This document shows positions 1 to 37,876 of a stretch of DNA of 37,876 nucleotides, piece by piece (the stretch's first letter is position 1; every line of letters begins with the position of its first letter). Under the pieces are notes generated by a model. That model was not told the DNA's origin and searched no databases. It was given only the letters and a program-made list of their open reading frames with translations. The DNA lies in the NCBI GenBank assembly GCA_014804785.1, contig JAAUZD010000041.1, positions 1 to 37,876 of the forward strand. The letters run 5' to 3'. A program made the translations under genes and the position numbers. Source of the stretch: Lachnospiraceae bacterium. GTDB lineage: Bacteria > Bacillota > Clostridia > Lachnospirales > Lachnospiraceae.

Positions 1-713
1 ACAATCCCTCCATTTTTTACATACCGCATATAAGTTTTGATGAAATCAGAATATTTCTTCCTTGCAAGGAGCAGGTTATCCCCGTTTGTAACCTGTATGT
101 TATCCGCACTGTAAGCAGAGATTTTTTCCATGTTTACAAGATAGCACCTATGGCAGCGGTAAAAAGTGTTCCCTAACCCGTTTTCCAATTCTTCCATTTT
201 CCCATAAACTTCCAGTGTCCCTTTCGTTGTATGGAAAATGACTTTTTTATTGCCGCTCTCTATATAGTAAATATCTTTCAACAATAGTTTCTGCTGCGTT
301 CCAGAGCTTTTTACCATGATATGTTTTTTTGTCTGTTCTAGGGAAGCAGACACTTCTTTCCATGCCCGGCTGAATACCTCTGAAAACTTTTCTACGTCAA
401 TAGGCTTTATCAGATAATGGAACGCATTTACATCAAATGCCGCTTCCATGTATTCCCGATACCCTGTTACAAAAATAATAATACTCCTTTGCCTGCCGCT
501 TTCTTCCTGTTCTCTAATACGTCTTGCTATATCCATGCCGGACACTTTACCCATTTCAATATCAAGAAAATAAATATCAAAGTTTCCTTTTGCATTTATC
601 AATTCTTCTCCCGACTGATACTCAACAATATCCACTTCCGACACCTGCTTTTGTATCAGCCGGGAAAGTTCTTCCCGGATTGCCCGGTCATCATCACAAA
701 CTGCAATCCTCAT
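1..713 (-). CDS. LytTR-family response regulator (3' end cut by window edge)
   Basis: My own translation of the minus strand from ATG 713 runs open for 237 codons to the window edge. It starts MRIAVCDDDRAIREE, with an acidic pocket at D7-D9, a likely phosphoacceptor D51 in YFLDIEM, T83 and K103 in YLIKPID: a complete receiver domain. From about residue 125 the protein reads as a LytTR DNA-binding domain (KHIMVKSSG, then YYIESGNKKVIFHT and CHRCYLVN). Family members are about 240 residues, so only a few C-terminal residues are probably missing. An AAGGAAG ribosome binding site lies about 10 nt before the ATG. Such regulators usually pair with an AgrC-type histidine kinase, which would lie outside the window. 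The gene sits in DNA that follows the break in leuA, so it may belong to an inserted segment (inference). Confidence 0.9.
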   Translation of the reverse strand, partial: MRIAVCDDDRAIREELSRLIQKQVSEVDIVEYQSGEELINAKGNFDIYFLDIEMGKVSGMDIARRIREQEESGRQRSIIIFVTGYREYMEAAFDVNAFHYLIKPIDVEKFSEVFSRAWKEVSASLEQTKKHIMVKSSGTQQKLLLKDIYYIESGNKKVIFHTTKGTLEVYGKMEELENGLGNTFYRCHRCYLVNMEKISAYSADNIQVTNGDNLLLARKKYSDFIKTYMRYVKNGGI

Positions 714-867
714 AATATCCCGACTTCCTTTCATAAATAAAAATTTATTGTCTTTTATTATATCGTCATTTGCATTTTATTACTAATTGCAAGGGTGCGA
801 ACTACTCCATTTTGGGCGTGAAATACAAATCTATACTATGAGGGAAGAAATGAGGGGGATTCCGTAG

Positions 868-1029
868 TCGTCGGCATTCGTGGGAATGTGTATAACTGGC
901 GGTCTTATGGAGTTGTGGGTAACTCTGTTTGCAGGACGTGGGAAAGCTGCTCTTTAGCTTTTCCATGTGCTGTGAACAGAGTTATCCATAACGGAATAGC
1001 CTGTTATGCACATTTCCACAATGCTTGTC
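868..1029. repeat. Imperfect long inverted repeat with DnaA-box-like 9-mers
   Basis: The left half (868-945) pairs with the right half (955-1029) over most of its length: GCATTcGTGGgAATGTG on the left against CACATTTCCACAATGC on the right, then GTAACTCTGTT against AACAGAGTTA, closing on a short loop near 946-955. Inside it are four 9-mers close to the DnaA box TTATNCACA. Two match exactly: 887-895 (minus strand TTATACACA) and 1004-1012 (TTATGCACA). Two have one mismatch: 914-922 and 982-990. This fills most of the 714-1074 gap between the LytTR gene and the broken leuA; I see no gene in that gap. Function unknown. Confidence 0.7.
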
Positions 1030-1074
1030 TTTTGGTCTTTGGTTCGGAATAGTGTGGTGTTGGCTGTCTATCTC

Positions 1075-1848
1075 TTATTTTTGGTTACTTGCTTCTTTAC
1101 CGTACATGAGCATATGCGGATGTACGCTTAATATCACTGCATCCCTGTACTTTAAATGTTTATGGATATATTCTATCTGACATGCAAACACATGAGGCAT
1201 GGCAATCTGTACCGTTGTAGGAATATTGATGATTGCCTTATGCTTCTGGTCCGGCTGCCATACATCAAGCACCGCATTGCATACTTCCACTGCATAATCA
1301 ACCTCCGTTCCCGGAAAACTTTCCGGGCTGTACTCAAAGGTAAAACTTCCCTCCGTTTCCTCTGCAATTTCCAACAGCATCTTTGCCCCATCCACAGCCA
1401 GCTGCTTTACTTCTTCCTTTGTCTTTCGGAAAACCTGCTCACGCTGTGCCACAGATGTGGAATTATAAAGATGGACAACAGCCGAAGGCGCTCCCTCTAA
1501 TGCCTCAAAAGTTTTTCTGATAATATGCTCTCTTGCCTGCGTCAACACTTGAATGGTTACATCCTCCGGTATCATATGCCGTTCAATCAACGCACGCACA
1601 AATTGATATTCCGTATCAGATGACGCCGGAAATCCCACTTCGATTTCCTTAAATCCGATTTTCACAAGCATTCTGAAAAACTCCAGTTTTTCCTCAAGTC
1701 CCATAGGTTCGATCAATGCCTGATTCCCATCCCTCAAATCCACACTACACCAGATGGGCGGTGCGCTGATTGTATCCTTTTTCACCCAGTCATAAGTCAC
1801 TTCCGGGGGCATAAAATAAGATTTTCCATACTTTTCTGCTGCATTCAT
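1075..1848 (-). pseudogene. leuA: 2-isopropylmalate synthase, truncated (N-terminal half only)
   Basis: The protein resembles the N-terminal half of long-form 2-isopropylmalate synthase, the first committed step of leucine synthesis (2-ketoisovalerate plus acetyl-CoA). The start at 1848 is preferred because GGAGG lies 6 nt upstream; the longer reading frame to 1905 runs through the leader's terminator stem. The catalytic loop [15 protein letters not shown] is present. The frame follows the family up to SVHPH and then changes to [12 protein letters not shown] and stops, where the family continues with the metal-ligand motif HxHND. Length is 257 residues against roughly 550, so the rest of the barrel and the leucine-binding regulatory domain are missing. 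The break falls where sequence with no leuA similarity begins (about 1110), which suggests insertion or rearrangement. It is probably inactive. No C-terminal half occurs in this window. Confidence 0.9.
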
Positions 1849-1864
1849 AAACTTTCCTCCTATC

Positions 1865-2186
1865 AAATCAAAAGTCCCTATGAAACACCCATAAGGACGT
1901 TTCATAGGGACGTAAATTCTTTACGCGGTACCACCCTATTTCATGGCATATCTGCCATGCACTCTTAAGCACTGTCATGCCTTTCCTTTTTACGGCAGGA
2001 ATCTCCGTCTGAGCCTACACAGCTATGGAATGGGAAATCGTATTTACAAATCCTGCATCCATTAACCTTCAGTCAGCTGCTCAAAGGCCAGTTCACTGTC
2101 CGCTTCTGACTGCCTTCCACCTCCCGGCAGTTCTCTGTTTTCCCGCTTTCAGCTACTACTCCTCTTCGTTGCATTTGGTAATTTGA
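1865..2186 (-). promoter_or_regulatory. T-box riboswitch, probably leucine-specific
   Basis: The minus strand holds the conserved T-box GGGTGGTACCGCG (about 1924-1936), which is the antiterminator bulge that pairs with the tRNA acceptor end, just before the terminator hairpin. Upstream is a stem I-like region with AGTAGTAGC near 2150-2160 and, at its far side, GTGAACTGGCC. By analogy with other T-boxes the codon after GAA is the specifier, here CTG (2089-2091), a leucine codon. That agrees with the leuA reading frame it controls. T-box identity is certain from the motif; the specifier assignment is an inference from linear sequence and needs a covariance fold. Confidence 0.93.
1874..1911 (-). 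terminator. T-box leader terminator hairpin
   Basis: On the minus strand, GTCCCTATGAAAC pairs with GTTTCATAGGGAC around a short loop and is followed by a T-rich run (TTTTGATTT, 1873-1865). It lies between the T-box sequence and the leuA ribosome binding site, so it is the intrinsic terminator that opens when uncharged tRNA stabilises the antiterminator. Confidence 0.93.
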
Positions 2187-2215
2187 ATCTTACCATAGTC
2201 CCCGCCACTTCACAA
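2187..2215 (-). promoter_or_regulatory. Candidate sigma-A promoter for the T-box/leuA unit
   Basis: On the minus strand TTGTGA (2215-2210) is followed after 17 nt by TAAGAT (2192-2187). It lies directly upstream of the T-box stem I region, which is where transcription must start. Confidence 0.6.
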
Positions 2216-2277
2216 GACACGTTTTTAATCAAATACATTGATTTATTTTATCCTGTTGTATTCTTTTATATATCCTC

Positions 2278-2306
2278 ATGACATATCATGTTTTTTTATG
2301 TATAAT
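2278..2306 (+). promoter_or_regulatory. Sigma-A promoter for fprA
   Basis: ATGACA at 2278-2283 (5 of 6 to TTGACA), a 17-nt spacer, then a perfect TATAAT at 2301-2306, about 50 nt before the FprA start. It is divergent from the T-box promoter. Confidence 0.8.
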
Positions 2307-2354
2307 GATGTTTGAGTTGGTCACATATAAAATATAAAAATCGGAGGTATAGAC

Positions 2355-3500
2355 ATGATTACAGATGACATTCTCTACATTGGCGTTAATGATAAGGATA
2401 TCGACCTTTTTGAAGGGCAGTATATCGTTCCAAACGGCATGTCCTATAATTCTTATGTAATACTCGATAACAAGATTGCAGTGATGGATACAGTCGATCA
2501 CAGAAAAAAAGAAGAATATCTTGCAAAGCTTGAAACGGCTCTTGATGGCAGATGCCCTGACTATCTGGTTGTTTCCCATGTAGAGCCTGACCATGCATCC
2601 AGTGTCAAAGCTTTCCTTGAAAAATATCCCTCCACCCAACTGGTGGGCAATGCCAAAACCTTTCAAATGCTTGCACAGTATTTTGACTTAAACTTTGACT
2701 CTGCCCTTACCGTAAAAGAAGGGGATGTTCTTTCACTTGGTAGACATGAACTTCATTTCATCATGACACCAATGGTTCACTGGCCGGAAGTCATGTTTAC
2801 TTATGACAGTTTCAGCAAGGTCTTATTCAGCGCAGATGCTTTCGGCAAATTTGGATCTCTGGACGCAGAAGAAGATTGGATCTGCGAAGCAAGAAGGTAT
2901 TATTTTAATATCGTGGGGAAGTTCGGTATGCCAGTCCAGACCGTTCTGAAAAAGGCTGCCGGCCTGGATATCCAGATCATCTGCCCTCTTCACGGTCCCG
3001 TATTAACAGAAAATCTGGGTTACTATTTAGACAAATACAACCTCTGGAGCAGCTATGAACCTGAATCAGAGGGTGTCTTTATTGCATATGCCTCTCTTCA
3101 CGGAAATACTGCCGACGCAGCCAATAAATTAAAAGATCTTCTGACTGCCAAGGGCTGCCCTAAAGTCGCCGTCGCTGATCTGGCAAGAGATGACATGGCA
3201 GAAGCATTAGAAGACGCTTTCCGCTACGGAAAGATCGTCCTTGCCGCTTCTTCTTATAACGGCAGCGTCATGCCTTTTATGGAAGATTTTCTGCATCACT
3301 TAAAAGGGAAAAATTATCAAAAGCGAACCGTTGCCTTGATTGAAAACGGCTCCTGGGCTCCTTCCGCAAACCGGACCATGACAGAAATTCTTTCCCAAAT
3401 GAAAGATATTTCAATTCTGGATACCGCTGTGACGATCCGCGGCACAGTGAAGGAAGAAAATCTGAAAGAACTCTCTGCTCTGGCTGATGCACTTTTATAA
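2355..3500 (+). CDS. fprA: A-type flavoprotein (flavodiiron protein), FprA-like
   Basis: A 381-residue soluble protein with two domains: a metallo-beta-lactamase-fold diiron domain (about residues 1-235) and a C-terminal flavodoxin domain (from about 241, VFIAYASLHGNTADAA, the FMN phosphate loop). The diiron ligands are visible: H75-x-E77-x-D79 in SHVEPDHASS, H142 in PMVHWPE, D161 in FSADAFG and H213 in CPLHGP. Flavodiiron proteins reduce O2 to water or NO to N2O, protecting anaerobes from oxygen or nitrosative stress; which substrate applies here cannot be read from sequence. GGAGG lies 8 nt before the ATG and the gene has its own strong promoter. Its stop overlaps the stop of the convergent exporter gene by 6 nt. 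Confidence 0.95.
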   Translation: MITDDILYIGVNDKDIDLFEGQYIVPNGMSYNSYVILDNKIAVMDTVDHRKKEEYLAKLETALDGRCPDYLVVSHVEPDHASSVKAFLEKYPSTQLVGNAKTFQMLAQYFDLNFDSALTVKEGDVLSLGRHELHFIMTPMVHWPEVMFTYDSFSKVLFSADAFGKFGSLDAEEDWICEARRYYFNIVGKFGMPVQTVLKKAAGLDIQIICPLHGPVLTENLGYYLDKYNLWSSYEPESEGVFIAYASLHGNTADAANKLKDLLTAKGCPKVAVADLARDDMAEALEDAFRYGKIVLAASSYNGSVMPFMEDFLHHLKGKNYQKRTVALIENGSWAPSANRTMTEILSQMKDISILDTAVTIRGTVKEENLKELSALADALL

Positions 3501-4265
3501 ATTAACTGCCAATATCACGCTTCCAAGAAGCGCCAGTATCACTCCTGTTACACGATTTAACGTGATTGCAGATGCCTTATTGGCAAATCTTGCTGCAATT
3601 CTCGCCCACAGAAGGGTAAAGAGCACACACATAATCAGAATCAGCATATCCGGTGCACCGCCAATGGCAAAATGAGAAAGTGCACCGGTAAATGCTGTAA
3701 ATGCCATAATAAATACACTGGTTCCCACCGCTGTCTTAAGTTCATATCCCAATACGGAAGTCAAAATAAGAAGCATCATCATGCCTCCGCCAGCTCCTAC
3801 AAAGCCGCAGATAAACCCAATCAAACAGCCGCATATTACGGACTGGATAATACGCTTTCGTGCTGATACTGCCGCCATCGCCTCTTTGGTCGTCATAACC
3901 GGTCTGACAATAAACTTAATTCCTAAAAGAAGCGTCATAAACACGGAAAAACTTCCCATCGTTGTATTGGGCACAAGACTGGACACATAACTGCCGATCA
4001 TGGTAAATAATAAAACCGTCACCATCATCACCAATCCATTCTTTATATCCAGATTTTTGTTTTTACCATAAGTGTATGCTGAAACAGCACTGGCAAGCAC
4101 GTCCGACGCAAGAGCAATCCCCACTGCCTCGTAAGCAGGCATTCCTAAAAATGTAATTAACATGGGCGAAATTACCGCTGCCGCACTCATTCCTGCAAAT
4201 CCGGTGCCAAGACCGGCTCCTATTCCTGCAAAAAAACATACCAGTATTTTTATCAATAGCTGCAT
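3495..4265 (-). CDS. TauE/SafE (TSUP) family membrane exporter
   Basis: A 256-residue, highly hydrophobic protein with about eight membrane segments. The halves start with related glycine-rich sequences (FAGIGAGLGTGFAGMSAAAV near the N terminus and LIGFICGFVGAGGGMMMLLI in the middle), the internal duplication typical of TSUP proteins that move sulfite, sulfonates or other small sulfur or organic anions. The substrate cannot be assigned. The start at 4265 has AGAGG 7 nt upstream; the ATG eight codons earlier overlaps that site and lacks its own. The gene ends convergent with fprA, overlapping by 6 nt. The gene upstream on the same strand (Rpn remnant) appears functionally unrelated. Confidence 0.88.
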   Translation of the reverse strand: MQLLIKILVCFFAGIGAGLGTGFAGMSAAAVISPMLITFLGMPAYEAVGIALASDVLASAVSAYTYGKNKNLDIKNGLVMMVTVLLFTMIGSYVSSLVPNTTMGSFSVFMTLLLGIKFIVRPVMTTKEAMAAVSARKRIIQSVICGCLIGFICGFVGAGGGMMMLLILTSVLGYELKTAVGTSVFIMAFTAFTGALSHFAIGGAPDMLILIMCVLFTLLWARIAARFANKASAITLNRVTGVILALLGSVILAVNL

Positions 4266-4299
4266 TCTTTTACCTCTTTTCTGTACCAATGTAATTCAG

Positions 4300-4695
4300 C
4301 TATTTTACATCTTTTTCCGGAAAAACGCAACCGCGTGTGCTGTAATCCTCATAGATTTTTTCGTGATTAAATTCGGGTGCAAATTTCCGGGCCGATTCAT
4401 AAATCGAACGGATTGCTTCCGGCTCTTCCTCCAAATCCTCCGCAATTTCCTCTATGGTCTTATTTCTACATATCTTTTTGCAAATCAATTTAATTAATTT
4501 TAGAATTTCACCTTCTGATTTTCCTGCAAGCCTTCCTTCTTGTCTGGCATATGCAATTTCTTCCCACCTCTGCATATATTTCACTCCCATCTTTTCTGAT
4601 GCTTTCAATTTCCTGACATTTTCATGAATCTGCCTTATGCGCATGCTCTCTGTTTTTTCTACAATTTCATCAGTGGATGCTGTAATATATTCCAT
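4300..4695 (-). pseudogene. C-terminal remnant of an Rpn / PD-(D/E)XK transposase-like protein
   Basis: A 131-residue frame beginning MEYITASTDEIVEKTESMRIRQIH and containing GVKYMQRWEEIAYARQEGRLAGKSEGE. This is the charged helical tail usual in the Rpn/YhgA-like and PD-(D/E)XK transposase-family proteins of gut Clostridia, which are normally about 300 residues. The nuclease domain is absent: upstream the minus strand meets a stop within a few codons and shows no further similarity. There is no clear ribosome binding site at the ATG. It is probably a decayed mobile-element gene; I cannot exclude that the short frame is still expressed. Confidence 0.6.
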
Positions 4696-4985
4696 AGTAT
4701 GAATTATGTACTTAATACCTTCTGGTCTCTTATCCTGTTTCCTGCCTTATTTAAATTTGTTGGATTATAAAAGCAGGATTTCAATGAGTTGAGAACAGAT
4801 ATGTTCTATAGATACGGCTTCACCGTTAAATAAGCTTTCGCTTAAAGAAATCTTTTGCTTTGCATTTACTATATCACCATTCAAATTATATTGCAATTAT
4901 TTTTTGATATTTTTTTGATAATTCTTCTTATTGCTTATGGTCCTCTCTACCACATACGCTCAACAGGGTCTATCCGTACCATAAC
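4696..4985. other. AT-rich intergenic stretch with no gene seen
   Basis: Between the Rpn remnant and the terminator at 4986 I find no plausible coding frame on either strand; the only frame (4855-5055 plus) is low-complexity and lacks a ribosome binding site. It may be further decayed mobile-element DNA. Confidence 0.5.
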
Positions 4986-5016
4986 AAAAAGAACCGTCTT
5001 CCGGCGGTTCTTTTTT
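4986..5016. terminator. Bidirectional intrinsic terminator
   Basis: AAAAAGAACCG pairs perfectly with CGGTTCTTTTT around TCTTCCGG, giving an 11-bp stem with a T run on either strand. It follows the anti-sigma gene (minus strand) and so ends the sigma/anti-sigma operon. Confidence 0.93.
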
Positions 5017-5073
5017 CATAGTATACCAATGGCTGATATTAGTCATTTCCCATGAAGTCGATGTTCTGCTGCC

Positions 5074-5910
5074 TCAGTGCATTCCCATTAACATGAACGG
5101 ATATTCTTCATTACTTCGATAAATCAAATCTACCTCCATCGTTGCACCCTCTATCACTGCTACGGAAGAATAGAGTGGCACAAAGATCTCTATTTTCTCC
5201 CCTTCTTCAAAAAATCCTGACTCATCCTTGCGAACGATTACTGTCTGCACGATGCCCATCTCTTTTACAGACTCCCAATCATCAATCTCTATCACATCTT
5301 TTGTTACATCAATTGTCACTCTTTCCAAGACGGCACCGTCTTCCAACTCCGTTAGTTCGCGTAATTTTTGAGAAGAAAGGGAACCTACTATTCCATTTTC
5401 ACTTTCATCCGCATTCTCCATCTCCGCTTTCTCTTCATTACCTTGCAACGCACTTTCCTTGCTTTGCTCCAGATCTGCTGCATACTCCATTGCACCTGCC
5501 GCACTGTCCTGCATCGCATCTGTATCTGCCGCAGACTTTGCAAAACAATCAGCCTCTTCCATGGATATCGCTTCCTCCCATCCTGATCCTTCAGTGTCTT
5601 CCGGTGCGCATTCGGCGACCTCTGTACTTTCTTCCACCACACCCTGATCCGCTGCCATCCCGGATGCAGAACTGCCCTTTCCTTCCCACTGTCCCATAAA
5701 AAGCACTGCCGGAACAATCAATACAGCACACAGCACTGCTGCCGCCATACCTGCATATCTTCCAAAATATATTTGCTTCTTCTCCTGATTCTTTTCCTGC
5801 TCTTTCTCCGGTGTGGATTTTTCCGATATTCCTGCTTCGATTCTATCCCATAAATCCGGTATTTCATTTTGTGCCAGTTCTCTATATGCCTGTTCAAAAT
5901 CTTTATTCAT
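5074..5910 (-). CDS. Membrane-anchored probable anti-sigma factor
   Basis: A 278-residue protein: a short cytoplasmic N terminus (NKDFEQAYRELAQNEIPDLWDRIEAGI), a charged linker, one membrane segment (YAGMAAAVLCAVLIVPAVLFMG, about residues 51-72), a long acidic low-complexity stretch rich in A, E, S and D, and an extracytoplasmic C-terminal domain with a beta-like pattern (LERVTIDVTKDVIEIDDWESV). I do not recognise the C-terminal domain, and the zinc motif HxxxCxxC of classical ZAS anti-sigmas is absent. The role is inferred from architecture and from its overlap with the upstream sigma gene. The start at 5910 has AAGGAGG 7 nt upstream; an in-frame GTG two codons earlier does not. Confidence 0.72.
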   Translation of the reverse strand: MNKDFEQAYRELAQNEIPDLWDRIEAGISEKSTPEKEQEKNQEKKQIYFGRYAGMAAAVLCAVLIVPAVLFMGQWEGKGSSASGMAADQGVVEESTEVAECAPEDTEGSGWEEAISMEEADCFAKSAADTDAMQDSAAGAMEYAADLEQSKESALQGNEEKAEMENADESENGIVGSLSSQKLRELTELEDGAVLERVTIDVTKDVIEIDDWESVKEMGIVQTVIVRKDESGFFEEGEKIEIFVPLYSSVAVIEGATMEVDLIYRSNEEYPFMLMGMH

Positions 5911-6475
5911 ATCCACACCTCCTTAACTTTTTAATTGCATTCTGATATTTCCATGTCACAGTTCCCATGGGAATCCCCATGCACTGCGCAATTTCTTTGA
6001 AAGTAAGTTCTCCCAAGACCTTGAGACTGACGATCTGACGTTCTGAGGGCTTTAAGGTATCGAGTGCCTGCTTGATAGTCATATCCTCAATGACTTCCTG
6101 CTCCACACTGCTGTCCGTGTCCTTTATAGGAAGCTTTGCCCCCTGTCTTTCCTCTTCCTCCGCCTCTGTGCCCAAGTCCTGCATCAGCGCAGTCAGTTCC
6201 TCTTTCTTATGCCTTCTCAAAAAATCGATTGCCATATTTCTCGCCATAGTAGCCAGATAGCCCCTGTGACCGTTGCCGGGCTTAAACTGTTCCGCTTTGT
6301 CCCAAAGTCTGATAAAAAAGTCGCTGGTCACATCCTCCGCGTTTTCTTTATTCTGAAGCACCTCATAAATAATCCGGTAGATATATCCCAAATAATTTTC
6401 ATAAATTTCCCTTAATCCCGTTTTATCTCCCCGGACCATACGTGCCACAGCTTCTTCAAATTGATGCTCGTTCAC
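5903..6475 (-). CDS. ECF-type RNA polymerase sigma factor
   Basis: A 190-residue sigma-70 family protein with region 2 near residues 10-80 (FEEAVARMVRGDKTGLREIYENYLGYIYRIIY, then EDVTSDFFIRLWDKAEQF and the core-binding stretch ending FLRRHKKEE) and region 4 at the C terminus (LKPSERQIVSLKVLGELTFKEIA followed by GIPMGTVTWKYQNAIKKLRR). Between them is an acidic linker. The start is taken as the GTG at 6475 because GGGAGG lies 5 nt upstream; the frame extends upstream only to a TTG with no site. It overlaps the anti-sigma start by 8 nt, implying translational coupling. It probably directs an envelope or stress regulon, but nothing in the sequence names the signal. Confidence 0.92.
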   Translation of the reverse strand: MNEHQFEEAVARMVRGDKTGLREIYENYLGYIYRIIYEVLQNKENAEDVTSDFFIRLWDKAEQFKPGNGHRGYLATMARNMAIDFLRRHKKEELTALMQDLGTEAEEEERQGAKLPIKDTDSSVEQEVIEDMTIKQALDTLKPSERQIVSLKVLGELTFKEIAQCMGIPMGTVTWKYQNAIKKLRRCGYE

Positions 6476-6551
6476 ATTTTCCTCCCTCTTCTTTGGTACG
6501 TACAAAGCTGCGTCATTTTATGGAAACACTCTGTTCCAGAATTGATTTATA

Positions 6552-6591
6552 GAAAAAGTTGCTGCCGGAAAAAGCCTTTCCCAGTAACAAC
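6552..6591 (-). terminator. Intrinsic terminator after dapL
   Basis: On the minus strand GTTGTTACTGGGAAA pairs with TTTCCGGCAGCAAC and is followed by TTTTTC. It lies just after the dapL stop and separates the dapF-dapL operon from the sigma factor. Confidence 0.9.
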
Positions 6592-6623
6592 TCCCTCTAA
6601 AGTTTCTTATTTCTTTTTCTGAA

Positions 6624-7838
6624 TTATAATGCCTTAATTCTGTCTACTGCTTCTACCGTATTTTCATAGCTTCCAAAAGCAGTCAGTCTGAAGTAGGTCT
6701 CACCGCTGGGACCAAAGCCTGAGCCGGGCGTCCCCACCACATTTGCATTTTCCAGAAGATAGTCAAAGAATTCCCAGCTGGTCATCTGATCAGGCGCTTT
6801 CAGCCAGATGTAAGGAGCATTGATGCCGCCCGATACCGTGTAGCCCGCACTCTTTAAGCCTTCCAGTATATATTTTGCATTGTTCATATAATAAGCCACC
6901 TGCTGCTTTAACTGGGCTTTTCCTTCTTCCGAATAAACTGCCTCACCGGCGCGCTGCACAATGTACGGTGCACCGTTGTATTTGGTCCCATGCCTTCTTG
7001 CCCAAAGGGAATGAAGAGATACATCGCCGCATTTCAAATCCTTGGGGATTACTGTATACCCCAAACGCACGCCTGTGAATCCTGCATTTTTGGAGAAAGA
7101 ATGAAGTTCGATAGCACAGCTTCTTGCACCTTCGCATTCATAAATGGAGTGTGGTACATCCTCCTCCGAGATGTATGCCTCATAAGCCGCATCATAAATA
7201 ATGACTGCTCCTACCTTATTCGCGTAATCCACCCATTCCTGAAGCTGCGCTTTCGTGATGGTGGAACCGGTAGGATTATTGGGGAAGCAAAGATAAATCA
7301 GATCCGGCGTCTCCTTCGGCAGCTGGGGGGCAAAGTTATTCTCTGCCACACACGGCATATAAATCACATCGCTCCATGTCTCTTTCACACTGTCATAGGT
7401 TCCGGTTCTTCCTGCCATAACGTTGGTATCAACATATACCGGATATACGGGGTCGCAAACTGCGATTTTGTTATCCACGCTGAAAATTTCCTGAATATTT
7501 CCTGAATCGCATTTTGCACCATCAGATACAAAGATCTCATCTGCAGTAATCTCACATCCCCTTGCCTTGTAATCATTGTCGGCAATGGCATTTCTAAGGA
7601 ACTCATAACCAAGATCGGGGGCATAGCCCTTAAATGTTTCCGCCTTGGACATCTCATCCACAGCACCATGAAGTGCCGTAATAATTGCCGGTGCCAATGG
7701 CTGTGTCACGTCTCCGATTCCAAGACGGATAATCTTCTTGTCCGGATTTGCCGCTGCATAAGCATTTACCTTTTTCCCAATGGTAGAAAAAAGATAGCTT
7801 CCGGGAAGTTTTAAATAATTGTCATTGATTTTAAACAT
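6624..7838 (-). CDS. dapL: LL-diaminopimelate aminotransferase
   Basis: A 404-residue class I/II PLP aminotransferase that converts tetrahydrodipicolinate directly to LL-diaminopimelate in one step, by-passing acylated intermediates of lysine and peptidoglycan synthesis. Visible features: the N-terminal [25 protein letters not shown] at 187-191, YDAAYE at 215-220, the Schiff-base lysine K250 in [14 protein letters not shown], and a C-terminal RLTAFG. Length is typical for the family. It lies 47 nt downstream of dapF, which epimerises its product, so the two form an operon. A terminator follows. Confidence 0.97.
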
Positions 7839-7885
7839 ATCACTCTTCCTCCTGATCTAAATCTTTTGATTTATACTTGTAATTC

Positions 7886-8725
7886 TTATATTAAAATTTC
7901 ACCTTTAAAAACAGTTACAGCCGGTCCTGTCATGTACACAAGATTGGCTTCCCTGTCCCACTGGATCTGCAAATTTCCACCTAATAGTTTAACAGTAACC
8001 TGCTCCTTCGTCAAACCATTTAATACGCAGGCAACTGTGACAGCACATGCCCCGGTCCCGCAGGCAAGCGTTTCTCCGGTTCCTCTTTCCCATACACGCA
8101 TCTCTACATTTTCCTCATCCAGCACCTTTACAAATTCTGTGTTGATGCGCTTTGGGAAGCGTACATGATTTTCAAAAAAAGGACCTATCTTCTCAAGAGG
8201 AAGAGATGACACATCATCCATAAAGATTACTGCATGTGGATTGCCCATTGACACACATGTCATTTCATAGATTTTATCCTCCACCTCTATCCTTTCTCCA
8301 ATGACTTCATCTGCATCAGAAATGACCGGAATATCCGCTGACTTTAGTATCGGCGTTCCCATATTGACTTTTACAGTCGATACCTTTCCATCTTCCACAA
8401 ATAAGTCAAGATATTTGATTTTGCCACAGCTGATTACGCTGATGGAGGTTTTATCTGTCATTCCCTCATCATATACGAACTTTGCCACACAGCGGATTCC
8501 GTTGCCGCACATTTCGGCTCTGGAACCATCCATATTGTACATTTCCATCTCAAAATCAGCTTCCGTGGAAGGATTAATAAAAATGACTCCGTCTCCGCCA
8601 ATTCCGAAATGCCTGTCACTCAGGCGCTTTACGATTTCGGGCTTTTGCTCTTGGCAAATTTGCTCTTTGGCGCCATCTACGTAAATATAATCGTTGCCGC
8701 ATCCATGCATTTTCGTGAACTTCAT
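7886..8725 (-). CDS. dapF: Diaminopimelate epimerase
   Basis: A 279-residue two-domain epimerase that interconverts LL- and meso-diaminopimelate. Both catalytic cysteines are in their family motifs: C73 in [15 protein letters not shown] and C222 in [11 protein letters not shown]. The N terminus [18 protein letters not shown] is also typical. AGGAGG lies 8 nt before the ATG. It is the first gene of the dapF-dapL operon. The palindromic element A begins 57 nt upstream of the start, so the operon's promoter is either in this short gap, where I see no clear one, or beyond the element, which would then be part of the leader. Confidence 0.97.
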
Positions 8726-8781
8726 ATAATCATCCTCCTATCTTTCAGACAGTTTGGCTGTCTTGGTTTTCGATGTAGTCC

Positions 8782-9152
8782 GGCAAAGTCATTTTGAACA
8801 GGGGCAGTATTGTAGGGGCGGTTATTCCCCTGCGCCAGGCTGGGTACAAAGGATATCGGAACCTATGTACAGTGGTAAGAAGGGCTAAGTATCCCGTAGA
8901 AGGATGCATCCATGAGGACGCAAACGGCGTATTGCCCCATCCATGGGGCAAGTTACGCCTTCGGCACAATAAGCTGGCTCGCGAAGCGTGGCAGCGTTTG
9001 ATGACGTCACTGTCCGCCGATTGCTGGGTATCTATCGGGATACTAAGTCCTTCTAACCACTTCCCATAAGGCTCCGATATCCTTTGTACCCAGCCTGGCG
9101 CAGGGGAATAACCGCCCCCTACAATACTGCCCCTGTTCAAAATGACTTTGCC
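8782..9152. repeat. Long palindromic element A (371 bp)
   Basis: About 80 bp at each end are almost perfect inverted repeats, from GGCAAAGTCATTTTGAAC through GGTACAAAGGATATCGGA. The stem continues less perfectly through the core (8862-9071), with GTGGTAAGAAGGGCTAAGTA opposite TACTAAGTCCTTCTAACCAC. At the tip are two smaller hairpins: a palindrome centred on GCCCCATCCATGGGGC, and a second, altered hairpin between TTCGGC and GTCCGCCG. The core is homologous to the cores of elements B and C, but the outer arms are not. Reading frames inside it are the same short sequence on both strands and are not genes. It lies between dapF and element B. Confidence 0.93.
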
Positions 9153-9382
9153 TCATTCATATGAATAATATACCACATTTTTCCCCATATCATTATCACT
9201 TTCTCTGCTATACAGTGTGCAAAAAATGCTAAATTCCTCTCCGCGGGCTCTATGTCTATTCTTTTTATTCGAAAATCAAAAATTATATTCTGTCTTATTA
9301 CGCTTTTGAATCGCGTAAGGTGTGAAATATGAAAAGCAGCACTTATTTCACCGAAATTCCAGCGAGGGGATATCTCTTCCTA
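9153..9382. other. Intergenic DNA between palindromic elements A and B
   Basis: About 230 bp of AT-rich sequence with no convincing gene. It has a short inverted repeat TTACGC/GCGTAA near 9298-9318 and another, GGTGTGAAATA opposite TATTTCACC, near 9319-9352. On the minus strand TATATT/TATTAT near 9160-9175 could be a weak -10 for dapF, without a good -35. Confidence 0.4.
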
Positions 9383-9731
9383 GAAGAATCGTATTTTGCT
9401 CCTCTGGCGGTGGTTCTGCTGTGGGCAGGGCGGATGCTTTGGCGGAAGGAGCAGTGCATCTGTCTTAAGGCCTTATGGAAAGTGGTTAGAAGGACTTAGT
9501 ATCCCGATAGATTCCCAGCAATCGGCGGACAGGACGTCCGCCGAAGGCGTAACTTGACCCATGGATGGGTCAATACGCCGTTTGCGTCCTCATGGATGCG
9601 CCTATCTATGGGATACTTAGCCCTTCTTACCACTGCACATAGGACTTAAGATAGATGCACTGCTCCTTCCGCCAAAGCATCCGCCCTGCCCACAGCAGAA
9701 ACACCGCCAGAGGAGCAAAATACGATTCTTC
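9383..9731. repeat. Long palindromic element B (349 bp)
   Basis: The outer arms (about 88 bp each) pair almost perfectly, from GAAGAATCGTATTTTGCTCC inward to GGAGCAGTGCATCT, and are unrelated to the arms of element A. The core (9471-9643) is homologous to that of element A in the opposite orientation. It contains TGACCCATGGATGGGTCA and the hairpin CGGCGGAC/GTCCGCCG. It begins 6 nt after the stop codon of the transglutaminase-like gene, so on the minus strand it is transcribed as the 3' end of that operon or ends it. Confidence 0.93.
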
Positions 9732-9737
9732 CAACAC

Positions 9738-11282
9738 TCATCTCATCCTAACTGTATGTGTGACAAGGTATCTGTCTCCGGCAAGTTCTTCTATTTTTAG
9801 ATCCATTTCGCAGGAGGATGCCAAAACGGCTTCCATCGCATGATCCATGTATCCCTGCCTGTAGGCATCTGTCCGGTATGCTGTATCCAGTTGCTGTGCC
9901 AGCATCTGTCCTTCTATTACGTTGGAAAATTCATAGTTTCCTGTTCCCATTGCAGTAATTGTGGCATAGCAGCTATCGTAATAGTCTGAAAGGCTGTATA
10001 GGATATCTGCCTCCGACATGCCCACTTCTTCGATGCTTCTTAGATTGTTCTCCCATAGTCTCATCTGGTCGGCAGAAGGTTCCTGATTCCGGTAAAGCTG
10101 TCCGTTACAGGGCGGAAGGTAAACGGCAAGTTCCTGCCTTACGTGGGTATCTGCATAGTCCTGATCTGTCTTGTTAAAGTAATCATACTTTCCGCCTTCT
10201 GTATCGTCCCATGTGGCATCCACATTGTAATATCCGTCCTCCAGCGCAACAATATTCCATGCATGGTTTTCCCCTGCATATCCAGTGCAGTAATAGCAGG
10301 GAATTCCCAACTGCTGTAACAGATATTGAAATGCCCTTGCATATCCGGCGCAAACCGTCTGACCGTTCACCAATGCACCATAGGCGCTCTGGTTCATTTC
10401 TGCCCTCAAGTTGTAGGATAACCGGTCAAGGAGTGTATCATGAATGAACCTTTCTTTCTCATAATCACTTCCGAACTGATTCGCTTGATTTAAAATCGCA
10501 TTTGCATTTTCATTGAAAACAGCTTTTGCCTGTTCCAGATTCTGTGCCGTCCGGTTAAATCTCAGATCAATCTCCACACACTGTCCGTCTCTTCTGTACT
10601 TGCAATAATAAACTGTTTCCATCCAAAAAAGTTCAGGATGGTCATTGTAAACTGCAGCAAAAATATTTCTGAGCTGTGATGCAGAAATCGCTTCTACCGG
10701 TGCAAATGACGCATTGAGCGCATTGGCATTTGCATAAATCTGCCGGTAAAGATGCCGTCCTTTTTCATCCAGCATCCCATAATAGGGATAAAAGACAGCG
10801 TCAAAAATAAGACCGTCTCCTGTATCGCCAACACTAAGCTGATTTTCCAATGTTCTGGCTGCATCGTCTTCGATCTGCTCTCTTTGATCCTGAACCCGCT
10901 GATAGCCGTTTCTGCCCGATACGCTCTCCGGTATAAGTACATCCGACTGTTCCGGCGAAATATATTCGGGGTTGATATTTTCAATCAATCCCGCCGCCTC
11001 TTCCTCCGCAGTTCCTTCCGGTCGTTCATCATATTCCTGCTCAAATGCATCCACGTGCTGATTTTGCCCCTCTGCTGCGTCATAGGGTGTTTCCGCCCCG
11101 TAACGGGTATCTAAATCATTCTGATCTACCGCCACGGTGATTTCCGTCTGATGCCTGTCCGGATAAAGAAATTCTGCTATCGCGTCCGTAACATCCGGTC
11201 TGAAAGCACACAAAATGACCAGGGCTGAAAACAATGAAAATAAAAATAATAGTAAAATACCTATTCTCTTTAAAATCTTCAT
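9738..11282 (-). CDS. Membrane-anchored transglutaminase-like protein
   Basis: A 514-residue protein with one N-terminal membrane segment (about 6-27, IGILLLFLFSLFSALVILCAF), so most of it lies outside the cell. Residues 40-150 are acidic and low in hydrophobic residues, probably a linker. The transglutaminase-like core spans about 270-375 with the expected papain-type triad: C311 in NGQTVCAGYARAFQYLL, H340 in GENHAWNIV and D355 in YYNVDATWDD. Such extracellular domains act as proteases or peptide-crosslinking enzymes; the substrate is unknown. It starts 9 nt downstream of recQ, and the two are surely co-transcribed, though no functional link is obvious. Element B follows its stop directly. 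Confidence 0.9.
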   Translation of the reverse strand: MKILKRIGILLLFLFSLFSALVILCAFRPDVTDAIAEFLYPDRHQTEITVAVDQNDLDTRYGAETPYDAAEGQNQHVDAFEQEYDERPEGTAEEEAAGLIENINPEYISPEQSDVLIPESVSGRNGYQRVQDQREQIEDDAARTLENQLSVGDTGDGLIFDAVFYPYYGMLDEKGRHLYRQIYANANALNASFAPVEAISASQLRNIFAAVYNDHPELFWMETVYYCKYRRDGQCVEIDLRFNRTAQNLEQAKAVFNENANAILNQANQFGSDYEKERFIHDTLLDRLSYNLRAEMNQSAYGALVNGQTVCAGYARAFQYLLQQLGIPCYYCTGYAGENHAWNIVALEDGYYNVDATWDDTEGGKYDYFNKTDQDYADTHVRQELAVYLPPCNGQLYRNQEPSADQMRLWENNLRSIEEVGMSEADILYSLSDYYDSCYATITAMGTGNYEFSNVIEGQMLAQQLDTAYRTDAYRQGYMDHAMEAVLASSCEMDLKIEELAGDRYLVTHTVRMR

Positions 11283-11291
11283 ACGTGTACC

Positions 11292-13151
11292 TTACCCTTC
11301 CCGTATGCATGTCAGAAATCTTTCTCCATACTTCTCATACTTATATTCACCAACTCCTGATATCGTAAGCATTTCTGCTCTGTTCTTCGGTTTGACAATA
11401 CACATATGGGTTAAAGATTTGTCCGAGAAGACAATATATGGCGGTACCTTTTCTTCTCTTGCAATCTCCATTCTAAGGGTCCTGAGTTTCTCAAACAGAA
11501 TTTCCTCTGCTTCGGAAAACTCCCTGCCTGCCAGTGCAGAACTCTTGGCGCTTCTCTTCCCGTCTGCAGATTTTTTACCTGATTTTACTTTTGCCGGATG
11601 CTCCTGCTCTTTTGCCATCTTCATCATAATAGATTCCTGACCGCCTAAAATGATTTCAGATTTCTCTGTCAATTTTACGATTGCATATTCGTCATTTGTC
11701 AGTACCAGGTAATTCTGCATCAAGAGATGGTTCATAATCTGCCGCATTTTGTATATAGGCACCTTTTTCATACTTCCATAAAAGGAATTATTGTTCATCC
11801 GATATCCTCTTATTTTTGCCGTATCCGCCCCATGAACTGTCTCAATAATTACATTGACCCCGTATCTCTGATGACATTCTTTTACACATCCAACCAGCGC
11901 TTTTGCCATTTCCGTCACTTCCACCGTCTCAAACTGGCTTAAGCAGTTTGAGCAGTTCCCGCAGTAATTGCTGCCGTACTCTCCGAAATACCGTAGAATG
12001 TAATCCCTAAGGCACTCATTGGTAAAGCAGTAAAAAGTCATCATGCGCAGTCTCTCCCTGTCTCTCTCCATAACGATTTGTCTTGTGAGAGCGTCAAGTT
12101 CTTGGTTGTCCTGATTGTTTTCTATAAAAAACTGATTGGTAATCACATCCTGACCGCTGTATAAAAGAATGCACTCTGCCGGCTGACCATCCCTTCCGCC
12201 TCTTCCTGCCTCCTGATAATAGGATTCCAGGTTCTTGGGCATACCATAGTGAAGCACAAAGCGTACATTTGACTTGTCAATTCCCATGCCAAAGGCATTG
12301 GTTGCCACCATTACCGGCTTTTTGTCATAGATAAAATCTTCCTGATTCCTTTTCCGCTCCGCATCCGCAAGCCCTGCATGGTATTTCGTTACGGCAAAGC
12401 CATCCTGCCCGAGTTTCTCACAGACTTCCTCCACCATCTTTCTGGTAAGGCAGTAAACAATGCCGCTCTCCCCCGGATGACAGTCCAGATAGTTCTTGAC
12501 AGCCCCATACCTGTCCTTAGGCGACATCACGCCAAAGTACAGATTTTTTCTGTCAAATCCGGTTGTGATCAGCGCAGGTTCCTGCAGCATCAAAATATCA
12601 ATAATATCTTCCTTGACCTCTTTCGTTGCAGTTGCCGTAAAAGCCGCTACAACAGGTCTTGCTGGGAGTCTGTCTATAAACTCTGTTATTTTTAGATAGC
12701 TGGGTCTGAAATCCTGTCCCCACTGCGAAACACAATGGGCTTCATCCACTGCAACCATTGCGATCTGCGTATGCAGGGCAAAGTCCAGAAATTCTTCCGT
12801 CGTAAGCCTTTCCGGCGCAACGTAAATAATGGGATATCTGCCTTCTCTTGCATAAAGAAGGGCTTTTCTGTACTGTCCCGGCGTCAAAGAACTGTTTAGA
12901 TATGCAGCATGGATTCCCGCCTGATTCAGACCTTCCACCTGATCCTTCATCAAGGAAATAAGCGGAGAGATGACAAGCGTGATTCCCTCCATCATCAAGG
13001 CAGGAATCTGATAGCATAGGGACTTCCCTGCCCCGGTGGGCATAATGCCCAGCACATCCTTTCCCTCCAAAATGCTGTCGATCAGATATTCCTGCCCTTC
13101 ACGAAAGGAATCATACCCAAAGTACTGTTTTAATAGCTTTTGTTTCTTCAA
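11292..13151 (-). CDS. recQ: ATP-dependent DNA helicase RecQ
   Basis: A 619-residue superfamily 2 3'-5' helicase for recombination and fork repair. In order: Q-motif region ([10 protein letters not shown], 11-20), Walker A MPTGAGKS (37-44), DEAH box 136-139 in [25 protein letters not shown] near 172-176, helicase C domain with [12 protein letters not shown] (311-322), a zinc-binding cluster C380, C397, C400, C403, then the RQC winged helix, a basic linker and a C-terminal HRDC domain (about 540-610). Length is normal. The start is a TTG at 13151 with GAGGAA 7 nt upstream; the nearby ATG runs into a stop. It is the first gene of an operon with the transglutaminase-like protein. Confidence 0.97.
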
Positions 13152-13254
13152 TTTATTTTCCTCATTATGGTCTCTTCGGTCTTATCATTATATGCCAAAA
13201 ATGGTCTTTAGGCAATGCAGTGTTTTGGTTATTTTTCGCCAAGAGTACCCGCTT

Positions 13255-13284
13255 AAAAAGCGGCAGTCTGCCGACTACCGCTTT
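13255..13284 (-). terminator. Intrinsic terminator after the unknown 302-residue gene
   Basis: On the minus strand AAAGCGG-AGTC pairs with GACT-CCGCTTT, with one mismatch, followed by a T run (13259-13255). It separates the orphan cassette from recQ. Confidence 0.9.
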
Positions 13285-13324
13285 CTGTCTGGAAATAAAG
13301 CGCTTTCATATTTACTTGATTGTA

Positions 13325-14233
13325 TCAGTTTGCAAAATACTTTCTTGCTTCCAGCAAATCTTTCTGTACAATTGCCGCCTGCCTGTGGATTTCCTGCATC
13401 AAATTATTGCTTTCGTCAATCTGAACCAGTTCTATTACATCTGTACTTTCTTTGCCCAGATTCTTAATATGATTCGTCAGTTCATCCAATTCTCCTTTTA
13501 AAAGCATATATATCTCGCGGCTTGTTATATAGCTTGGATTGTCCTTGCCCAATTTTGTATCTGCAAGGAATTGTTTAAATGCTTCCTGAAGCGCCTCCGT
13601 CAGATCCGCCTGCTGCTGGCAATACAAATCCAACAGATTATGGGTCAATTCCTCCTGACCTTCATTTAATGAGTAAAACACTTTGAAATGATAAATTGTT
13701 TTCACAATATAATCCTTTGTAAAGAAGTCCTTCCGATTATAGCTAGAATTCTCCACACCTATGAACAACGTCATTCCTGAGGAAATTGGTTTGCCTTCAT
13801 ATTTATGTTCGACGGCAGCTTCCGCCTTATTACTGAAACCGCTCATTACCCCCTGGATTACTCCAAAAGCCGCATTAGCAATGAGCAGTTCCCTGCCTGT
13901 CAATGCCAAAAGACTCTTCTTAGTAGCTTCGTCTACCTCCTTCACTTCCGTATTTTCTGTAGACTTTGCTCCAAAAATCGCTTTACTGCATAGTTCGGTC
14001 ATCTTTTTAACAGAATCTAAAGACCATTCACTCATTGTTGTAAAATGTTGGTAACTGCCTTCTATTATCAGGTGTGCATCTGTTCTTCCCTGTGTATGTG
14101 CAGTTGCCATTTTATCAACTTCTGCTTTAATTTTTCCCAAGGACTCATCCATTGCTTGGTTTTGCTCCTCGATAAATTGTTCAAATTCTTTACTAATCTT
14201 CTGCTGTTCCTGAATTGATTTCGATTTTCCCAT
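13325..14233 (-). CDS. Unrecognised 302-residue helical protein
   Basis: I do not recognise a family. The first 60 residues are a charged, probably coiled-coil helix (QEQQKISKEFEQFIEEQNQ). Around 115-135 lies an apolar stretch (LLALTGRELLIANAAFGVIQGV). A middle section has a beta-like pattern (SSGMTLFIGVENSSYNRKDF, YIVKTIYHFKVFYS). The C-terminal 100 residues are again long amphipathic helices. There is no signal peptide and no convincing membrane anchor. The layout of two helical bundles flanking an apolar or beta tongue recalls alpha-helical pore-forming toxins, but this is only an architectural impression. AAAGGAGA precedes the ATG by 6 nt. It is 42 nt downstream of a small partner gene, and a terminator follows. 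Confidence 0.75.
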   Translation of the reverse strand: MGKSKSIQEQQKISKEFEQFIEEQNQAMDESLGKIKAEVDKMATAHTQGRTDAHLIIEGSYQHFTTMSEWSLDSVKKMTELCSKAIFGAKSTENTEVKEVDEATKKSLLALTGRELLIANAAFGVIQGVMSGFSNKAEAAVEHKYEGKPISSGMTLFIGVENSSYNRKDFFTKDYIVKTIYHFKVFYSLNEGQEELTHNLLDLYCQQQADLTEALQEAFKQFLADTKLGKDNPSYITSREIYMLLKGELDELTNHIKNLGKESTDVIELVQIDESNNLMQEIHRQAAIVQKDLLEARKYFAN

Positions 14234-14275
14234 TTTCTATTCTCCTTTACCCGTTCTACCGTCTCTGCAACTGAT

Positions 14276-14524
14276 TTATGAAAAATATAAATCGACATTA
14301 CCTCCAGCTAACGGGTTTACTGTAATCGGTGTTGTGGCAATAAAATTCCCATTGTTGATGACATAACCATCCCTGTCTCCTGTCTGAATGACCACATTTC
14401 TGTTAGTCGCTCCCATTAATGTGAACCACCGCCTGTCATTGCCGTGTACCTTTCCATTGTCAATAAGCTTGTCATAATTGTAAGTCACTACCCGAGTCGC
14501 CGAATAAATACTAATTGTATTCAT
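14276..14524 (-). CDS. Unrecognised 82-residue beta-rich protein
   Basis: A small protein beginning MNTISIYSATRVVTYNYDKL and ending AGGNVDLYFS, with alternating apolar residues and many N, T and G, which suggests an all-beta fold. It has no cysteine, signal peptide or membrane segment, and I cannot assign it to a family. The start at 14524 is supported by GGGAGG 7 nt upstream; the longer frame to 14629 runs through the inverted-repeat arms and is not credible. It precedes the 302-residue gene by 42 nt and probably forms a two-gene unit with it. Confidence 0.75.
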   Translation of the reverse strand: MNTISIYSATRVVTYNYDKLIDNGKVHGNDRRWFTLMGATNRNVVIQTGDRDGYVINNGNFIATTPITVNPLAGGNVDLYFS

Positions 14525-14573
14525 TATTTTTCCTCCCTTTCTCGTCTTCTTTTTTGTAGATATTTTTATGATA

Positions 14574-14629
14574 GCAGTGCAGTTGGCATAAATGCCAACT
14601 GCACTGCTTCGCAGCAGTGCAGTTGGCAT
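14574..14629. repeat. Three-arm perfect repeat (X, X', X) upstream of the orphan cassette
   Basis: Three exact 16-bp arms: GCAGTGCAGTTGGCAT at 14574-14589, its reverse complement at 14592-14607, and the first sequence again at 14614-14629, with spacers of 2 and 6 nt. The middle arm can pair with either neighbour, so two hairpins are mutually exclusive. On the minus strand TTGGCA inside an arm is followed after 19 nt by TATCAT, a weak promoter that would overlap the repeat. It may be an operator array or an RNA switch; its sequence gives no known regulator. Confidence 0.85.
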
Positions 14630-14710
14630 TTGTCAATATTTAATTTCTTTATCAAAAATTAGATGCTTTTCAGAAAAGAACAATTACTAGATACTTTCAA
14701 ACATATTTTG

Positions 14711-14719
14711 TGATATAAT
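14711..14719 (+). promoter_or_regulatory. Extended -10 promoter for the GNAT gene
   Basis: TGATATAAT is a perfect extended -10 (TGnTATAAT), 55 nt before the GNAT start. No good -35 is present, which is usual for this class. Confidence 0.7.
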
Positions 14720-14774
14720 CCCATGAGAGCTCTGTGAAATGACAAGTGCAATGAACGTTGTAAAGGAGGACCAT

Positions 14775-15305
14775 ATGATTCAATATAGAAAGCTATCCGC
14801 AGATGAAATTAACCAAGAACTATTTAAAGACTTCATCCGCCACCAGGTCGTTACCAAATGTTGGCGGAAAGAAAACAATGAATGGGTAATCAAAGATGCT
14901 CCTTTTATTGATGATTGGGGAGAAGAAGAGTATAAAATATTAGTCTCATGCCTACAGCATACCCTGATTACAGGCGGTTTTGTGTATGCTGCCCTTTATT
15001 ACGATACCTTGAAAGGATTTGTTTCGGTTGAACCGGATTTGTTTGGAGATGAGCAAAAATATCTTGACTTATCCAGCATCCATGTCTCGGAAGATATGCG
15101 GGGAAGCGGAATCGGAACAGTGCTTTTTCTATCCGCAAAGGAATGGGCAAAAAAGCAGGGCGCTGCAAAATTATATATTTCTGCCCACTCCGCCGTTGAA
15201 AGCCAGGCTTTTTATAAAAAAATGGGATGTGTAAGCACACAATTCCATCACCAAAAGCACATAGAAGAAGCCCCTTACGACTGTCAGCTGGAATGTAAAT
15301 TATAA
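14775..15305 (+). CDS. GNAT-family N-acetyltransferase
   Basis: A 176-residue acetyl-CoA dependent acetyltransferase. The cofactor-binding motif A is clear in YLDLSSIHVSEDMRGSGIGT (R-G-S-G-I-G, about residues 114-119), and motif B follows in AVESQAFYKKMGCV. The acceptor substrate cannot be predicted. The start at 14775 has AAGGAGG 6 nt upstream; the frame's earlier ATG at 14739 has none. It is transcribed away from the orphan two-gene cassette from its own promoter. No partner gene follows on the same strand within 250 nt. Confidence 0.9.
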   Translation: MIQYRKLSADEINQELFKDFIRHQVVTKCWRKENNEWVIKDAPFIDDWGEEEYKILVSCLQHTLITGGFVYAALYYDTLKGFVSVEPDLFGDEQKYLDLSSIHVSEDMRGSGIGTVLFLSAKEWAKKQGAAKLYISAHSAVESQAFYKKMGCVSTQFHHQKHIEEAPYDCQLECKL

Positions 15306-15331
15306 AAAATGATATTTGTCACACATGCACA

Positions 15332-15388
15332 ACACAAAATATTGTATTAAAATTTCAATTATTAATAATCTTCTACAATACTTTGTGT
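15332..15388. repeat. 15-bp inverted repeat with 27-nt spacer
   Basis: ACACAAAATATTGTA (15332-15346) is opposed by TACAATACTTTGTGT (15374-15388), 14 of 15 positions paired. It lies between the GNAT and Rpn genes. No T run follows, so a terminator is unlikely; an operator or a remnant of a mobile-element end is possible. Confidence 0.65.
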
Positions 15389-15564
15389 TTTGAGTGATGA
15401 AAGTATTGGTGTTCGCAGATATTTTTTTATATCCATCCTGTCAAATAATTGTTGTATTCCAGACACTTCCATGTTATAACGCATTTATAGACATTTCGCC
15501 TATACATTTCTATTACCATTCTTTATACGAATCTGTAAATTCTTTTATCCCAAGGAGGACTTCT

Positions 15565-16572
15565 ATGCTTCAAACCACAAACATACACCCAAACGTTTCC
15601 ACCCCACCTACAGCCAATTTCAGCGAATGGCATTCTGCAACCGGTCCGCTGACCATCCCAATGACAAATGATTATCTTTTCCGGGCGCTTCTTCAACGTA
15701 ATAACCATGTTTTAAAAGGTCTCATCTGTTCTCTTTTGCATCTTCCTTCCAAGGAAGTCCGGTCAGTGATAATCAACAACCCCATCATACTTGGCGAATC
15801 CATCAACGACAAAACCTTCTTTCTGGATATTTCCATTACATTGAATGACCATACACTGATTAATCTGGAAATGCAGGTCATCAATGAGCACAACTGGCCA
15901 GAGCGCTCTCTGAGCTATCTTGGACGCACCTTTGACAATCTCAACGCTGGCGCTGATTACAGTGCTGTAAAGCCTGCCATCCAGATTGGGCTTCTCGATT
16001 TCACGCTCTTTCCTGAATACCCGGAGTTTTACTCTACTTATCAATTTATGAACGCAAAAAATTATACAATATATAGTGACAAAATGCGCCTTTCTGTGTT
16101 AAACTTAACTCGTATAGATTTAGCAACGAAGGAGGATAAACAGTACCATCTAGACTATTGGGCATCCCTCTTCAAAGCAACCACATGGGAGGAATTGAAA
16201 ATGATTGCCAAACAGGATGATTTCATAAATGAAGCTTCTGCTACCGTCTACCAACTCAGCCAAGAAGAAATGATCCGCCTGCAATGTGAAGCAAGAGAAG
16301 ATTTCTACCGCAGGCAGCGGTCTGTTCAACATATGCTGGATAATCAGAAAGATATGTTAGAAAGACAGAATCTAACTATTAAAAATCAAAATGCTACTAT
16401 AAAAAACAAAAACACTACTATTAAGAATCAAAATGCCACTATTGATAGTCAAAATGCCACTATTGATAATCAAAATGCCACTATTGATAATCAAAATGCC
16501 ACTATAAAACAATTGACGGATGAAATTGCTTCTCTGCGGAAGCAACTCTCCGATGCTTTAAAGTTAAAGTAA
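15565..16572 (+). CDS. Rpn-family recombination-promoting nuclease / transposase-like, with heptad-repeat tail
   Basis: A 335-residue protein. The N-terminal two thirds match the PD-(D/E)XK Rpn/YhgA-like family: MTNDYLFRALLQ near residue 33, then FFLDISITLN and, about 20 residues on, LINLEMQV, giving the D...ExQ active-site pattern of this family. Relatives promote RecA-independent recombination and cut DNA. After SQEEMIRLQCEAREDFYRRQ comes a tail of six exact or near-exact 7-residue repeats (about 272-313; consensus NQNATI plus K or D) and a final leucine heptad helix (LTDEIASLRKQL). The start has AAGGAGG 8 nt upstream; an in-frame upstream extension to 15394 lacks a site. It is probably a solitary mobile-type gene. 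Confidence 0.85.
   Translation: MLQTTNIHPNVSTPPTANFSEWHSATGPLTIPMTNDYLFRALLQRNNHVLKGLICSLLHLPSKEVRSVIINNPIILGESINDKTFFLDISITLNDHTLINLEMQVINEHNWPERSLSYLGRTFDNLNAGADYSAVKPAIQIGLLDFTLFPEYPEFYSTYQFMNAKNYTIYSDKMRLSVLNLTRIDLATKEDKQYHLDYWASLFKATTWEELKMIAKQDDFINEASATVYQLSQEEMIRLQCEAREDFYRRQRSVQHMLDNQKDMLERQNLTIKNQNATIKNKNTTIKNQNATIDSQNATIDNQNATIDNQNATIKQLTDEIASLRKQLSDALKLK
16378..16503 (+). repeat. Six tandem 21-bp repeats inside the Rpn-like gene
   Basis: Six in-frame 21-bp units encode I-(K/D)-(N/S)-(Q/K)-N-(A/T)-T. Units 5 and 6 are identical and unit 4 differs from them by one base, so the 3' units arose by recent duplication. Because the unit is a multiple of three, slippage changes tail length without breaking the frame. 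Confidence 0.92.
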
Positions 16573-16739
16573 AAATTCAGAATTACTCTGGACAGTAATG
16601 TAAAACATCGTATAATAAGAGAAGTAGTGCCAGTTCTGGGAAGAGTGCGGCTATGCCGTATTGCCGGTGTCTCGGTTCACTTTTATGGATATCCCGGAGG
16701 AACACACGGCAGCTGGCACCGCTTTCTTTCTATCTCTAT

Positions 16740-19031
16740 TTACCACTCAATCTTAACCTTAAACAAATCCCCGTCAATCTCCACTTTCATCCTGCCGCCC
16801 TGCAGTTCCACGAAGCTTGTTGCAATGGCAAGCCCCAAACCGCTGCCTTCCGTATTTCTGGAACTGTCGCCGCGCACGAACCGTTCCGTCAGATTTTCCG
16901 CCGGTATATTAAGCTCTGATGCTGACATATTCTTAAGTTCAATGCTGATGCCATTTTCCGTCTTTTGGGCGTTGATATAGACTCTGGTGTTCGGCATGGC
17001 GTATTTGATGATATTGGTGTAAAGATTTTCAAAAATGCGGTACGTCTTCTGGGAATCAAGCTGCAAGATAACCTTTTCCTCCGGCATATGAAAGCGGAAA
17101 ATCAGCCCCGCCTCCTCCACTCGGTCCTCATATTCCAGATAGACCTGGCGCATCAGATGGCAGATATCCACATCCACAGGATGGAATGTAATATTGCCGC
17201 TGCTTGCCTTGCTCACCTCAAACAAATCTTCTATCAGGTGTTTCAACCTCTCAGATTTCTTTTTAAGAACGCCAAGATACTCTTCTCTCTGCTGGGGTGT
17301 AATATTCTCAGACTCAAGCAATTCTATATAAGTCGTGATTGCCGTGAGAGGCGTCTTTAAGTCATGGGATACATTCGTAAGAAGCTCTGTTTTCATTCTC
17401 TGGCTTTTTACCTCCTCGTCCACCGCTTTCTTAAAGCCATCCTGTATTTTGGACAGTTCTTCCTTATAGGATTCAAAGATGCCCCAATTCTCCTCAAACT
17501 CTGTCTGCAGATTTCCCTCTGCTATAGAACTGGTCGCCTGAAAAAGCTTTTGATACTGCTCCTGTATCTTCTGCACATATTTTTTTAGGGCAAAATAGAG
17601 TACTACGCTATAAAACACCAATGCCATCCATCCGAACATCCACATAAAGCACACTGCTGCCAGGAAGAAGAAATTAATCAAGACAATCTTTCGGATGGTT
17701 TTTTGTGCATTTTCCTCCAAATCCATATGAAGGATTTCTTCCTTAAATCGCTCTTTCCGATTTCTGCATCCATCCGTAAACCAGCGGACTAATTTCACAA
17801 TAATACTTCTTTCCCTCAAAAATCCCTTAAGCCCAAGATCAAACACTTCTCCTAACGATGTGACAAAGTAATACCATGCGCCAAAATACAATGCCAATAC
17901 CGCCACATTGATCACCCCAGTCAGCACCGAATAAAATGCACCAGGAAAAAATTCCAGATATTTGTTATATATCTCTGCAAAAATCCCGTTGTTGGTATAA
18001 CACACCAGTTCCACTATAATGTAATAAAAACCAAAAAACAGGCAGAACAGTGAAAACAGGCTGATTTCAACATGGAGTTGAACATATTTTAGCTGATGCA
18101 GACAATATCTTTTCGATTTTGTCAGCAAAAGGGCTGCTATGGCAAGCAGAATCAAAATACTTTTAAAAATACGGGGGGTGCCTGCGCGCTCATATGCCCT
18201 CTCCATCTCCCACTGATATCCTGCCATAACCGTATCTGCACTCCCCCATGACAGACACAGCGCATCTTTCTGCTCACTGGTCAGTGCATAAATGAAGGTT
18301 ACATCTTTAGGTCTGTCTGTCACATGGAACGATACCTGCTTCCCTTCATTATAAAAGTTAAAAACAGTCTGATAATAACTGTTAAAGTCACGCTTAAGTT
18401 CCTCTCTTGACATAACGCTCTGGAGGCATTTTAAAAGTTCATCCGGTTTTTCATCCCTTACCGATACATCTGCCAGATTCCCTGCGCTGTCATAAGTCAT
18501 CATGGCATAGTAGACGTACGGAACTTCTTCGCCTTCGATATGTTTATCCTTATACAGCAGTTCAATATTTCTGCCCGTATTCTTCATAACCTCTCCGGTG
18601 CTATGGTCAATCACGCAGTAATCTACGCTTTTGGCAATTCCATCCATTATTTCATTTTTCAGTCCATCCATGTAGCGATCAAAATCTTCTAAAAGTTCAT
18701 TCGTAAGCCCCTTAGGTGTTCTTTCCTCTTCAAAATCCTGAATATCCTCAAGTTCATCCGGCAACAGTTCTTTTTCCTCAATCACCAGATATAATTCAGG
18801 GTAGCCTACTTCTTTTTGCTGTATCTTATCCAACATACTCTTGTAAAGGACAAGATTGCTCTGATAAAACTGTTTTAAGAGCTGGTCACTTCGCAGTTCG
18901 CCTGTATAATAACCCATAGCCTGCTTTTTAAGTGCAGGATAAAACGCAACAAATACAATGATTGAAAGTGCGATCATCCCCCCTGCCATTAAGAAACTGA
19001 ATTTATTATTGCTTTTCGATTTTGTATCCAA
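16740..19031 (-). CDS. Membrane sensor histidine kinase
   Basis: A 763-residue kinase. N-terminal membrane segment at about 17-34, then an extracytoplasmic sensor of about 250 residues, then clusters of membrane segments near 290-305, 322-345, 365-392 and 447-480, more than in most kinases. A HAMP-like linker leads to the HisKA helix with H556 in NVSHDLKTPLTAI, followed by a HATPase domain ending GSGLGLAIATSFVELQGG. The start appears to be a TTG at 19031, overlapping the response regulator by 26 nt with AAGGTGG upstream, so translation is coupled; an internal ATG at residue 15 has no site. It is the last gene of the dedA-glycosyltransferase operon, suggesting it senses envelope state (inference). 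Confidence 0.93.
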   Translation of the reverse strand: MDTKSKSNNKFSFLMAGGMIALSIIVFVAFYPALKKQAMGYYTGELRSDQLLKQFYQSNLVLYKSMLDKIQQKEVGYPELYLVIEEKELLPDELEDIQDFEEERTPKGLTNELLEDFDRYMDGLKNEIMDGIAKSVDYCVIDHSTGEVMKNTGRNIELLYKDKHIEGEEVPYVYYAMMTYDSAGNLADVSVRDEKPDELLKCLQSVMSREELKRDFNSYYQTVFNFYNEGKQVSFHVTDRPKDVTFIYALTSEQKDALCLSWGSADTVMAGYQWEMERAYERAGTPRIFKSILILLAIAALLLTKSKRYCLHQLKYVQLHVEISLFSLFCLFFGFYYIIVELVCYTNNGIFAEIYNKYLEFFPGAFYSVLTGVINVAVLALYFGAWYYFVTSLGEVFDLGLKGFLRERSIIVKLVRWFTDGCRNRKERFKEEILHMDLEENAQKTIRKIVLINFFFLAAVCFMWMFGWMALVFYSVVLYFALKKYVQKIQEQYQKLFQATSSIAEGNLQTEFEENWGIFESYKEELSKIQDGFKKAVDEEVKSQRMKTELLTNVSHDLKTPLTAITTYIELLESENITPQQREEYLGVLKKKSERLKHLIEDLFEVSKASSGNITFHPVDVDICHLMRQVYLEYEDRVEEAGLIFRFHMPEEKVILQLDSQKTYRIFENLYTNIIKYAMPNTRVYINAQKTENGISIELKNMSASELNIPAENLTERFVRGDSSRNTEGSGLGLAIATSFVELQGGRMKVEIDGDLFKVKIEW

Positions 19032-19713
19032 CTCCCCACACCACCTTTAAATATTTTGGTTCCTTCGGATTGATTTCAATTTTTTCTCTTATTTTTCTCA
19101 CATGTACCATAATCGTATCTGTGTTGATTGCCTGTTCATTCCAGACCCTCTCGTAAATCTCTTCGGCGCTGAACACTCTCCCCGGATTCTTCATAAGCAG
19201 CAGCAGGATCTTAAACTCCAAGGGGGTAAGCTTGACCGGTTTGCCGTCCACACTGCACTCCACCGTATCCTCATTCAATTCAAGTCCCCCAATCACATAG
19301 ACCTTGTCATTCTGGCTTTTGTCCCCTACCGCTTCTAAAAATTTTGCGTATCTGCGCAGATGAGAGTTAACTCTGGCAAGCAGTTCCATAGTGGTAAAGG
19401 GCTTCGTCACATAATCGTCGGCGCCCATATTAAGTCCCATAATCTTGTCCACTTCCTCCGACTTTGCCGAAAGCATGATTACAGGAAACTCATAGCCCCT
19501 CTCCCGAACCTTCATCATCATGGTGATTCCGTCCATTCTCGGCATCATTACATCCACGATTGCCAGATGAATCTCCTCCTGCGCTATCTTCTCAAGTCCT
19601 TCCACGCCGTCTTCTGCCTGAAATACAATGTACCCCTGATTTTTCAAATAAATTTCAATTCCCTCACGAATCTCTTTGTCATCTTCTACAATTAAAATAT
19701 GGTATGCTTCCAT
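19006..19713 (-). CDS. OmpR/PhoB-family response regulator
   Basis: A 235-residue regulator. The receiver has acidic residues at 10-12 (VEDDKE), phosphoacceptor D54 in IVDVMMPRMDG, S82 and K104 in YVTKPF. The C-terminal winged helix (about 135-235) contains LTPLEFKILLLLMKNPGRVF and the C-terminal hairpin KVVWGVGYKIE. The start at 19713 has AAGGGGG 5 nt upstream; the longer frame to 19746 overlaps the glycosyltransferase end and lacks a site. It partners the histidine kinase encoded directly downstream. Confidence 0.95.
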   Translation of the reverse strand: MEAYHILIVEDDKEIREGIEIYLKNQGYIVFQAEDGVEGLEKIAQEEIHLAIVDVMMPRMDGITMMMKVRERGYEFPVIMLSAKSEEVDKIMGLNMGADDYVTKPFTTMELLARVNSHLRRYAKFLEAVGDKSQNDKVYVIGGLELNEDTVECSVDGKPVKLTPLEFKILLLLMKNPGRVFSAEEIYERVWNEQAINTDTIMVHVRKIREKIEINPKEPKYLKVVWGVGYKIEKQ

Positions 19714-19742
19714 CTTGTTCCCCCTTAAGAATTTTTCTGTCA

Positions 19743-20939
19743 TCATCCCAAGTATACCATATCTTTATTTCTATTCCTATTTCTATGCCTCTGCTGCCTT
19801 TCGCTTTTTTTATAAATCGCCTGTGCATAGACCAAGGCTGCATCTTTTGCAATTTGCATGCTACTGTAACTGTGTGCTGTCGCAAGCGCCCCATGACGCA
19901 GCACATCAATCTCCTTCTTTTCCAGAATATCCATCAGTTTCTTGGTAAACTCTTCCTCTGACACTTCCGTCATATATCCGTTTTTCCCATTTATTACCAC
20001 ATCCTGAGTACCTGTAGCGCGAAGTGCTATGACAGGCGTGCCGGCTGCCATTGACTCAAGCAGTACAATCCCCTGGGTTTCCGACAGCGAGGGAAATAAG
20101 AACAAATCCGATGCATGACAGTAATTTCTAATCTCCCGGTTCGGTACCTTTCCTACAAAGACAATTTCATCTCTGATTCCCAGTTTATCCGCTCTTTTCT
20201 CCAGCTCTGACCGATGCGGTCCATCTCCGATAAACATCAATTTGAAATCATTCCCAAAAGAGTCCTTAAGAATTTTCATACAATTTAGTAAAAAGATAAG
20301 ATTCTTTTCCTTTGCCAGCCTCGCCACCGTACAAAAAAGATGCCTTTTTCCTCCTGCCATTTCCTGCCTGATATGCAAAGACTTCTCTTCTTCGGGGACA
20401 AAGTTCTCCTCCGGAAGTCCCGTAGGCAGTACCCGGATATCTGCGTCAGGCTGTATCTGTTCCAGATATTCTTTCATCAGCGGTGTCGGTGCAATCACCA
20501 TATCACAGTGCTTCGTATAGCTTCTTACATATGCCGGCATGATTCTTTTCAGCTTTGACAGACCAATGTAGTGCAGATACTGCTCATATCGTGTATGGTA
20601 GGTAAACACCATGGGCACATGATATTTCCAAGATAAATATCTTGCAGTCCTTCCAATCATCATAGGATGATGCACATGTATGACATCGAAGTTTCCTTCT
20701 CTGAACTGACGCTCTATTTCCAGATCCAGACTGTTCGGCACTGAAAAGCCGCCGCTCACTCCGCGTATCAATGCTTTGTATCTCACTACATCTGTTTCTT
20801 CTTCCTGTTCGTCATAGCTGGGGGCAAAAACGACCACCTCATGTCCCAGCCTTCTTAAGCTGTCGCTCAGTCTTTCTATGGAAATCGGCACACCTGCCAC
20901 AAAGGGTTTGTAATTATTCGTCATCATTGCAATCTTCAT
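19743..20939 (-). CDS. GT4-family glycosyltransferase, glycolipid-type
   Basis: A 398-residue GT-B glycosyltransferase. The N terminus MKIAMMTNNYKPFVAGVPIS and HVHHPMMIGRTARYLSWKYHVPMV resemble 1,2-diacylglycerol 3-glucosyltransferases and mannosyltransferases of lipid pathways. The C-terminal donor-binding domain has the EX7E motif in SLSETQGIVLLESMAAG. The C-terminal tail is basic (ERQQRHRNRNRNK), which may help membrane contact. The start at 20939 has AGGAGG 6 nt upstream; the 30 extra upstream codons overlap dedA. It lies 10 nt after the dedA stop and 29 nt before the response regulator, so all four genes form one operon. The role in membrane glycolipid or lipoteichoic acid anchor synthesis is an inference. 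Confidence 0.88.
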   Translation of the reverse strand: MKIAMMTNNYKPFVAGVPISIERLSDSLRRLGHEVVVFAPSYDEQEEETDVVRYKALIRGVSGGFSVPNSLDLEIERQFREGNFDVIHVHHPMMIGRTARYLSWKYHVPMVFTYHTRYEQYLHYIGLSKLKRIMPAYVRSYTKHCDMVIAPTPLMKEYLEQIQPDADIRVLPTGLPEENFVPEEEKSLHIRQEMAGGKRHLFCTVARLAKEKNLIFLLNCMKILKDSFGNDFKLMFIGDGPHRSELEKRADKLGIRDEIVFVGKVPNREIRNYCHASDLFLFPSLSETQGIVLLESMAAGTPVIALRATGTQDVVINGKNGYMTEVSEEEFTKKLMDILEKKEIDVLRHGALATAHSYSSMQIAKDAALVYAQAIYKKSERQQRHRNRNRNKDMVYLG

Positions 20940-20949
20940 TCTGCACCTC

Positions 20950-21459
20950 CTATGCCAGATAGGTAAGGACAGCATCGCCCAGATAATATCCTGCACCCAC
21001 GAAAAACAGATTCCACACCATGATTCCAAGGGTAGAGCTTAATGTATACTGTACCAGATTCATTTTTGATACTCCTGCGGGTATGGAAACCAACGTTCTT
21101 ACCATAGGAACCAGCTTGCTTACAAAAATGCCGACACTGCCCTTTTTCCGAATCCACTCAAGCTTTTTTTCGATTGCCGGTCTCTGTTTCGGGAACTTAT
21201 TCAGATATTTCTGCAAAAACAGTTCCCCGCCTTTGTAACCCAGATAATACAAAATCATGCTTCCCGTAAGGCCCGCCGCTACTGTGATCAAAAGCGCCGG
21301 AATGAACCTTATATTCCCCCTGGCTGCCCATAACCCCGCAAGAGGCATAATGACCCCCGCCGGAAATCCCGGCAGATTCAAATACTCCAAAAGCACAATT
21401 ACAAAAATGGCAATCCCTCCATACCTTGCAAAATACTGCATAATCATTTCCATTGTCAT
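20950..21459 (-). CDS. DedA-family membrane protein
   Basis: A 169-residue protein with the DedA/VTT signature: the apolar re-entrant region EYLNLPGFPAGVIMPLAG, GLTGSMILYYLGYKGGELFL, then the polar motif FVSKLVPMVRTLVSIPAGVSKMN with conserved arginine, and two C-terminal membrane helices. Some DedA proteins (UptA) recycle undecaprenyl phosphate across the membrane and others move phosphatidylethanolamine; the sequence alone does not say which. The start is taken as the ATG at 21459; a GTG at 21468 sits too close to AGGAAGG. It opens the operon with the glycosyltransferase and two-component system. Confidence 0.9.
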   Translation of the reverse strand: MTMEMIMQYFARYGGIAIFVIVLLEYLNLPGFPAGVIMPLAGLWAARGNIRFIPALLITVAAGLTGSMILYYLGYKGGELFLQKYLNKFPKQRPAIEKKLEWIRKKGSVGIFVSKLVPMVRTLVSIPAGVSKMNLVQYTLSSTLGIMVWNLFFVGAGYYLGDAVLTYLA

Positions 21460-21530
21460 ATCCCGCACACCCTTCCTGCTTTACATTACAGTTCGGCTTC
21501 CGGCTAAACTGCTCTCAATTTACATATAAA

Positions 21531-21676
21531 TTGCAATTTGTAACTGTTCAGTACCTTCACAGTTACAATGCAAAATCCATCCTAAATTGCCTACGGCAAT
21601 GGGATTTTGCATGCCTGAATCATATTCTTAGGTCTTGGCAGTAAATGCTTCGACCTATACTGAATAGTTACTGCAA
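21531..21676. repeat. Nested palindromic element upstream of dedA
   Basis: The outer arms TTGCAaTTTGTAACTGTTCAGTA and TACTGAATAGTTACTGCAA are inverted with one 4-nt gap. Inside are the hairpin GTAACTGT/ACAGTTAC (21540-21566), then TGCAAAATCC opposite GGATTTTGCA enclosing ATTGCC-TAC-GGCAAT. About 146 bp with no coding capacity. The gap 21460-21952 otherwise holds only AT-rich DNA, presumably with the divergent promoters of dedA and degV. Confidence 0.75.
21540..21566 (-). repeat. 27-bp hairpin repeat, copy 1
   Basis: On the minus strand GTAACTGT-GAAGGTACTGA-ACAGTTAC, followed by AAA. A second copy with one base different lies at 34648-34674 upstream of hslO, in the same orientation relative to the downstream gene. 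Confidence 0.85.
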
Positions 21677-21952
21677 TTTTCTATTTACCATATACAACGG
21701 ATTACAAAAAGAGAATACCTCAAAAACCTAAACAAAGTCCGGAGATATTTCTTAAGAACTTCTAAATATTCTATAAGCAGTTTTTTAAGATATATTTAGT
21801 TTTTAAAACTACGTTATAAAGTATCACCGTCTCAAAATGTGCATTTAATATGAGATTTCATATTGATTAATTCTACAAGAAGTGGTAAGGTATTGTTTGA
21901 GTTAGATTTCACTTTCTGCGCAACGATACCATGGAAGGATATGATAGAACAT

Positions 21953-22852
21953 ATGAGCAAAGCATTTCATATTTTCAGCGACGGTTCCTGTGATCTGCCG
22001 CCCCAACTGACAAAAGAAAAAGATGTAACAGTTGTGCCTTTTTACGTGTCTTTTGATGACGAACATTACCAGAAAGAAATAGAAGAAATCGGAGTCCGTG
22101 ATTTTTATCAGAAAATGGTAGATGAGCCCAAAGTATATCCTAAGTCCTCCATGCCTTCTGTTCAGGATTATATGGATGCTTTTCTTCCTGTCGTCAAGGA
22201 AAAAGTACCTATCATCTGCATCTGCATCACCACCAAGTTCAGCGGTTCCATGCAGTCCGCCGTCAATGCAAAAAATATGCTTCTGGAAACCTATCCCGAT
22301 GCCCAGATTACAGTGATTGATGCTACGATCAATACTGTATTGCAAGGACTTTATGTTCTGGAAGCTGTGCGTATGCAGGAATGCGGCGCCGGATATAAGG
22401 AGACGGTTGAGCGGCTGGAAGAAATCAAGTCCACGGGACGCATCTTCTTCACTGTAGGAAATATGGAATATCTGCAGCACGGCGGCAGAATCGGCAAAGT
22501 TGCCGGAATCGCAGGCAGTGTTCTGGGAATCCGTCCTATCATTACACTTAAGCAGGGCGAGATCTTTCCCTCCGGAATTGCCAGAAGCCGTAAGAAATCC
22601 ATGGAAAAGACAATTGATCTGATTGTAAATTATCTGGAAGAACAAGGAGAACCCATCGCACATTTCAGTATTGCTGTGGGCTATGGATATGACTACGAGG
22701 AAGCTCTTTCCTATCGCGATATGGTGCTTAACGTATTAAACGAAAAATATGGCTTAAAAGAACTTCCCATTTATCAGATTGGAGCAACTATCGGCGTACA
22801 TACCGGTCCCTATCCGCTGGGACTTGGAATCATTCGGAAATCTCTGCTGTAG
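21953..22852 (+). CDS. DegV-family fatty-acid-binding protein
   Basis: A 299-residue DegV protein. These bind a fatty acid in a cleft between two alpha/beta domains and, as FakB, present it to the kinase FakA; no FakA is in this window. Visible family features: N-terminal FHIFSDGSCDLPP, SSMPSVQDYMDAF, the loop TTKFSGSMQSAVNAK, and HGGRIGKVAGIAGSVLGIRPI followed by GVHTGPYPLGLG near the C terminus. The start is uncertain: 21953 gives the normal N terminus, though GGAAGG lies 14 nt away; an in-frame ATG at 21941 would add four residues. The last 23 nt overlap the convergent MreB-like gene. Confidence 0.92.
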   Translation: MSKAFHIFSDGSCDLPPQLTKEKDVTVVPFYVSFDDEHYQKEIEEIGVRDFYQKMVDEPKVYPKSSMPSVQDYMDAFLPVVKEKVPIICICITTKFSGSMQSAVNAKNMLLETYPDAQITVIDATINTVLQGLYVLEAVRMQECGAGYKETVERLEEIKSTGRIFFTVGNMEYLQHGGRIGKVAGIAGSVLGIRPIITLKQGEIFPSGIARSRKKSMEKTIDLIVNYLEEQGEPIAHFSIAVGYGYDYEEALSYRDMVLNVLNEKYGLKELPIYQIGATIGVHTGPYPLGLGIIRKSLL

Positions 22853-23441
22853 GATTCCCTTTTTCCATTTCGCTTTGCAGCAGGTCTGCCACTCTCCGGG
22901 CAGGTATGCCTTCCCGGGCGGCATATTGCAGGATGCCCCCAAGCTCCTCCTTGATATATTCTTCGGGTTCATCCTTGGTAATGCCAATGACAATTTTATA
23001 TTTCTTATATTCAGCCGGAAATTTTTCCGGCATTTCTTTTACAAACTGTTCTACCGGTATATCCGCAATCATAAGCTCCCTGGCTCGCGTCGCCGAAATG
23101 ACAACATCCTCCATGATCTTTTTTTCTACCGCTACGATTCCCTCTGGCACACATACAGCAACTGCAGGCTTTCTAAATAACCTTTTCCCCAAAGCCTTTT
23201 GGATTAGATGTTTGAACAATTCACGCGCCACTACGTAATCCACAATCATTCCCTGCCTTAAAGGCGAAACTACAACCGTATCCTTGCTGCCTTCTCTTGC
23301 TATACCTTCCGCCTCAGTCCCATATGCAAGAACTCTGCAACTCACTGTGTCAAATGCCACAAGGGACTTTTCCTTCAATACCATTCCCTTGCCCTTTATA
23401 TAAATTACAATATCCGACGGTTCATGTGCTACATTTTTCAA
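22830..23441 (-). CDS. MreB-like protein lacking ATP-binding motifs (truncated domain)
   Basis: A 203-residue protein whose first 135 residues resemble the N-terminal subdomains of MreB/Mbl: DIVIYIKGKGMVLKEKSLVA, then VLAYGTEAEGI, VVVSPLRQGMIVDYVVAREL and AVAVCVPEGIVAVEKKIM line up with VYVKGKGIVLNEPSVVA, IRPLKDGVIADFE and VCVPSGITEVEKR. The phosphate loop DLGTANT is missing at the start and the second loop DIGGGTTE is never reached; after ATRARELMIADIP the sequence no longer follows MreB. It should therefore not bind ATP or polymerise normally. The start overlaps the stop of the upstream hydrolase by 4 nt (ATGA), implying coupled translation. Role unknown. Confidence 0.7.
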   Translation of the reverse strand: MKNVAHEPSDIVIYIKGKGMVLKEKSLVAFDTVSCRVLAYGTEAEGIAREGSKDTVVVSPLRQGMIVDYVVARELFKHLIQKALGKRLFRKPAVAVCVPEGIVAVEKKIMEDVVISATRARELMIADIPVEQFVKEMPEKFPAEYKKYKIVIGITKDEPEEYIKEELGGILQYAAREGIPARRVADLLQSEMEKGNPTAEISE

Positions 23442-24238
23442 ATCAAAATCACCTCTCTATCATCAGGGACAAATAGATTCCCACTAAAATACTGCTTTCC
23501 TTCTGATGCGTATAATGCTTTCCTCTCCTGTATATGCGTGTCCTCCGTATGATACAGGATCAGATTCCCGATTTCCATTTTTTCAGCAATCTCACAAGCC
23601 TCCCTGACGGTACTGTGATGCTTTTCATATGGCTTAAAAATACTTCTTTCTTCATATAAGCAGAAAGCCTCGTGCATCAGCCAGTCGCTTTTTTCCACAT
23701 AGCGTACAGCTTCGTCATTCAGCGGCTCATCCCCGCAGCATGCCAGGGAAGTACCGTCTTTCATCACCATCCTAAATCCAAACTGCTTCTTTTTCGTGGA
23801 ATGGATATCGAAAAATGTAACTTCACCGTTTAAGATAGTTTTCTTCTCTCCGTCTTCCACTATCACGAATCGAATCCTGTCATCAAACAGCCTCGTCACC
23901 GTATCCCACAAGGTTCTGCTGCAGATTTCTTTAATATCCTCGGAAAGCTCCCTGTGACAATATACACGCAGCTCTCCATCGTATTTTCCCCAATTCATCA
24001 GCTGACCGATCATGCGAATGACCCATATGATTCCCAGAATGTGATCTGTATGACCATGGGTTACGAAAATATCATGAATAGAGTGCAGCGAAATGCTCTC
24101 TTCCTCCAGAATCCTTAGAATTTCATTGCCTCCGCCTGCGTCAACCAGAAAGCACTGTCCGCCTTCTGATAAAGCAAAGCAGGTATTATAACATTTGGTT
24201 ACTGAGGCATTTCCCGTTCCAAGCATTGTCAGTTTCAT
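23438..24238 (-). CDS. Metallo-beta-lactamase-fold hydrolase (RNase Z-like group)
   Basis: A 266-residue protein with the MBL metal motif THGHTDH at about 60-66 (H61, H63, D65, H66), preceded by LVDAGGGNEILR, and further histidines in MHEAF and YHTEDTH. GTGNASVTKCYNTC at the N terminus is typical of the RNase Z/arylsulfatase-like group, but the RNase Z exosite arm is not obvious, so tRNA processing is not claimed. The start at 24238 has AGGAGA 8 nt upstream; a TTG two codons earlier is less likely. It lies 43 nt downstream of the FMN reductase gene and is coupled to the MreB-like gene. Confidence 0.88.
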   Translation of the reverse strand: MKLTMLGTGNASVTKCYNTCFALSEGGQCFLVDAGGGNEILRILEEESISLHSIHDIFVTHGHTDHILGIIWVIRMIGQLMNWGKYDGELRVYCHRELSEDIKEICSRTLWDTVTRLFDDRIRFVIVEDGEKKTILNGEVTFFDIHSTKKKQFGFRMVMKDGTSLACCGDEPLNDEAVRYVEKSDWLMHEAFCLYEERSIFKPYEKHHSTVREACEIAEKMEIGNLILYHTEDTHIQERKALYASEGKQYFSGNLFVPDDREVILI

Positions 24239-24281
24239 AAGCAATCTCTCCTGATCTTTTAAAGCATTATACCGTTATATG

Positions 24282-24899
24282 TCAACGGATAAAATTCATC
24301 CGCGCAAAAGGCTCTTTTTCCGGTACTCCATATTTTTCCTTTCCAAGTGCAATACTCTTCATCAAAAATGTCATGTTTCGTGCAAGGGTACGCATCATCT
24401 GCAGACCTTCCGTATCCTGCTTTGCTTCGCCGGGTGCGGAACCATGGATTCCATTCCAATATTGACCGGAAGCAATGGGCATCCCGGAAATACCAAAGAA
24501 TTTGTTAAGTTCATCATAGGTTGCCGTAAGACCGCCGCGTCTCGCTGCTGCAACAGCTGCTCCCACCTTCATGGTCTTATCAAAATGCGTACTGTAGAAA
24601 AGTCTTGTTAAAAAAGCAACCAGCGTGGCATTTGCAGATGCATAATAAACCGGACTGCCTACCACAAGCCCATCACATTCCTCAAATTTCTGTGCCGTTT
24701 CATTCACTACATCTTCAAAGACACATCTTCCCTTTTCATAACACTGTCTGCAACTGATGCACCCACGGATATCTTTATTTCCAATATGCAAAATTTCTGT
24801 TTCGATTCCTTCCTGTTCAAAAATCTTTTCCATTTCATGAAGCGCAATATAAGTGTTTCCATTCGCCTTCGGACTTCCATTAATCATCAATACCTTCAT
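24282..24899 (-). CDS. Flavodoxin-fold NAD(P)H-dependent FMN reductase family protein
   Basis: A 205-residue flavodoxin-like oxidoreductase: the N-terminal FMN phosphate loop MKVLMINGSPKANGNTYIAL, then CISCRQCYEKGRC (CxxCxxC), which in iron-sulfur flavoproteins holds a cluster or forms redox-active cysteines, then GLVVGSPVYYASANATLVAFL and VGAAVAAARRGG, the flavin-contact segments. The physiological electron acceptor is unknown. AGGAGG lies 8 nt before the ATG. Its promoter region and both protein ends are duplicated in the internally deleted copy at 25939-26274. Confidence 0.9.
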   Translation of the reverse strand: MKVLMINGSPKANGNTYIALHEMEKIFEQEGIETEILHIGNKDIRGCISCRQCYEKGRCVFEDVVNETAQKFEECDGLVVGSPVYYASANATLVAFLTRLFYSTHFDKTMKVGAAVAAARRGGLTATYDELNKFFGISGMPIASGQYWNGIHGSAPGEAKQDTEGLQMMRTLARNMTFLMKSIALGKEKYGVPEKEPFARMNFIR

Positions 24900-24964
24900 T
24901 CTGATTTCCTCCTGTCAAAAATGACCTGATTACAAAAACTAGCATCCCTATTTCCTTATAAATA

Positions 24965-24993
24965 AATCTAGCAGAAATACTTTTCTTCGTCAA
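24965..24993 (-). promoter_or_regulatory. Promoter of the FMN reductase gene
   Basis: On the minus strand TTGACG (24993-24988), 17 nt, TAGATT (24970-24965). The same boxes with the same spacing lie upstream of the duplicated gene (26337-26365), which supports that they are functional. Confidence 0.7.
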
Positions 24994-25072
24994 ATAGAGA
25001 TCCCTTAGCTCTACCTTGATACCTTCTAAGCGACGACGTTGGTATATTTACCTGTCCTGTGCGGACTACTAT

Positions 25073-25921
25073 CTACTCTGTAGCGAATTCCCTGCCGATC
25101 CAAATCCCCTTTGCATTCATCCCATGACCGATATCTCTGGTAACTGCAATAGGCAGATTTTCACCGGCAAATTTCTTTACAAGTGCCACCATATCAGGTT
25201 GGCACTTTTCTGCCTCCATCTGCGTAAAAGTTCCCAGCAAAATACCTGCCACTTTGTCAAAAGCGCCTAACTGCTCCAACTGACACAGACAAGTTTCCAT
25301 CTGTGCAACAGTTCCTCTATAGCTTTCCAGCAGCAGTATTTTTCCATGTAAATCCGGCATAAATTCTGTCCCGGCAAGTTTTAAAAAGCATCTGATATTT
25401 CCGCCCACAACAATTCCATGCATTTCTTTCTGCTGAACAAAGCGATAATCGATTCCAAACAAATCGTCTTTATTCTCTTTCACAGTATTTCTAAAATCTG
25501 CCGTCTGCTGCCTACTATAATCATAAATCAGATTCCGAATCTGATACAGAACCGACGCTTTCCCCGTTTTGGCATAGATAGCATTGATGACAGTTGTCAG
25601 ATCGCTATATCCCCAAAAGTTTTTTTCACTGCCTGCAATGACTTCATAGTCAAGATAAGGCAGAATACCGTTGGCAATATCTCCTCCGGAAATATCAAAA
25701 ATCTCCTTTATCTCATCATCTTGATAAAAATCCATGAGTGCCTGTGCACGTTCTTTTGCCGTACCGCCAAAAACATTCTCTTTTTCATAGATGTAATCAC
25801 CAAATACCGGGATCAGTCCAATTGATAACAGCGTATCTTCTAAACATTTGATTTTATCGCTGTACTCCCTTTTCTGTCCGTTTGAACAGCATACAATTCC
25901 AATCTTTACTCCGTTCTCCAT
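25073..25921 (-). CDS. LD-carboxypeptidase / MccF-like peptidase (family S66)
   Basis: A 282-residue serine peptidase. The nucleophile S106 lies in NFWGYSDLTT, the acid E199 in ILLLESYRGT and the base H266 in RDIGHGMNA, the order expected for S66. VVGGNIRCFLKLAGT is also typical. Members either trim the terminal D-alanine from muropeptide tetrapeptides during wall recycling or, as MccF, cleave microcin-type nucleotide conjugates. No signal peptide is present, so a cytoplasmic recycling or resistance role is likely. The start at 25921 has GAGGAAA 4-5 nt upstream; the longer frame overlaps the upstream gene. It begins 17 nt after the stop of the deleted flavodoxin copy. Confidence 0.9.
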   Translation of the reverse strand: MENGVKIGIVCCSNGQKREYSDKIKCLEDTLLSIGLIPVFGDYIYEKENVFGGTAKERAQALMDFYQDDEIKEIFDISGGDIANGILPYLDYEVIAGSEKNFWGYSDLTTVINAIYAKTGKASVLYQIRNLIYDYSRQQTADFRNTVKENKDDLFGIDYRFVQQKEMHGIVVGGNIRCFLKLAGTEFMPDLHGKILLLESYRGTVAQMETCLCQLEQLGAFDKVAGILLGTFTQMEAEKCQPDMVALVKKFAGENLPIAVTRDIGHGMNAKGIWIGREFATE

Positions 25922-25938
25922 CGCTTTTCCTCTGTCTG

Positions 25939-26274
25939 TCAGCAAATAAAATTCGTCCGAGTAAAAGGCTCTCTTGCCGGCACGCTATATTTTTCTTTAC
26001 CAGGTGCAATGCTCTTCATCAAAAATGACATGTTCCTCGCAAGGGTACGCATCATCTGCAGACCTGCCACATCCCCCTTTGCTTCACCGGGCGCAGAGCC
26101 ATGAATTCCATTCCAATATCGACCGCAGCTGATACACCTCCGGATATCTTTATTTCCAATATGCAGAATCTCTGTTTCAATTCCTTCCTGCTCAAAAATC
26201 GTTTCCATTTCATGAAGTGCAGTGTAGGTATTTCCGTTCTTCTTCGGACTTCCATTAATCATTAAGACTTTCAT
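25939..26274 (-). pseudogene. Internally deleted copy of the FMN reductase gene
   Basis: The 111-residue product matches the 24282-24899 gene closely at both ends (MKVLMINGSPKKNGNTYTAL and GLQMMRTLARNMSFLMKSIA), but jumps from RRCISC straight to GRYWNGIHGSAPGEAK, losing about 90 central residues in frame. The missing part includes most of the flavin-contact loops and the remaining cluster cysteines, so it is unlikely to be an active reductase. The start with AGGAGG 8 nt upstream and the promoter are intact, so it may be expressed. It precedes the LD-carboxypeptidase gene by 17 nt and may now serve as its leader cistron. Confidence 0.85.
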
Positions 26275-26336
26275 TCTCATTTCCTCCTGTCACCCCTAAT
26301 TTAGTTACAATAAACAGTTCTCTCTCTTTACAAACA

Positions 26337-26365
26337 AATCTAACAGAAATCATTTTCCTCGTCAA
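26337..26365 (-). promoter_or_regulatory. Promoter of the deleted reductase copy / LD-carboxypeptidase unit
   Basis: On the minus strand TTGACG (26365-26360), 17 nt, TAGATT (26342-26337), matching the promoter of the paralogous gene. The rest of the 26275-26608 gap holds this promoter region and the divergent WYL promoter and operator. Confidence 0.7.
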
Positions 26366-26540
26366 ATCTTTCTCCATTCAGTTTGTGAATTTTATCCTAC
26401 AAATTTGCAGGTAAGCTAATGGTAAAAGTCGTTCCAGGTATCAAGCTCCCCAATAAAGCATATATACAAAAACTGCTACTTTTATTTTGAAAAAGTAGAA
26501 AAATCATTACTTTAAGCTAGCCGTCGCGCTAGCAACTTGC

Positions 26541-26572
26541 TACAATAGAAACATGACATACAGGTGTCGTGT
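26541..26572 (+). promoter_or_regulatory. -10 box and inverted-repeat operator of the WYL regulator operon
   Basis: TACAAT at 26541-26546 is a likely -10 (the -35 is weak). Directly after it ACATGACA-TACAGG-TGTCGTGT (26551-26572) is an imperfect inverted repeat, 7 of 8 positions paired, across the expected transcription start, a good position for autoregulation by the WYL protein. A second palindrome, GCTAGC-CGTCGC-GCTAGC, overlaps the spacer (26516-26533). Confidence 0.65.
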
Positions 26573-26608
26573 TTTTTGTGATAATCTGATTGAAAAGAAG
26601 GAGCCGCC

Positions 26609-27562
26609 ATGAAAATAGACAGACTGATTGGAATTTTATCCATCCTGCTGCAAAAGGATGTTGTTACCGCTCCCTATCTGGCAGAACAGTTTGAAGTTTC
26701 CAGACGAACCATCAACCGCGATATAGAAGACCTGTGCAAGGCCGGAATTCCCATTATGACAAGGCAGGGAGTGAATGGAGGCATTTCCATCATGGAAAAT
26801 TACAGAATGGAACGCACCTTACTGACCAATGCAGAAATGCAGGACATCCTCGCAGGGCTGCGGAGCCTTGACAGCGTCAATGGAACGAACCGTTATGGAC
26901 AGCTGATGGAAAAGCTGTCTGTAGGGTCTTCCGACTTCATGACAGGCAATCAATCTGTTCTGATTGACTTGTCCTCCTGGTACAAGGATTCGCTTGCACC
27001 TAAAATTGAATTGATACGAAGCGCCATCGATAACTGCCTTGAACTGTCATTTCTCTACTACTCCCCAAAAGGAGAATCGATAAGAACCATTGAACCCTAC
27101 TATTTGATTTTCCGCTGGTCCAGCTGGTATGTATGGGGACTTTGCAAAAGCCGCAGGGATTTCAGACTGTTCAAGCTAAATCGTATGGACAAGCTTCAAT
27201 TTTCAGACAATATTTTCACCAGACAACCTGCCGCTCTGCCAAACCTGAAAAATGAGCAGATCTTCCCTGGCGGCATCCGTGTAAAGGCTTTGTTTGATGC
27301 AAAGTGCAAATGGCGTCTGGTAGAAGATTTCGGGACAGAATGTTTTGAAGTCCAAGATGATGGCAGACTGCTCTTTCATGCAGATTATACCGATAAAGAA
27401 AATCTGATAACATGGCTTTTATCCTTCAGAGATCAAGTAGAACTTTTAGAACCGGAAGAAATACGAAAAGAAATCTGCTCCGCTCTGACCTCCACTCTAA
27501 AACAATACCAAACGGAACAAGAAAGGAAAGGAAAGAACAGACATGAAATACCCTTGGATTGA
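26609..27562 (+). CDS. HTH-WYL transcriptional regulator (YafY/YobV type)
   Basis: A 317-residue regulator: N-terminal DeoR-like winged helix (about 1-60, KDVVTAPYLAEQFEVSRRTI, with recognition helix SRRTINRDIEDL), followed by a WYL domain at about 140-220 containing RTIEPYYLIFRWSSWYVWGL and FRLFKLNRMDKL, and a C-terminal WCX-like extension. WYL domains bind small ligands or nucleic acids to control repression. AAGGAG lies 6 nt before the ATG. The gene overlaps the next one by 20 nt and shares an operon with MmcQ and GyrI-like genes, a combination often seen in drug- or stress-responsive units. Confidence 0.93.
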   Translation: MKIDRLIGILSILLQKDVVTAPYLAEQFEVSRRTINRDIEDLCKAGIPIMTRQGVNGGISIMENYRMERTLLTNAEMQDILAGLRSLDSVNGTNRYGQLMEKLSVGSSDFMTGNQSVLIDLSSWYKDSLAPKIELIRSAIDNCLELSFLYYSPKGESIRTIEPYYLIFRWSSWYVWGLCKSRRDFRLFKLNRMDKLQFSDNIFTRQPAALPNLKNEQIFPGGIRVKALFDAKCKWRLVEDFGTECFEVQDDGRLLFHADYTDKENLITWLLSFRDQVELLEPEEIRKEICSALTSTLKQYQTEQERKGKNRHEIPLD

Positions 27563-27908
27563 TGAATATCTGCTTTCCATGACAGGTGTCACAAAAGATT
27601 TACAGGCTGACTGGAACTGGATCCGCTATCAGATTGGCGGCAAAATGTTTGCAGCCGTCTGTCTGGACCAGAAAAATAAGCCTTACTACATCACCTTAAA
27701 ACTAGAACCTTCCGAAGGAGATTTTCTAAGAAGCCAGTACCCGGATATTCTTCCGGGCTACTACATGAACAAGATACACTGGAATTCCGTAAAACCGGAC
27801 GGAAACGTGCCTGATGAACTTCTAAAAGATATGCTAGAGCGTTCTTATAAACTGGTATTAAAGAGTTTCAGTCAGAAAAAGCAGCGCGAACTTCTTGGTC
27901 TAAGCTGA
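27543..27908 (+). CDS. MmcQ/YjbR family protein
   Basis: A 121-residue small protein with the MmcQ/YjbR (CyaY-like fold) pattern: an N-terminal helix, KDLQADWNWIRYQIGGKMFAAV, YYITLKLEPSEGDFLRSQYPDI, PGYYMNKIHWNSVKPDGNVP, then VPDELLKDMLERSYKLVLKSF. These proteins are described as putative DNA-binding or double-wing proteins, with function unsettled. It starts inside the end of the WYL gene with GGAAAGG upstream and is translationally linked to it. Confidence 0.92.
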   Translation: MKYPWIDEYLLSMTGVTKDLQADWNWIRYQIGGKMFAAVCLDQKNKPYYITLKLEPSEGDFLRSQYPDILPGYYMNKIHWNSVKPDGNVPDELLKDMLERSYKLVLKSFSQKKQRELLGLS

Positions 27909-28089
27909 TACGGAACTTGTATTGGGCAATCAAAGAATCATTATGAGCGACCAAGTAGATATTGAATTTCAAACGTGCTATTCAAATTTCCTCACTGTTA
28001 TGTATGATACAAAAGAAGAAGTGCAAAGAGCATATGAAATATTGATTCTGATGAAGTTGCCAAAATATGGGAGTATATGTAAAATTTGA
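27904..28089 (+). pseudogene. Remnant of a VOC / PhnB-like glyoxalase-fold gene
   Basis: My translation from 27904 reads ADTELVLGNQRIIMSDQV, then FQTCYSNFLTVMYDTKEEVQRAYEIL, and ends at a stop at 28087. The pattern (G-x-x-I-M-S-D, then a strand and EVxRAYEIL) resembles the middle of PhnB-like VOC proteins, which commonly neighbour MmcQ and GyrI genes. Both ends of the domain are missing and there is no ribosome binding site, so it is a decayed fragment. Confidence 0.55.
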
Positions 28090-28117
28090 AGCAAACATAA
28101 AGGAGGAAAAACGTCAC

Positions 28118-28774
28118 ATGGCATTTGATTATAAGAAAGAATACAAGGAATTTTATTTGCCGCCTAAAAAGCCCTGTATCGTGGATGTACCTGCAATGAA
28201 CTATATTGCCGTCAGAGGCTCTGGCAACCCCAATGATCCTGACGGAGAATACAAAGCAACAATAGGATTATTATATGGAATTGCCTTTACCATCAAAATG
28301 AGTTATAAAGGCAGTCACAAAATAGAAGGCTATTTCTCCTATGTCGTTCCACCCTTAGAAGGTCTGTGGTGGCAGGAAGGCAGCGGCAATATTGATTATG
28401 CACATAAAGAAAACTTTCAGTGGATTTCCATGATCCGGTTACCGGAATTCGTGACAAAAGAAGAATTTGACTGGGCTGTTCGTGAAGCGACCCAAAAGAA
28501 ACAAAGCGATTTTTCCAAAGTGGAATTTTTTCCCTACCATGAAGGTCTTTGCGTGCACTGCATGCATATCGGAAGCTATGATGAAGAACCTGCAACCATC
28601 GGGCTGATGGATGAATATCTGTCTGCCAATGGCTATTCCGCCGATTTTTCAGAGACGCGTTTCCATCACGAAATCTATTTAAGCGATCCCCGGCGGACCG
28701 CACCTTCTAAGCTGAGAACGGTAATCCGGCATCCGATTAAACCTGCTATGACTCATCCTCCGATTTCATCATAG
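28118..28774 (+). CDS. GyrI-like small-molecule-binding domain protein
   Basis: A 218-residue stand-alone GyrI-like protein (SHV2 fold). Visible features: N-terminal FDYKKEYKEFYLPPKKPCIV, VPAMNYIAVRGSGNPN, the ligand-cleft pattern YVVPPLEGLWWQEG, EGLCVHCMHIGSYDEEPATI, and the family-typical end HHEIYLSDPRRTAPSKLRTVIRHPI. Such proteins bind hydrophobic or cationic ligands, and some hydrolyse toxins. The start at 28118 has AAGGAGG 11 nt upstream; the longer frame begins inside the VOC remnant. It is the last gene of the WYL operon. Confidence 0.93.
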   Translation: MAFDYKKEYKEFYLPPKKPCIVDVPAMNYIAVRGSGNPNDPDGEYKATIGLLYGIAFTIKMSYKGSHKIEGYFSYVVPPLEGLWWQEGSGNIDYAHKENFQWISMIRLPEFVTKEEFDWAVREATQKKQSDFSKVEFFPYHEGLCVHCMHIGSYDEEPATIGLMDEYLSANGYSADFSETRFHHEIYLSDPRRTAPSKLRTVIRHPIKPAMTHPPISS

Positions 28775-28785
28775 CACCTTGATAC

Positions 28786-28825
28786 AGAAAAACTTCTCCC
28801 AACCGGCAAAGCCGGGCAGGAGAAG
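28786..28825 (-). terminator. Intrinsic terminator of the glnA-ANTAR unit
   Basis: On the minus strand CTTCTCCTGCCCGGC pairs with GCCGGTTGGGAGAAG and is followed by TTTTTCT. It ends transcription from glnA and the ANTAR gene, and its stem may also stop read-through from the convergent GyrI-like gene. Confidence 0.9.
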
Positions 28826-28872
28826 CATGACCTGTACTATCTGTCCCATTAAAAAATGCTCTCGTGTTACTT

Positions 28873-29424
28873 TTATCCTTTCATCATCGTCAGTATCATC
28901 TGCGCCGTCTCAACCATATTAGTCCCGCTGTCCATACTGCATTTTTGCATGTACTTGTGAGCCTCTTCTTCCGTCATATGGTTCCGGTTCATCAGAACAT
29001 CCTTTGCATTTTTAATCAATTCTTTTTCCTCTTCACTTCTCTCCTTCGGCTTTGTCTTTAGCCTGCTTCTGCGCCGTTCAATAGTCTGGATCATCATATC
29101 AATGCTGTTGATCAGATCATGAACTTTGAGAGGCATGGACAAGCATATGATTCCTCCTTCTATCATGCCGCCGCTTATGATATGCTGGGAAGCTATGAGC
29201 AGCATTTCAAATCCTGGCGGAAGATATTCTTGCAGCTGGGAGTAAATCATATCCGTCAGTTTATACCCGCATAGAACGATGCCATCATTCAAATTGTCTG
29301 CCAGCGCAATGGCCTGGGCGCCTGTTGTGCAGGCTCCGGCTACTGAAATACCATTACGGACCAGAAGATTCTTCATATTTTTTGCATCATCTATCTTTGG
29401 GAGGACTACAATCACACTGGTCAT
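28873..29424 (-). CDS. ANTAR-domain RNA-binding antitermination regulator (NitR-like)
   Basis: A 183-residue protein with a degenerate receiver domain (TSVIVVLPKIDDAKNMKNLL; the usual phosphoacceptor aspartate position reads GIVLCGYKL, with no Asp) and a C-terminal ANTAR helical domain (about 120-183, KELIKNAKDVLMNRNHMTEE, then AHKYMQKCSM and ETAQMIL). ANTAR proteins bind paired hairpins in leader RNAs and prevent termination. Clostridia often carry such a gene beside glnA (NitR), consistent with nitrogen-controlled antitermination. The start at 29424 has AGGAGG 7 nt upstream. It lies 35 nt after the glnA stop. Confidence 0.92.
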   Translation of the reverse strand: MTSVIVVLPKIDDAKNMKNLLVRNGISVAGACTTGAQAIALADNLNDGIVLCGYKLTDMIYSQLQEYLPPGFEMLLIASQHIISGGMIEGGIICLSMPLKVHDLINSIDMMIQTIERRRSRLKTKPKERSEEEKELIKNAKDVLMNRNHMTEEEAHKYMQKCSMDSGTNMVETAQMILTMMKG

Positions 29425-29459
29425 TGGCACACCTCCTCCTGTTTATGCATTTTCTGTGC

Positions 29460-30794
29460 TCAGAACTGGTTCAGATACTGATTGATTTCCCAGTCTGTGA
29501 CCTGTGAACGATAGTTCGCCCATTCCGCCTTTTTTGCTTCGATGTATTTTTCAGACACATGCCTGCCAAGCACTTCCTGAATGAACTCATCCTTTTCCAG
29601 TTCATATACCGCTTCAATCAAAGTTCCTGGGATAGCTTCAATACCAAGTTCTTTCTTTTCTTCTTCAGCCATAGCAAAAATATTGCGGTCTACGCTTGCC
29701 GGAGGCTCTATTTTATTGGCAATTCCATCTAATCCTGCGCGCAGACAGACTGCCAGTGCCAGATAAGGATTTGCCGATGGATCAGGGCATCGCAGCTCGA
29801 TTCTCGTCCCCTCTCCTCTTGATGCGGGAATACGGATCAACGGACTCCTGTTAGTGGCGCTCCATGCAATATAAACCGGAGCTTCATATCCCGGTACTAG
29901 CCTCTTGTAAGAGTTCACAAGCGGATTGGTGATTGCGGTCATTCCTTTCATATGCTTGATAATACCGCCGATAAAGTAGTAGGCTTCCTGACTTAACCCA
30001 AGCTGATCAGAAGAATCATTGAAAATATTTTTTCCATCCTTTGATAAGGACATGTTGATATGCATTCCAGATCCATTTACGCCAAACTTCGGCTTAGGCA
30101 TGAAGGTTGCATGCAGTCCGTGCCTTTTGGCAATCGTCTTGACTGCCAACTTGAAAGTCATGATGTTATCGGCTGTCACCAGTGCTTCATCATACTGGAA
30201 ATCAATCTCATGCTGTGCAGGCGCCACTTCATGATGAGATGCCTCAACCACAAATCCCATATCCTCCAGATTTAAGACCATATCCCTTCTTGCGTTTTCT
30301 CCCAGATCCAATGGTCCTAAATCAAAATATCCTGCTTTCTCATGAGTCAACGTCGTAGGCATGCCGTTTTCATCTGTATGGAACAGGAAAAATTCACACT
30401 CCGGTCCTACTTCAAAGGTATATCCCATATCCGCAGCTTCCTTGATGGCGCGCTTTAAAATGTATCTGGGATCCCCCTCAAAAGGCTCTCCGTTCGGACG
30501 ATACACGTCACAAATCAGCCTCGCCACCTTGCCCTGCTGGGGTCTCCACGGGAAAATCTCCAATGTGCTTAAATCAGGGTACAGGTACATATCCGACTCT
30601 TCAATCCGTACAAACCCCTCTATGGAGGAACCGTCAAACATACATTTATTATCCAGCGCCTTCTCAAGCTGGCTGGCAGTAATCGCTACATTCTTAAGAC
30701 TGCCGAACATATCTGTGAACTGCAGCCTGATAAATTCCACATCTTCATCACCTACCAGTTCCATGATATCTTCTTTTGAATAGTGTTTTCTCAT
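29460..30794 (-). CDS. glnA: Type I glutamine synthetase
   Basis: A 444-residue GSI enzyme making glutamine from glutamate, ammonia and ATP, as a dodecamer in the cytoplasm. Signatures: [13 protein letters not shown] and FDGSSIEGF near the N terminus, the metal and ATP site stretches [23 protein letters not shown] and [11 protein letters not shown], and [10 protein letters not shown] with [16 protein letters not shown] near the C terminus. Length fits the GSI-alpha type without the extra adenylylation insert. The start at 30794 is ATG; the reading frame extends two codons upstream only to a TTG. It is followed by the ANTAR gene and is preceded by a promoter and a long leader hairpin. Confidence 0.97.
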
Positions 30795-30826
30795 AGTCAA
30801 TCTATTCCTTTCCTTAAACTAAGCCA

Positions 30827-30881
30827 AAAGGCGTTCCTATACCAGCTATCGGCATATGCCTGCTGCGATAAGAACGCCTTT
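30827..30881 (-). promoter_or_regulatory. glnA leader hairpin, candidate attenuator
   Basis: On the minus strand AAAGGCGTTC (30881-30872) pairs perfectly with GAACGCCTTT (30836-30827), and within it TATCG pairs with CGATA around a loop holding the palindrome GGCATATGCC. It lies between the promoter and the ribosome binding site. The 3' side ends in CCTTTT, so it could act as a weak terminator. An ANTAR antiterminator encoded in the same operon makes that idea plausible, but I do not see the A1-G4 hexaloop pair typical of ANTAR targets. Confidence 0.6.
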
Positions 30882-30888
30882 GTTCCGT

Positions 30889-30921
30889 ATTATAATAACA
30901 ATCCTGTTACATCTTTGTCAA
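30889..30921 (-). promoter_or_regulatory. glnA promoter
   Basis: On the minus strand a perfect TTGACA (30921-30916) is followed by TATTAT (30897-30892) at 18 nt; an overlapping TATAAT lies at 21 nt. It directly precedes the glnA leader hairpin and starts just after the stop of the upstream membrane protein gene. Confidence 0.75.
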
Positions 30922-30932
30922 TAGTAAATGTT

Positions 30933-31403
30933 TCAGGTCGGCGATGGTGATGCGGAAGGGGACGGAACTGCCGCCTTTTCCAGTGAAGTCTTTATGGCAT
31001 TTAGTAAGACCATGGATGTATATTTGTTGTCATCCGAATAGGTAATGCTGTCCAATGACTGGTTTTTGATGATCTGGCTTGCAAGGTCGTCGAAGGACGG
31101 CTCCAGCAGCGGAAACATCGTTGTCACGGCTTCATCCAGATTTACGATGCGGATATCGTTGATGTTGGTCTCATCTACCGTAACCTCCACATCCACCGCG
31201 TTATCATTTAGGATCAGGGATGTGGTATAGATGCCGGGTACATAAGAAGCGGAAGGAGTCTCCACGGCGGAGTTTTCCTTTTTATCTTTTGGTACGAACA
31301 TGATGATGAGGAGAATGATAAATAATATTCCCAGCAATGCAAAGATGCCGGTATATATTAATTCTTTCAGATGAAGTACAACAATTTTGGTCTTGGAGCT
31401 CAT
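30933..31403 (-). CDS. Single-pass membrane protein with degenerate FMN-binding-like domain
   Basis: A 156-residue protein: one membrane segment at about 12-38 (ELIYTGIFALLGILFIILLI), then an extracytoplasmic domain GIYTTSLILNDNAVDVEVTV, INDIRIVNLDEAV, DLASQIIKNQSLDSITYSDD and TSMVLLNAIKTSLEKA, ending in a PSPSASPSPT tail. The strand and helix order matches FMN_bind domains, but the SGATxTS flavinylation motif is replaced by TYSDDNKYTS, so covalent FMN attachment is unlikely. Function unknown. The ribosome binding site is weak (GGGGAT). It lies upstream of glnA on the same strand, but glnA has its own promoter. Confidence 0.7.
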   Translation of the reverse strand: MSSKTKIVVLHLKELIYTGIFALLGILFIILLIIMFVPKDKKENSAVETPSASYVPGIYTTSLILNDNAVDVEVTVDETNINDIRIVNLDEAVTTMFPLLEPSFDDLASQIIKNQSLDSITYSDDNKYTSMVLLNAIKTSLEKAAVPSPSASPSPT

Positions 31404-31464
31404 AGGCTATCCCCGTTACATTCTTTTTACTATAGTATTATTTATGATGGGAATTTATGCATGG

Positions 31465-31793
31465 GTGGGGAGTTTTTTATCTGGGGGATATGTATATAAG
31501 GACGAAGAGGCTGGGGGAAGTGAGGGCGGGGGAGGGGCGGTATATATCTGTACGGCTCCTATGTGCAGGAATAAGAAATTCTAGGAATTCCTCATGAAGG
31601 GGATTGGTGCCGGACGCAAACGGCGTATTGACCCATCCATGGGTCAAATTACGCCTTCGGCGGACGTCCTGTCCGCCGATTGCTGGTATTGGACGGGCTG
31701 TTAAGTCCTTCTAATCGCTTCCCATAAGGAACCGCCATAGATTTTTGTCCAGCCTGATGCAGAAGGATATCTACCCCGACGCTGCCGCACCTC
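31465..31793. repeat. Long palindromic element C (about 330 bp, degenerate arms)
   Basis: The core (31558-31729) is homologous to the cores of elements A and B: it begins CCTATGTGCAG, contains GACGCAAACGGCGTATTGAC, TGACCCATCCATGGGTCA and the hairpin CGGCGGACG-TCCTG-TCCGCCG, and ends TTCCCATAAGG. The outer arms pair only partially (for example CTGTACGGCTCCTATG against CATAAGGAACCGCCATAG), so the stem has decayed. It ends at the base before the nadE stop codon on the minus strand. The rest of 31404-31793 holds no gene. Confidence 0.85.
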
Positions 31794-33710
31794 CTAAGCC
31801 AAAATCCCCTCAATCTGTTCCATCCAGATACGGACACATGCATCGGAGGGCATTCGCAGATCCCCCCGCGGCGAAAGGGCAACGCTCCCAACTTTAGGTC
31901 CGTCCGGGAGGCAGGAGCGTTTGAATTGCTGGGTAAAAAATCTGTTGTAGAAGATTTTCATCCACTTGAGGATTTCTTCCTCTTCGTACTGTCCGGCGAA
32001 GGACGCTCTGGCAATGCGGTAGATTTTCGAAGGTTCAAAACCGCATCTGAGCATATAGTATAGGAAGAAATCATGGAGTTCATAAGGTCCTACCAGGTCT
32101 TCCGTCTTCTGGGAAATGGTGCCGTCAACGGGGGGAAGCAGTTCGGGGCTTACCGGCGTATCCAATACATCCAGAAGAACCTGCATAAGTTCATGGTTTT
32201 TGCAGGTGTCTGCATAGTATTGTACCAAGTGGCGTACCAAGGTTTTGGGAACGCCTGCATTCACGCCGTACATGGACATGTGGTCGCCGTTGTAGGTTGC
32301 CCATCCCAAAGCAAGTTCTGACATATCTCCGGTGCCGATGACCATGCCGTTTTCCTGGTTGGCAATGTCCATAAGGACCTGGGTACGCTCTCTCGCCTGA
32401 CCGTTTTCATAGGTCACATCATGGTTCTCCGGATTCTGTCCGATATCCCTAAAATGAGTCATAACGGCTTCCCTGATATCCACCTCTTTCAATGTTGCTC
32501 CAAGGACTTCTGTCAGCTTGCATGCATTGTCGTAGGTTCTGTCGGTAGTTCCGAAACAGGGCATGGTGACTGCAATGATATTTTTCCGCTCTATTTTCAG
32601 CATATCAAAGGTCCTGACTGTGACCAGAAGAGCAAGGGTGGAGTCCAGTCCGCCTGACACGCCGATTACTGCCTTGCGGCATCCGGTATGCTCGTATCGC
32701 TTTTTCAATCCCATGGACTGGATTGAGAGAATTTCTTCGCAGCGCCTTTGCCGCTCGCTTACATCAGAAGGTACAAAGGGCATACTCGGGAAGGTTCTTG
32801 TAAGTTCGGTTTCCTTCTCCCGAATAGCAAATGGAAGAACCAGATACCCCCGGCGGGCATCGCATGCAAACGTATTCATTCTTCTGCGCTCCATCCGCAG
32901 CCTGCTTATATCGATATCTCCATACAGAATCTGACTTTCAAAACGCTTACTCTGGGCAATCACTGTTCCGTTTTCCGCTATGATATCATGACCGCCGAAA
33001 ACCAGATCCTGGGTGGACTCTCCTTCCCCGCCGCTGCAGTAGACATATCCCGCAATCAGCTTTGCGCTGGAGGATTTGACCAGCATTTCCCGATAGGCAT
33101 CCTTGCCGATGGTTTCATTGGATGCAGATAAATTAACCAATAAAGTGGCTCCTGCCAGTGCATGGGAAATTCCCGGTGCATCCGGCACCCATATATCTTC
33201 ACAGATCTCACAGCCTACTACCAGTCCGTCCATTCCCTCCGCTTCCAAAAGAATATTGGTGCCGAAAGGAACCGTCTCTCCCTGAAAAAGTATGGTTACC
33301 GCCTCTTTGTTCCCCGGCATAAAATGCCTCGTCTCATAAAACTCCCCATAGGCAGGGATAAATGCCTTGGGAATAAAACAGAGCACTTCCCCGTCGTGGA
33401 TTGCAGCTGCAACATTATAAAGCTTTCCTTCCCTCTCCATAGGAAGTCCCACAAACACAAGCGCATCTATATCTTTGGTGCACTCTGTCACCTTGATAAG
33501 TGCTTCTTTGCAGGCTGTAAGGAGCCTCTCTTGCAAAAACAGATCGCCGCAGGTATAACCACTTATACAAAGTTCCGGGAAAACGATTATTTTCGCACCT
33601 TTCCCGGAAGCTTCTTTGATTCCTGCACAAATCTGTTCTCCATTATAAACGGTATCCGCCACCTTGATCTTCGGCGTAACAGCCGCCGTCTTCACAAATC
33701 CATGCTTCAT
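31794..33710 (-). CDS. nadE: Glutamine-dependent NAD+ synthetase
   Basis: A 638-residue two-domain enzyme, the last step of NAD synthesis. The N-terminal nitrilase-type glutaminase domain has the E46 (IVFPELCISGY), K115 (CFIPKAFIPAYGEFYE), C170 (VGCEICEDIW) triad. The C-terminal synthetase domain has the pyrophosphate loop SGGLDS at 352-357 and the deamido-NAD region EMSELALGWATYNGDHMSMY-like sequence near 460-490. Length matches the clostridial long form. The start at 33710 has GAGGAA 6 nt upstream. It is the last gene of the hisC-DUF368-methyltransferase-hslO operon, and element C touches its stop. Confidence 0.97.
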   Translation of the reverse strand: MKHGFVKTAAVTPKIKVADTVYNGEQICAGIKEASGKGAKIIVFPELCISGYTCGDLFLQERLLTACKEALIKVTECTKDIDALVFVGLPMEREGKLYNVAAAIHDGEVLCFIPKAFIPAYGEFYETRHFMPGNKEAVTILFQGETVPFGTNILLEAEGMDGLVVGCEICEDIWVPDAPGISHALAGATLLVNLSASNETIGKDAYREMLVKSSSAKLIAGYVYCSGGEGESTQDLVFGGHDIIAENGTVIAQSKRFESQILYGDIDISRLRMERRRMNTFACDARRGYLVLPFAIREKETELTRTFPSMPFVPSDVSERQRRCEEILSIQSMGLKKRYEHTGCRKAVIGVSGGLDSTLALLVTVRTFDMLKIERKNIIAVTMPCFGTTDRTYDNACKLTEVLGATLKEVDIREAVMTHFRDIGQNPENHDVTYENGQARERTQVLMDIANQENGMVIGTGDMSELALGWATYNGDHMSMYGVNAGVPKTLVRHLVQYYADTCKNHELMQVLLDVLDTPVSPELLPPVDGTISQKTEDLVGPYELHDFFLYYMLRCGFEPSKIYRIARASFAGQYEEEEILKWMKIFYNRFFTQQFKRSCLPDGPKVGSVALSPRGDLRMPSDACVRIWMEQIEGILA

Positions 33711-33756
33711 ATGCAATTCCTCACTATTGGACACGACCACTCTTCGCGTGTTCCTA

Positions 33757-34635
33757 TCATCTGCTCTTTTTTAACAGTTCCTTAAGTTCTTCCACTGAAA
33801 AAGTGTAAGAAGTATTGCAGAAATGGCAATTGACCTCAATGCTCTTGTTGTCTGAAATCATGTCTTGAATGTCTTTTTTGCCGATGCTGATAATCGCCTT
33901 TTCCACTCTCTTTTTGTCACAGTTACAGTAAAACTGTGCGGACATGGTGTCTGTGATTTCCAGATCCAGTCCCTTTAAAAGCAGCTCCAGCATCTCCTCC
34001 GGTGTTTTTCCTTCGTCAAGCACCTGGGTCACAGAGGTGAATTCCGCCAGATTCCTCTCCAGCGAAGCAATCACCTGATCATCTGTAAAAGGCATCAGCT
34101 GTATGATGAAACCGCCTGCCTGCTTCACGGTATTGTCCTTTTCCATCAAAACGCCCAATCCCACGCTGGAAGGCACCTGCTCTGAAGTGGCAAAATAATA
34201 AGTAAGATCTTCTGCAATTTCACCTGTCTGTAGTACAGTCTGCCCCACATAAGGTTCTTTTAATCCCATATCCTTGATTACGCGCAAAATCCCCTGTCCT
34301 ACGGCTCCGCCCACGTCCAGCTTTCCAAGCCCATTGGGAGGGAGCATTACCTGGGGTTCATTGGCATATCCTTTTACATTTCCCCTACTGTCAGCCGTCA
34401 CCGTCATGCCTTTTAAAGGTCCATCTCCGCTGACCTGCAAAGTCAATAAATCTTTATCCCCTTTCAGCATTGCGCCCATCATCACACCGCCGGTCATAAG
34501 CCGCCCAAGGGCAGCACTCACCACCGGACTTGTATCATGCGCTTTTCTTGCTGTCTCCACCAAATCTCTGGTGGTTGCCGCGAATGCTCTGATCTGGGCA
34601 TTTGCAGCTGTAGCCCTGACAATATAATCCGACAT
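33757..34635 (-). CDS. hslO: Redox-regulated chaperone Hsp33
   Basis: A 292-residue Hsp33 holdase. The N-terminal core contains YIVRATAANAQIRAFAATTR, SGDGPLKGMTVTAD and GYANEPQVMLP. The C-terminal zinc switch has four cysteines, CNC (237, 239) and CHFC (270, 273), which release zinc and form disulfides under oxidative heat stress. The start is taken as the second of two adjacent ATGs (34635), 6 nt after AAAGGA. A 27-bp hairpin repeat lies just upstream in the leader. It is co-transcribed with nadE (46 nt on) and the methyltransferase upstream. Confidence 0.96.
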   Translation of the reverse strand: MSDYIVRATAANAQIRAFAATTRDLVETARKAHDTSPVVSAALGRLMTGGVMMGAMLKGDKDLLTLQVSGDGPLKGMTVTADSRGNVKGYANEPQVMLPPNGLGKLDVGGAVGQGILRVIKDMGLKEPYVGQTVLQTGEIAEDLTYYFATSEQVPSSVGLGVLMEKDNTVKQAGGFIIQLMPFTDDQVIASLERNLAEFTSVTQVLDEGKTPEEMLELLLKGLDLEITDTMSAQFYCNCDKKRVEKAIISIGKKDIQDMISDNKSIEVNCHFCNTSYTFSVEELKELLKKSR

Positions 34636-34647
34636 CATAATTCCTTT

Positions 34648-34674
34648 GTAACTGTTCAGTATCTTCACAGTTAC
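34648..34674 (-). repeat. 27-bp hairpin repeat, copy 2, in the hslO leader
   Basis: On the minus strand GTAACTGT-GAAGATACTGA-ACAGTTAC, directly followed by the hslO ribosome binding site AAAGGA. It differs by one base from copy 1 (21540-21566) upstream of dedA. Its place next to the ribosome binding site could affect hslO translation. Confidence 0.85.
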
Positions 34675-34685
34675 ATCCCTTCCTG

Positions 34686-35498
34686 CTATTTCTTACTTTC
34701 CCTTGCCACCACATAAATCCGCTCGCTGTCCGCCTCCGGAGATTCGTGGGTATCTGCATCCAGCACAAGTACCACTTCCATCCCTGCCTTCTCCACAAAA
34801 GCAGTCATCTCGGAAAGGGTATACCCTCTCTGCAAATGTGTCTCCGCAAAACGCCGGAACAGACCTGTATCTTCCTTTGCAAAAATGGTCAGATCATATT
34901 CATTGATCCTTTCTTTCTCATGGTAAAAATTTTCCCATATGAAACTGCATTCTTCCCTGTTTTCTGCAATGGTCGTGTCTCCAATGACTTTTTCATATTT
35001 ATAGACGGTATTAAAATCAAAGATAAAAATGCCCCCGGGATACAGATAATTGTGAACCAGGGCAAATGTAGCATCCACCTCCCCATCTTCCAAAAGGTAG
35101 TTAATGGAGTCACAGACACATACCACCGTCCCAACGGTACTGTATAAATCCAGTTCCCGCATATCCTGACAGAGATACAAAATCTCACTGCCCGTCTTTT
35201 CCCTTTTTGCAAGGGCAATGTTCAGCATATCCTCAGAGTTGTCCACGCCAATCATATCATAGCCCCTCTGATACAAAAGTTCTGTCAGCGTTCCGGTCCC
35301 GCACCCTAAGTCCAGCACCAGATTTCTTTCGCTCTTTAAGATTTCTTCCTCGTCATCTCCATTGTCCCCTCGAAATACACAGGGCTTGGAAATTCCATGC
35401 TTTTCTATCAACGCGCAAAGGAAATCCGCCCACACTTCATAGGGCGTATCATCCATGAAAATATCATACACACTTGCAAAATCTGTATACGCTTCCAA
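34686..35498 (-). CDS. Class I SAM-dependent methyltransferase
   Basis: A 270-residue methyltransferase. Motif I is NLVLDLGCGTGTLTELL (about 59-75), with the acidic ribose-binding residue in MIGVDNSEDML, and motif IV/V-like CVCDSINYLLEDGEVDATFAL and GGIFIFDFNTVYKY. The N terminus YTDFASVYDIFMDDTPYEVW is characteristic of a group found next to hslO and DUF368 in clostridial genomes. The methyl acceptor is unknown. The gene starts 1 nt after the DUF368 stop. Confidence 0.92.
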   Translation of the reverse strand: MEAYTDFASVYDIFMDDTPYEVWADFLCALIEKHGISKPCVFRGDNGDDEEEILKSERNLVLDLGCGTGTLTELLYQRGYDMIGVDNSEDMLNIALAKREKTGSEILYLCQDMRELDLYSTVGTVVCVCDSINYLLEDGEVDATFALVHNYLYPGGIFIFDFNTVYKYEKVIGDTTIAENREECSFIWENFYHEKERINEYDLTIFAKEDTGLFRRFAETHLQRGYTLSEMTAFVEKAGMEVVLVLDADTHESPEADSERIYVVARESKK

Positions 35499-35499
35499 A

Positions 35500-36345
35500 T
35501 CATTCTCCCAGCTTCATCGCTACCACAAATCCAACTGCAAATGTCACCACACTTACCAGCACACTTGCCACCGTCACAGTTCCCACTTCTCCCAATAAAA
35601 AGATGGCAAAAGGAGATGCCACAATCAGACCGATGATTGCCCAATATGCCTGAATAGGAAATTTTTCAAAAATAATCTCAATAATCTTTGCGATGGCAAA
35701 AACTCCCGCCACAATCCCCAATCCCATGGGAACCAGAACGCCGCACCCCTGCAGGATGCCGTTTATGTCAAAAGAAACCAAAGCAGTTACAAAATTCTTG
35801 ATGGAAGCTACAATGGGATTGTAATATCCCATAAGCAGCAGCATCATGGATCCGCTGACGCCGGGGATGACCATAGTCGCAGAGGCAATGATACCAACTA
35901 CAAATAACTTGATAACTGACCAGAGACTAAAGGAAAGATCCGCCGAAACACCTTCCTTTTCTCCCATGGCTGCCATGCCGACTACTATAGCAAAGAAAAG
36001 CAAAAAAGGAAGCACATAACTTACTTTGACTCCTTTTCCCTTTACCTTCTTAATAACCGCCGGAAGTCCTCCCACAATCAGCCCCACGAACAGACAATTC
36101 GTCTGCAGCGGGAAATGGACAAACGCGGGCTCTATGATAAAGGATAATCCCACCAGTGCAATTCCCATCCCAATAGCTACCGGAATCAGGAACTTCATGC
36201 TCTCCTTAAATTCCTTGAACAAATGCGTTACGCAATGAATCAGTTTGTCATAGATTCCCATGGAAACCGCCATAGTTCCCCCGCTGACACCGGGAATAAT
36301 ATTTGCAATCCCCATCACCATACCTTTTAAAATCGTCTTAATCAT
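35500..36345 (-). CDS. DUF368 membrane protein (PopT-like polyprenyl-phosphate transporter family)
   Basis: A 281-residue protein with eight or so membrane segments and an internal duplication: GMVMGIANIIPGVSGGTMAV at the N terminus and IASATMVIPGVSGSMMLLLM in the middle share the PGVSG signature. Members of DUF368 (PopT) have been linked, with some DedA proteins, to translocation of undecaprenyl phosphate for wall synthesis. Whether this protein does that is inference by family. The start at 36345 has GGAGG 5 nt upstream and overlaps the hisC stop by 4 nt (ATGA), so translation is coupled. Confidence 0.93.
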   Translation of the reverse strand: MIKTILKGMVMGIANIIPGVSGGTMAVSMGIYDKLIHCVTHLFKEFKESMKFLIPVAIGMGIALVGLSFIIEPAFVHFPLQTNCLFVGLIVGGLPAVIKKVKGKGVKVSYVLPFLLFFAIVVGMAAMGEKEGVSADLSFSLWSVIKLFVVGIIASATMVIPGVSGSMMLLLMGYYNPIVASIKNFVTALVSFDINGILQGCGVLVPMGLGIVAGVFAIAKIIEIIFEKFPIQAYWAIIGLIVASPFAIFLLGEVGTVTVASVLVSVVTFAVGFVVAMKLGE

Positions 36346-37436
36346 TTTTTCCTCCATTCCGAAGCGTCACAAATTCTTGTTCTCTCCTTTAGGTAATCTT
36401 CTAAAAATGCAACCATTTTTTCCATCTGCTCATCTGTTCCAATGGTGATACGCAGATAATTGTCTATTCTGGGTTTATTCCAATATCGCACATAAATATT
36501 GTTTTCTTTCAGTGCAAGAAAAATCTCCTTCGCCGGAACGCACTTATGGGTAACAAACAGGAAATTACTCTGGGAATCCGAAAAAGCAAATCCAAGCCTT
36601 CCCAGCTGTTCCTTCGTCCATTCCCTTGTCTTTATGATTTTTCCCACAATCTCTTTAAAGTAAGCGTCGTCTAAAACAGCCGCCGTCCCCATTTCAATAG
36701 CAGGCATATTCATAGTATAAGAGTTAAAGGAAAATTTCACGTCCTTTAAATACCCAATCATCTTTTCGTTTGCAATGGCAAAGCCAATCCGCATTCCCGC
36801 CATTGCCCGGGATTTTGAAAAAGTCTGCACCACCATCAGATTGTCGTATTTGTCAACAAGGGGTACCATACTCCTGCCGCCAAAATCCACATATGCTTCG
36901 TCAACAATCACCACAGAATCAGGATTTGCAGAAGCAATTTCCTCAAACATGCTGATGTCCTCCAGCACGCCTGTAGGCGCATTGGGATTTGGTATGATGA
37001 TTCCTCCGTTGGGCGCCAGATAGTCTTCTTTTTTTATACAAAAATTTTCATCCAGCGGGCATCTTTTATAGGGTATACGAAGCAATTCTGCCCACACATC
37101 ATAAAAGGAGTACGTAATATCAGGAAACAAAATTGGATGCTCCCCGTTAAAAAAAGTCATAAATGCCATTGCAAGCACATCATCCGACCCCACTCCCACA
37201 AAAACTTGGGCGGGTGATACATGATAGTACTCTGCAAGCGCATTCACCAGTTTCTCCGCATTCATATCCGGGTAGAGGCGTAGTTTATCACAATCTAAAT
37301 TTTCTGCAATCCGCTTAACAGCCGGAGCAGGGGGATAGGGGCATTCATTGGTGTTCAGCTTGATCACATTATCTGCCTTTGGCTGCTCCCCTGCAACATA
37401 GGGTTCTACCCTCCTCACGTTTTTTTCCCAGTTCAT
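36342..37436 (-). CDS. hisC: Histidinol-phosphate aminotransferase
   Basis: A 364-residue class I/II PLP aminotransferase. Features: IKLNTNECPYPPAPAV and LRLYPDMNAEKLVNALA at the N terminus, NPNAPTG near 150-156, D179 in VIVDEAYVDFGG, Schiff-base K208 in QTFSKSRAMAGMRIGFAIA, and LRITIGTDEQME near the C terminus. Histidinol-phosphate activity is the best call from NTNE and length; homologues of this subfamily also act on other substrates, and no other his genes lie here. Two adjacent ATGs exist; 37436 is preferred for 6-nt spacing from AGAGGA. First gene of a five-gene operon. Confidence 0.9.
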   Translation of the reverse strand: MNWEKNVRRVEPYVAGEQPKADNVIKLNTNECPYPPAPAVKRIAENLDCDKLRLYPDMNAEKLVNALAEYYHVSPAQVFVGVGSDDVLAMAFMTFFNGEHPILFPDITYSFYDVWAELLRIPYKRCPLDENFCIKKEDYLAPNGGIIIPNPNAPTGVLEDISMFEEIASANPDSVVIVDEAYVDFGGRSMVPLVDKYDNLMVVQTFSKSRAMAGMRIGFAIANEKMIGYLKDVKFSFNSYTMNMPAIEMGTAAVLDDAYFKEIVGKIIKTREWTKEQLGRLGFAFSDSQSNFLFVTHKCVPAKEIFLALKENNIYVRYWNKPRIDNYLRITIGTDEQMEKMVAFLEDYLKERTRICDASEWRKK

Positions 37437-37521
37437 CATTTATCCTCTTTTACCTATTATAAGATTAGCGTTCTTAAATCTCTGCTCCCTATGGTAACAT
37501 TATCCAGACTTGCCTGCAAGT

Positions 37522-37549
37522 ATTATTCGTCTAAAATTATTCGTCTAAA
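37522..37549. repeat. Two perfect tandem 14-bp repeats upstream of hisC
   Basis: ATTATTCGTCTAAA occurs twice head to tail (37522-37535 and 37536-37549), about 90-115 nt upstream of the hisC start and just before element D. It could be a pair of operator sites; no regulator is identified. No strong promoter is obvious nearby, although TATAAT occurs on the minus strand at about 37456-37461. Confidence 0.75.
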
Positions 37550-37576
37550 ATGTCATAGGTTATCAATGCGCGGCTC

Positions 37577-37876
37577 CGGGGATAGGGGACAGCGGCGGCT
37601 TGGATAAAATGGCTGCGGGGCGGTGTGCTTCCGGTTGCAGGACTATGGCGGAAAATCGGCAATTTCACTTACGGAATGGTGGAATGTCAGGGGAAAATCG
37701 CCATGGATGGCGATTTTAGGAGCCACAAGGCAGGATGCCGTCTGGCTCCGACCCGTCCGTCTTGTAATACCTACATCCATTCCGTTAGTGAAATCCGATT
37801 TGGAGACTAGACCTGCAACCGGAAGCACACCGCCCCGCAGCCATTTTATCCAAGCCGCCGCTGTCCCCTATCCCCG
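37577..37876. repeat. Long palindromic element D (300 bp, reaches window edge)
   Basis: The first 80 or so bases, from CGGGGATAGGGGACAGCGGC to CTTCCGGTTGCAGG, are inverted at the right end of the window, which ends exactly with CCCCTATCCCCG. The inner stem includes CACTTACGGAATGG opposite CCATTCCGTTAGTG. The tip has a palindrome centred on CGCCATGGATGGCG (CCATCCATGG on the minus strand) within a 24-bp perfect stem (37694-37717), followed by a second hairpin GGAGCCA/TGGCTCC (37719-37749). The arms and core share no extended identity with A-C, only the architecture and the central motif. It may extend past the window. Confidence 0.88.

Follow-up and report, generated by a model that had tools for sequence, protein, structure and literature searches.

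The long palindromes in this Lachnospiraceae DNA are copies of TwoAYGGAY (Rfam RF01731). They are best described, in our judgment, as dispersed repeats in which a CsrA-type RNA tip is carried on self-correcting palindromic arms, and we consider this reading probable; the tip would bind CsrA and the copies would have spread within genomes. The RNA motif itself was already known. The mirrored evolution of its arms, the fusion origin of one copy, and the family-wide co-occurrence with csrA are new here.

Four TwoAYGGAY elements in the window

The window (the whole stretch of 37,876 nucleotides that was analyzed) contains four elements, A to D (Table 1). All four match the full Rfam model (positions 1-168), with scores of 82.5-109.6 bits against a gathering cut-off of 43. 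The original prediction had found no described family that matches, and had named alignment to a known Rfam family as evidence against itself; such an alignment is what is observed, and the statement is incorrect. Three copies had been noted there, and D is a fourth. B, C, and D each have two AYGGAY-like hairpin loops, and A has one.

The arms of A (82 and 84 nt) are complementary at 81 of 84 aligned positions, and those of B (90 and 91 nt) at 87 of 91. Folded as RNA, B has an energy of -277 kcal/mol (z = -28.9), and none of 100 shuffled sequences is equally stable. With this near-complete pairing, the long inverted repeats predicted for A and B are real, and their cores lie in opposite orientations, as predicted. 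The common core proposed for C is also present. Long perfect arms are missing from C, and the mismatches in its long stem come from its origin as a fusion (see below).

A and B together occupy the gap between a gene with a Transglut_core domain and dapF (Pfam assignments). In the spacer between them, a candidate promoter-like box, TGTGGTATATTA, is located upstream of A and dapF and is kept in relatives, as judged by eye. By eye, A also seems to be situated within the leader of dapF, in sense orientation and downstream of this conserved box. An orthologue of A is present in the relative G009, with arm changes that are not mirrored, and the orthologous place in G009 is without B. In the core of A the first tip hairpin is enlarged, and the second has the only standard GGA loop left. 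Cores with an enlarged first tip hairpin form a subfamily (A, C5:43078 in G009, and C37:2449 in G035), and the standard GGA loop of this hairpin is lost in A and the G009 copies. The window also contains a T-box leader (RF00230, 106.7 bits) at 1903-2178 on the minus strand.

Table 1. Positions of the TwoAYGGAY elements and their parts in the window
Feature	Position	Strand	Remarks
Element A, whole hairpin	8782..9152	minus	arms 8782-8863 and 9069-9152
Element A core, RF01731	8864..9068	minus	86.9 bits
A-B spacer	9153..9382	minus	contains the candidate promoter-like box (judged by eye)
Element B, whole hairpin	9383..9731	plus	stop codon of the minus-strand gene 9738-11282 is 6 bp away
Element B core, RF01731	9474..9641	plus	109.6 bits
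B first GGA loop, AGGAC	9531..9535	plus	sequence and loop conservation across copies
B second GGA loop, ATGGAT	9561..9566	plus	sequence and loop conservation across copies
Element C core, RF01731	31560..31726	minus	88.3 bits; hybrid of two elements that G009 retains as a divergent pair
Element D, whole hairpin, second subtype	37577..37876	plus	contig end falls inside the right arm
Element D core, RF01731	37646..37808	plus	82.5 bits

Copy number and distribution

The genome of the window (G000) contains 39 RF01731 copies found with the covariance model, in subtypes of 28 and 11. In 38 of the 39, the 168-position model covers the tip of a longer palindrome, 188-478 nt in length. Thirty-seven copies continue past the Rfam model into outer arms no shorter than 30 bp (median arm 81 bp over all 39); the other two are C and an N-rich copy near a contig end.

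A match is found in 17 of 37 congeneric genomes (16 above cut-off), with 1-11 copies in 11 of them; the remaining 20 genomes have 0 copies. Six genomes (G000, G005, G009, G020, G028, and G035) have from at least 34 to at least 53 copies, the high counts being lower bounds since the best 55 candidates per genome were scored. Across the bacterial family, a match is present in 39 of 250 genomes (39 of 249 genera), with scoring limited to the best 10 candidates of each genome. At 16 of 26 loci from other genera, the outer arms reach 30 bp or more, and at distances above 20 bp these arms have 294 Watson-Crick, 5 G-U, and 6 A-C pairs. Contigs break in or beside the hairpins (the end of the window in D, the end of C8 and the start of C17 in G020, and the start of C9 in G007), and short-read genomes therefore probably under-count the copies.

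Pairing and mirrored evolution of the arms

Stem statistics were obtained for 109 of 120 parsed elements, from four genomes, that have a full core and arms of at least 25 bp. At distances above 20 bp from the core, the arms contain 6369 Watson-Crick, 73 G-U, 56 A-C, and 26 other pairs. The outer arms are thus 97.6% Watson-Crick, with no wobble bias. Helices selected as RNA should strongly favor G-U. The numbers of Watson-Crick, G-U, and A-C pairs are 1657, 17, and 28 in the type-1 long stem and 1413, 6, and 3 in its tip stems; the corresponding numbers for type 2 are 905, 2, and 1, and 749, 10, and 12. An excess of G-U is seen in two short helices that the predicted consensus folds contain (131 G-U, 26 A-C, and 162 other pairs in one, and 56, 5, and 18 in the other). 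Being poorly paired, they are taken for artefacts of fold prediction.

The arms of different copies are mostly dissimilar, and a relative in the same genome is found at E <1e-3 for 22 of 101 left arms of at least 45 bp. The left arm is G-rich, and the right arm together with about 30 nt past it is C-rich. Capture of the arms from elsewhere was rejected on the arm of B, which has no outside match in 5 genomes better than E 0.005 (24 bp, 92%).

The four arms were aligned for 22 hand-picked orthologous pairs, 16 of them close (G000/G009) and 6 more distant. The set excludes pairs of a type-1 with a type-2 element, pairs in which the core was replaced (C4_80282/C5_51714), and additional pairs from sites already represented. 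Gap-free columns were counted, since gap columns include plain differences in length at the outer ends. The close pairs have 73 mirrored substitutions (38 transitions and 35 transversions) compared to 34 single-arm ones (73/107), and the distant pairs have 135 (65 transitions and 70 transversions) compared to 13 (135/148). Three close pairs supply 42 of the 73, and 5 of the 16, that of A among them, have no mirrored substitution. Columns with old left/right differences (16), with three states (10), or with a crossed pattern (1) do not enter these ratios, which somewhat favor mirrored columns as the arm boundaries were set by pairing. Mirrored substitutions account for a share of 0.68 in the close group and 0.91 in the distant one, in which two elements each occur in two of the six pairs, as if single-arm changes turn mirrored over time. 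Transversions make up 105 of the 208 mirrored substitutions.

Insertions are mirrored as well. In a G020/G035 pair (arms of 90 and 133), one orthologue has about 43 nt inserted in each of its arms, whereas both arms of the other lack them, and about 62 nt are mirrored between two paralogues (arms of 94 and 156). The mirrored substitutions and insertions, with the absence of wobble bias, point to arm-to-arm copying of DNA. Mirrored changes that include insertions are what distinguishes a palindrome maintained by template switching, and they are found here, though not in every pair. In the core, 14 type-1 orthologous pairs show paired changes comprising 14 transitions and 1 transversion, and 14 one-sided changes. 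The core may therefore change by ordinary compensation, and the arms by copying.

Flipped, fused, and remodeled copies

At two sites, the core is inverted in place within the same arms and flanks. The site of element C is occupied in G009 by a divergent pair. The 3′ half of C is identical to one member of this pair (32/32), and its 5′ half corresponds to the other member inverted (31/32, compared to 21/32 for either alternative). Moreover, the right arm of C is the reverse complement of the left arm of the second G009 member. On these matches, C is a fusion of a divergent pair, which could have arisen through an inversion combined with a deletion, or else through a double template switch.

The left arm of another copy, C51:8432 in G000, starts like the first member of a G009 divergent pair and continues like the second, and a deletion probably joined the two. 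Near the junction, its right arm matches the new left arm and not its G009 orthologue. At a pair site in G007 (L093:1-100), there is a symmetric palindrome with one of the two tip hairpins, perhaps a truncated relic. Between C4:80282 in G000 and C5:51714 in G009, which occupy the same site, the outer arms are alike and the inner arm and core differ, which by eye would fit a nested insertion or replacement of the core.

The tip loops and csrA

Two AYGGAN/CAGGAN motifs are present in at least 98 of the 109 elements, a count that misses enlarged or N-containing tips. In the 66 type-1 cores of near-standard length, which leave out enlarged tips such as that of A, the loop bases are 0-8% variable, with one free position at 42%, and stem columns reach about 50%. 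A pair of GGA motifs in neighboring hairpin loops is a known form of docking site for one CsrA dimer.

Across the 250 genomes of the bacterial family, csrA is found in 38 of 39 genomes with the element, compared to 85 of 211 without it (Fisher p=1.6e-12); with the curated csrA cut-off, the numbers are 38 of 39 and 83 of 211. Within the genus, where csrA is nearly universal (33 of 37 genomes), there is no association (15 of 17 genomes with the element and 18 of 20 without). Two high-copy genomes, G005 and G035, have 34 and 53 copies (lower bounds) and no csrA match; they are 89% and 86% complete. The family-wide link may reflect shared motile lineages, and the elements behind it come from a strict search, limited to 10 scored candidates in each genome. 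Among the features expected for a CsrA-binding RNA, the conserved GGA hairpin loops are observed, and so is, across the family, the occurrence in CsrA-encoding genomes. In its treatment of TwoAYGGAY, the RMfam report proposed CsrA binding (PMC4333381). From the paired GGA loops, we infer that the tip, if transcribed in the Rfam sense, probably binds CsrA, as a decoy or a local regulator.

Arrangement and gene context

Neighboring elements less than 700 bp apart are divergent in 20 of 21 pairs, and those at 700-1500 bp in 3 of 3, within the stretches examined, of which some were chosen for their pairs. Among the family-wide matches listed, 5 of 6 pairs are divergent by eye. A flip that gives a tandem pair, followed by deletion between the direct repeats, would keep founding divergent pairs divergent.

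Genes were found on both sides of 94 of the 109 elements with a crude ORF caller. By these gene calls, 46 of the 94 elements are within 30 bp of a gene end, which is a 3′ end in 45 of the 46, and the placement at operon ends or upstream regions given in the original prediction is broadly right. The right end of the element is nearer to a gene end in 68 of 94 cases (p=1.7e-5). This bias comes from paired elements (32/36), whose left side faces the partner; among unpaired elements it is 36/58 (p=0.09). For paired elements, the nearer gene end is a 5′ end in 19 of 36. Orientation relative to the flanking genes is even, with both neighbors on the same strand in 30 of 94 and both on the opposite strand in 30 of 94.

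A promoter belonging to the element was dropped from consideration, as there is no promoter-like excess on the 5′ side of the 109 elements (46/109, compared to 41.4 in shuffles, and 51-55 on the other sides). An intrinsic terminator was likewise rejected. T-runs of at least 4 within 12 nt after the hairpin are found for 5/109 and 4/109 elements on the two strands, compared to 76/1090 controls. In the left flanks of the 109 elements, GTAAC occurs 11 times, compared to 0 in control stretches, and ATAAC 16 times, compared to 3. These motifs near the left end are possibly an old element end or a target.

Dispersal and loss

The best paralogues resemble each other at a level of 81-91% across 296-335 nt. 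The similarity stops at or near the arm ends in 3 of 4 comparisons. The copies have therefore probably once spread as hairpins. Some sites, such as those of B and of C8:11042, are filled in one species and empty in another (G009 in both cases). At two empty sites the letters of the arm ends are retained, which suggests loss and not insertion. The 37 own copies have no conserved termini beyond a weak first G. There is one candidate for a 3-bp target duplication (GTT), which could equally be a deletion microhomology, and the other occupied/empty sites show no consistent duplication.

No enzyme could be linked to the dispersal in a search of one recombinase type, Y1_Tnp. A Y1/RAYT transposase was rejected as the mobilizer, as the Y1 transposase is absent from G020, which has 43 copies, and the only match in G000 has an internal stop. 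Carriage by phages or plasmids was also set aside, with no match to the exact 34-nt core pattern in IMG/VR (exact matches only) and no megablast match of positions 8300-10300 of the window in PLSDB. The listed spacers of divergent pairs appear unrelated by eye, which argues against a composite transposon bounded by such pairs; the gene inside the 1.2-kb pair at C15 resembles, by eye, a trypsin-like protease and not a transposase. The idea that the palindromes survive because SbcCD was lost is unsupported: sbcD, the one gene searched here, has matches in 36 of 37 genus genomes (34 above cut-off), including all six high-copy ones.

Proposed mechanism and alternatives

Each intact copy has two arms that vary and, between them, a tip that is conserved. 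The tip consists of two small hairpins, with their GGA loops kept, on a stem with fixed mismatches; in the model that we favor, it would bind a CsrA dimer once transcribed, giving a decoy or local regulation. The arms would be a DNA palindrome and not mainly an RNA feature under base-pair selection. Polymerase or repair would copy one arm from the other, by template switching or by gene conversion within the palindrome, such that new mutations and insertions in one arm are erased or mirrored and the arms change yet remain complementary. The same copying would flip cores in place and fuse adjacent copies. Copies would spread through the genome in some lineages, and be lost by deletion. A more specific version, in which the self-correcting repeat seeds docking hairpins for CsrA dimers, as a distributed CsrB/RsmZ of Lachnospiraceae, and much of the outer-stem covariation in families of this type comes from copying of DNA arms and not from selection on RNA, is possible, and we put it forward tentatively.

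The elements could instead be purely RNA, either a CsrA-sequestering sRNA or a cis-regulatory one, with the long stem kept by compensatory mutation. Such an RNA would agree with the Cis-reg type of RF01731 in Rfam, the proposal of CsrA binding in the RMfam report, the conserved loops and the csrA co-occurrence, the predominance of transitions among paired core changes, and the close pairs that have no mirrored substitution. We regard it as unlikely, since neither the arms nor the long stem or tip stems have a marked excess of G-U over A-C, transversions, which do not arise by wobble paths, make up half of the mirrored changes in the arms, insertions of tens of nucleotides are mirrored, and there is no preferred orientation to the flanking genes. 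The discoverers, where they rate the motif, also considered it probably an RNA and probably not cis-regulatory (PMC2864571). The structured RNA suggested in the original prediction thus holds for the catalogued motif, with its conserved GGA loops and family-wide csrA co-occurrence, but not for the arms; the implicit step from long pairing to RNA is unsupported there, as the arm covariation has the signature of DNA copying. The Watson-Crick covariation of the long and tip stems, with A-C mismatches about as frequent as G-T, is expected if there is no strand-specific selection as RNA, and together with the fixed stem mismatches it would also suit a folded-DNA element, like an integron attC site or a hairpin origin, in which the tip is recognized as single-stranded DNA and the loops are kept for a DNA-binding protein. 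This is quite improbable, however, as the loops fit the motif of an RNA-binding protein, as given with the RMfam entry (PMC4333381), the elements track csrA, and no recombinase, among the one type searched, is linked to them.

A conventional non-autonomous DNA transposon (a MITE, REP/RAYT, or IS-end derivative), whose ends or hairpin are recognized by a transposase, would explain the copy numbers in G000 and its five high-copy congeners, the paralogues that share most of the hairpin up to their arm ends, and the occupied and empty sites between species. We find it rather doubtful, as arm ends differ between copies beyond the weak first G, target duplications are not consistent, the Y1 transposase is absent from one high-copy genome and interrupted by a stop in another, and the letters left at empty sites suggest loss. 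What stands of the predicted non-autonomous mobile element is the sharing of most of the hairpin among some dispersed paralogues; an enzyme, a conserved terminus, or a reliable target duplication did not emerge. The preference for 3′ gene ends could point to a transcription terminator, a boundary, or a stabilizer of mRNA 3′ ends, and a transcription boundary had indeed been among the options raised. But T-tracts are not found after the hairpins on either strand, the nearer gene end of paired elements is more often a 5′ end, and insertions at 3′ ends are also what purifying selection leaves. We therefore hold a role of this kind to be very unlikely.

Implications and comparison with known systems

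With these observations, an orphan Rfam entry can be put to the test. Binding of CsrA by the tip would give these bacteria a nucleic-acid CsrA antagonist or regulon whose kind, to our knowledge, is known only from other bacteria. If the arms copy each other, template switching in DNA can produce compensatory changes in stems whose lengths range from tens of bp to above 100 bp. Compensatory changes are the usual evidence for an RNA stem, and the reading of covariation in RNA discovery would be affected. Dozens of near-perfect palindromes, each about 300 bp long, also persist in genomes in which sbcD is retained, a natural system for the study of palindrome stability.

The elements agree with RF01731 TwoAYGGAY in their full-model scores above the cut-off and in the GGA hairpin loops. 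They differ in the long palindrome around the model, the dozens of copies, and the mirrored arm evolution; neither long arms nor repeat copies are mentioned where TwoAYGGAY is treated in PMC2864571, PMC11701678, PMC11661157, and PMC4333381. With the CsrA-sequestering RNAs, the elements share GGA in hairpin loops and the occurrence in CsrA-encoding genomes. CsrB/C and RsmX/Y/Z are each one sRNA with many GGA loops, whereas TwoAYGGAY, a putative CsrA binder, is scattered over dozens of intergenic sites and has two loops per copy. It is as CsrA-sequestering RNAs that CsrB/C and RsmX/Y/Z are named in the RMfam report (PMC4333381). The MITE-like repeats ERIC, RUP, and NEMIS are, like TwoAYGGAY, dispersed intergenic palindromes that can fold as RNA. 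These repeats keep conserved termini; in TwoAYGGAY, on the other hand, conservation is found at the tip and not at the termini.

The closest parallels for the arms are hairpins formed by template switching. Sections of PMC8794818 describe template switching as a maker of hairpins, and sections of PMC6649704 describe concerted change of the arms in mitochondrial palindromes. Mirrored multi-base changes, in-place inversions, and preserved pairing are common to those hairpins and to the elements described here. The precedents, in the parts of these reports that concern them, are RNA genes (rRNA and microRNA) and mitochondrial coding palindromes. In comparison, TwoAYGGAY is a multi-copy bacterial repeat, with arms mostly of 30-160 bp, that has been followed across orthologous copies.
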